38,356 nt of DNA from Elainella sp. Prado103. GTDB lineage: Bacteria > Cyanobacteriota > Cyanobacteriia > Elainellales > Elainellaceae. Positions within the stretch are counted from its first letter, which is position 1, and each line of letters opens with the position of its first letter. The stretch is from NCBI GenBank assembly GCA_025454395.1, contig JALOOM010000074.1, positions 1 to 38,356 of the forward strand. Direction: 5' to 3'. Below are positions 1 through 38,356 of this stretch, piece by piece. The notes under the pieces are model-generated. The model saw only the letters and a list, made by a program, of their open reading frames with translations, ran no database searches and had not been told where the DNA came from. Position numbers and translations under genes: made by a program.

Positions 1-444
1 GCGGCTGAGGATTTGATAGGTCACCCAGATCACGATCGGCAAATGGAATTCGCGCAGGGCTTCTCTCGTCCACTGCAAATAGCCGAAGAAGCGTTCCTGT
101 TGAGAGGGCTCCTCGCCTTGCGTTAAGAAAGAGAGCTGCTCGATCCCTTCTACCGTGATCACGGCTCGATCGATCTGTTGCAAATCGGCATAGGTATTCA
201 ACAGCGATCGGATCGCGGCTTTCAGGCTGGGTTCCGGTTCGGTTGCCAAGTTAAGCCGATAGGACTGATGAGACTCTGACAGATCGGTTTCTTGAATGAT
301 CCGCTGGCGCTGCTGTGGATCATCACAAACCGCGATCAGCAAAGCCAACTGACCTGCACTCGACTCGATCGCCGTCAGCAGATCGTCGTAGCTGTCCTGG
401 TTGAGCGCCTCTGGATTCGGGTCATCCGATGGTAACGCCAGCAT
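1..444 (-). CDS. N-terminal part of a conserved hypothetical protein, partner of the upstream ATPase (partial)
   Basis: The first 148 codons are present and the frame runs off the left edge without a stop. The start is ATG at 444, sharing one base with the TAA stop of the upstream ATPase gene (TAATG), so translation is probably coupled. The visible protein begins MLALPSDDPNPEALNQDSYD and has an LLIAVCDDP segment followed by hydrophobic strands such as AVITVEGIEQLSFL and LPIVIWVTYQIL. This resembles the N-terminal NTPase-like region of cyanobacterial proteins that often continue into TPR repeats, but no P-loop can be confirmed in the visible part. Function unknown; a role together with the ATPase is inferred from the overlap alone. 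Confidence 0.75.
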   Translation of the reverse strand, partial: MLALPSDDPNPEALNQDSYDDLLTAIESSAGQLALLIAVCDDPQQRQRIIQETDLSESHQSYRLNLATEPEPSLKAAIRSLLNTYADLQQIDRAVITVEGIEQLSFLTQGEEPSQQERFFGYLQWTREALREFHLPIVIWVTYQILSR

Positions 445-1730
445 TAGTCGGTAATCACCTCTTTCAGTTTCAGCAGATCAATTACGATCGGGTGCAGATC
501 ATACCAGACCTGATCGTTGCGATATTCCAGCACATGTAGCCCATGCAGTAGATCTAAAAAATCCTGGGCTTTCGGATCGTCGGGCGTAAATCGTTTATAG
601 GTGGTTCTCAGCGTTTCATAATCAGCTTTGCTCAATGTCGTTTCAAAGTCGAGGCGAATTTCCTTCACTGCCTGAGCCAGCACTGCCCCATCAATGATCG
701 TGTCTTGACCTCGCCGCAACTGCCGCAAACAGGTTCGACAGCAGATATTCACCAGCCGCACCAGTTCCCGCAGTACGCCGCCGCTGTAAAGCGTAATCTG
801 GGTGGCGATGTCGGCTGGCAATAGTTCCGGGCTGATGCGCTTCCGTAGGATTTCACAAAGCGGCTGCAACACGGCATCGATCGGCTCAGCATGTGGCAAA
901 CGTCGATCGCCCTTGGCAAACAGCTTGCTCACTGCCATGGTCACGATCTGAGCGTTCGATTCACTCACTAGCGTAGCTCTCAACACCCCATCTCGCAGCG
1001 AGGCGATCGGAATTGTGTAGATAATCCGAAAGGCAGGCTGGAACAGAGCTTTGATATGGTTCTTAAAAATCTTCTCCACATCTCCTAAATCCAGCTTATC
1101 CAGATCGTCAATAATCACCACGACTTCTTTTTTAGTTTCTGCCTGAATTTGCGCCACGAGTAGATTGAGGCGATTCACTAGATCGGAAAGTTTCGGTTCA
1201 AACTCCTGCTTAATCTCGTCCCGCACGGTGGCTTCGGTTTTGAGGATGCCTTTAATGAGCTTAAAGTCAAATCCAGCCGTGACTTCAGCGCTCAGCGGAG
1301 TTTCGGTTTCGGTGCGGGTGCGCTTGGCTGCCCATTTGAACAGCGGCTCGGTCAAACTCTTGGAGAGGGATACCTCATGCTGCGCTGCTTCTGCCACCAG
1401 ATTGATCGCGATCGAGTACAGAATATTCGTGTGGGTGACATCAGAAGATTCGAACAGGTCCGCGATCGAGAACAGCACCACAAAAAACTGGCCCGATCGA
1501 CAGCGCCGCCCAAACTCTGCCAATAAGGTAGACTTGCCACAGCCCCGATGCCCAGAAAAGATCGTCTTGCCGCTGAGGGTATAGTCATCTTCGATGAGCT
1601 GCTGCAATTCCGCCATTGCCTCTTCCCCATAGGGCACCCAAAACCGCTCCAACTCCCGCTCTTCGGTCAAGGGCAGCAGGTCGAGATTGCGGTAGGCGGC
1701 TTGAAATTGGGCTAACCGATCGGCAGACAT
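444..1730 (-). CDS. P-loop (AAA/STAND-like) ATPase
   Basis: A 428-residue soluble protein with a Walker A loop GHRGCGKST at about residues 60-68 and a Walker B strand VVVIIDDLDK at about 203-212, followed by a conserved-looking FRIIYTIPIASLRD strand that could be the sensor region. The C-terminal half is helical and probably carries a lid or winged-helix region, as in ORC/STAND-type ATPases. An upstream in-frame TTG at 1748 would add six residues, but ATG at 1730 is preceded by a purine-rich AGAAGAAGAG and is preferred. The gene ends in TAATG, overlapping the start of its downstream partner, so the two form an operon. The substrate is unknown. Pairs of this kind could be signalling or defence ATPases, but nothing here proves it. 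Confidence 0.8.
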   Translation of the reverse strand: MSADRLAQFQAAYRNLDLLPLTEERELERFWVPYGEEAMAELQQLIEDDYTLSGKTIFSGHRGCGKSTLLAEFGRRCRSGQFFVVLFSIADLFESSDVTHTNILYSIAINLVAEAAQHEVSLSKSLTEPLFKWAAKRTRTETETPLSAEVTAGFDFKLIKGILKTEATVRDEIKQEFEPKLSDLVNRLNLLVAQIQAETKKEVVVIIDDLDKLDLGDVEKIFKNHIKALFQPAFRIIYTIPIASLRDGVLRATLVSESNAQIVTMAVSKLFAKGDRRLPHAEPIDAVLQPLCEILRKRISPELLPADIATQITLYSGGVLRELVRLVNICCRTCLRQLRRGQDTIIDGAVLAQAVKEIRLDFETTLSKADYETLRTTYKRFTPDDPKAQDFLDLLHGLHVLEYRNDQVWYDLHPIVIDLLKLKEVITD

Positions 1731-1868
1731 CACTCTTCTTCTCAGCAAGATCTGTCTCTATGATCGCTTGATTTTTTCAAATTGAACGATCGACTTTGCC
1801 AGACAGTTGGTTCCGGGTTAGATGCTCGCTTTTCCGGCTGTGAGTTGGGTGCAGCGGGCTGGGAGCAC

Positions 1869-2099
1869 AATCGTTGCTGATTTGAGAGGAATTGTTCTGA
1901 CTTTGAGAGTGATTGTTTTGACTTGAGGACTGATCGTTTTGACTTGAGGACTGATTGTTTTGACTTGAGGACTGATCGTTGCTGATTTGAGAGAAATCGT
2001 TCCGACGTGAAACGTGATCGTTCTGATTTCAAGAGTCATTGTTGCGGCTCTGAGATTGATCGATCTGACTTTGAGTCCGATCGTTCCGGCTTAAAACAG
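1869..2099. repeat. 21-bp degenerate tandem array, 11 copies
   Basis: Eleven head-to-tail 21-bp units start at 1869, 1890, 1911, 1932, 1953, 1974, 1995, 2016, 2037, 2058 and 2079. The three central copies (1911-1973) are nearly identical and begin GATTGTTTTGACTTGAGG or GATCGTTTTGACTTGAGG; outer copies are increasingly diverged but keep the ATCGTT core and the period. Because 21 is a multiple of 3, several frames stay open and give spurious small reading frames on both strands. The array lies in the 530-bp gap 1731-2260 between the divergent ATPase and protease genes. I see no gene in that gap. Confidence 0.9.
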
Positions 2100-2260
2100 C
2101 AAAAATTCTGCTGCAACCTTCATCCCTCCCACTCATCCCCTAGCCCGCTACAAAAATTAGCGAATCCGCCAATCGGCATCTGCCATGATCGCTGTTTTCA
2201 TGCGTTATGGTGGAGAGACGTTTAACCCTCCGCTAGCGATCGTTTCCGGTAGGCTGAAGC

Positions 2261-4060
2261 ATGAGAAGACTAGGGCTGATTGGGCTATTGATGATCGGGC
2301 TCATCTGGGTTTTGTCGAGCCTTCCGGGGTTGGCTCATCGCGGCGTGTTTGATTCGATCGTGCTGGATTTTCGGGAAGATTTATCGATCGCGCAGGTGGA
2401 ACAGCAGATTCAGCAGTTGCAGCAGCAGTATGGTGTGCAGGCCCAGCCGAATAGCGCTTTCTCGGCATCCGATCGGCTGTATGTGGTGCCGGGGGATGCA
2501 CAACTCTTACGTCAACTCCGACGATCGGATCTACGCAAACAGGTAGAAGCGATCGATGCAAACTATACCTTTCAGGCATTTGAAGTACCGAATGATCCGG
2601 AGTATAGCAAACAGTGGAATCTCAGAAATATTAACATTGAACCTGCCTGGGATGAAACTAAGGGGGCAGGGGTAACGGTGGCGGTCATTGATACGGGAAT
2701 TACTCAGGTACCCGATCTAAAAAATACTGAGTTTGTAGCAGGCTATGATTTTGTCAACAATCGGGCTGATGCAAATGATGATAATGGCCACGGTACCCAT
2801 GTGGCGGGAACGATCGCCCAGTCTACGAATAATGGCTATGGCGTGGCTGGGATCGCCTATGCGGCGAAGCTGATGCCGCTGAAGGTGTTGAGTGCCTTGG
2901 GTGGCGGCACGGTGGCAGATATTGCCGAAGCGATCCGGTTTGCGGCCGACCATGATGCCGATGTGATCAACCTCAGTTTGGGCGGCTTTGGCGATACCCA
3001 TGTGCTGAAGGAAGCGATCGACGATGCTCACCGCAAAGGAGTCGTAATCGTGGCGGCGGCTGGTAACTCGAACGCTAATGCAGCAGCATTTCCGGCTCGC
3101 TATGCTAACGTGATCGCGGTGGCGGCCCTGGATGCGACGGGGTCGAAAACGCCCTACTCTAACTTTGGGGCGGGGGTGGATCTGGCGGCTCCAGGCGGTG
3201 TGCTGCATCGCGACGATCAGGGGCAAGCCAGGGGCTCCGGCGGCATTTTGCAGGAAACGATCGATCCAGAGTCGGGGCAGTCCCAGTTTGTGGCGCTGCA
3301 AGGCACCAGTATGGCGGCTCCCCATGTGGCGGGCGTGGCGGCCTTGGTGAAGTCGATCGGCATTCAAGAGCCGCAACAGGTGGCAACGGTGCTGCAACAG
3401 TCGGCTCAGAAAGTCCAGGACGATCCGCTGAATCATTTTGGAGCCGGGCGGCTGGATGCGACGGCGGCGGTGACGCTGGCCCAACGGGAAAACCTGGATG
3501 TCAAGGACTTCTGGCGCTGGCTACGGAACAACGGCTATCTCAATTTGCGCTTCTGGATCGATGGCGGCGCGACGGCCTTTTTGCCCAAGCTGGCAATGGT
3601 GCTGGGGTCTTACCTGCTGGCCTGGTTCCTGCGCCACTATATTCCTATGGGCAGTTTGGCTTTGGGCAGCGGGCTGGTGACAGGCAGTGCTGGCTTGTGG
3701 TTCCTGCGTGGTTTTTACATTTTCGATCTACCCCAGTTTCCGTTTCGGATTTTGGGCAGCTCGATCCCAGAATTGGGGGGCGCGATCCAGGGGAGTGCGT
3801 TATTGCATCCTTTCTTTGCCAGTGTGCTGATTCCCTTCGGGCTGATTGCCTTGCTGCTGGGTCATCCTGCCTGGAAGTGGTTCGCGGTCGGCTCTAGCTT
3901 GGGCGTGGCTGCCAGTTTGGCGATCAGTGCGGCGATCGATCCGGCAATGCTGTGGTTAGGATCGGGCGCTCTGGCGCAAGGTTTTCTGCTGGTCAATGCT
4001 CTGCTCTGCTTTGGGTTAGGATCATTAGCAGCCAAGGCAGCGGCAAGGAGTGAGGCATGA
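2261..4060 (+). CDS. Subtilisin-like serine protease (S8) with C-terminal membrane domain
   Basis: A 599-residue protein. Residues 1-25 form a hydrophobic signal segment, about 30-110 an inhibitor-type propeptide, and about 118-400 the S8 catalytic domain. The triad is visible: Asp144 in VAVIDTGI, His177 in NGHGTHVAGT, Ser350 in GTSMAAPHVAG, with the oxyanion Asn269 in AAAGNS. After the protease domain, residues about 440-595 hold several hydrophobic segments (for example around LAMVLGSYLLAWFL and LIPFGLIALLLG), predicting four to six membrane helices. This suggests a protease tethered to the plasma or thylakoid membrane with the catalytic domain outside the cytoplasm. The gene overlaps the next one by ATGA. 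Family assignment is firm; substrate unknown. Confidence 0.93.
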   Translation: MRRLGLIGLLMIGLIWVLSSLPGLAHRGVFDSIVLDFREDLSIAQVEQQIQQLQQQYGVQAQPNSAFSASDRLYVVPGDAQLLRQLRRSDLRKQVEAIDANYTFQAFEVPNDPEYSKQWNLRNINIEPAWDETKGAGVTVAVIDTGITQVPDLKNTEFVAGYDFVNNRADANDDNGHGTHVAGTIAQSTNNGYGVAGIAYAAKLMPLKVLSALGGGTVADIAEAIRFAADHDADVINLSLGGFGDTHVLKEAIDDAHRKGVVIVAAAGNSNANAAAFPARYANVIAVAALDATGSKTPYSNFGAGVDLAAPGGVLHRDDQGQARGSGGILQETIDPESGQSQFVALQGTSMAAPHVAGVAALVKSIGIQEPQQVATVLQQSAQKVQDDPLNHFGAGRLDATAAVTLAQRENLDVKDFWRWLRNNGYLNLRFWIDGGATAFLPKLAMVLGSYLLAWFLRHYIPMGSLALGSGLVTGSAGLWFLRGFYIFDLPQFPFRILGSSIPELGGAIQGSALLHPFFASVLIPFGLIALLLGHPAWKWFAVGSSLGVAASLAISAAIDPAMLWLGSGALAQGFLLVNALLCFGLGSLAAKAAARSEA

Positions 4061-4284
4061 TCACCGTCGAAGGCAGGGTGCAGCGATCGAGCATGGGCAT
4101 GGGCACTTGGGCACTGGTCACCCCGGACGGCACCACCTACGAAATTCTCAAAGGAGCCCCCCAGGAGTTACTTCAGCCCGACTTGGCGGTGCGGGTTACT
4201 GGCATCGTTCGGTCAGATGTGATGACCATGGCTATGATCGGGCCGGTGCTGGACGTGCAACAGTTTGAACTCCTGCCGCCCTAG
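4057..4284 (+). CDS. Small conserved hypothetical protein, possibly OB-fold-like
   Basis: A 75-residue protein without a signal peptide. Its start ATG overlaps the protease stop (ATGA at 4057-4060), implying translational coupling. The sequence alternates short predicted beta strands (VEGRVQRSS, TWALVTPDGTTYEI, VRVTGIVR, TMAMIGPVLDVQQFEL), a pattern resembling small five-stranded OB-type barrels, but no family name can be assigned with certainty. The tight coupling suggests it is made together with the membrane protease, perhaps as an accessory factor. Its TAG stop is the first base triplet of a tandem array. Confidence 0.75.
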   Translation: MITVEGRVQRSSMGMGTWALVTPDGTTYEILKGAPQELLQPDLAVRVTGIVRSDVMTMAMIGPVLDVQQFELLPP

Positions 4285-4361
4285 TCGCCTTTCCAGTTGG
4301 TCACCTTTCCAGTTAGCACCTTTCCAGTTAGCACCTTTCCAGTTAGCACCTTTCCGGTAAG
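4282..4361. repeat. Stop-anchored 15/16-bp tandem array, 5 copies
   Basis: Five units start at the TAG stop codon of the 75-residue gene: two 16-bp units (4282, 4298) and three 15-bp units (4314, 4329, 4344). The exact repeat unit is TAGCACCTTTCCAGT. The stop trinucleotide recurs in units 1, 3, 4 and 5 and is TGG in unit 2. No obvious terminator follows. Confidence 0.9.
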
Positions 4362-4508
4362 AGCAATCAGATGGGCGCACTGTTTTTTCTAGCAGGATCA
4401 TCCCAACCCAACGAACGAAAATCGATCGGTCGGCACAACAAATACCATACGAACGGAACAAATACCGTACTATAGGTCATGTAACGTTATGTAAACGCAG
4501 AGGCAGGT

Positions 4509-5123
4509 ATGGTTCAGTCTAGATTTTCTGGTCTTGTGGCATTCCTCCTGATGGTTGTATGCACCTTGAGTTTTACCCTGGCGACCTGGTTAGGGACGAT
4601 CGCCCCGATTGCTGCCCAGCCGCTCCAGTCACCGCTCAACCGCTTGCAGCAACCATCAACCCTGCTCTCTAATGCACCTACTCGGGAAATTGCGATGGGA
4701 AGTAAACCGCTGTTTTCGTTTTCGGGCAAACGCCCCACCAACCTGGGAATCACCGCAGGCAAGCTGTCTGCCTGTCCCAGCTCCCCTAACTGTGTGAATA
4801 GCCAAACGCCGACGGGGGATGCTGAACACTCGATCGCGCCGATCGCCTACAAATCCGCTAGCTCGGAGGTGATTCCTAAACTAAAAGCCGTGATTGAAGG
4901 GATGGAACGCACTAAAATTGTCACCGAAACTGCCGACTACCTTTATGCTGAGTTCACCAGCGCACTGATGGGCTATGTCGATGATGTCGAGTTCTACCTC
5001 GATCCAACCACACCGGGGCAATTACAAGTGCGATCGGCTTCACGCTTGGGCCAATCTGACTTAGGCGTGAATCGTAAGCGGATCGAGGAGATTCGCTCTC
5101 AGTTGATGGGATTGGAGGTTTAG
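4509..5123 (+). CDS. DUF1499 family secreted or membrane-anchored protein
   Basis: A 204-residue protein with an N-terminal hydrophobic segment (about 8-35, ending near IAPIAAQP, a plausible signal peptidase site). A DUF1499 domain fills the rest: CPSSPNCVNSQ at about 94-104, then YLYAEFTSALMGYVDDVEFY and the terminal RSASRLGQSDLGVNRKRIEEIR signature. DUF1499 proteins are common in cyanobacteria and plastids, and no reaction is established for them. ATG at 4509 has an AGAGGCAGG purine stretch just upstream. The 3' end overlaps the convergent kinase gene by four bases, so the two genes share their termini. Confidence 0.9.
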   Translation: MVQSRFSGLVAFLLMVVCTLSFTLATWLGTIAPIAAQPLQSPLNRLQQPSTLLSNAPTREIAMGSKPLFSFSGKRPTNLGITAGKLSACPSSPNCVNSQTPTGDAEHSIAPIAYKSASSEVIPKLKAVIEGMERTKIVTETADYLYAEFTSALMGYVDDVEFYLDPTTPGQLQVRSASRLGQSDLGVNRKRIEEIRSQLMGLEV

Positions 5124-6454
5124 TCTGCCGGAGATCGGTGGGCGAGGCGTTGATAGGCGGCGGACAGGGCAAATCGATCGCCCACATTGCCTGGAAACAG
5201 CACCACCGGCAGATCGGGAAATTGGGGATGATCGGCGGGGGTTCGCACTACTGAGACACCGGGCAGAATTTGGCCGAGTAATCGGGCAGCCGTAAGGGCT
5301 AAGCCAGTGCTGAGGGTATCGTTGGAGGTGATGCCACCTTTGCTGATCAGGAACCCTAGATCGGCGGGCAGTCCCCGCAAGATATCCATCAGGAGTGTGG
5401 AAACTGCGACCCCAAAGTCAAGCCGGGTTTGAGCATCGTCAAAGGTTAGCTCCTGGCGGCTGGTGAAAATCACAGGCGTGCGACCGGCTTGATGGGCTTG
5501 ATGGGATCGGTCGATCGCCTCTTGCAGCAAGGCAGCGCGTTGATCCACCGACTCCTCGAGTAAATGGACGACATCCACCTCGATCGCCTCCGTTCCCGCT
5601 ACCTTCAGCAGTTCCTCAAGCTGTTCGGTGGTTTTTTTGACATGCGATCCAACAATTACCGCACCCGGTTTGCCACCCCGGACGTAGCTGGCCATGGCTT
5701 CAGCCGCGATCGGTTGAGGAGGCAGGTTTGCTAGTGCGGTTAACAAGCTGGCAGCACTGCGGAATAAAAAGCGTTTTCCCTGCCCAGAAGCCTGCAACAC
5801 GGCGGCAGCGAACTGGTTCATGTCAGACTGGTTTTCTGAGTCTACGGCGACACATTGGTTGTGTTGCAACTGCATAAGGCGATCGAACACGCCTGAGCGA
5901 ATGTCAGATAGCAAAAATCGCTCTACCTGATTGGCGGTAATGCGTCCCTGAGTCTTCTCTTCAACGTAGTCAGGTAAGTAGCTGTAATGATAGCCAAATA
6001 CGGAATCTTGAGCGAACTCCGTTTCATGAACTGGTGTAGGCACTCCATTCACCACCAGGTAATGCACACTATCTTTCGTAAATCTGCCTCCTTCAAAAAA
6101 GGCTGGCGTAAGAAAGTGAGCATCAAACGGGCCAAGCTCTGCGGCAATCACGTCCGTTTCAATGGGATAATGACCACGCAAGGTTGAGTCTGAGCGGCTC
6201 ACTACCAAAAAATCCTGGACTTGCGCTGCGGTGATTGCCTGCTTCAGGTGATGACAGACTTCCTGAGTGGTTGCCAATGCCTTTTCTGGAGTCATGGCTC
6301 TGGTGTTGGTCAACACAAAGCAGATAGGGGATGGATCGGCTAACCCGCTTCGCAGCGTTTCCACATCCCATTTCATTAGTAACAGGCAACTATGCACCGT
6401 TTGAGAGCCGGTGGGATCGTCATCAAGGACAATAATTTTGGGTGAGGAGGTCAT
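5120..6454 (-). CDS. Four-carbon acid sugar kinase family protein (DUF1537, OtnK/YgbK-like)
   Basis: A 444-residue protein matching the family that phosphorylates four-carbon acid sugars such as threonate or erythronate. The N-terminal domain begins IIVLDDDPTGSQTVHS (about 8-23) and has SRSDSTLRGHYPIE and TPAFFEGGRFT. The C-terminal nucleotide-binding domain has LISKGGITSNDTLS and VVLFPGNVGD. The start ATG at 6454 fits the conserved N-terminus; an extension to 6562 is open but unlike the family. The usual partners (a dehydrogenase, aldolase or isomerase for the same sugar acid) are not adjacent, so the actual substrate is uncertain. It lies 80 bp downstream of the PPOX-type gene on the same strand and may be co-transcribed. 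Confidence 0.88.
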   Translation of the reverse strand: MTSSPKIIVLDDDPTGSQTVHSCLLLMKWDVETLRSGLADPSPICFVLTNTRAMTPEKALATTQEVCHHLKQAITAAQVQDFLVVSRSDSTLRGHYPIETDVIAAELGPFDAHFLTPAFFEGGRFTKDSVHYLVVNGVPTPVHETEFAQDSVFGYHYSYLPDYVEEKTQGRITANQVERFLLSDIRSGVFDRLMQLQHNQCVAVDSENQSDMNQFAAAVLQASGQGKRFLFRSAASLLTALANLPPQPIAAEAMASYVRGGKPGAVIVGSHVKKTTEQLEELLKVAGTEAIEVDVVHLLEESVDQRAALLQEAIDRSHQAHQAGRTPVIFTSRQELTFDDAQTRLDFGVAVSTLLMDILRGLPADLGFLISKGGITSNDTLSTGLALTAARLLGQILPGVSVVRTPADHPQFPDLPVVLFPGNVGDRFALSAAYQRLAHRSPAD

Positions 6455-6534
6455 GGGATCGGGGGGAAAAACAAAGCACAGGACAAACAAAGCACAGCCA
6501 GTCCTCATTATAAAGGGTTGCGTGATGCAAGAAT

Positions 6535-7116
6535 TTAAGGATTTACTGCCTGCATTTCCCATGCGCCTGCATCAGCCAGTCGATAGAGATAGCGATTCTG
6601 GGGATCACCTCGTAGTTCTAAATGATCGACCTGAGTTGGATCGAGCAGCAATAGGCAAAAATTGGCGACGGGTACGATCGGATCGGGAGGCGGTGGATTA
6701 AATTGGCTGGCTGAGGTGCGGGGCTGTCGGGGCTGTGGCCAGGCGAATTGTAGACGAGCCGCGTCAGAGAGCTCCTGCCATTGTTGCTGTCTGGCTTGCT
6801 GCAAAGGGGGCGAAAGGGCTGAATCTGCCGAGATCAGGATAAGCTGCCCCAAGAGGCGAAACTGCTCTCTCGTTTTTGGGAAATACCAGCAGGCCTCACC
6901 CCAAGGATTGGTATGAAGATGGGTGACTTTTTCGCTGCGATCGTCTGTGATGAATTTAAGCTGACCTGTAGATTCGAGAAAACCACGAAACACGATCGTG
7001 CGATTGGTCGGGCGACCGTCTGGTGTAACCGTGGCAAGTTGTAAGTAGCGAGCGTAGGCTAGGGAACGGTTGCGATGCAGGGCACGGGCGAGAGGGGAGC
7101 GCCAAGGGGGAAGCAT
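6535..7116 (-). CDS. FMN-dependent PPOX-type flavoprotein (Npun_F5749-like)
   Basis: A 193-residue protein of the pyridoxamine 5'-phosphate oxidase-like split-barrel superfamily. It has the FMN-site signature YLQLATVTPDGRPTNRTIVFRGF (split across residues about 23-46), DDRSEKVTHL, a WYFPKTREQFRL segment and the C-terminal DHLELRGDPQNRYLY region. Cyanobacteria carry a lineage of such proteins, different from true PdxH, whose substrate is unknown. ATG at 7116 is chosen because the conserved LPPWRSPL start follows; the frame is open up to 7200, but that would run into the divergent helicase region. It is divergent from pcrA over 108 bp. Confidence 0.85.
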   Translation of the reverse strand: MLPPWRSPLARALHRNRSLAYARYLQLATVTPDGRPTNRTIVFRGFLESTGQLKFITDDRSEKVTHLHTNPWGEACWYFPKTREQFRLLGQLILISADSALSPPLQQARQQQWQELSDAARLQFAWPQPRQPRTSASQFNPPPPDPIVPVANFCLLLLDPTQVDHLELRGDPQNRYLYRLADAGAWEMQAVNP

Positions 7117-7224
7117 GGGGAAGGGGAGCAGGAGGGTCGGCGGGATTAGGATAGCAGGGTTTTGATAAATACGGTACGCTTGACTAGCAAAAGCGTCCAA
7201 CCAGCAACAGCCTCAAAGCGAACC

Positions 7225-9567
7225 ATGCCTCAGACGATCGATTTTCTTAGCCATCTCAATCCTTCGCAGCGTCGGGCTGTGGAGCATTTTTGTGGGCCGC
7301 TGCTGGTGGTGGCGGGGGCGGGATCGGGCAAAACGCGAGCGTTGACCTATCGGATCGCCAATCTAGTCCTGACCCACCGGGTTGATCCAGAAAATATTCT
7401 GGCGGTGACTTTTACCAATAAAGCGGCGCGGGAGATGAAGGAGCGGATTGAGCGGTTATTTGCGGAACAGGAAGCCCAGTCGCAGCATGGCAAACCGTTG
7501 GATACCCTATACCCAGCAGAGCAGACGCGGCTGAAGTCGCAAGTCTATAAGCAAATTACTAAGCATCTCTGGATCGGCACGTTTCATGCGCTCTGCTCGC
7601 GGATTTTGCGGTTTGATATCGAGAAGTATCAGGGGGAGAATGGGCGGAAATGGAATCGCAATTTTTCGATCCTGGATGAGTCGGATGCGCAAGGGGTGAT
7701 CAAGGAGCTGGTGGCGAGTGCCAATTTGGATGACAAAAAGTTTGAGCCGCGATCGGTACGCTATGCCATCAGCAATGCCAAAAATCAGGGATTATCACCA
7801 GAGGAATTTGAACGAGAACAGCCTAATTATCGTGGCCGGGTAATTTCAGATTTATATTCCCGTTATCAAGAAGCGTTAGCTGCAAATAATGCGTTGGATT
7901 TTGATGATTTAATTTTAGTGCCAGTACAGTTATTCCGCCAAAACGAACAGGTCTTAGATTATTGGCATCGACGCTTTCGGCATATTCTGGTGGATGAATA
8001 TCAGGATACCAACCGCACTCAGTATGACCTGATTCGGTTACTGGTGACCAATGGAGTGCCTTCGCGGCAATTTGGGGATTGGCAGCATCGATCGGTATTT
8101 GTGGTGGGGGATGCTGATCAGTCGATCTACTCATTTCGGGCGGCAGATTTCACCATTCTCATGGGCTTCCAGGAAGATTTTGGCGATGGGCTGCCGGATG
8201 ATGATACGCGCACGATGGTGAAGCTGGAGGAAAACTATCGATCGACCGAGAATATTTTGCAGGCAGCCAATGAGCTGATCGAAAACAACACAGAACGGAT
8301 CGATAAGATTCTGCGGCCGACGCGGGGCACGGGGGAATCCATTTTTTGCTATCGCGCCGAAGATGAAACAGCGGAGGCAAATTTCGTTGTGCAGCAGTTG
8401 CGGCAAATGGAGCTGACCAATCCAGATTTGGATTTCGGCGATTTTGCGATTCTCTACCGCACCAATGCGCAATCGCGGGCGTTTGAAGAGGTGCTGGTCA
8501 AGTACGCGGTACCTTACACAGTGGTGGGCGGGCTGCGGTTTTACGATCGTCGCGAAGTCAAAGATGTGCTGTCGTATCTACGGGTGATCGCCAATCCGGA
8601 TGACAGCATTAGCCTGAAGCGAATCATCAACACGCCCCGACGCGGCATCGGTAAGGCGACGATCGATCGGCTCGATGCGGCGGCAAACGAACTGGGGACG
8701 ACGCTCTGGCAAGCATTAACGGATGAGACTTTGGTGCAGACGGTGGCAGGTCGATCGGCCAAGCCAGTGATTGCCTTTGCTCAAATGATCCAACGCTGGC
8801 AGGAACAGGCGAGTGAAACTTCAGCATCTCAGATTGCCCAAGGAATCTTGGAAGATTCAGGTTATGTCCAGGAGCTGAAACAGCAGGGTTCGGACGAGGC
8901 GATGGATCGACTGCAAAACGTCCAAGAGCTTTACAACGCCATCCTGCAATTTGAGGAAGACAATGAAGAGTCGAATCTGATGCTGTTTTTGGCAAATGCC
9001 TCGCTGGCCTCTGATTTGGATAATCTGCAAGAGCAGCAGCAAAAGGTGTCGCTGATGACGCTGCATTCTTCCAAAGGGCTGGAGTTTCCGGTGGTGTTTC
9101 TGGTCGGGCTAGAACAGGGGCTATTTCCCAACCATCGATCGATCGAAGATCCAAAATCCCTCGAAGAAGAACGGCGGCTCTGCTATGTCGGCATTACCCG
9201 CGCCAAGGAGCGGCTATTGATCAGTTATGCCCGCGAACGGCGACTTTATGGCAATCGCGAACCGGCCAGCCCTTCCCTCTTTTTGAGTGAATTACCGACT
9301 GATTTGCTGTTGAGTAATACAGCCAGTGCTGTGCCTAGACGGATGACCAAACCGCTGCGGGAAATTAAAAGCCAGCCATCCAATTTGCCGAACACCCATG
9401 CCGATGATTGGACTGTGGGCGATCGGGTGGTGCATAAAGGGTTTGGAGCCGGTGAAGTCACCCACATTTTCGGAGCGGGTAACAAGATCTGTTTGGCGAT
9501 CAGATTTCCCAGCATCGGGCGCAAGATTATTGATCCAAGAATTACGCCCTTGCAGCGGGTTGAGTAG
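7225..9567 (+). CDS. pcrA: ATP-dependent DNA helicase PcrA/UvrD
   Basis: A 780-residue superfamily 1A helicase, normal in length for PcrA. Motif I is GAGSGKT at residues 31-37, motif Ia is VTFTNKAAREM, motif II is VDEYQDTN at about 256-263, motif III is VGDADQSIYSFR, and motif VI is YVGITRAKERL near the C-terminal end. The last 50 residues (VGDRVVHKGFGAGEV onward) form the Tudor-like C-terminal domain that binds RNA polymerase in PcrA/UvrD. It unwinds DNA 3'-to-5' in nucleotide excision repair, replication restart and conflict resolution. ATG at 7225 is preferred to a TTG at 7162 because the latter adds 21 residues not typical of the family. Confidence 0.95.
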   Translation: MPQTIDFLSHLNPSQRRAVEHFCGPLLVVAGAGSGKTRALTYRIANLVLTHRVDPENILAVTFTNKAAREMKERIERLFAEQEAQSQHGKPLDTLYPAEQTRLKSQVYKQITKHLWIGTFHALCSRILRFDIEKYQGENGRKWNRNFSILDESDAQGVIKELVASANLDDKKFEPRSVRYAISNAKNQGLSPEEFEREQPNYRGRVISDLYSRYQEALAANNALDFDDLILVPVQLFRQNEQVLDYWHRRFRHILVDEYQDTNRTQYDLIRLLVTNGVPSRQFGDWQHRSVFVVGDADQSIYSFRAADFTILMGFQEDFGDGLPDDDTRTMVKLEENYRSTENILQAANELIENNTERIDKILRPTRGTGESIFCYRAEDETAEANFVVQQLRQMELTNPDLDFGDFAILYRTNAQSRAFEEVLVKYAVPYTVVGGLRFYDRREVKDVLSYLRVIANPDDSISLKRIINTPRRGIGKATIDRLDAAANELGTTLWQALTDETLVQTVAGRSAKPVIAFAQMIQRWQEQASETSASQIAQGILEDSGYVQELKQQGSDEAMDRLQNVQELYNAILQFEEDNEESNLMLFLANASLASDLDNLQEQQQKVSLMTLHSSKGLEFPVVFLVGLEQGLFPNHRSIEDPKSLEEERRLCYVGITRAKERLLISYARERRLYGNREPASPSLFLSELPTDLLLSNTASAVPRRMTKPLREIKSQPSNLPNTHADDWTVGDRVVHKGFGAGEVTHIFGAGNKICLAIRFPSIGRKIIDPRITPLQRVE

Positions 9568-9812
9568 GCAAACGGTGGCAAGACGAACAAACTTGAGATA
9601 CTCGGATCCTGAGAGAGTGGTCTGAGCCGCCTGTGCCATCGATCGCCCTAACCCTCTCCCGCCGATCGAAATTGCAAATCAGCGATACAATCAAGTGCGG
9701 TCAGATTGACTGGGTCGATCAACTTGATGAATCAGTTCGATCGATCGAGTGCTCCAAGACCGCTGGTTAAACCAAAGTATACGTCCACCGACACGCAAAA
9801 AGCATCCAAAAT

Positions 9813-10199
9813 ATGTCTACTGAACAAGATGTGATTGCCACCAATCAAGCATTCTATGAAGCCTTTGAGCGTATGGATCTCGATGCTATGGGGCTGATTT
9901 GGTCTCAAGAACCGAATGTCACCTGCATCCATCCTGGGCGGATCGCACTGCGAGGCTGGGATCAGATCCGGTTTTCTTGGGATCAGATTTTTCGTAACAC
10001 CCGCCAACTAGAAGTCGCTGCTGATTTGGTTTCAACCAAAGTGATTGGCAATGTGGCATTTTTGGTGCTGGTGGAAAACCTGGTGCAGGTCGTACCTGAA
10101 CGCCGGATGGAGGTACAGGGAATGGTGACGAATCTTTATGAGCATGACGGTAATAACTGGTTTTTGATTCACCGCCATGCCAGTCCGCTAATGCGTTAA
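9813..10199 (+). CDS. NTF2-like (SnoaL/DUF4440-type) protein
   Basis: A 128-residue cytosolic protein of the nuclear transport factor 2 fold. It shows the leading helix (DVIATNQAFYEAFERMDLDAM), the IHPGRIALRGWDQIRFSW motif and the final strand pair NLYEHDGNNWFLIHRHASPL. Members range from enzymes to small-ligand binders, and the function here is unknown. The His residues in IHPG and IHRHAS could line the cavity. The gene is alone on the plus strand; it ends 20 bp from the convergent bioB. The 245 bp upstream hold no gene that I can see. Confidence 0.85.
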   Translation: MSTEQDVIATNQAFYEAFERMDLDAMGLIWSQEPNVTCIHPGRIALRGWDQIRFSWDQIFRNTRQLEVAADLVSTKVIGNVAFLVLVENLVQVVPERRMEVQGMVTNLYEHDGNNWFLIHRHASPLMR

Positions 10200-10219
10200 A
10201 GAACGTTGGAGAGTATCTA

Positions 10220-11197
10220 TCAAGAAACACTCGCTACCCTTTGAATATTAGCCCCGATCGCCTCTAAAAGCTGCCGATCGGCATCTCGATCGGGGTTAGC
10301 AGCCGTCAATAGTGTTTCTCCATAGAAAATAGAATTAACCCCTGCCAGGAAACAGAGAATTTGCGCTTCGCGGCTGAGCTGACTTCGTCCTGCACTGAGA
10401 CGCACCCGCGCTTGAGGCATCAAAATCCGAGCCGTAGCGCACATCCGCACCAAGTCAATCGGGTCGATCGGCTGTTGGGCTTCCAGGGGTGTACCTTCAA
10501 TCGCAATCAGAGCATTGATCGGCACGCTTTCCGGATGGGGCTGCATTGTCGCCAAAATCTCTAACATGCGAGCCCGATCGGTCATGCTTTCACCCATGCC
10601 AATGATGCCCCCACAGCAAACCGTGATCCCGGCACGCCGCACGCATTCTAGCGTTCTCAGCCGATCGCCATAGGTGCGAGTGGTGATAATCTGATCGTAA
10701 TATTCGGGACTGGTATCTAAATTATGGTTGTAGGCAGAAAGCCCCGCCGCCGCCAGCCGTTCTGCTTGAGTATCGGTTAGCATTCCCGCTGTAACACAGG
10801 CTTCTAATCCGATCGATCGCACTCCCCGCACCATCGCCAGCATCTCTTCAAAAGCACGGTTCTCCCGAATTTCCCGCCAGGCCCAGCCCATGCAAAACCG
10901 GGTTGCCCCTAGATCCTTCGCTCTCTGTGCAGTTGCCAGCACCTGATCAACGGTCATTGTGGGTTCCGGCTGCACTGAGGTCTGGTAATGGGCTGACTGC
11001 GGGCAATAGGCACAATTTTCAGCACAGCCACCCGTCTTGATGCTCAGCAAAGTTGCCAACTGAATATCCCCGGCCGGATTGAAGGTACGATGGATCGTCT
11101 GTGCTTGATAAACCAGATCTAGCAATGGCTGCTGCAACAGAGCGAGCACTTCAGCGGTAGTCCAGTCGTAGCGCCGGAGAGAAGTAGGGTCTGACAT
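10220..11197 (-). CDS. bioB: Biotin synthase
   Basis: A 325-residue radical SAM enzyme that inserts sulfur into dethiobiotin. The SAM-binding [4Fe-4S] motif is CAENCAYC with Cys58, Cys62 and Cys65. Other family signatures are present: [51 protein letters not shown] (split here for reading), GGIIGMGES and LSAGRSQLS, where the conserved Arg helps bind the [2Fe-2S] cluster. ATG at 11197 is taken as start; ATG codons 9 and 21 residues further upstream remain possible. There are no other bio genes nearby, as is common in cyanobacteria where biotin genes are scattered. Confidence 0.95.
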
Positions 11198-11484
11198 GTC
11201 TGATGTAGGTAAACGAGCAATCATCGATCGGGGCTTAACCCATCTGCAACTCTCGATCATACTCGTAAACGGAGAGATAGAATTTTCTAGATTGATTCAG
11301 AGCGATCGAGTAGTTCAGAGTGACTGAATCACCCAGTGATCGAGTGGTTTAGAGCAATCGAGCCATCGATCAGCGGCTGTTGCAGATCATACGCTAGACA
11401 GGGGATGTTCAGGAGTTTGAGGTCAGGAGTCCGATCGAATTCAATGCTAGGGTAAAGACAAGTGAATGGATAGGAGAAGCGGCT

Positions 11485-11931
11485 GTGTCCTGTGGTGTTT
11501 ACAAAACCATTAGTCAGACTCTCAAAGCATTTCAGATTGTTTACACAGAAGCTAATTTTATTGTAGAGGCTCCGTTTCAAGTCTCCGACTATTTTCGGGA
11601 AGATTTGCAGTTGATGATGCGAGACGGAGTCGTGGATAACTCTGAGTTCGCGATCTGCGAGAATTTGATCTATCCCATCCTGAAAGAAGTGTGGAAGCTC
11701 TATCGCAGCAAGTTTATTTTGTGGAGTTATCAATCCCTGAATTGCGATACCGATCTCTGCGGTTTTCCAGAATATATCCTGGGGCGAACCCTTAGTCTAA
11801 GCAAGACGAACTGTACGGGCATGACCCAAATCCCTGCCAGTCGTTCAACCCACTGCTTCAACCGACCACTTCAACCCACTGCTTCAACCGATCGCTCCAA
11901 ACAGGGGCATCATCGGATCGAGGGTCAATAA
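11485..11931 (+). pseudogene. Truncated remnant of a cyanobacterial conserved protein (nuclease-like family)
   Basis: A GTG at 11485 is preceded by GGAGAAG at a good distance. It opens a protein (MSCGVYKTISQTLKAFQIVY onward) that reads like the N-terminal half of a roughly 200-residue cyanobacterial family: YFREDLQLMM, NSEFAICENLIYPILKEVW, FILWSYQSL and GFPEYILGR. From memory, the complete proteins continue with a catalytic-looking LLVEAK-type strand. Here similarity ends near 11810 and the rest of the frame is unrelated, running through a 13-bp tandem repeat and antisense into the next gene by 48 bp. I read it as a 3'-deleted gene, possibly non-functional. The antisense open frame at 11329-11733 is less protein-like. 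Confidence 0.55.
11844..11895. repeat. Stop-anchored 13-bp tandem array, 4 copies
   Basis: Four 13-bp units (11844, 11857, 11870, 11883), plus-strand form TTCAACCCACTGC or TTCAACCGACCAC/GATCGC. Read on the minus strand, every unit carries TGA, and the first one supplies the final codons and stop of the TIGR03032 gene. Units 1 and 3 are identical, so a 26-bp duplication of a 13-bp dimer is also possible. Confidence 0.88.
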
Positions 11932-12969
11932 CCGGGCAATCTCATCGGTTTGAAAGCCGATCGCCATCGGACGTTTCACATTGGGCAGCACCTGCACATC
12001 ATAGAGTTCAGTCACAACGCCTTCCAGTTTGAGCCAATGGGCAATGCTGCCGATATTGAGATCAATCACTAACACACCACAAAAAGGATCAGACTGTTTT
12101 TCGATCAGCCGATCCTCCAACTCCAGTCCCGAAAAGGTCTTGTCGTTGCTACGCGGTTTTGACAGTCCGACGATCGCATAGTGTTGCCAAAACGCGAGTC
12201 CACGCAGATAGCCAGGGGCAAACACAACGGGTTCAAACTCGCCATTTTTCAGATCCAGGTAGCCAAAATCTCCAACCCCCGAATTGAGAAGCCACAGCTT
12301 ATTTTGATACCACCGAGGAGAGTGGGGCATGGAAAACCCCTGCAAAATGACTTCATTCGTCTTCAGATCGATCACACAACCACCATTGCGTCGTCGATCG
12401 CGCCAGCCATCCACCACATCCGAGCGACTGCAAGCCGTGACATAGGCGGGTTGACCATCTACCATCGCCAAGCCGTTCAGGTGACAGCGATCCTCATTGA
12501 CCAGCTTGGAGATAAACGGTGGTTTCCACAGGGGCGTACAGCTATTTTGCGCACTGACGGTAGCCAAACAGTTGAGCAAACTGCTGACAAAAATGATTCG
12601 TCCTGTTTGATCTACCACCAGATCATGCACATCCAGATCGCCGGTGGTGTAGCCGATCCGAGGAATATAGAGCTTGTCAAACTCGTTGTAGCGCTGATCG
12701 TCTGTCAGGACATTGTCGAGCTGCCAGATCTGGTATTTGGAGCTGAGCCAGAGGCGATCGGTGGTGGCATATAGCCCCATGGCCCGATCGAAAATGCGCT
12801 CAAACCCAGAAATCCGGCTGGCGTGAGTGCCCAGTAACAGCAATCGCGACGACTGGTAGGTCGTGAGTCCCAAGCTCAAATTTTCGGACATCATCCAGTC
12901 GAGGAAATACCGCGAGGCGTAGACCTCCAACGGCAGATTAGCATTGGCGGGTGCTACGGGCTGACTCAC
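11884..12969 (-). CDS. TIGR03032 family protein (DUF4915-like)
   Basis: A 361-residue protein recognised as TIGR03032 by features such as NLSLGLTTYQSSRLLLLG, DRAMGLYATTDRLWLSSKYQIWQL (split), DLDVHDLVVDQTGRIIFVSSLLNCLATV (split), CHLNGLAMVDGQPAYVTACS and MPHSPRWYQNKLWLLNSG. The fold is probably a beta-propeller; no reaction is known. Relatives often occur beside exopolysaccharide or secretion genes and TPR proteins, but none is adjacent here. The start is GTG at 12969 with AGGAG eight bases upstream. The stop lies inside a 13-bp tandem array. Confidence 0.88.
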   Translation of the reverse strand: MSQPVAPANANLPLEVYASRYFLDWMMSENLSLGLTTYQSSRLLLLGTHASRISGFERIFDRAMGLYATTDRLWLSSKYQIWQLDNVLTDDQRYNEFDKLYIPRIGYTTGDLDVHDLVVDQTGRIIFVSSLLNCLATVSAQNSCTPLWKPPFISKLVNEDRCHLNGLAMVDGQPAYVTACSRSDVVDGWRDRRRNGGCVIDLKTNEVILQGFSMPHSPRWYQNKLWLLNSGVGDFGYLDLKNGEFEPVVFAPGYLRGLAFWQHYAIVGLSKPRSNDKTFSGLELEDRLIEKQSDPFCGVLVIDLNIGSIAHWLKLEGVVTELYDVQVLPNVKRPMAIGFQTDEIARLLTLDPMMPLFGAIG

Positions 12970-13079
12970 GACGATCGCTCCTATGGCTCAAATATGATTA
13001 GATTGAACGCAATCTGACTCACCGATCCCATCTGGCTCATCGATCGATATGCGCCCGATCCGGCACAACGCCTCACCCA

Positions 13080-13661
13080 TTAGCCAAAATAATCGGGGGC
13101 ATGGCCGGGTTTCCACTTAATGTTGCAGCCAATGCTAGGTTGCTGTTTCTCGTCGATCGGTTGACCTGCGAGCAAGGCATCGATCGCCGTCCGCAAATCC
13201 TGGCCGGTCACGGGTTGATCGTTGCCAGGACGGGAGTCATCCAATTGACCGCGATAAACCAACTGCCGATCGCGATTAAATAAGAAGAAGTCGGGCGTGC
13301 AAGCTGCGGTATACGCCTTAGCAATCGCTTGGCTGGCATCGTAGCAGACTGGGAAGGGAAAGTGAAGTTCAAGTGCCATTTCCTTGAGCCGATCGGGAGC
13401 ATCGTCGGGATAGTGGTCGGCATCATTGGCACTGATCGCCACAATACCCAAGCTGCGATCCTGATAATCTTGCCCAAGGCGAGCGAGTTCATCCTGGACA
13501 TGCTTGACAAACGGACAGTGCCGACAAATAAACATCACTAACAGTCCGTCACTGCCTGCGAACCGAGCCAGCGAAATCATCTCGCCGGACACCACATCGG
13601 GCAACTGGAAGTCGGGGGCGATCGTGCCTAGGGGCAACATGGTGGAAGCAACTCTGGCCAT
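13080..13661 (-). CDS. Thioredoxin-like protein, AhpC/TSA-type
   Basis: A 193-residue thioredoxin-fold protein starting MARVASTMLPLGTIAPDF, with an FICRHCPFVKHVQDEL active site (Cys46-Arg-His-Cys49), AISANDADHYPDDAP and the cis-Pro strand AACTPDFFLFN. It is probably a cytosolic thiol oxidoreductase or peroxiredoxin-like protein of a family common in cyanobacteria. The terminal IGCNIKWKPGHAPDYFG tail is conserved in this family. ATG at 13661 has GGAAAAA upstream; a start at 13697 would add 12 residues that do not look conserved. It is divergent from menD over about 100 bp. Confidence 0.88.
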   Translation of the reverse strand: MARVASTMLPLGTIAPDFQLPDVVSGEMISLARFAGSDGLLVMFICRHCPFVKHVQDELARLGQDYQDRSLGIVAISANDADHYPDDAPDRLKEMALELHFPFPVCYDASQAIAKAYTAACTPDFFLFNRDRQLVYRGQLDDSRPGNDQPVTGQDLRTAIDALLAGQPIDEKQQPSIGCNIKWKPGHAPDYFG

Positions 13662-13764
13662 CGATTTTTCCGGTTGAAATTTACGACTGAGATTCACTAC
13701 TTAAAACTATAGCGAGGGGGAACCGGCAAGCGAGAATAAGAATTGCTCCAATTTCGATGGCTGC

Positions 13765-15663
13765 ATGATGGGTTTGTTTGATTCGACTGATTTGCCTGAC
13801 TTGCCTGATTCAATTCATCTGCCTGATTCAATTCATCTGCCTGACTTGCCTGATTCGCCTGGTCTGCCTTCCGGGTCCGAAGTGGCTCGGCTCCTGTGGC
13901 AGAATGTCAACACCATTTGGGCGACGGTGCTGGCAGAAACCCTCTATCGTCTGGGGGTTCGATCGGCCATGGTTTGTCCAGGTTCGCGATCGGCTCCGCT
14001 AGCGGTGGCGTTTGCCCTCCATCCTGGCATTGAGGCCCTGTCTATGCTAGACGAGCGATCGGCAGCGTTTTGGGCGATCGGTTTAGCACGGCAAACCCAG
14101 CAGCCGGTCGCCTTGGTCTGCACTTCTGGCACGGCCGGAGCCAATTTTTATCCAGCCGTAATTGAAGCTAAAGAAAGTAAGGTGCCGCTGCTGATTTTGA
14201 CGGCCGATCGCCCTGCTGAACTGCGTGACTGCAACGCGGGGCAAACGATCGATCAGCAGAAACTCTATGGCAGTTTTGTCAATTGGTATAGCGAAACCAC
14301 CCTACCGGCGCTGGATCTGGAGTTACTCAGCTACTTCCGCCAAACTGTTTTCTATGCCTGGGAGCGCACCCAGTTTCCGGTGGCGGGCCCGGTGCATCTG
14401 AACTTGCCCTTCCGCGATCCACTCGCCCCGGTTCCCCAACCCGCAGCCCTGGAGTTTGCCACCCGCTTTCCCACCAACTTCTTTGACTTGGTGATTCCTC
14501 CGCCGATCGCCACCCCGATCGCCCCTTTCCCGACTTTGCCAAATTCTGAGCGGGGGCTGATTATTGCCGGTTTAGCCCAGCCTCGATCGCCCCAGACTTA
14601 TTGCCAAGCTATCTTCAACTTGGCCAAGTTGCTGCGCGTTCCCGTTTTGGCAGAAGCCTTATCACCTGTTCGCAACCAGTCCCACCTGTATCATTCTGAT
14701 CTGGCTAATTCTGCTCAGAACGATTCCACGGTTCTCATTTCCACCTACGACGCGATCCTGCGCCAGTCTGATTGGGCTGACAAGCTGCAACCCGACTGGG
14801 TGATCCGGATCGGTGAAATGCCCACTAGCAAAGTGCTCCGACAATGGCTCAAGCAAACTCAGCCGCAGCAGTGGATTATCGATCCGACCGATCGCAACCT
14901 CGACCCGCTCCATGGTGCCACCCAGCACATTCGCACCAGCATCGAATCCGTGAGTCAGCAGTTTCAGGCTGTTTTGACGATCGCACCCTCTAACGCAGAA
15001 GATTCGGCATATCTTCACCTGTGGCGATCGGCTGAAACCCAAACCCGTCAGCGCCTCGATCGCGCCTTAGCCAACCTGGAAACCTGGTTTGAGGGTAAAG
15101 TGTCCTGGCTGCTGTCGCGGCACTTACCGATCGAAACCCCGCTATTTGTAGCCAGCAGCACGCCGGTGCGGGATATGGAATTTTTCTGGCAGCCGAATTC
15201 TCGTGCCATTCAGCCCTACTTCAACCGGGGGGCAAACGGCATCGATGGTACTCTCTCCACGGCCCTCGGCATTGCCCATCGTAACCGCAGCAGCGTTTTA
15301 CTAACCGGCGATCTGGCCCTACTGCACGACACCAACGGTTTTTTAGCCAGCCGCCAGTTGGTCGGTCATTTAACGATCGTGCTAATCAATAATCAGGGCG
15401 GCGGTATTTTTGAGTCTTTACCGATCGCTCAATTCGATCCACCCTTCGAGCAGTTTTTCGCTACCCCGCAGGCGATCGACTTTCAGCAACTTTGCCAAAC
15501 CTACGGGGTAGACTATGTGCGAATTGAGTCCTGGGCGCACCTGATCAATTGTCTTGCTCCATTGCCCAGCCAAGGCGTGCGAGTGCTGGAAGTGCAGTGC
15601 GATCGAAAAGCTGATGCCCAGTTTCGCCGGGAGTTGTTGATGAGGATAGGGGAGAACCTCTGA
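13765..15663 (+). CDS. menD: 2-succinyl-5-enolpyruvyl-6-hydroxy-3-cyclohexene-1-carboxylate synthase
   Basis: A ThDP-dependent enzyme that joins isochorismate and 2-oxoglutarate in the naphthoquinone route, giving phylloquinone for photosystem I in cyanobacteria. Signatures are CPGSRSAPLAVAF, LVCTSGTAGANFYPAVIEA, LTADRPAELRDCNAGQTIDQ, RGANGIDGTLSTALGIA, LTGDLALLHDTNGF and INNQGGGIFE. The 632 residues include an unusual N-terminal stretch of about 35 residues built of LPD and DSIHLP repeats, encoded by a short repeat at 13783-13865. The family-like sequence starts near WQNVNTIWATVLAETL. An in-frame GTG at 13882 after the repeats could be the true start, which would make the repeat a leader. 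Confidence 0.94.
   Translation: MMGLFDSTDLPDLPDSIHLPDSIHLPDLPDSPGLPSGSEVARLLWQNVNTIWATVLAETLYRLGVRSAMVCPGSRSAPLAVAFALHPGIEALSMLDERSAAFWAIGLARQTQQPVALVCTSGTAGANFYPAVIEAKESKVPLLILTADRPAELRDCNAGQTIDQQKLYGSFVNWYSETTLPALDLELLSYFRQTVFYAWERTQFPVAGPVHLNLPFRDPLAPVPQPAALEFATRFPTNFFDLVIPPPIATPIAPFPTLPNSERGLIIAGLAQPRSPQTYCQAIFNLAKLLRVPVLAEALSPVRNQSHLYHSDLANSAQNDSTVLISTYDAILRQSDWADKLQPDWVIRIGEMPTSKVLRQWLKQTQPQQWIIDPTDRNLDPLHGATQHIRTSIESVSQQFQAVLTIAPSNAEDSAYLHLWRSAETQTRQRLDRALANLETWFEGKVSWLLSRHLPIETPLFVASSTPVRDMEFFWQPNSRAIQPYFNRGANGIDGTLSTALGIAHRNRSSVLLTGDLALLHDTNGFLASRQLVGHLTIVLINNQGGGIFESLPIAQFDPPFEQFFATPQAIDFQQLCQTYGVDYVRIESWAHLINCLAPLPSQGVRVLEVQCDRKADAQFRRELLMRIGENL
13783..13865. repeat. Short in-frame repeat at the 5' end of menD
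   Basis: Two kinds of unit alternate: the 9-bp block TTGCCTGAC/TTGCCTGAT and the 18-bp block ATTCAATTCATCTGCCTG, present twice in tandem. Both are multiples of 3, so the frame is kept and the product is a run of LPD and DSIHLP residues. If translation begins at the downstream GTG at 13882, the repeat is untranslated. Confidence 0.8.
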
Positions 15664-15745
15664 TCTGAGCGGAGCAGCGGAGCAGCAGGAATAAGGCAGG
15701 GGGGTTCCCTGGATCAGCCGTCCCTGAGCTGGATATCAGGCTGCA

Positions 15746-15777
15746 TAAAAGAAGGACGCGCCACGGTAGCACGTCCT
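15746..15777 (-). terminator. Intrinsic terminator of psb27
   Basis: On the minus strand, 33 bases after the psb27 stop, AGGACGTG pairs with CGCGTCCT (8 bp, one G-U pair) around a 9-base loop, followed by TTCTTTT. This is a good rho-independent terminator shape. The convergent menD ends about 80 bp to the left; the plus strand lacks a U-tract at this site. Confidence 0.75.
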
Positions 15778-15809
15778 CAGGTTTAGCGGAGAAAATCTAT
15801 TCAGAAGAA

Positions 15810-16208
15810 CTAGGCTTCGCGTTTTAGCGCCGCCTCGACTTGCTTAAACTCTAATTCCAGCCGATCCTTCATCTTCTGCGGCACCGGACGGTTGGGATAG
15901 GAGCTATAGTGGCCGGCGAGGGAGTTCAGCGCAGTTCGCATGGTTGTGAAGGAGCTGAGTTTGAGCAGTCCGCCATCGCGACGGTAACGGGCGAAGAAGT
16001 CGTTAATCTTCTCGCGGGCAACGGCTTGGGCTTCTGGCTGATCGGGTGAATCGGTCGGGGTATTCAACGCCGTTCTCAAGCTTTCAATCACAGCGAGAGT
16101 ATCCTCACGGTAGTTGCCGCTCAGGGCACCCGGTGCTGCGGAACAACCCGTCAAACCGATGACCGCGACAAGCACCAAGGCGAGCAAACCAGAGAATAGT
16201 CTTTTCAT
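15810..16208 (-). CDS. psb27: Photosystem II assembly lipoprotein Psb27
   Basis: A 132-residue protein with a lipoprotein signal peptide and lipobox LTGC (lipidated Cys22), which places the mature protein at the lumenal face of the thylakoid membrane. The mature part is the Psb27 four-helix bundle: YREDTLAVIESLRTAL, INDFFARYRRDGGL, SFTTMRTALNSLAGHYSSYPNRPVP and a charged terminal helix LELEFKQVEAALK. Psb27 binds CP43 in assembling and repairing photosystem II and keeps the manganese cluster site accessible. GAGG precedes the ATG by four bases. It is a single-gene unit with its own terminator. Confidence 0.96.
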   Translation of the reverse strand: MKRLFSGLLALVLVAVIGLTGCSAAPGALSGNYREDTLAVIESLRTALNTPTDSPDQPEAQAVAREKINDFFARYRRDGGLLKLSSFTTMRTALNSLAGHYSSYPNRPVPQKMKDRLELEFKQVEAALKREA

Positions 16209-16428
16209 AAAACCTCAATTTCCGAGAGCGCAACCACAATGACGAGCAATGCCTGTAAACCCTAATTCAGATTGCCAGATGAACCAGACAACCTGACCGG
16301 GACAATCGTCCTACATGAAAAGCTATCATGCTAGCCAATTCTATCTTGTTCTTGATCCCGAATCAGCACCTTTAGACAGAAACTTCCGATCGACTGCTTG
16401 ATCGGGGATCAGGGCAATGGTAAGCCCC

Positions 16429-17913
16429 TCAACGTCTCTGATTACGCCGTTCTTGCAGCCGTAGCAAATTTTCAGCATGAACTTCGCGGCTGATCGGGTA
16501 AAGGTAGGCCAGCACCAGTCCACCGATCAGGGCCAGCGTGGGTAGGGGGCCGATCGCCAGACGAATGGCCAAAATGGCCGAATCGGGCTGGGTCGGAATG
16601 GGTTGACAGGGGACACGCTCCCGAAAACCAGCGGACTCTAAGCCGATCCCCAAAATAAAGAGCGCCACTGCCAGCCCCATCTTTTGCAGCAGCACCATAA
16701 AGGCGTAAAACACCCCTTCGCGACGCTGCCCAGTTTCCAGCTCATCGACTTCAATCACATCTGGCACCATCGACCAAGGAATCAGGTAAGCCGTGGAAAC
16801 CCCTACCCCTGCCATCACTGCCAATAGATACATCCAGCTAATTTGCCCTGGCTGAAGAAAAAACAGTCCGGCTTGGGCAATAATCCACAAACTCATGCCC
16901 ATAAAGTAGACCGCTTTTTTGCCATAGCGCTGACTGACTGCACTCCAGACATAGAGCATCAGCAGGGCTGTACCTTGAACGGCGATCGTCACCCGAATGA
17001 AGTCGCTTTCTTGGAGCTGCATGCGGCTGACAATGAAGTAAGGAATAATCGAGGCGGTGACTTGAACCGCTAACCAGGAGCAAAAATAGATACCGATCAC
17101 ATAGCGGAAGGGGCGATTGTTCAGTGCCACCCGTAATTGCTCTCGAAACGGCAATGATTCACTGTCTGGTTCAGGCACTGAAGTAGACTGGCCGGACTGA
17201 TGCCCCAACACACGCTGGCAGGTGCCAAACACACACCAATAGAGGGGGAGTACCGATAAGACCGCGATCACGCCTCCCAAAACAACATATTGCCAGGCAC
17301 CATTGTTACAGCCGCCGTCTGTAGCAGTTTCCGGCTGCACCAGGGCAAAGATGAGCTGAGCCAAAATCAGCGATAGGATGCTGCCGCCGATCGAAAAGCC
17401 AAACCGAAAGCTGGTGAGGCTGGTGCGTTCATTATAATCCTGGGTCAGTTCGGGGGTCAGAGCCGTGTAGGGCAAGTTCACCATCGTATAGAAGGTGTTA
17501 AACAGGATGCTAACCACCACGTAATAGGCAAACAAGCTCCAAGCGTTGACCGTGGCATTGGCACTAAACTGCGGCACCAGCCATTGCAGAAAAAAGGTAA
17601 TACCAAATGGGATCGCCCCAAACAAAATCCAGGGATAACGCCGCCCCCAGCGCGCCGATCGCGTTCGATCGCTCAACACGCCTACGATTGGATCGTTCAC
17701 TGCATCCCAGATTTTGCCGATCATCAGGATGCCGCCCGCCAAACCGGCATTCAGCCCTGCCACATTGGTGAAGAAATACAGCAGGAAAAACGACAAGAGA
17801 TTCGTGGTCATGGCGGGGCCCAGATCACCTGCGCCGTAGGCTAGCTTGGTGCTGAAACTGAGGGGCTGGGCTGGATTGGTCGCAGGATGGGCTGGGGGAG
17901 AAACATCAGACAT
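16429..17913 (-). CDS. MFS transporter of the GPH (MelB-like) cation symporter family
   Basis: A 494-residue integral membrane protein with about 12 predicted helices. Family marks are the first helix LAYGAGDLGPAM, the loop MIGKIWDAVNDPIVGVLSDRTRSARWGRRYPWILFGAIPFG (split across about 66-107), NLPYTALTPELTQDYNERTSLTSFRF (split), and the second-half RREGVFYAFMVLLQKMGLAVALFI (split). GPH carriers usually move glycosides, pentosides or hexuronides with H+ or Na+. The substrate cannot be told here, and no sugar genes are adjacent. The C-terminal end has the PISREVHAENLLRLQERR tail. Confidence 0.88.
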   Translation of the reverse strand: MSDVSPPAHPATNPAQPLSFSTKLAYGAGDLGPAMTTNLLSFFLLYFFTNVAGLNAGLAGGILMIGKIWDAVNDPIVGVLSDRTRSARWGRRYPWILFGAIPFGITFFLQWLVPQFSANATVNAWSLFAYYVVVSILFNTFYTMVNLPYTALTPELTQDYNERTSLTSFRFGFSIGGSILSLILAQLIFALVQPETATDGGCNNGAWQYVVLGGVIAVLSVLPLYWCVFGTCQRVLGHQSGQSTSVPEPDSESLPFREQLRVALNNRPFRYVIGIYFCSWLAVQVTASIIPYFIVSRMQLQESDFIRVTIAVQGTALLMLYVWSAVSQRYGKKAVYFMGMSLWIIAQAGLFFLQPGQISWMYLLAVMAGVGVSTAYLIPWSMVPDVIEVDELETGQRREGVFYAFMVLLQKMGLAVALFILGIGLESAGFRERVPCQPIPTQPDSAILAIRLAIGPLPTLALIGGLVLAYLYPISREVHAENLLRLQERRNQRR

Positions 17914-18096
17914 AGCAGGCAGGGAAATCGGTAGAACATCTAGCTTGCAAGTCCAGTGTATGCGAGATTGCTAGCCATGAATTTCGCTGACTATGCCAGA
18001 TTTAGCTCCCCAGCGATCCCTTGCATTCCCCGACCAGAATTGCCCACCGCCATCACATGCGCATCGATCGATTCGCATCGATCGAATAGTCTGGCG

Positions 18097-19779
18097 CTAG
18101 AGATTGAGATCGGTGACTGCACCCAAATTGCTCGCCGACACCAGCTTGGCATATTTAGCTAATACCCCGCTGGTATAGCGTGGGGCGGGCGGTTGCCACT
18201 GGGCGCGCCGTTCGGCCAATTCTTGATCCGAGAGCTTCACCTCTAGCAAGCGAGCATCGGCATCGATCGTCACCAAATCCCCTTCCTGCACCAGGGCGAT
18301 CGGCCCACCCACAAAAGCTTCCGGAGCCACATGCCCCACCACCATGCCATAGGTGCCGCCAGAGAATCGCCCGTCGGTAATTAACCCGACCGAATCACCG
18401 AGACCCGCCCCGATGATCGCCGCAGTGGGAGCCAGCATCTCCCGCATTCCGGGCCCACCCTTTGGCCCTTCATAGCGAATGATCAGCACATCGCCAGGCT
18501 GGATCTGGTTTGCCAGGATCGCGGCCAGACAAGCTTCTTCCGATTCAAACACCCGCGCCGGGCCGGTAATCTGACGATTTTTGATGCCTGTGAGTTTAGC
18601 CACCGATCCATCCGGAGCCAAATTGCCGCGCAGAATCCCCAAATGCCCTTCGCGATACATTGGGTTGCTCCAGGGACGAATCACATCTTGATCAGCACGG
18701 GGTTCTTCGGGAATATCCTTTAATAGTTCGGCGATCGTCTGTCCAGTAATTGTGATGCAGTCCCCATGCAGCAAACCATGAGCCAGCAGCATTTTCATCA
18801 CCTGTGGAATGCCACCTGCCTGATGTAGATCAGTTGCCACATAGCGACCAGAGGGTTTGAGATCACACAACACGGGGACGCGAGCCCGGATCGTTTCAAA
18901 GTCATCCAGGGTCAAAGGCACGCCAGCCGAGTGGGCGATCGCCAAAAAGTGCAGCACTGCGTTGGTGGAGCCGCCGACAGCCATGATCACGGAGATGGCG
19001 TTTTCGATCGACTTTCGAGTAATGATGTCGCGCGGCCGCCGGTTAGCTCGGATCGCCTCAACCAGGGCTTTGCCCGCCATTTCGGTGTTGATGCCTTTCT
19101 CCGCATCTTCGGCAGACATGGTGGAGGAATACATCAGGCTCATGCCCATGGCTTCAAAAGCCGACGACATCGTGTTGGCCGTATACATGCCACCGCAAGA
19201 ACCAGCTCCCGGACAGGCATGGCGCTCCACTGACATCAGCCGCACTTCATCAATCCGCCCGGCGCTATATTGACCCACCGCTTCAAAGGCGCTCACAACC
19301 GTCAGGTCTTCGCCTTCTAAGTGACCGGGCTTGATTGTGCCGCCGTAGACAAAAATCGCCGGAATGTTCATCCGCGCCATGGCAATCATCGCGCCTGGCA
19401 TGTTCTTGTCGCAGCCGCCGATCGCCAGCACCCCATCCATACTCTGGGCATTGCAGGCCGTTTCGATCGAGTCGGCAATCACATCCCGCGACACCAGCGA
19501 ATACTTCATGCCTTCGGTGCCCATGGAGATCCCATCGCTGACGGTAATCGTACCAAACACTTGCGGCATCCCGCCACCCGCCCGAATCCCGGCTTCGGCT
19601 TTGGCCGCCAGCGGCGCGATCCCCATATTGCAAGGGGTGATGGTACTGTGGGCACTCGCGACCCCAACGATCGGCTTACTAAAATCGTCATCGCTAAAGC
19701 CGACCGCTCGCAGCATGGCTCGATTGGGCGATCGTTGCACCCCTTGCGTGACAGCGCGGCTTCTCAAATTCTCAGACAT
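18097..19779 (-). CDS. ilvD: Dihydroxy-acid dehydratase
   Basis: A 560-residue enzyme of valine, leucine and isoleucine synthesis that dehydrates 2,3-dihydroxy acids to 2-keto acids. The three Fe-S ligand cysteines expected for the [2Fe-2S] type are seen at about 50 (TPCNMG), 123 (GGCDKNMPG) and 195 ([13 protein letters not shown]). Other signatures are [28 protein letters not shown] and [23 protein letters not shown] at 19779 follows GGAGAGGAG and is preferred over an upstream start at 19824 that lies in repeat sequence. The gene stands alone. Confidence 0.96.
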
Positions 19780-19812
19780 TGGTAGCTCCTCTCCGAACTC
19801 GATAAAGTTCCA

Positions 19813-19887
19813 ACTGGTCGTCAACTGGTCGTCAACTGGTCGTCAACAGTCTGGTCGTCAACTGGTCGTCAACGGTCTGGTCGTCAA
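19813..19887. repeat. 11-bp tandem array upstream of ilvD
   Basis: Three perfect units ACTGGTCGTCA (19813, 19824, 19835) are followed by three more copies of CTGGTCGTCA (19850s to 19887) spaced by ACAGT or ACGGT. The array begins 34 bp before the ilvD start codon, within its likely leader or promoter. The 575-bp gap 19780-20354 also holds a 15-bp repeat at 20148-20190 (unit ACGGTAACCAGGTTG) and otherwise no gene that I can see. Confidence 0.88.
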
Positions 19888-20354
19888 CAGCCAACAGCCA
19901 TTAACTCAGTTTCAGATCTTGCCGCTCTGATCCTGCCGGTAGGGGGCTTGATCGCAACTGCCCCAGTTTCAACCCTCAGTTATACGGCGTTGGCTATATT
20001 GCCCGGTTGCATGCATCGTGAAGCGACTCAACAGGCTCAAATTGCCAGGGGTTGGGGAGCAGATGCAGAACCGTTAGCGTCCCTATTTTACCGGACTGGG
20101 GAATGACTAGACCGATCGAACTCGTTGTAAAGGGGGTAAGTCGCGGTTTACGGTAACCAGGTTGATGGTAACCAGGTTCACGGTAGCTCACTGAACGAAC
20201 GGTTCACCAGATTTCCTCACTTTCTTGCTTTGCTGTATCCAACCCTTTATTCTGCCAAAAAGTATGATGTAGAGGATACTCAACCGTTAACTTAATTTTT
20301 TTGACAATTCAGGGCAAGCTAGATCCCACAAGCAGGTAATCGAGATCATTCACC

Positions 20355-21194
20355 ATGTACGTTGAAGAACTGCTGGAAGCTTACGCAGCAGGCAAGCGTG
20401 ACTTTCAAGAAGTCAGCTTAATTGGAGTAAACCTAAGCGGCAAAGACCTTCGTGGCATCAATCTCCGGCGAGCTAATTTGAGTCAGGCTATTGTGCGAGG
20501 GGCTGACCTCAGTTCAGCCAATTTGCGCGAAGCTCGACTAATCGGCGCAGATCTCAGTCAGGCAACGTTAATTGAAACCAATTTAATTGGAGCTGATCTA
20601 ACTCAAGCCAATCTGTATGAAGCCGATCTGTCTCGCGCCGGTTTACGGGGTACCCGTCTTGCCACCGCCAATTTGAATCGCGCCAACTTGCCGGAAGCCA
20701 ATCTCGGTGAGGCGAATCTCAGCCACGCCAACCTTTCGGAAGCCAATCTAAATCATGCCAGTCTGCACCGCGCTAAACTCATCGCCATCGACCTGACCCG
20801 AGCGATTCTGGAAGGAGCCAATTTGTCCAATGCGATCCTCAGTAATGCCATTCTAGAAGGGGCTAATTTGGTAGACATTATTGGGCATGGTGCCACCCTA
20901 GAAGAAGCTGACCTCCGTGAAGCAGATCTCAGCCGAGCCAAACTGATCGGTGCCAATTTAATTAATGCCAATTTAGGGCGGGCCAATGCTCGAGCTGCCA
21001 ATCTGAGTTGGACTTCGCTGCGGGGGGCTAACCTGCGCCGAACCAACCTTTATCGGGCTCAGTTGAGCTGGGCTAACCTCAGCGAAGCTGATCTGAGTGA
21101 GGCAGTGCTGATCAGCGCCAATATTAATCAAGCCAACCTGCATAATACGGATCTGACGGGAACGATTATGCCCAGTGGTGCAACCCATGAGTGA
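20355..21194 (+). CDS. Pentapeptide-repeat protein
   Basis: A 279-residue soluble protein. After an N-terminal segment (MYVEELLEAYAAGKRDF) typical of the cyanobacterial group, residues about 21-272 are an almost unbroken run of some 50 A(D/N)LXX pentapeptides (ANLSQ, ADLSS, ANLRE, ADLSQ and so on), forming a right-handed quadrilateral beta-helix. A short break at VDIIGHGATLEEA may mark a loop. The function of these proteins is mostly unknown; a few mimic DNA and protect gyrase. No transmembrane segment is present. It has no obvious operon partner and lies 348 bp before pilT. Confidence 0.92.
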   Translation: MYVEELLEAYAAGKRDFQEVSLIGVNLSGKDLRGINLRRANLSQAIVRGADLSSANLREARLIGADLSQATLIETNLIGADLTQANLYEADLSRAGLRGTRLATANLNRANLPEANLGEANLSHANLSEANLNHASLHRAKLIAIDLTRAILEGANLSNAILSNAILEGANLVDIIGHGATLEEADLREADLSRAKLIGANLINANLGRANARAANLSWTSLRGANLRRTNLYRAQLSWANLSEADLSEAVLISANINQANLHNTDLTGTIMPSGATHE

Positions 21195-21424
21195 TGGCTA
21201 AAGCCATGCAAGCGACGGTTAAATTCAGCCCATAACCGTAATCTGCTTTCATGGCAGTTTTATGCTGAGTATGGAAAATTACCTGGATCGACTGAGGGAT
21301 CGCATAGCAAGGATCAGATATTTAGGGCAGACTGGTAGAAATCTGGTAGAAAATCTGAGGTTTTGGGCAGGTTAACAGAGTCGGGTTTGAATATCAAGTT
21401 TATTTAACCGCGACTGTGTCTGGA

Positions 21425-21523
21425 TGTATTCGTCCTGAATCATCTGTCTTGAGTTATTTGCCTTAAAGCATTGATCCTGAAGTATTTGTCCTGAAGTATT
21501 TGTCCTGAAGTATTGTCTTAACG
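21425..21523. repeat. 14/15-bp tandem array in the pilT leader
   Basis: Seven units of 13-15 bp end 20 bases before the pilT start codon. Two are identical (TATTTGTCCTGAAG at 21483 and 21497) and the others drift outward, for example TCATCTGTCTTGAG and CATTGATCCTGAAG. The array occupies the last third of the 348-bp gap 21195-21542; I see no gene in that gap. Copy number could change leader length of pilT without touching the start. Confidence 0.85.
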
Positions 21524-21542
21524 CATTACCAATAGGTGGTCT

Positions 21543-22904
21543 ATGACTGATGCACAACGCCCGATGACTCCGCCTTCTGCCCCTCGTGTGCCGCCGCCGC
21601 CGAATCGAGCGATGGCGCAAGTTCCGCCAGGAGTTGCCCAGCCTATGCCTCCCAAAATGCCACCGCAGATGCCACCGCAAATGCCGCCACAAATGCCACC
21701 ACAAATGCCGCCACAAGCCACGTCACCCCAAACCATGCCCATCCCACCGGCTGGAGGTAATCCGGGAGTGCGTCCAGTGGCAGCGGGACATCGGCCTGCT
21801 CCTCCCCCAGCCGTGATGCGGGGTCGAGCCAAGCCAATCTCAGGACAACCGACCATGGAACAATTGGTGAAGGAAGCGTTCGATAAGGGCTTTTCGGACA
21901 TCCATACCGGCGTGGGTGAAGTGCCGCGCTTCCGGAACCGGGGTGAAATTGAGGTGACTGATTATCCCGTCACCGATCGCGAAACTTTCTTCAGTTGGCT
22001 CAAGGAAATTTTGGGTGACGAGGAAATTAGCCGCTTCCAAGATACCTTAGACTTTGATGGTGCGACGCAGTACGAATTTGCCCGTGTTCGGATCAATATC
22101 TTCGATTCGCTACGCGGCCCAGCCATGGTAATGCGATTGATTCCGCTGAAAATCTTGACCATGGAGCAACTCAACCTGCCCCCAGTCTTCAAAGATGTTT
22201 GCCACTATCACAAAGGGCTGATCTTGATTACTGGGCCGACAGGTTCGGGTAAATCTACAACTTTGGCAGCGATGATTGACTACATCAACAATGAAATGCC
22301 AAAGAACATCATTACGATCGAAGATCCGATCGAATTTGTGCATAGCAGTAAGAAGGCATTGATCAAGCAGCGAGAAGTGGGTATCCACACGCTCAAATTT
22401 GACAACGCTCTGAAAGCCTCGTTGCGGGAAGACCCAGATATCATTCTGGTGGGTGAAATGCGGGATAAGGAAACGGTGAACACTGCCCTAAAAGCCGCTC
22501 AAACGGGTCACTTGGTGATGGGAACCCTGCACACCAACAGCGCCGTCAAAACAATCGAGCGGATTTTGCAGCTTTATGAGCCGGATCAGCAAGGCCCCAT
22601 GCGAGTTTCGATCGCGGAATCTTTGGTGGCTGTAATCGCACAAGGTCTCTGCCGTACCACCGATGGTAAGCGAGCGGCCTACCATGACATCATGCTGAAT
22701 ACGGATGCGATCCGGGACTATATTCGGCGTGGTGAAATTGATGAGATTGAGGCGATTATTCCACGATGCACGTTTGATGGCATGTGTACGATGAACCAGT
22801 CCCTGTATAAACTGTATGAAGCCGGCCGAATCACTGAAGAAACTGCCTTAGAGCACTCACCGAAGCCCAACGAAATGGCACAGATCCTCCGAGGGCGAGT
22901 TTAA
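21543..22904 (+). CDS. pilT: Type IV pilus retraction ATPase PilT (PilT2-like)
   Basis: A 453-residue hexameric secretion ATPase that powers pilus retraction and twitching. Walker A is GPTGSGKST at residues 231-239, followed by the Asp box IITIEDPIEFVH, Walker B DPDIILVGEMRD and the His box TGHLVMGTLHTNSA. The retraction-type AIRDYI helix is present. Residues 1-95 are a Pro/Met-rich disordered extension with six MPPQ-type tetrapeptides at 35-58. No pilB or pilC flanks it, unlike the main cyanobacterial pilT, so a PilT2-like paralogue, which in Synechocystis affects phototaxis, is my inference. A strong terminator follows. Confidence 0.93.
   Translation: MTDAQRPMTPPSAPRVPPPPNRAMAQVPPGVAQPMPPKMPPQMPPQMPPQMPPQMPPQATSPQTMPIPPAGGNPGVRPVAAGHRPAPPPAVMRGRAKPISGQPTMEQLVKEAFDKGFSDIHTGVGEVPRFRNRGEIEVTDYPVTDRETFFSWLKEILGDEEISRFQDTLDFDGATQYEFARVRINIFDSLRGPAMVMRLIPLKILTMEQLNLPPVFKDVCHYHKGLILITGPTGSGKSTTLAAMIDYINNEMPKNIITIEDPIEFVHSSKKALIKQREVGIHTLKFDNALKASLREDPDIILVGEMRDKETVNTALKAAQTGHLVMGTLHTNSAVKTIERILQLYEPDQQGPMRVSIAESLVAVIAQGLCRTTDGKRAAYHDIMLNTDAIRDYIRRGEIDEIEAIIPRCTFDGMCTMNQSLYKLYEAGRITEETALEHSPKPNEMAQILRGRV
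21645..21716. repeat. 12-bp in-frame repeat encoding MPPQ units in pilT
   Basis: Six tandem 12-bp units from ATGCCTCCCAAA to ATGCCGCCACAA encode MPPK once and MPPQ five times. Unit three-base wobble differences show that the array is not brand new. It makes a flexible Pro-rich linker before the PilT core. Confidence 0.9.
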
Positions 22905-22972
22905 GCGATCTCTCAGCCTCGTCTTTCGCGAATATACACCCAATCCCACTTGAGGTGTTCCGAATGAAGTCA

Positions 22973-23012
22973 AGCCGATCCCATGGATTTTTCCCAACTG
23001 ATCGGCTTTTTT
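22973..23012 (+). terminator. Intrinsic terminator after pilT
   Basis: Perfect 8-bp arms AGCCGATC (22973-22980) and GATCGGCT (23000-23007) surround a 19-base loop and are followed at once by a T-run. It starts 69 bp after the pilT stop. Confidence 0.88.
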
Positions 23013-23054
23013 ATTTCAGGAAAATATTGGCCCAATTGGGATCGGATGAGCGGC

Positions 23055-23098
23055 AAGCGGTGACCAAGCGGTGACCAAGCGGTGACCAAGCGGTGACT
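23055..23098. repeat. 11-bp tandem array, 4 copies
   Basis: Four units AAGCGGTGACC (the last ends in T) lie between the pilT terminator and the KaiB-domain gene. A different 13-bp array follows 30 bp later. Confidence 0.9.
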
Positions 23099-23127
23099 AC
23101 GATACACTGGTCTAGAATCACACTATT

Positions 23128-23192
23128 GTGCAGCTTCCCTGTGCATCTCCCCCGTGCAGCTTCCCTGTGCAGCTTCCCTGTTGCGCTGTCCC
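23128..23192. repeat. 13-bp tandem array upstream of the KaiB-domain gene, 5 copies
   Basis: Five 13-bp units from 23128: GTGCAGCTTCCCT (units 1, 3 and 4), GTGCATCTCCCCC (unit 2) and a diverged fifth. The KaiB-domain frame stays open through it, which would add Cys/Pro-rich residues, but the ATG at 23224 after the array is the more likely start. Confidence 0.88.
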
Positions 23193-23223
23193 TCTTGCTC
23201 CACATCCCCCAATCGCTTTACCT

Positions 23224-24024
23224 ATGGGTCACGTCACCAACTTGGTTACTCAGGCCAGAGCAGTTAGCCCCACTGCTCAACCAACAGCTTTGTTTAAAGG
23301 CATTGTCCTTTTCACCCCAGGGGGTGATCTGGTCTATTGCATTGATCCAGAAAAGCAAAACCATTGGCATCTTCAGCTTTGCCTCTTCTTGCAAAGTTTG
23401 CTGGGATTGTCTGAACCTCCGCACTTTTTAGTGCCTTGCTTTACAGCCACGATCGATCGTTGGCTCGATCCACGCACTCAAACGGTTCACACTTTTGCAG
23501 AAGCCTATCCCCTAGTGTTACGGCACCAGTCTTTATTGAATGCCCTATTTGGCTGCACGCAAGCCGACTGGCAAATGCCAACTCAGTTCAGTGAAATTTG
23601 TGATCCGTTGCTGATCGCCTCTTATCGACAGCAGTTTCCCCAACTCTGGGAATGTCATGAGTTGGTTGCTCGCTTAGAATCTCCAACGCTGACGACTCCA
23701 CCTTTGGTGACACCGGCGATCGGTTTAACTCCATCTGGCTTAGAGCCCCATCTTAGCGATCATCAAGGCTATGTGCTCCGCCTGTTTGTCTCTGGTAACA
23801 ATGCGGCCACCGAGCGGATTTTGCAGACACTGCATCGATTATTAGAAACCCATTTAAATCAGCCCTACACACTGAAAGTGATTGATGTCCATAAACATCC
23901 TGAACAGGCCGAGCTAGATCAGGTAACCGCTACACCAACGCTGCTAAAAGTTTTTCCTCGTCCGGTGCGTCGAATTGTTGGCGATTTGAATAACCCAGCG
24001 GCATTATTACGAACGCTTCGGTAA
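23224..24024 (+). CDS. KaiB-domain protein with an extra N-terminal domain
   Basis: A 266-residue protein. The C-terminal 80 residues are a KaiB domain: YVLRLFVSGNNAATERIL at about 183-200, LKVIDVHKHPEQAELDQVTATPTLLKVFP (split) at about 217-245, and RRIVGDLNNP. The ATPTL motif and VRRIVGDL are close to authentic KaiB rather than to the SasA sensor domain. The N-terminal 150 residues (FKGIVLFTPGGDLVYCIDP onward) form a separate globular domain that I do not recognise, joined by a Thr/Pro linker near 153-180. A role linked to clock or stress signalling is inferred. kaiA, kaiB and kaiC are not adjacent. The open frame extends upstream to 23128 through repeats; ATG at 23224 is preferred. Confidence 0.85.
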   Translation: MGHVTNLVTQARAVSPTAQPTALFKGIVLFTPGGDLVYCIDPEKQNHWHLQLCLFLQSLLGLSEPPHFLVPCFTATIDRWLDPRTQTVHTFAEAYPLVLRHQSLLNALFGCTQADWQMPTQFSEICDPLLIASYRQQFPQLWECHELVARLESPTLTTPPLVTPAIGLTPSGLEPHLSDHQGYVLRLFVSGNNAATERILQTLHRLLETHLNQPYTLKVIDVHKHPEQAELDQVTATPTLLKVFPRPVRRIVGDLNNPAALLRTLR

Positions 24025-24088
24025 GCGACTTTGCAAGTTCAGGGCATTCAGTATAGAATCACACCACGATCGGTAATCTGAAGTAACT

Positions 24089-24132
24089 TAGACCAGTTAA
24101 AAACCCGTTAAAAACCCGTTAGAGATCCGTTA
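24089..24132. repeat. Stop-anchored 11-bp tandem array after fur, 4 copies
   Basis: On the minus strand the array begins exactly at the fur TAA stop: TAACGGATCTC, TAACGGGTTTT twice, then TAACTGGTCTA. Since 11 is not a multiple of 3, the four TAA triplets fall in all three reading frames. Confidence 0.9.
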
Positions 24133-24579
24133 GACCGGCAGTAAAGAGCGTTGACAACTGGGGCAAATGGCGTGAATCGTCAACTGGCAATCCAAGAGGT
24201 GATACCCTTCTTTTTGCGCTGTTTTCGCACCCATTTTCAGGATGGAATCATTCTTAAACTCGATCGTTTTGTTGCAGCGAACACAGATCAAATGATGATG
24301 ATGATATGGAGAAGGTTGATTAATTTCGTAATGCTTATGCCCCTCCGCCAACTCCAATTCACGCAAGATGCCCATGCGCGACATTAGCTTCAAGTTGCGA
24401 TAAATGGTGGACAGACTGATGGCTTCTCCCTCCTCTTGCAGGAGAATATGCAGATCTTCTGCGCTCAGGTGCTGTCCCTTCGGAAGATTCTGAAAAATTT
24501 GCAGGATCGTCTCTCGCTGCGGCGTTAAACGCCAACCCCGCTCATTTAGTTCAGCTTTGAGGGAGGATACAGTGTACAT
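24130..24579 (-). CDS. fur: Ferric uptake regulator Fur (FurA-type)
   Basis: A 149-residue iron-responsive repressor. The N-terminal winged helix (SLKAELNERGWRLTPQRETIL, split; then SLSTIYRNLKLMSRMGILREL, split) and the metal-binding C-terminal domain (HKHYEI, HHHHLICVRC, CPSC) match cyanobacterial FurA closely, more so than Zur or PerR. The CxxC pairs at 99-102 and 139-142 and the His cluster at 93-96 would hold the structural and regulatory metals. In cyanobacteria this protein represses iron uptake genes and is autoregulated; a Fur-box-like site lies about 80 bp upstream. Its stop codon starts a tandem array. Confidence 0.93.
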   Translation of the reverse strand: MYTVSSLKAELNERGWRLTPQRETILQIFQNLPKGQHLSAEDLHILLQEEGEAISLSTIYRNLKLMSRMGILRELELAEGHKHYEINQPSPYHHHHLICVRCNKTIEFKNDSILKMGAKTAQKEGYHLLDCQLTIHAICPSCQRSLLPV

Positions 24580-24658
24580 AAAAAATTTCCCTTCTCAATA
24601 GCGCTGCCTTAATGAGAAGGATAACAATTGCAGAACTTATTTTCAAGAGTGATTACTT

Positions 24659-24677
24659 ATTGAGAATAATCATTAAG
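24659..24677. promoter_or_regulatory. Fur-box-like operator upstream of fur
   Basis: The AT-rich sequence ATTGAGAATAATCATTAAG, about 80 bp upstream of the fur start, matches the right half of the classical Fur box (ATAATCATT core). A second AT-rich segment (AATGAGAAGGATAAC) lies at 24611-24625. Autoregulation of fur is usual, so the call is plausible, but the left half is weak. The rest of the 320-bp gap 24580-24899 shows no gene, and I find no FMN riboswitch before ribE. Confidence 0.55.
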
Positions 24678-24899
24678 AAGCCGCCAGAACAAAGAGAGAT
24701 CCCCAGGTCTCCATGGGGATCAAGTCGTTCCTACTTCAAGGTTTGAGAGACGATCGAACCCGAAAAGTTGTGTTCAGATTTGGAGGGAAAATTGAATTAA
24801 ATAAGAAAGACTGGCAATCAGGGCGGATTCAAGCTCGATTGTAATTCTAAATTGCTAAGCTAGAGGACAGTTGATAACTGATTCTGATTCTAAATAAGC

Positions 24900-25625
24900 G
24901 TGTTTACTGGATTGGTCGTAAGTCTGGGTACTCTCCGTTTACGGAGCGAACAACTGGCCGAAATTGCCTGTAGTTCCTCATCTGCCTCCATTTGGGCTGA
25001 TTTGGCGATCGGAGATAGTGTGGCGGTAGATGGGGTCTGCTTAACGGTCACAGAAATCTTATCCCACGGATTTGTGGCCGCCATTTCGCCTGAAACCGTG
25101 AGTCGCACCATTCTGAAATGGTCAGATGGAGCCAGTTCGGTCAACTTAGAGCCTTCTCTACGGGTCGGTAGCAAACTGGGTGGACATTTTGTGACAGGGC
25201 ACATCGATGGGGTGGGCTACTTGGAGGCTAGCGTGCAAACCGCTAATTCCTGGGAGATGAGTTTTCAGGTACCCGATTCGCGTGTTGCTCGCTATGTGGT
25301 TTCTAAAGGAAGTATTGCTGTCAATGGGGTGAGTCTGACGATCGCAACCTGTAGCAGCACCGGGGACTGGTTTCAGGTCGCCGTCATCCCGCATACCTAT
25401 GGGGAAACGAACCTGCACCTGCTTCAGCCCGGTAGCCCCGTCAATCTAGAAGCAGATGTTTTGGGTAAGTATGTCGAGAAGTTTCTGCGGCTCAACCCAT
25501 CGCACTGGGAGAACGATCGAGCGATCACCGATTTTGAGCAGACTCTCTATACTGCCAATTTGCCTACAGTGAGGGAAGAAGCTGGGGTGACGGCTGGATT
25601 TTTGGCAGAACATGGCTATCTGTAG
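24900..25625 (+). CDS. ribE: Riboflavin synthase, alpha subunit
   Basis: A 241-residue enzyme that dismutates two 6,7-dimethyl-8-ribityllumazine molecules into riboflavin. The N-terminal MFTGLV signature and two tandem lumazine-binding domains are visible: SVAVDGVCLTVTEI with GGHFVTGHIDGVG in the first, and SIAVNGVSLTIATC with IPHTYGETNL in the second, ending LEADVLGKYVEKFL. The C-terminal tail (about 200-241) is longer than in E. coli and typical of cyanobacteria. The start is GTG at 24900, required to give the MFTG N-terminus; the ribosome site is weak. The last codon and stop form the first unit of a tandem array. Confidence 0.95.
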   Translation: MFTGLVVSLGTLRLRSEQLAEIACSSSSASIWADLAIGDSVAVDGVCLTVTEILSHGFVAAISPETVSRTILKWSDGASSVNLEPSLRVGSKLGGHFVTGHIDGVGYLEASVQTANSWEMSFQVPDSRVARYVVSKGSIAVNGVSLTIATCSSTGDWFQVAVIPHTYGETNLHLLQPGSPVNLEADVLGKYVEKFLRLNPSHWENDRAITDFEQTLYTANLPTVREEAGVTAGFLAEHGYL

Positions 25626-25667
25626 GGTGATTGGTCTGTAAGGTGATTGGTCTGTAAGGTGATTAAG
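25620..25667. repeat. Stop-anchored 16-bp tandem array after ribE, 3 copies
   Basis: Three 16-bp units from 25620: CTGTAGGGTGATTGGT, CTGTAAGGTGATTGGT and CTGTAAGGTGATTAAG. The first contains the last sense codon (CTG) and the stop of ribE. The three stop triplets lie in the three different frames. Confidence 0.92.
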
Positions 25668-25807
25668 TCAGTCTGCTGATTGACTGACAAATCTTTTCCC
25701 CTCATCCCTCAATCCCTTCTCCCACTAGGGGCGAAGGGACTTCCAATCAAATCCTGGTTTGAAAGCCCCTCGCCCGCTCAGTTTTGTCAGTCAATCAGGT
25801 CAGTCTG
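25667..25807. mobile_element. MITE-like element, 123 bp, with perfect TIRs and flanking direct repeats
   Basis: Perfect 16-bp terminal inverted repeats CTGATTGACTGACAAA (25676-25691) and TTTGTCAGTCAATCAG (25783-25798) bound a 123-bp non-coding element. Both sides are flanked by the same 9-mer GTCAGTCTG (25667-25675 and 25799-25807), which looks like a target-site duplication. The interior contains a CCCTCATCCC / ACTAGGGGCGAAGG type segment similar to widespread cyanobacterial intergenic repeats, able to form a hairpin. There is no transposase frame. The flanking 9-mer shares GTCAGTC with the inverted repeat, so part of the match may reflect target preference. Confidence 0.75.
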
Positions 25808-25905
25808 ATTAATCAGGCGATCGACAAGAGCGAATGACCAAACACAGCAGGATTCGCGATCAATCAGGCAGGCGATTGGATCTCATCGTTGGATTCGATC
25901 AGTCT

Positions 25906-25951
25906 AAACTGCACCGACTAAACTGCACCGATCAATCTAAACTGCGCCAGA
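25906..25951. repeat. Stop-anchored repeat at the 3' end of the AlkA-like gene
   Basis: On the minus strand three units follow one another: GCGCAGTTTAGATTGATCG (19 bp, containing the last four codons and the TGA), GTGCAGTTTAGTCG (14 bp) and GTGCAGTTTAGACTGATCG (19 bp). The C-terminal codons of the gene are thus duplicated downstream of its stop. Confidence 0.85.
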
Positions 25952-26567
25952 GATACCAAGAGGCGATCGTGCGATAGGGCTGCCAGGGTTGACCGATTTG
26001 CAGCAGGGCTTGCTTCGTTGGTTTCTCTGGCAGGTGATAGAGTTGGCAAATGGCTGAGCGAATCCCCAAATCATCTAGTGGCAACACATCCCAGCGATGC
26101 AGCCGGAAAATCAGCAGCATTTCCACAGTCCAGCGGCCAATCCCTTTGACTTGCGTTAAAGTCTGGACGATCGCTTCATCTTCCCAGGTTGTGAGAATTT
26201 CTAGCGGGGGAAATTCGGGAATCTTGGTGGCCAAATCTTTCAGATAAATAATTTTGGGACGAGAGATTCCCACCGATCGCAGTTGCTCTTCAGAGGTCTT
26301 GAGGATTGCGGCGGCTGTGAGAGGTTTGCCGTCATAGAGCTGCAAAAAACGCCGATGGATCGCCGCTGCGGCCTTGCCCGAAAGCTGTTGGTAAAGGATC
26401 GACTCTACCAGTGCTGCCAGCAAATCACCCGACTGTTGTTCCTGTCTGAGGGTGCATGGCCCCACTCGATCGATCAGAGATGCCAGACCGGGATCAGCTC
26501 GTAAATGGTCGATCGCCTGGTCATAATTCGGCGCTAGAGAATTAAAGTCTGCCATCGGTATAGACAT
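25932..26567 (-). CDS. DNA-3-methyladenine glycosylase 2 family protein (AlkA-like, HhH-GPD)
   Basis: A 211-residue base-excision repair glycosylase. It has the ESILYQQLSGKAA helix, the LRSVGISRPKIIYLKDLA segment, the helix-hairpin-helix VKGIGRWTVEMLLIF, and the catalytic Asp in LPLDDLGIR at residues 165-166. These proteins remove alkylated purines such as 3-methyladenine. It lacks the E. coli AlkA N-terminal domain, as is usual in this shorter group. ATG at 26567 is taken; ATG at 26555 is also possible. It is divergent from the DUF2075 gene with a 233-bp gap where I see no gene. Confidence 0.9.
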   Translation of the reverse strand: MSIPMADFNSLAPNYDQAIDHLRADPGLASLIDRVGPCTLRQEQQSGDLLAALVESILYQQLSGKAAAAIHRRFLQLYDGKPLTAAAILKTSEEQLRSVGISRPKIIYLKDLATKIPEFPPLEILTTWEDEAIVQTLTQVKGIGRWTVEMLLIFRLHRWDVLPLDDLGIRSAICQLYHLPEKPTKQALLQIGQPWQPYRTIASWYLWRSLD

Positions 26568-26790
26568 GTAGGCGGAAGATACTGAGAGCAACGTATCCTG
26601 ACGACATACTGAAGAAAGCAGCTAGTTAATTTGTACTGCTTGGTCTATCATGCCGCAAAATGAGGCTACTCAACCTATTTTCCCAATGGCTCTATTTTCC
26701 CAGATGACGCGCTTCACGCCGACTCGTTCACATTCAACCCCCAGCTTGTCGCTCGCCCCTGTTGATGCATGATGTTTCATAGGTTCCACA

Positions 26791-26820
26791 ATGATTCACA
26801 ATGATTTACGATGATTTACG
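26791..26820. repeat. 10-bp triplicate over the start codon of the DUF2075 gene
   Basis: Units ATGATTCACA, ATGATTTACG and ATGATTTACG each begin with ATG. Only the second ATG (26801) is in frame with the gene; the first reaches TGA within eight codons. Further ATG codons in other frames may lower initiation. Confidence 0.88.
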
Positions 26821-29062
26821 ATTGCCCCTGCGATGGGGATGGATGGGTCAGATCCGCGATTTTTTGGCTTTGCCGATCGAGCAGTGGTTAACCCAACTGA
26901 AGGACAATTATCAGCAACTCTATCAACAACGATCTGCCCCCACCCAGCAACAAGCCTGGCAAGACTGCGGCCAGATCTGTCAGCAACAATTACAACGCCT
27001 TGTCCAAACCCGATCCGAGAGTCAGGATTGGTTGTTGATTTTTGAATATGAATTGTTGCGAGAAGGAGGGCGACGACCCGATTTAGTGTTGTTAGCAGGC
27101 GATCAAATTTTGGTCTTGGAATTTAAGCAAAAAAGCAAGCCGAGTCCGGCCGATCTGGATCAGGTGGCAGCTTACGGGCGTGATCTGTCCGAATATCATC
27201 AAGCCTCCCAAAGATATACGGTCACACCGCTGCTGGTGCCGACCCGATCCCAAACTCAGTTCATGAGCGGACAAGACGATCGCTCCGGTGTGCAGATTCT
27301 CAGTCCGAGTCAGTTAGCCGCTTATTTACAGCAGTTACCCGTCGGCAGTCCGGCGATCGATCCAGTGCGTTGGTTAGCTTCAGCCTATGCACCCCTGCCC
27401 AGCATTGTACAAGCAGCCCGCACCCTGTTTCAGCATGAACCCTTACCGCAGATCAAACGAGCTGAAAGTGCTGGAATCTCTGATTTATTGAATTATCTGT
27501 ATGGGCTAGTCGATCGGGCAAAAGCCAAGCAGCAGCGCCATCTTGTTTTGATCACAGGCGTACCCGGTGCCGGAAAAACTCTCGTAGGTTTGCAGTTCGT
27601 TTATGGATCGGATATCGATCAACAAGTGATTACCCAGCCTATTCATCAATCTATGACTAAGTTAATTGATCAATCGATCGATCAATTCAAAGAGCCGCCT
27701 GATCAATCATCAATCAGTTCGTCTATAAACCCGTCTACTAATTCTTCTATTAATTTATCTATTAACTCGTCCATCAATTTGCCTATCGATCAATCAACGA
27801 ATCTGCTTGTTGATCAGTCTACTCAAGCGACCATTCAAGAAACTCTCCAAACGACCATTCAAAACTCTGAAAAATTGGTTGAAGCGTCTGATTCTGCTAC
27901 TGCATCACCCCACCACGCAGCTATTTTTCTCTCGGGCAATGGCCCACTAATTAGCGTCTTGCAATACGCCTTAAAAAGCAAAGTCTTTGTGCAAGCGGTG
28001 CGTAATTTTTACCTGCAATATGAGCTGCGCAGTCAAAGCCCGCCACCAGAGCACATCATCGTGTTTGATGAGGCCCAACGCGCCTGGGATGCCGATCGCA
28101 TGGCAGATAAGTATGGCATTGCGGGATCCGCCACCGAGGTCGTTTTACGGATCGCAGCGCGAATTCCAGACTGGTGTGTCGTTGTAGGGTTGATTGGTGA
28201 AGGTCAGGAGATTCATATTGGTGAAGAGGAAGGTTGGGAACAGTGGCATCAGAGCTTGCTGAAACCGACTGCAACTTGGCAAGTCCATGGTGCACCCGGA
28301 CTGGCTGAGGTTTTCCCTGATTTTCCTGCCGATCGGCTTCATCTTCATTCCCGCTTCAACCTCACCACTTCATTGCGTTCTCATCAAGCCAGCCATTTAC
28401 AAACCTGGGTTAGTGATCTCCTGGCAGGAAAACTGACTGCTGCTGCCGATCGGATGGCATCCTTACGAGAGCAGGGATTTGATGCCTATGTCACGCGAGA
28501 TCTGCAACAGGCTCAGCAGTACTGTCGCGATCGGTATTGCTCCGATGGGGAAGATCGCGATCAGGAACCTCACGATCGGGAAAGTTACGATCAGGAACCT
28601 CACGATCGGGATCTTGCCGTTACTGCCAACAAAAATGCTTCAGCTCGCTATGGTCTGATTGCCTCCTCACGGGCTCGTAATCTAAGCCGCTATGGCATTC
28701 CCAACGACTATCGAGCAACCGCCAAACTGAATGTCGGAGCTTGGTACGTTGATCCCCCCGATTCGCCTAAATCTTGTTGTGCTTTTCAGCGTGCCGTCAC
28801 CGAGTTTGGTTGTCAAGGATTGGAACTCGATTTCCCGATCGTCGGTTGGGGGGATGACCTACGCTGGCAAAATGCTGCCTGGATCAGCCCAGTGCGACAA
28901 CGCCATGCTAAATTTCCTCTGCGGCTGCGGCTTAATAGCTATCGCGTGTTACTGACCCGAGGCAGAGATGGCTTGATCGTGTTTGTGCCACCCGAAGCCC
29001 AAATGGATGAGACTTATGCCGCGCTTTGCCAAGCAGGCTTGACCGATTTACAGGACGGTTAA
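26801..29062 (+). CDS. Nuclease-like plus DUF2075 helicase-type ATPase with low-complexity insertions
   Basis: A 753-residue protein. Residues about 75-145 look like a PD-(D/E)xK nuclease core: FEYELLREGGRRPDLVLL then ILVLEFKQK, with candidate catalytic Asp94, Glu107 and Lys109. The DUF2075 (Schlafen group 3-like) ATPase follows: Walker A ITGVPGAGKT at 251-260, FLSGNGPL, Walker B IIVFDEAQRAWD at 419-430 and a C-terminal LRLNSYRVLLTRGRDGLIVFV. Residues about 270-371 are an Ile/Ser/Asn/Gln/Asp-rich insertion right after the Walker A helix, and about 581-612 a second DR/QEPHD repeat insertion. Both are encoded by in-frame repeats. Nuclease-helicase fusions can be repair or defence proteins; the role here is inferred. 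The start lies in a 10-bp triplicate. Confidence 0.85.
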   Translation: MIYDDLRLPLRWGWMGQIRDFLALPIEQWLTQLKDNYQQLYQQRSAPTQQQAWQDCGQICQQQLQRLVQTRSESQDWLLIFEYELLREGGRRPDLVLLAGDQILVLEFKQKSKPSPADLDQVAAYGRDLSEYHQASQRYTVTPLLVPTRSQTQFMSGQDDRSGVQILSPSQLAAYLQQLPVGSPAIDPVRWLASAYAPLPSIVQAARTLFQHEPLPQIKRAESAGISDLLNYLYGLVDRAKAKQQRHLVLITGVPGAGKTLVGLQFVYGSDIDQQVITQPIHQSMTKLIDQSIDQFKEPPDQSSISSSINPSTNSSINLSINSSINLPIDQSTNLLVDQSTQATIQETLQTTIQNSEKLVEASDSATASPHHAAIFLSGNGPLISVLQYALKSKVFVQAVRNFYLQYELRSQSPPPEHIIVFDEAQRAWDADRMADKYGIAGSATEVVLRIAARIPDWCVVVGLIGEGQEIHIGEEEGWEQWHQSLLKPTATWQVHGAPGLAEVFPDFPADRLHLHSRFNLTTSLRSHQASHLQTWVSDLLAGKLTAAADRMASLREQGFDAYVTRDLQQAQQYCRDRYCSDGEDRDQEPHDRESYDQEPHDRDLAVTANKNASARYGLIASSRARNLSRYGIPNDYRATAKLNVGAWYVDPPDSPKSCCAFQRAVTEFGCQGLELDFPIVGWGDDLRWQNAAWISPVRQRHAKFPLRLRLNSYRVLLTRGRDGLIVFVPPEAQMDETYAALCQAGLTDLQDG
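27608..27860. repeat. In-frame low-complexity expansion inside the DUF2075 gene
   Basis: A stretch rich in imperfect GATCAATC, AATTCTTCTATT and TTATCTATTAAC-type units encodes the ID/QS/SSIN-rich insertion after Walker A. It is AT-richer than the flanking gene. The related proteins I recall need only about 10-20 residues here, so nearly 100 are extra. Confidence 0.65.
28556..28615. repeat. 30-bp in-frame duplication in the DUF2075 gene
   Basis: A 30-bp block containing GATCAGGAACCTCACGATCG occurs twice in tandem (about 28558 and 28588), encoding the repeated DQEPHDR motif. It contains the CGATCG HIP1 core. Confidence 0.75.
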
Positions 29063-29114
29063 TCTCGTTGAAACCTCAATGATTGCAGCCTCAATTAGGG
29101 TGGATGGATCCCCT

Positions 29115-29150
29115 GAAACTAAGAGCGAAACTAAGAGCGAAACTAAGATG
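29115..29150. repeat. 12-bp tandem array, 3 copies
   Basis: Three units GAAACTAAGAGC (last ends ATG) lie in the 117-bp space between the convergent DUF2075 and TPR genes. Two weaker 15-bp units (TTGAAACCTCAATGA-like) precede them. Confidence 0.85.
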
Positions 29151-29179
29151 CAACAGGTGTGACGCAACAATTGAGAGCA

Positions 29180-30196
29180 TTAGAGCGAATCCATTAAGGC
29201 TTGAATTCTAGACACGAGTAAAGGATTATCAATCTGCTGCACCAGGGAATGGGCATGACGATAGCAATCCTGAGCTTGTTTTTTATTCAAGACTCCGGCA
29301 TGGAGGCTACCCATGTTGATCAAGATGGCAATTTCACCAGGTCGATCGCCCAAGGCTTGATAGTGGATCAACGCCCGAACATAATGCTGCAATGCCTGGT
29401 CGAAATGACCGAGTTGAGCGTAGGTGTAGCCTAAGTTCTGGAATGTCACCGCTTCCCCATGACGGTTGTGGATCGCCTGATGAGTCAACAAGACTTGATG
29501 ATAGGTGAGCAGCGCATGATTATACTCGCCCACATCTCCGTAAGCAGTAGCCAGGTTATTTAGAGTAGTAGCTTCCCCAGCCACATCCTTCACCGCCTGC
29601 TGGATGGCACGAGCCTCACGAAAATAACGGATCGCTTGCTCAATTTGCCCCAATTTGCTGTGAGCACAGCCAATGCCGTTCAGGGTGGCCGCCTCACCAG
29701 CAAAATCACCCAATAAGCGCCGCATCGATAAGACTTGATGATGTAACAGGAGCGATCGATTTTGCTCCCCTTGATCAGCATACAGCAGGGCAATTTGGTG
29801 GATCGCGGTTACTTCACCGGATAAATCTTGCAAGCTTTGATACAGCGATCGGGCTTGTTGGAGCAGATGCAAGGCCTGAGATAACTGCCCCAAATGGCTG
29901 TACGCCGACCCTAAATTGAGTAAGGTGGCGGCGATCGCGGGCTGATCTGAACTGGCTTCCGCTAAACAGTGCGCTTGATGCAAAAATTCCAAAGCCTGCT
30001 GAGGCTGCCGACAGCTTAAATAGGCCAAGCCTAAATCGTTCAGAGCGATACGTTCTCGCGAGTGATCATTGAGGGTGCGAATCAATCGTAGATTTTCCCG
30101 CGCTAAATCTAAAAATACGTCAAACTGTTTGTGTTGGTAATAACGATTGGCTTCTCGACGACGCTGCTCCCAGGCAGCTAGATCAACAGCATTCAT
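29180..30196 (-). CDS. Tetratricopeptide-repeat protein
   Basis: A 338-residue soluble protein made of about seven to eight TPR units with a period near 40, for example IAATLLNLGSAYSHLGQLSQAL, GEAATLNGIGCAHSKLGQIEQAI, GEATTLNNLATAYGDVGEYNHAL and GEAVTFQNLGYTYAQLGHFDQAL. The repeat spacing is the kinesin-light-chain/NPHP3-like type common in cyanobacteria. It has no catalytic domain and no signal peptide, so it is probably a protein-interaction scaffold. It is divergent from tenA; the 322-bp gap 30197-30518 contains only a short AT-rich repeat. Confidence 0.88.
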   Translation of the reverse strand: MNAVDLAAWEQRRREANRYYQHKQFDVFLDLARENLRLIRTLNDHSRERIALNDLGLAYLSCRQPQQALEFLHQAHCLAEASSDQPAIAATLLNLGSAYSHLGQLSQALHLLQQARSLYQSLQDLSGEVTAIHQIALLYADQGEQNRSLLLHHQVLSMRRLLGDFAGEAATLNGIGCAHSKLGQIEQAIRYFREARAIQQAVKDVAGEATTLNNLATAYGDVGEYNHALLTYHQVLLTHQAIHNRHGEAVTFQNLGYTYAQLGHFDQALQHYVRALIHYQALGDRPGEIAILINMGSLHAGVLNKKQAQDCYRHAHSLVQQIDNPLLVSRIQALMDSL

Positions 30197-30434
30197 ATCG
30201 GGGATGGGTACAGTGGGGTGAAAGTGCTTTTTAATCGTTCATCAGCATACAGCACTGGCTAACGCGAAAACTGCAATTTTGTAAACTGTTTATGCCTTAA
30301 GAAGGAGGAAAAAAACCATTTCTGTGGTGCTGCGATCGAGAAGGTTTTAATCGGTTCTGATCAGTGAGCTGGCATCCAACGGCTGACCCATGCAATTCCA
30401 TACAGCAGCTTGATTCGCATCACTGCATTGTTTG

Positions 30435-30490
30435 AGCCATTTGTTTTAGCCATTTGTTTTAACCATTATTATTTCAGCCATTATTGTTTC
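30435..30490. repeat. 13-15-bp tandem array upstream of tenA
   Basis: Two identical AGCCATTTGTTTT units (30435, 30448) are followed by two 15-bp relatives ending ATTATTATTTC and ATTATTGTTTC. The array ends 28 bp before the tenA start. The rest of the 322-bp gap holds no gene, and I see no TPP riboswitch elements. Confidence 0.8.
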
Positions 30491-30518
30491 AGTGATTGAT
30501 TGAGAGAGGCAAGATTTT

Positions 30519-31148
30519 ATGGTGACTTGTCAACAGCTTTTACAAAAATACCCCGAAGTCTGGCAATCGGCGACCGTTCATCCCTTCCTATCCAGTTGCC
30601 GTTCTGGTGAAATTCATCCGCACCAATTCAATACCTGGTTGGTGCAAGATTACCTGTTTGTCGTTGATTTCACTCGCATGGCCGCCCGATTATTGGCCGA
30701 TGCCCCGATCCATCATTTTGATACTCTGTTGGCAGGTCTGGCGGCACTGAAGGATGAACTGAATTGGTTTCGGGAAAAGGCGATCGAACGTCAACTCAAC
30801 CTGGAACAGTATCGTCATCCCACTTGTACTGAATATTGTGGCTATATGGCAAGTCTCGCTCTAACTCCTTACGCCGTTCAAGCTACAGCATTTTGGGCGA
30901 TCGAAGCGGCCTATAATCAGGGATGGCAGAACCCTGGTCATATGGTGCCGCCCTACGATGAATTTGCCGATCGTTGGGGCAATGCAGGGTTTACAGACTA
31001 TGTAGAACTTTTAGCCCAGCAGGCTGATGAAGCGCTGCAATCTGCCCCGACCAGTATTCAGAAACAGGCAGAAGCAGCTTTTCAAGAAGTCGCTAAATTA
31101 GAGAAGGAGTTTTGGCAAATGGCATTTGCTGCCGAGGAAGCCAGTTAG
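30519..31148 (+). CDS. tenA: TenA family protein (thiaminase II-like, TenA_E type)
   Basis: A 209-residue helical-bundle protein of thiamin salvage. TenA hydrolyses degraded pyrimidine precursors to HMP. Visible marks are FNTWLVQDYLFVVDFTRM, TEYCGYM, ATAFWAIEAAYNQGW and the C-terminal KLEKEFWQMAF whose Glu is a conserved acid. The Cys of classical TenA in the LLPCYW-type motif is replaced here (VQATAFW), placing it with the TenA_E group, whose members can act on formylaminopyrimidine intermediates. GAGAGAGG lies just before the ATG. The stop is inside an 11-bp tandem array, and the next gene starts 30 bp later. Confidence 0.9.
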   Translation: MVTCQQLLQKYPEVWQSATVHPFLSSCRSGEIHPHQFNTWLVQDYLFVVDFTRMAARLLADAPIHHFDTLLAGLAALKDELNWFREKAIERQLNLEQYRHPTCTEYCGYMASLALTPYAVQATAFWAIEAAYNQGWQNPGHMVPPYDEFADRWGNAGFTDYVELLAQQADEALQSAPTSIQKQAEAAFQEVAKLEKEFWQMAFAAEEAS

Positions 31149-31172
31149 AAGCCAGTTAGAAGCCAGTTAAGA
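31140..31172. repeat. Stop-anchored 11-bp tandem array after tenA, 3 copies
   Basis: Units GCCAGTTAGAA, GCCAGTTAGAA and GCCAGTTAAGA start at the second-last codon of tenA. The stop triplets (TAG, TAG, TAA) occur in all three frames, and the array fills most of the space to the next gene. Confidence 0.92.
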
Positions 31173-31178
31173 GTCTCT

Positions 31179-31676
31179 ATGCCTGACGCGCTGATTACCC
31201 AACGGTTTTCCACCCCTGCCCTCAGCCAGAAAGTATTAGAAATGGCTGCAATAGGGGTTTATCGAGAGTCGATTTTTGAAGCCTTGCAACCCCTGGCAAC
31301 AAAAAAGCAAATTCGGGAGGCGATCACCCATGCTAAACGATTTGGACTCTACTCAGTGGCCAGCCTGCGGGATCCGGAACTAGGCACCTATTATCAACTC
31401 GATCAGGCAACCTATGAGGCACTTCAGTCTGAGCTACATTCCCCCTTGCATTTGGGTAAGGAGGCTGAACTGGTTCAACGGTTAACCATCGCCCATCAAG
31501 CAGTCGATCGGATGATCCAAATTGCTCGCGGCTTCACAGTGTTACTGCTGATTTTGAGTGTAACCTGTTGGGGGTTGGGCTGGAATGCCAGTGGGTTTGG
31601 GCTGCTGAGTGCAGGGGTGGCAGCAGCAATCCTGTGGCAAATCCAGCGACAGTTGCGGGATATACAGGGTAAATAA
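31179..31676 (+). CDS. Conserved hypothetical membrane protein
   Basis: A 165-residue protein. The first 105 residues are soluble and helical (VLEMAAIGVYRESIFEAL, KKQIREAITHAKRFG), with a charged region that could bind nucleic acid or a partner. Residues about 117-152 hold two hydrophobic helices (TVLLLILSVTCWGLGW and GFGLLSAGVAAAILW), followed by a short basic tail. Similar proteins occur in other cyanobacteria without assigned function. It starts 30 bp after tenA and is probably co-transcribed. A weak GGAGGA / TCCTCC stem with a T-rich tail lies about 20-60 bp past its stop. Confidence 0.8.
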   Translation: MPDALITQRFSTPALSQKVLEMAAIGVYRESIFEALQPLATKKQIREAITHAKRFGLYSVASLRDPELGTYYQLDQATYEALQSELHSPLHLGKEAELVQRLTIAHQAVDRMIQIARGFTVLLLILSVTCWGLGWNASGFGLLSAGVAAAILWQIQRQLRDIQGK

Positions 31677-31737
31677 TATTACAAGAATATCTAAAGGAGG
31701 AATTTGAAATTAGCTTGGTTATCTATCCTCCTGATTT

Positions 31738-31763
31738 TTACAATTCGACTTTACAATTCGATC
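31738..31763. repeat. Stop-anchored 13-bp duplication at the end of the NB-ARC/WD40 gene
   Basis: On the minus strand TCGAATTGTAAAG is followed at once by TCGAATTGTAAAA. The first copy carries the last codons (Glu, Leu) and the TAA stop of the gene; the second repeats the stop in another frame. Confidence 0.88.
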
Positions 31764-34700
31764 GCACCTAACAACTTCAGGGTAGATTTTTGAGCTGCCG
31801 TTAGACCCGTTACGCCGGTTAAATTGAGTCCTTCATAAGGGCGATCGGACTGCAACACCTGAATGGTTTGGGGTAATCTGCCCTGCTGGGTCACTTCCGG
31901 GAACGACCAGAGCCGGATCATTTCATCTTCGCTACCCGTTGCCAAATATCGATCGTCGGCGCTAAATCGTAGGGTTTGCACGGCTTTCAGGTGATCATCT
32001 AAACACCCAATCAGGGTTTGAGTGGAGGCATCCCACAAGGACACTTGATGGTTGCTACCCCCGATCGCCAACAGACCGGCTGAATTAAAGTCAAGGGTGA
32101 GTACCCGTCCCACAGCAGGCGCGAGTTCAACCCCCTGACCGCTCTGATCTAGATGGGTGAGATCCCAGAGTCTAACTGTCTCGTCATGGCTACCACTGGC
32201 TAACAGGGAACCATTGGGATGGATAGCGATCGTTTGTACAGGTTTTTGATGTCCTTGCAATACTTTCAGACAAGTTCCTGTTTGAATCTCCCAGATTTGC
32301 ACGCTACCATCTTCATTGCCAGTAAATATCCATTGATCATCTAGACTGAAGGCAATCGCAAACACTCGACCGGCATCTCCCGAAATAACTGCCCTGCATT
32401 GTCCAGAAACCCATTCACTGGTGCGACCGGCCGATCGTCGTCCGACGGATTCATCAGCAGTCAACAGAGATTTAGCTTCCCAGAGTTTCACTTCACAATC
32501 GCCACTATTGGTTGCCAGGTAATCTCCGCTGGGGCTAAACAGAACAAGACGCACCGCTCCGGTTTGACCGCGTAGCGTTTGCACGCAGCGAGGCTCCCCT
32601 TCCCGATCCACCTGCCAGAACCGCACCGTCTGATCATCGCTCCCACTGGCTAAGATGCGACCGTCTGGACTGTATGCCACTGACCAAATGCGCCCCTGAT
32701 GCCCTGCCAATTCATGTAAGCAGTGACCCGTATTCACCTGCCACAACCGGACTTTGCGATCCTCATTACCGCTGGCAAGCTGCGCTCCATTGGGGCTAAA
32801 ATCAACCGACCAAACCCAGTTGTTATGCCCCTTTAAGGTTTTGAGGCAGCGGCCGGTATCCACCTCCCAGAATTTAATGGTTTGGTCGTCACTGCCACTG
32901 ACTGCCGTTTTGCCATCGGGGCTAAAATGCACGGTGAGGACGAGACCACTATGGCCTGTAAAGCTACGGATCGGCTCATCGGTATGAATTTCCCACAGCC
33001 GCAGTCGATCGTCACTACCGCTCAGCAAAAACTGACTATCGGGGCTAAAGGCGATCGACCAAGTACGGCTGCCATTCTCCAGCCAGCGCCAACATTCTCC
33101 CGTCTGCACCTCCCAAATCCAGAGCATCGGATCATCTCCCGCCGTCGCCAACCATCTGCCATCCGGGCTAAAGGCGACCGATCGCACCCCCCCTAAATGA
33201 GAGAGAATCTGCACCGAGCTGGTTGGGAGATGCCATACATGAACACTGCCATCAGCGCTACCGGCCGCCAACCGTTGCCCATCGGGAGAAAAGGCAATCG
33301 TACGAACCCCTCCTGCTGGTACCGCCAGGGTTTGGAGACAGTCTCCCGTTTCCAGATCCCAGAGTTTAACGGTGCCATCCTCGCTACTACTCGCTAACTG
33401 TGGCAAGGTTGGATTGAATGTAACTGTGTAGACCCAATGAGTATGACCGGCTAATTCTCGCAAACATTCTCCCGTTTCCACGTCCCACAGACGAATCATT
33501 TGATCCTCACTGCTACTAGCCAGAATTTGGCTATCCGGACTAAAGGCAACCGACCAACCCCATTGAGCCCGATCGCCCCGACAAGTAAACAGTTGCTTGC
33601 CATCACTCGCTTGCCAGAGACACAGCTCTCCTTCCGCATCACTGGAAGCGACCAATTCCCCATTGGGACTAAAGGCGACCGCAAGAATGCTACCCAGGGT
33701 TTGGGCAAACACCGATCGGGAGATATCTGACTGGGAAAAGTCTACTCCATGCAGCGGTACATCCTGTAAATAAGCTTGCCAGATCGCCAGATGGGAAAAG
33801 TTGCGATCGGTCAGATCAGTGCCCAACTGACGAAATAGATTCAGAATATTGCCGACAGCATAGCCTGCTGCGGTTTGATAATCTTCCTGGAGTTGTTCAA
33901 CAATTTGTGTCAAATGATGCTCTAATTCCTTACGGCTACGATAGGTCTGGGAAAGTCGATCAATCAGGGGTTGGAGAATCAGTCGGATTTGACTTTCTCG
34001 GACATAGTCTTTGATCGGTGCTTTGATTAAGGCATGGCGAATCAGCAGATCAAACTCGCCACCGATCATTTCCTGACTGATCGCATCAATCAGCCGCTCC
34101 GTCACATATTCCATAATCACCGGCTGTTGGGTGTAAGCATTCACCGTTTTATCAATTAATGATCGCCAGCGTAGATTGCCGATCGCATCCATCAGCTTTG
34201 ATTTGGTGACTGCCGGAAGTAGGTCAGCTTGCAATTCCGGAATAGTGATCGGCTCTCGGTGGATTGCCAACCAATGCATGATTCCCTGTTCCAATTGGGG
34301 TAACCGATCAAATTGTTGTTGTAGTAAATAACGAATATCTTCAAAAACGGTGGTACCTTCTGCTAAAAATTCAGCAATACTACCGTCAAAGAGTTCCTGG
34401 ATTGTGGTAGCCACCACTTTTAAGGCCAAAGGATTACCGGCATAGCAACGGGTCAGTTGTTGCCACTGGTCTGGACTGCCGCTAAACTTGCCCTTAGCTT
34501 TGAGAATCTGGCGAGCTTCGGCTTCCGTAATGCCGCTCAATCGTAAAGCCCGCACAGGAGCCGTTGCTCCCTCGATCGCCATTAGTCCCTTCGGACTTTC
34601 ACGACTGGTGATCAGTAAACAACTCTGATGCGGCAATTCAGCCAAACGTTTGAGAATTTCGCCATATCCCTCATATTCGGGGTAGAAGAAACCAGAATAT

Positions 34701-35653
34701 TCCCCGCTCCGTAGAATGGTTTCTGCGTTGTCTAAAATTAGCAAACAACGGGTCGATCGCAGGATTTGCACCAATAGGGTTAGCAGGGGGTTGAGTTCGG
34801 TGGGCAACTCAATTTCCGTGCTCTGATTGGTGTTCTGGATACTATTCAAAATACTATTCTGATCAGCATTCTGATTGGTGCTCTGATTAGTATTCTGCAT
34901 CAGCGATCGGAGCCAGTCTCGCAACATCTCAGGAGGCGAAGGTGCATTTCGCAAGGAGCGCCAGACAATAAACTGAAAGCTGGACGCATCGGTAGATCGC
35001 GATTCGACAAGCTGTTGGGCAGATAGTTGGGCAAACTGTTGAGCCCACTTAACCGTCAGTGAAGTTTTGCCGATCCCGCCCATTCCCAAGACTGAGATGA
35101 CTCGACAGCGATCGGTGACAGCCCACTGAGTCAGAGTTTCTAGTTCTGTGTCCCGACCATAAAAAGTAGAGACATCGATCGCATCTCCCCAGTCGCAAAC
35201 TGCGGGGTAAACCGAGGGATAAACTGAGCGATCGAGGGGCGGGGCAGAGCCGATCGATGAGGAGCCAGCAGGCAGTGGTGTCGAAGAATCAGCCCGATCG
35301 ATTACAGTCGAGGTATCGCTTCCACCTGATGGTTCTGGCATGCCACTAGACGACAGGATCGGTGCCACTGGGGGGCGAACTGGAGTACGAACTGGGGGGT
35401 GATTTTGTTGATAGCGCCTCAAAACCGCTTGAATATTATTCTTGGTTACTTTTTCGTTCAGCTTACTGGATAGTAATTTCCAGAGCTTTGATCCAACATC
35501 TTTGATATATCCCGTATCATACCCTGCGGCTTCTGCAATTTCGGCATAGGTTTCCCCTGTCCAGCAGCGTCGAAATACAATCTCCTGCACATCACTGAGG
35601 CAGTCTTGCTGCAATATCTGATCGAGAATTGCCAATGCTTCTTCTACTGTCAT
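31751..35653 (-). CDS. HTH / NB-ARC / WD40-repeat STAND protein
   Basis: A 1300-residue receptor-like protein. Residues 1-85 form the helix-turn-helix domain of the vWA-MoxR-associated (vMAP) type (VEEALAILDQIL, YAEIAEAAGY, KDVGSKLWKLLS). Residues 86-160 are a Pro/Ser linker. NB-ARC follows, with Walker A GMGGIGKTS at 190-198 and Walker B CLLILDNAE at 303-311. From about 650 to 1270 there are 14 WD40 repeats, enough for two seven-blade propellers. An Asn/Gln/Ser-rich run of 27 residues (253-279) splits the NTPase domain. Such STAND proteins act as ligand-triggered switches; an immune role is plausible but inferred. It is a monocistronic-looking gene. Confidence 0.92.
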   Translation of the reverse strand: MTVEEALAILDQILQQDCLSDVQEIVFRRCWTGETYAEIAEAAGYDTGYIKDVGSKLWKLLSSKLNEKVTKNNIQAVLRRYQQNHPPVRTPVRPPVAPILSSSGMPEPSGGSDTSTVIDRADSSTPLPAGSSSIGSAPPLDRSVYPSVYPAVCDWGDAIDVSTFYGRDTELETLTQWAVTDRCRVISVLGMGGIGKTSLTVKWAQQFAQLSAQQLVESRSTDASSFQFIVWRSLRNAPSPPEMLRDWLRSLMQNTNQSTNQNADQNSILNSIQNTNQSTEIELPTELNPLLTLLVQILRSTRCLLILDNAETILRSGEYSGFFYPEYEGYGEILKRLAELPHQSCLLITSRESPKGLMAIEGATAPVRALRLSGITEAEARQILKAKGKFSGSPDQWQQLTRCYAGNPLALKVVATTIQELFDGSIAEFLAEGTTVFEDIRYLLQQQFDRLPQLEQGIMHWLAIHREPITIPELQADLLPAVTKSKLMDAIGNLRWRSLIDKTVNAYTQQPVIMEYVTERLIDAISQEMIGGEFDLLIRHALIKAPIKDYVRESQIRLILQPLIDRLSQTYRSRKELEHHLTQIVEQLQEDYQTAAGYAVGNILNLFRQLGTDLTDRNFSHLAIWQAYLQDVPLHGVDFSQSDISRSVFAQTLGSILAVAFSPNGELVASSDAEGELCLWQASDGKQLFTCRGDRAQWGWSVAFSPDSQILASSSEDQMIRLWDVETGECLRELAGHTHWVYTVTFNPTLPQLASSSEDGTVKLWDLETGDCLQTLAVPAGGVRTIAFSPDGQRLAAGSADGSVHVWHLPTSSVQILSHLGGVRSVAFSPDGRWLATAGDDPMLWIWEVQTGECWRWLENGSRTWSIAFSPDSQFLLSGSDDRLRLWEIHTDEPIRSFTGHSGLVLTVHFSPDGKTAVSGSDDQTIKFWEVDTGRCLKTLKGHNNWVWSVDFSPNGAQLASGNEDRKVRLWQVNTGHCLHELAGHQGRIWSVAYSPDGRILASGSDDQTVRFWQVDREGEPRCVQTLRGQTGAVRLVLFSPSGDYLATNSGDCEVKLWEAKSLLTADESVGRRSAGRTSEWVSGQCRAVISGDAGRVFAIAFSLDDQWIFTGNEDGSVQIWEIQTGTCLKVLQGHQKPVQTIAIHPNGSLLASGSHDETVRLWDLTHLDQSGQGVELAPAVGRVLTLDFNSAGLLAIGGSNHQVSLWDASTQTLIGCLDDHLKAVQTLRFSADDRYLATGSEDEMIRLWSFPEVTQQGRLPQTIQVLQSDRPYEGLNLTGVTGLTAAQKSTLKLLGAIEL
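34817..34897. repeat. In-frame repeat inside the NB-ARC domain
   Basis: Imperfect units around ATTCTGATTGGTGTTCTG (plus strand) encode the QNTNQSTNQN-type low-complexity segment between two conserved NB-ARC parts. The length stays a multiple of 3. Confidence 0.75.
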
Positions 35654-35939
35654 ATTGCGGCACTCCGGGACGATCGTCAGGGGCTGGAATCGCTCAATCC
35701 AGATTGTAAGAACTTTCTGATTGACTTTTTGCTCAAATTGCTTGAAAAGATCAAAGTTCCAACTCTTGAGATTTTAAGCGATGACCCTCGTTCCTGTCTT
35801 GGCATCTTCTCCGGGAGTCCCCACTGGGGGATCGGGCGGTGTCGTAGAAGCCAGCTCCGTGAGACCTGTATCACCCTCTTCATGCTAGCCCCTCATGCTG
35901 GGCAAGAAACCTGCTCTGGGATTGAAAACAAATTCGCTC

Positions 35940-35967
35940 TTGACAATTCGTACTCGTAACGAGTACG
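35940..35967 (+). promoter_or_regulatory. Palindromic operator next to a -35-like TTGACA, upstream of the peroxiredoxin gene
   Basis: TTGACA at 35940-35945 is followed after three bases by a perfect 9-bp inverted repeat, CGTACTCGT and ACGAGTACG, around one central A (35949-35967). The centre falls in the spacer expected between -35 and -10, though the nearest -10 candidates (TACGCT at 35964, CATAAT at 35987) are weak or offset. I therefore call a repressor/activator site with unknown binder. The rest of the 368-bp gap 35654-36021 contains no convincing gene. Confidence 0.6.
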
Positions 35968-36021
35968 CTTAAGCAGAAGTGATTCACATAATATTGCACC
36001 AATCTTTATAGGAGTTCAGTG

Positions 36022-36756
36022 ATGGTAACCAACTGTGAGGGAAAACCCGTACCTAGCGTAACTTTTCAAACGCGGCAAGATAATCAGTGGGTGTCTGTCA
36101 CCTCCGATCAACTATTTCAAGGTAAAACGGTAGTTGTATTTTCGTTGCCTGGGGCCTTTACGCCGACTTGCTCTTCCACGCACCTACCTGGCTACAACGA
36201 ATTGGCCAAGACCTTTAAAGCCTGCGGTGTGGATGACATTGTGTGTATGTCGGTCAATGATGCTTTTGTGATGAATGAGTGGGCTAAGTACCAGGAAGCT
36301 GAGAATATCACGATGATTCCTGACGGGAATGGGGAATTTACTGCCGGGATGGGGATGTTGGTGGATAAATCTGACCTAGGGTTTGGCAAGCGATCGTGGC
36401 GCTACTCCATGCTGGTGAAAGATGGGATCGTGGAAAAAATGTTTGTTGAACCAGAGGAACCTGGCGATCCCTTTAAAGTATCCGATGCGGAAACCATGCT
36501 GCGATATATTAACCCTGATATTGCAAAACCGAAACTGGTGTCACTCTTCACTAAAGTGGGCTGCCCATTCTGTGCCCGTGCTAAAGCCATGCTGACCGAA
36601 CATGGCTTGGACTATGAGGAAATCGTGTTAGGACAACAGGTGACTAGCCGATCGCTGCGAGCTGTAACAGGTGCAACGACGGTTCCTCAGGTGTTCATTA
36701 ATGGTGAGCGGATCGGTGGATCCGAAGAATTAGCTGCTTATTTAGCCGCATGTTAA
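36022..36756 (+). CDS. Peroxiredoxin-glutaredoxin fusion (hybrid Prx5/Grx)
   Basis: A 244-residue fusion. Residues 1-165 are a Prx5-type peroxiredoxin with peroxidatic Cys50 in [18 protein letters not shown] and the [12 protein letters not shown] strand. Residues 170-244 are a glutaredoxin with the CPFC active site at 181-184, the [15 protein letters not shown] strand and a terminal EELAAYL helix. The fused Grx reduces the Prx with glutathione, so the enzyme removes H2O2 and alkyl hydroperoxides on its own. AGGAG lies seven bases before the ATG at 36022; a GTG one codon earlier is less likely. A strong palindrome precedes the gene, suggesting redox or metal-responsive control. Confidence 0.95.
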
Positions 36757-37000
36757 GTCGATGGAAGGATCGGCAACTTGGTAGCATGTAAGTAAAGCCT
36801 GAGGGCGGGTATGTTGGCAATCCAGATATCTGAACCTCAGCAGGAATGATTGCTCATCAGGTGGATAGATGGGCAAGCCGGTGAGAATAGGCGGCGGTGA
36901 TCAGGTGATCATTGCCAGATCACTTTGCCGCTTCCAGGCAGATTGGCTTTATGCTAAGAGTAGTTCGACGCTGCCATGCTGAAATGGGCATCAAAAGCTG

Positions 37001-38020
37001 ATGAAACGTACCGGAAAGTCGCTACCATCGTCATTTTTAGTTCGTTCAGTTCGGTGGGTTTGGACGAGTCTGTGGCATGCCATGATGTCGCAAATGGCCC
37101 CTCGTGACTCGACTGGAGAATATTTGCGTCCAGAGAGTCAATTTCGATCGATCCTCAGCCCCGATCCAGCCAGTTCTTTTCCAGTTGAACCTCAGCGTTA
37201 TCGACTGCTGGTCGGTTTAGGTTGCCCTTGGGCCCACCGAACTCTGGTGGTACGAGCCTTGAAAGGTCTGGAAGCTGCGATCTCAGTGTCGATCGTTCAA
37301 CCTTCACCGGAAGCAGGCGGTTGGGTATTTGAACATCCGGAGGAAGGTTGCCAGACTGTAAAACAACTCTATGAATTAGCAAATCCAGGTTATCGGGGTC
37401 GCTGTACGGTACCAGTTTTATGGGATACGAAGCAGAAGGCAATCGTCAATAATGAAAGCGCTGAGATTATTGTGATCTTGAATGCCGCGTTGAACGAATT
37501 TGCGACTCGTCCGAACCTGGATCTGTATCCGGATGCGCTGAAAGCTCAAATTGATGTCTGGAACGATCGAATCTATCCAACAGTCAATAATGGAGTTTAT
37601 CGCTGTGGCTTTGCTCAGACCCAGACTGCTTATGAGCAAGCTTGCACCAGCCTGTTTGATACATTGGACTCGATCGAACTTCAGCTTGGAAATACGCGCT
37701 ATCTTTGCGGTAATGGCATCACTCTGGCCGACATCCGATTGTTCACTACCTTGTTTCGATTTGATACCGTTTATTATTCTCTGTTTAAGTGTAATCGTCG
37801 CCGCATTCAAGATTATCCCCACTTGAGTGGCTATTTACGCGATCTCTATCAGCAGCCTGGTGTGGCTGAGACTTGCGATCTCCAGGCTGTGAAGCGTGAC
37901 TATTTCAGTAATTTGTTTCCCCTCAATCCGGGTGGAATTGTTCCCATGGGATCCGATCTCAATTTATCTGAACCGCATCAGCGCGATCGGATCGGGCAGC
38001 CAGCCAGTTCATCAACCTAG
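37001..38020 (+). CDS. Glutathione S-transferase, glutathionyl-hydroquinone reductase (Xi class, YqjG-like)
   Basis: A 339-residue Xi-class GST. The nucleophile is Cys75 in GLGCPWAHRT; other marks are YRGRCTVPVLWDTKQKAIVNNESAEI (split) and the C-terminal TLADIRLFTTLFRFDTVYY and YPHLSGYLRDLYQQPGV segments. Xi-class enzymes reduce glutathionyl-hydroquinones to hydroquinones. The N-terminal 30 residues are basic and variable, so the start at 37001 is only probable. The 244-bp gap before it shows no gene. Its TAG stop lies four bases before the aldo/keto reductase remnant. Confidence 0.92.
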   Translation: MKRTGKSLPSSFLVRSVRWVWTSLWHAMMSQMAPRDSTGEYLRPESQFRSILSPDPASSFPVEPQRYRLLVGLGCPWAHRTLVVRALKGLEAAISVSIVQPSPEAGGWVFEHPEEGCQTVKQLYELANPGYRGRCTVPVLWDTKQKAIVNNESAEIIVILNAALNEFATRPNLDLYPDALKAQIDVWNDRIYPTVNNGVYRCGFAQTQTAYEQACTSLFDTLDSIELQLGNTRYLCGNGITLADIRLFTTLFRFDTVYYSLFKCNRRRIQDYPHLSGYLRDLYQQPGVAETCDLQAVKRDYFSNLFPLNPGGIVPMGSDLNLSEPHQRDRIGQPASSST

Positions 38021-38023
38021 AAA

Positions 38024-38254
38024 ATGGATACCCTCCCAACCATTGCCCAAACCCGCAGTGTGACGGTCGCTCAGGTGGCGATCGCCTAGCTGTTGCATCA
38101 GCCGGACGTAATTGTCATTCCCAAATCGAGCCGAATTGAGCATGTTGAGCAGAACAATGCAGCGCTTGATCTCAAACTCAGCCCGGAAGAGCGATCGATC
38201 CTAGATGCGGTCTTTCCACCTCCAACCAAACCCGTCCCTGTGCAAATGTTGTGA
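38024..38254 (+). pseudogene. Aldo/keto reductase remnant
   Basis: Reading from ATG 38024 the frame gives VTVAQVAIA, then TAG at 38087, then LLHQPDVIVIPKSSRIEHVEQNN, ALDLKLSPEERSILDAVFPPP, and a TGA at 38252-38254. This is the C-terminal part of an aldo/keto reductase, where the family has Trp in VAIAWLLHQP; TGG to TAG would give the stop seen. The N-terminal three quarters, including the Tyr-Lys-His catalytic part, is absent. It is therefore a deletion remnant with an added nonsense change. It is not part of the GST gene. Confidence 0.8.
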
Positions 38255-38256
38255 AC

Positions 38257-38356
38257 TTAAAGTTGATAGGTCTGAAGATAGGCCGTGATCATTCGCTTAG
38301 CTTCCGCGATCCAATCCTGCCGTTCGGATCGATCGCGTGTCCAGGATAGCCACAGT
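38257..38356 (-). CDS. 3' end of a gene entering from the right (partial)
   Basis: On the minus strand the last 33 codons are open and end with TAA at 38257-38259. The peptide LWLSWTRDRSERQDWIAEAK followed by RMITAYLQTYQL looks like a real helical C-terminus with a Trp-rich start. It is too short to identify. It ends 2 bp from the aldo/keto reductase remnant, facing it. Confidence 0.6.
   Translation of the reverse strand, partial: LWLSWTRDRSERQDWIAEAKRMITAYLQTYQL

What the first reader, a model, noticed from the sequence alone, without database searches (positions are those of the whole stretch)
26801..29062. Nuclease-DUF2075 protein split by low-complexity insertions
A PD-(D/E)xK-like core is fused to a DUF2075 ATPase, and about 100 extra Ile/Ser/Asn/Gln-rich residues sit directly after the Walker A helix, with a second repeat insert near 590. 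An insertion so close to the ATP site is unusual and could be a regulatory loop or a prion-like segment. The fusion type makes an anti-phage or repair role worth testing.
Basis: partly seen in the sequence, partly recalled or inferred. Interest (0 to 1): 0.6.

Follow-up and report, generated by a model that had tools for sequence, protein, structure and literature searches.

The report
Nuclease-helicase with tandem-repeat inserts
A cyanobacterial DNA-cutting motor protein of a known candidate phage-defence family has picked up two floppy repeat stretches, most likely harmless by-products of a genome that is unusually full of short tandem repeats.

Summary
ORF 26801-29062 (753 aa) joins a PD-(D/E)xK-type nuclease domain to an SF1 helicase (PF09848, 'SLFN-g3_helicase', formerly DUF2075) and carries two low-complexity inserts, aa 270-372 and 583-615. 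It matches PADLOC 'PDC-S41', a phage-defence candidate. None of 27 aligned homologues (25 distinct) has either insert; they have 4-18 and 4-6 residues there. Catalytic residues and helicase motifs are intact, and AlphaFold leaves most of both inserts at pLDDT <50. The inserts are decayed tandem repeats. In 400 kb sampled, this genome has 59 arrays per 100 kb, against 1-32 in four relatives. Inside ORFs 53 of 59 arrays have periods divisible by three; intergenic arrays show no preference. Another protein in this window has a similar insert that 8 of 8 aligned homologues lack. I read the inserts as tolerated in-frame expansions in surface loops, not a conserved regulatory loop or prion domain. 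Defence is plausible for the wider family (restriction genes in 6 of 9 scanned contexts), but this gene's neighbours look like housekeeping genes.

The parts
26801..29062 (+). PD-(D/E)xK nuclease - SF1 (SLFN-g3/DUF2075) helicase, PDC-S41-like, 753 aa
27080..27127 (+). Nuclease catalytic signature D94 ... E107-x-K109
   Evidence: invariant in 27 of 27 aligned homologues; on or next to strands 95-99 and 102-109
27161..27175 (+). Q121-x3-Y125, the QxxxY motif (name recalled) of RecB/Cas4-type nucleases
   Evidence: invariant columns
27557..27580 (+). Walker A GVPGAGKT (aa 253-260)
27608..27916 (+). Insert 1 (aa 270-372), Ser/Ile/Gln/Thr-rich, period 4/12/24 bp, in the variable loop after the Walker A helix
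28064..28087 (+). Walker B FDEAQRAW (aa 422-429)
28547..28645 (+). Insert 2 (aa 583-615), 15/30-bp repeats
28799..28831 (+). TEFGCQGLELD (aa 667-677), helicase motif V-like (name recalled)
28934..28972 (+). NSYRVLLTRGRDG (aa 712-724), helicase motif VI-like (name recalled)
25932..26591 (-). HhH-GPD DNA glycosylase, divergent neighbour; a relative is next to the gene in G017 (L133) and G003 (L139)
29180..30196 (-). TPR protein, neighbour shared with G017 (L133)

Best explanation
The gene encodes an ATP-driven SF1 helicase/translocase fused to an N-terminal RecB/Cas4-like PD-(D/E)xK nuclease. It most likely moves along DNA and cuts it, working like Dna2, AddAB or the helicase-nuclease DruE of Druantia III (inferred). 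The two low-complexity stretches arose in this lineage when short tandem repeats (a TCAA/GATC-like tetramer giving a 12/24-bp unit; a separate 15/30-bp unit) expanded inside two surface loops. They then decayed by point mutation while selection kept the reading frame open. They are tolerated, disordered passengers of a genome-wide tendency to make tandem repeats, with no demonstrated role. Shown: the inserts are absent from the homologues seen, periodic and mostly predicted disordered, and the genome is repeat-rich with an in-frame bias in coding DNA. Inferred: the slippage origin, the neutrality and the enzyme activities.
For: No insert in 27 of 27 aligned homologues, nor in the same-genus copy of G003, which was left out of that alignment because its frame is broken. 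DNA periodicity. 236 arrays in 400 kb of own genome outside the window (59 per 100 kb, 3.4% of bases) versus 11, 15, 1 and 32 per 100 kb in four family members, the last of the same genus. Coding arrays 53 of 59 in multiples of three, intergenic 55/65/54 by period mod 3, 27 straddling arrays set aside. pLDDT <50 over 272-286, 288-337, 356-371 and 581-615 with the flanking core folded; a natural insert-less homologue folds with nearly the same elements, mean pLDDT 81.6. A second protein of the window has an NQS-rich insert missing from 8 of 8 aligned homologues, and an ORF elsewhere in the genome has a 12-bp repeat peptide of like kind (L105). Root-to-tip distance of the core, 6.90, lies within the clade's 6.53-7.12. 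Insert 1 is open in the coding frame while the other two frames of that strand hold stops.
Against: Peptides this rich in S, I, N, Q and T are not commoner in this genome than in relatives: 3 of 272 ORFs outside the window plus 2 of 28 in it, against 5 of 284 in four relatives, so the excess is in DNA arrays, not in such peptides, although the two window cases score highest (25 of 30 against at most 23). The terminal branch is long (0.62, median 0.15), which could mean relaxed or changed selection. Only one genome carries the inserts, so neutrality cannot be tested by variation. TCAA-type sites (up to 2 mismatches, overlapping matches counted apart) are modestly raised: 41, second of 36 family genomes behind one with 46. 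The own-genome sample came from six contigs, all on the list of TCAA-type matches.
Confidence: 0.8

Rival explanations
1. Insert 1 is a functional regulatory loop (or prion-like segment) that modulates ATP binding from beside the Walker A helix.
For: It begins 10 residues after the P-loop, stays open over 103 codons while the two other same-strand frames hold stops, and predicted helices 280-295 and 339-365, the latter with block pLDDT up to 61, hint at residual structure.
Against: Absent from 27 of 27 aligned homologues, pLDDT mostly <50, made of repeats in a repeat-rich genome, lies in a loop of 4-18 variable residues, and Q+N is only 20 of 103.
Confidence: 0.08
2. The gene is an active anti-phage effector in this cyanobacterium, as its PDC-S41 label suggests.
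For: PADLOC PDC-S41 match at 3.3e-127; distant relatives lie near restriction genes in 6 of 9 scanned contexts; patchy distribution, 27 of 388 class genomes at E <= 1e-40.
Against: Window neighbours are housekeeping-type genes; of 10 window ORFs scanned at 1e-20 only two matched PADLOC models, TPR and HEAT-ARM_XIII, which I take as repeat-domain look-alikes. Of 9 fetched family-f16 loci, 8 sit by a sigma-70 and a Fur gene. Among 108 neighbours only MzaA, of the 25 of 79 matched families shown, matched more than 2 (8). PDC means candidate, and no paper in the library names PDC-S41.
Confidence: 0.35
3. The gene is a DNA-repair or replication-fork nuclease-helicase, perhaps domesticated from a mobile defence ancestor.
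For: Conserved gene order in family f16 (8 of 9 fetched loci), on contigs of 5.7-6.3 Mb in three of them; divergent pairing with a HhH-GPD glycosylase in 3 of 8 f1 loci (window, L133, L139); SF1 fold close to UvrD and AddAB by VIA and to Dna2 by Foldseek.
Against: Gene order is patchy outside f16: 5 of 8 f1 loci lack the glycosylase, and only 2 of 4 f13 loci share neighbours around the gene. No match in 361 of 388 class genomes, so not essential; two relatives (G003, G018) have frame-disrupted copies; no repair phenotype known. My odds were 0.4 before I recounted these loci.
Confidence: 0.36
4. The gene is decaying and the inserts mark loss of function.
For: Long terminal branch; frame-disrupted copies in G003 and G018.
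Against: All catalytic and helicase motifs are intact, the ORF is open through both inserts, and root-to-tip distance is ordinary.
Confidence: 0.1

Closest known systems
PADLOC PDC-S41 (phage defence candidate)
   Same: Match in three stretches (E 3.3e-127); nuclease plus helicase architecture; invariant catalytic residues.
   Different: About 31% identical to the model-like members L065 and L066, which score above 900 bits against 423.5 here; two private inserts; neighbourhood without restriction genes.
Vertebrate group III Schlafens (SLFN11, SLFN14, SLFN5)
   Same: Helicase domain in the Pfam family named for them (PF09848); top Foldseek hits for both models (E 1.2e-7 and 5.3e-10, TM-scores 0.26-0.33); VIA Z 18.5-19.3 for SLFN11 entries 7zel and 7zep.
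   Different: No Schlafen core RNase domain; SLFN11 showed no ATPase activity in PMC9482658 (passages); the N-terminal half here carries intact PD-(D/E)xK residues.
AddAB / Dna2 / UvrD-type SF1 enzymes
   Same: SF1 motor; with AddAB and Dna2 also a RecB/Cas4-like nuclease (recalled). AddAB entry 4cei chain B Z 18.7, rmsd 3.9 over 309 residues; UvrD Z 20.6, rmsd 3.7 over 317; Dna2 5eaw Foldseek E 4.2e-5.
   Different: A single chain of about 630 residues without the inserts; no partner subunit known.

Membership tests
PF09848 SLFN-g3 (DUF2075) helicase | HMM score above gathering cut-off | tested here: met
   186.4 bits against cut-off 24
PF09848 SLFN-g3 (DUF2075) helicase | Intact Walker A and B and C-terminal SF1 motifs | tested here: met
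   Invariant or nearly invariant columns in T252-T260, F422-W429, T667-D677, N712-G724
PDC-S41 | Whole-protein HMM match | tested here: met
   3.3e-127, 423.5 bits in 3 stretches; model-like members score 921 and 983 bits
PDC-S41 | Demonstrated or neighbourhood-supported phage defence | tested here: inconclusive
   6 of 9 scanned distant contexts have restriction genes; the window does not
PD-(D/E)xK nuclease (RecB/Cas4/HSDR_N-like) | D...ExK plus QxxxY with alpha-beta-beta-beta-alpha order | tested here: met
   Residues invariant; order H47-76, E78-81, E95-99, E102-109, H116-132, E140-147
PD-(D/E)xK nuclease (RecB/Cas4/HSDR_N-like) | Match to a named family model above cut-off | tested here: inconclusive
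   Only below cut-off: HSDR_N 0.022 for the window domain and 7.3e-5 (23.1 bits, cut-off 25.1) for L155, NERD 0.009 (L155), PDDEXK_9 0.026 (L162); 4 of 10 domains matched nothing. PADLOC Cas4 0.021
PD-(D/E)xK nuclease (RecB/Cas4/HSDR_N-like) | D94, E107, K109 cluster in three dimensions | not testable with these tools
Prion-like domain | Long Q/N-rich disordered segment with aggregation behaviour | tested here: inconclusive
   Mostly low pLDDT but Q+N only 20 of 103 and Ile 13 of 103; no prion predictor run, aggregation not testable

The most novel reading that the evidence does not exclude
Bacterial PDC-S41 proteins may show where the C-terminal half of vertebrate group III Schlafens came from: an ancestral PD-(D/E)xK nuclease fused to an SF1 helicase, in which the nuclease half lost its active site and became the Schlafen 'linker domain'. 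The cyanobacterial clade would be a chromosomal branch with the nuclease still intact.
Probability: 0.2. Interest if true: 0.6.

Novelty: new member of a known kind. Interest (0 to 1): 0.3.

Why it matters
The inserts are a clear case of how tandem-repeat expansion can add about 90 disordered residues next to an ATP site without destroying conserved motifs, and they caution against reading lineage-specific low-complexity loops as regulators. The genome-wide pattern (in-frame bias in coding DNA only) is a natural experiment in tolerance of insertions. The family itself links a restriction-associated bacterial nuclease-helicase with the motor half of Schlafens.

Tried and rejected
Prion-like or regulatory loop: not supported (see rivals). 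Mobile element, intein or intron as the source of insert 1: I saw only periodic low-complexity sequence; no dedicated search was run. A repeat seed in homologues: the linkers of G031 and G023 (L067, L068) read QTSIDQ with a GATCGATC core, a possible seed, but these are other genera, so I treat it as coincidence. A single-sequence PDB search with the nuclease domain gave no match at E <= 5. A profile search of the whole protein (A4) gave weak matches to Schlafen 5 and 11 (0.015 and 0.53), from the P-loop to Walker B. The VIA rows span mainly the helicase, so a missing nuclease fold there is no evidence. 'DUF2075' with nuclease and phage defense, and with Schlafen, gave no paper; 'DUF2075' alone gave 5 papers with one mention each, judged unrelated from the listing and not read; 'PDC-S41' gave none. 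PDC as 'phage defence candidate' was read in passages of PMC11514479. PMC1913061 (passages) does not hold COG3410. PMC12839542 passages concern Schlafen RNases. DruE as a helicase-nuclease comes from the listed abstract of PMC13192584. Short tandemly repeated sequences in cyanobacteria are known: I saw one title in the reference list of PMC4748335.

Controls and dropped rows. In the four relatives 21 of 22 coding arrays also have periods divisible by three and the intergenic classes are 14/6/8, so the coding bias is general and only the load is special. L089 (G003) was left out of the alignment because its frame is broken; L090, L087 and L088 were left out of the tree; L177 fell out of the alignment because no P-loop pattern was found. 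Distant contexts: 18 loci were fetched (L153-L170), neighbours of 9 were checked (L153, L159, L160, L162, L164, L166, L168, L169, L170), and not every neighbour of each. I chose proteins partly because their first residues looked like restriction genes, so 6 of 9 leans upward. L159 and L164 gave no PADLOC hit for the 2 proteins scanned in each, L170 only SoFic; L166 was judged from its public annotation. Of the others, L154-L157 and L163 resemble each other closely, and L167 and L170 lie on two plasmids of one strain. In one search only 25 of 79 matched families were shown; that the eight MzaA matches are the sigma factors is inferred from their number. Of 12 f16 genomes with a match, 9 neighbourhoods of this clade were fetched. 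ORFs are mechanical (ATG, at least 120 or 100 aa).

Full report
What is there. The ORF at 26801-29062 on the + strand is as described. It matches Pfam PF09848, now named Schlafen group 3 DNA/RNA helicase domain, at 1.2e-54, and the PADLOC model PDC-S41 at 3.3e-127 in three stretches. PDC stands for 'phage defence candidate' (passages of PMC11514479); no paper in the library names PDC-S41. The nuclease half has the D94...E107-x-K109 signature, invariant in 27 of 27 aligned homologues, plus Q121-x3-Y125, invariant in 12 of 12 rows that include distant viral-contig members. Family models for PD-(D/E)xK nucleases match only below cut-off, and 4 of 10 nuclease domains tried matched nothing.

The inserts. 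In 27 aligned homologues (25 distinct, since L064/L088 and L062/L087 are the same loci) the loop after the Walker A helix has 4-18 residues and the second loop 4-6; here they have 103 and 33. The copy in G003, the same genus, has a broken frame and was left out of that alignment, but its translation also shows neither insert. So the first insert enlarges a loop that varies anyway, at the far end of the Walker A helix, and does not interrupt the ATP site. Insert 1 has strong DNA periodicity at 4, 12 and 24 bases and insert 2 at 15 and 30; 0 of 2000 codon shuffles reached any of these five values. In the AlphaFold model of the window protein (mean pLDDT 72.7) the segments 272-286, 288-337, 356-371 and 581-615 are below 50; residues around 341-350 reach a block mean of 61. 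A natural homologue without inserts folds with mean pLDDT 81.6 and nearly the same elements.

Why they are there. Tandem arrays (TRF score 50 or more) occur at 60 per 100 kb in the window and 59 per 100 kb in 400 kb sampled elsewhere in the genome, covering 3.4% of bases. Four family members, 100 kb each, have 11, 15, 1 and 32 per 100 kb; the last is of the same genus. The own-genome sample came from six contigs, all on the list of TCAA-type matches, so its density could be somewhat overstated. Within ORFs, 53 of 59 arrays have a period divisible by three; among 174 intergenic arrays the classes are 55, 65 and 54, with 27 straddling arrays set aside. In the relatives 21 of 22 coding arrays are likewise in multiples of three (14/6/8 intergenic), so the bias is general and the load is what is special. 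That is what selection against frame shifts leaves when arrays arise everywhere. A second protein of this window (31751-35653, a STAND-like P-loop protein with WD40 repeats by my reading) has an NQS-rich insert before its Walker B strand that is absent in 8 of 8 aligned homologues, and another ORF of the genome has a DQS/NQS 12-bp repeat (L105).

Results that do not favour this. S/I/N/Q/T-rich peptides as such are no commoner here than in relatives: 3 of 272 ORFs outside the window and 2 of 28 in it, against 5 of 284 in the four relatives, although the two window cases score highest. TCAA-type sites with up to 2 mismatches are modestly enriched, 41 matches, second of 36 genomes. The terminal branch is long (0.62 against a median of 0.15), though the root-to-tip distance is ordinary.

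What the protein probably does. Both models find human SLFN11 first in Foldseek (E 1.2e-7 and 5.3e-10; low TM-scores, 0.26-0.33). By VIA the motor matches UvrD (Z 20.6, rmsd 3.7 over 317 residues), SLFN11 (Z 19.0, rmsd 3.9 over 290) and AddAB entry 4cei chain B (Z 18.7, rmsd 3.9 over 309). A DNA-translocating nuclease is the natural inference; no activity is shown. Distant relatives sit near restriction genes: type I methyltransferase and specificity genes (L153); AIPR, DUF4420 and a C5 methyltransferase (L160); a type II methyltransferase (L162); McrC with an AAA ATPase and DNA methyltransferases on a plasmid (L166); a type IV restriction enzyme directly upstream, with McrBC and type I genes (L168); and Vsr with a Z1 helicase-like gene (L169). 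That is 6 of 9 scanned contexts out of 18 fetched, with a choice of proteins that leans upward. The window differs: its neighbours are housekeeping-type genes, and of 10 of its ORFs scanned at 1e-20 two matched PADLOC repeat-type models, TPR and HEAT-ARM_XIII. In the cyanobacterial clade 8 of 9 fetched f16 loci share a sigma-70 and a Fur gene beside it, while order is patchier in f1 (glycosylase in 3 of 8) and f13 (2 of 4 alike). Among 108 neighbours in 20 loci, of the 25 of 79 matched families shown only MzaA matched more than 2 (8). The gene is present in 27 of 388 genomes of the class at E <= 1e-40, and two relatives carry frame-disrupted copies, real or assembly errors. I therefore put repair or fork processing (0.36) and active defence (0.35) level; before recounting the f1 and f13 loci I had 0.4 for repair.

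Schlafen lead. In VIA the insert-less model aligns to SLFN11 over model 26-613 and chain 404-899 (369 residues, rmsd 8.3), beyond the 280 residues of the motor alone, so the nuclease half may correspond to the Schlafen linker, described as of unknown function in PMC8789055 (passages). The rmsd is high, Z does not rise (19.3 in both), and the profile search does not reach the linker, so this is a lead only. A search for papers with Schlafen and nuclease-fold terms listed 15 of 39, none with this idea in title or shown abstract; they were not read for it.

Verdict. The surprising part, the insert by the ATP site, is best explained as an in-frame tandem-repeat expansion in a repeat-rich genome, and the protein is a new member of a known candidate defence family.

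Noticed in passing
window 31751-35653 (-), repeat at 34822-34897: STAND-like WD40 protein (by my reading) with an NQS-rich low-complexity insert just before its Walker B strand, absent from 8 of 8 aligned homologues.
   Followed up: yes
whole window and own genome (L093-L112): Very high load of short tandem repeats (59-60 arrays per 100 kb, about 3.4% of bases), with in-frame bias only inside ORFs.
   Followed up: yes
models of window:26801-29059 and L064:5941-7845 against SLFN11/SLFN14: The structural match to Schlafens extends from the helicase into the linker domain, hinting that the linker could be a degenerate PD-(D/E)xK domain.
   Followed up: partly
L089 (G003) and L090 (G018): Homologues in two related draft genomes have disrupted frames, by mutation or assembly error.
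   Followed up: no
L160, L166, L168, L169: Distant homologues lie in restriction or Mza-like loci (AIPR/DUF4420/C5 methyltransferase, McrBC, type I and IV, Vsr/Z1), good candidates for defence assays.
   Followed up: partly
L164 (G050) 11816-13906: NB-ARC protein two genes from a model-like PDC-S41 member.
   Followed up: no
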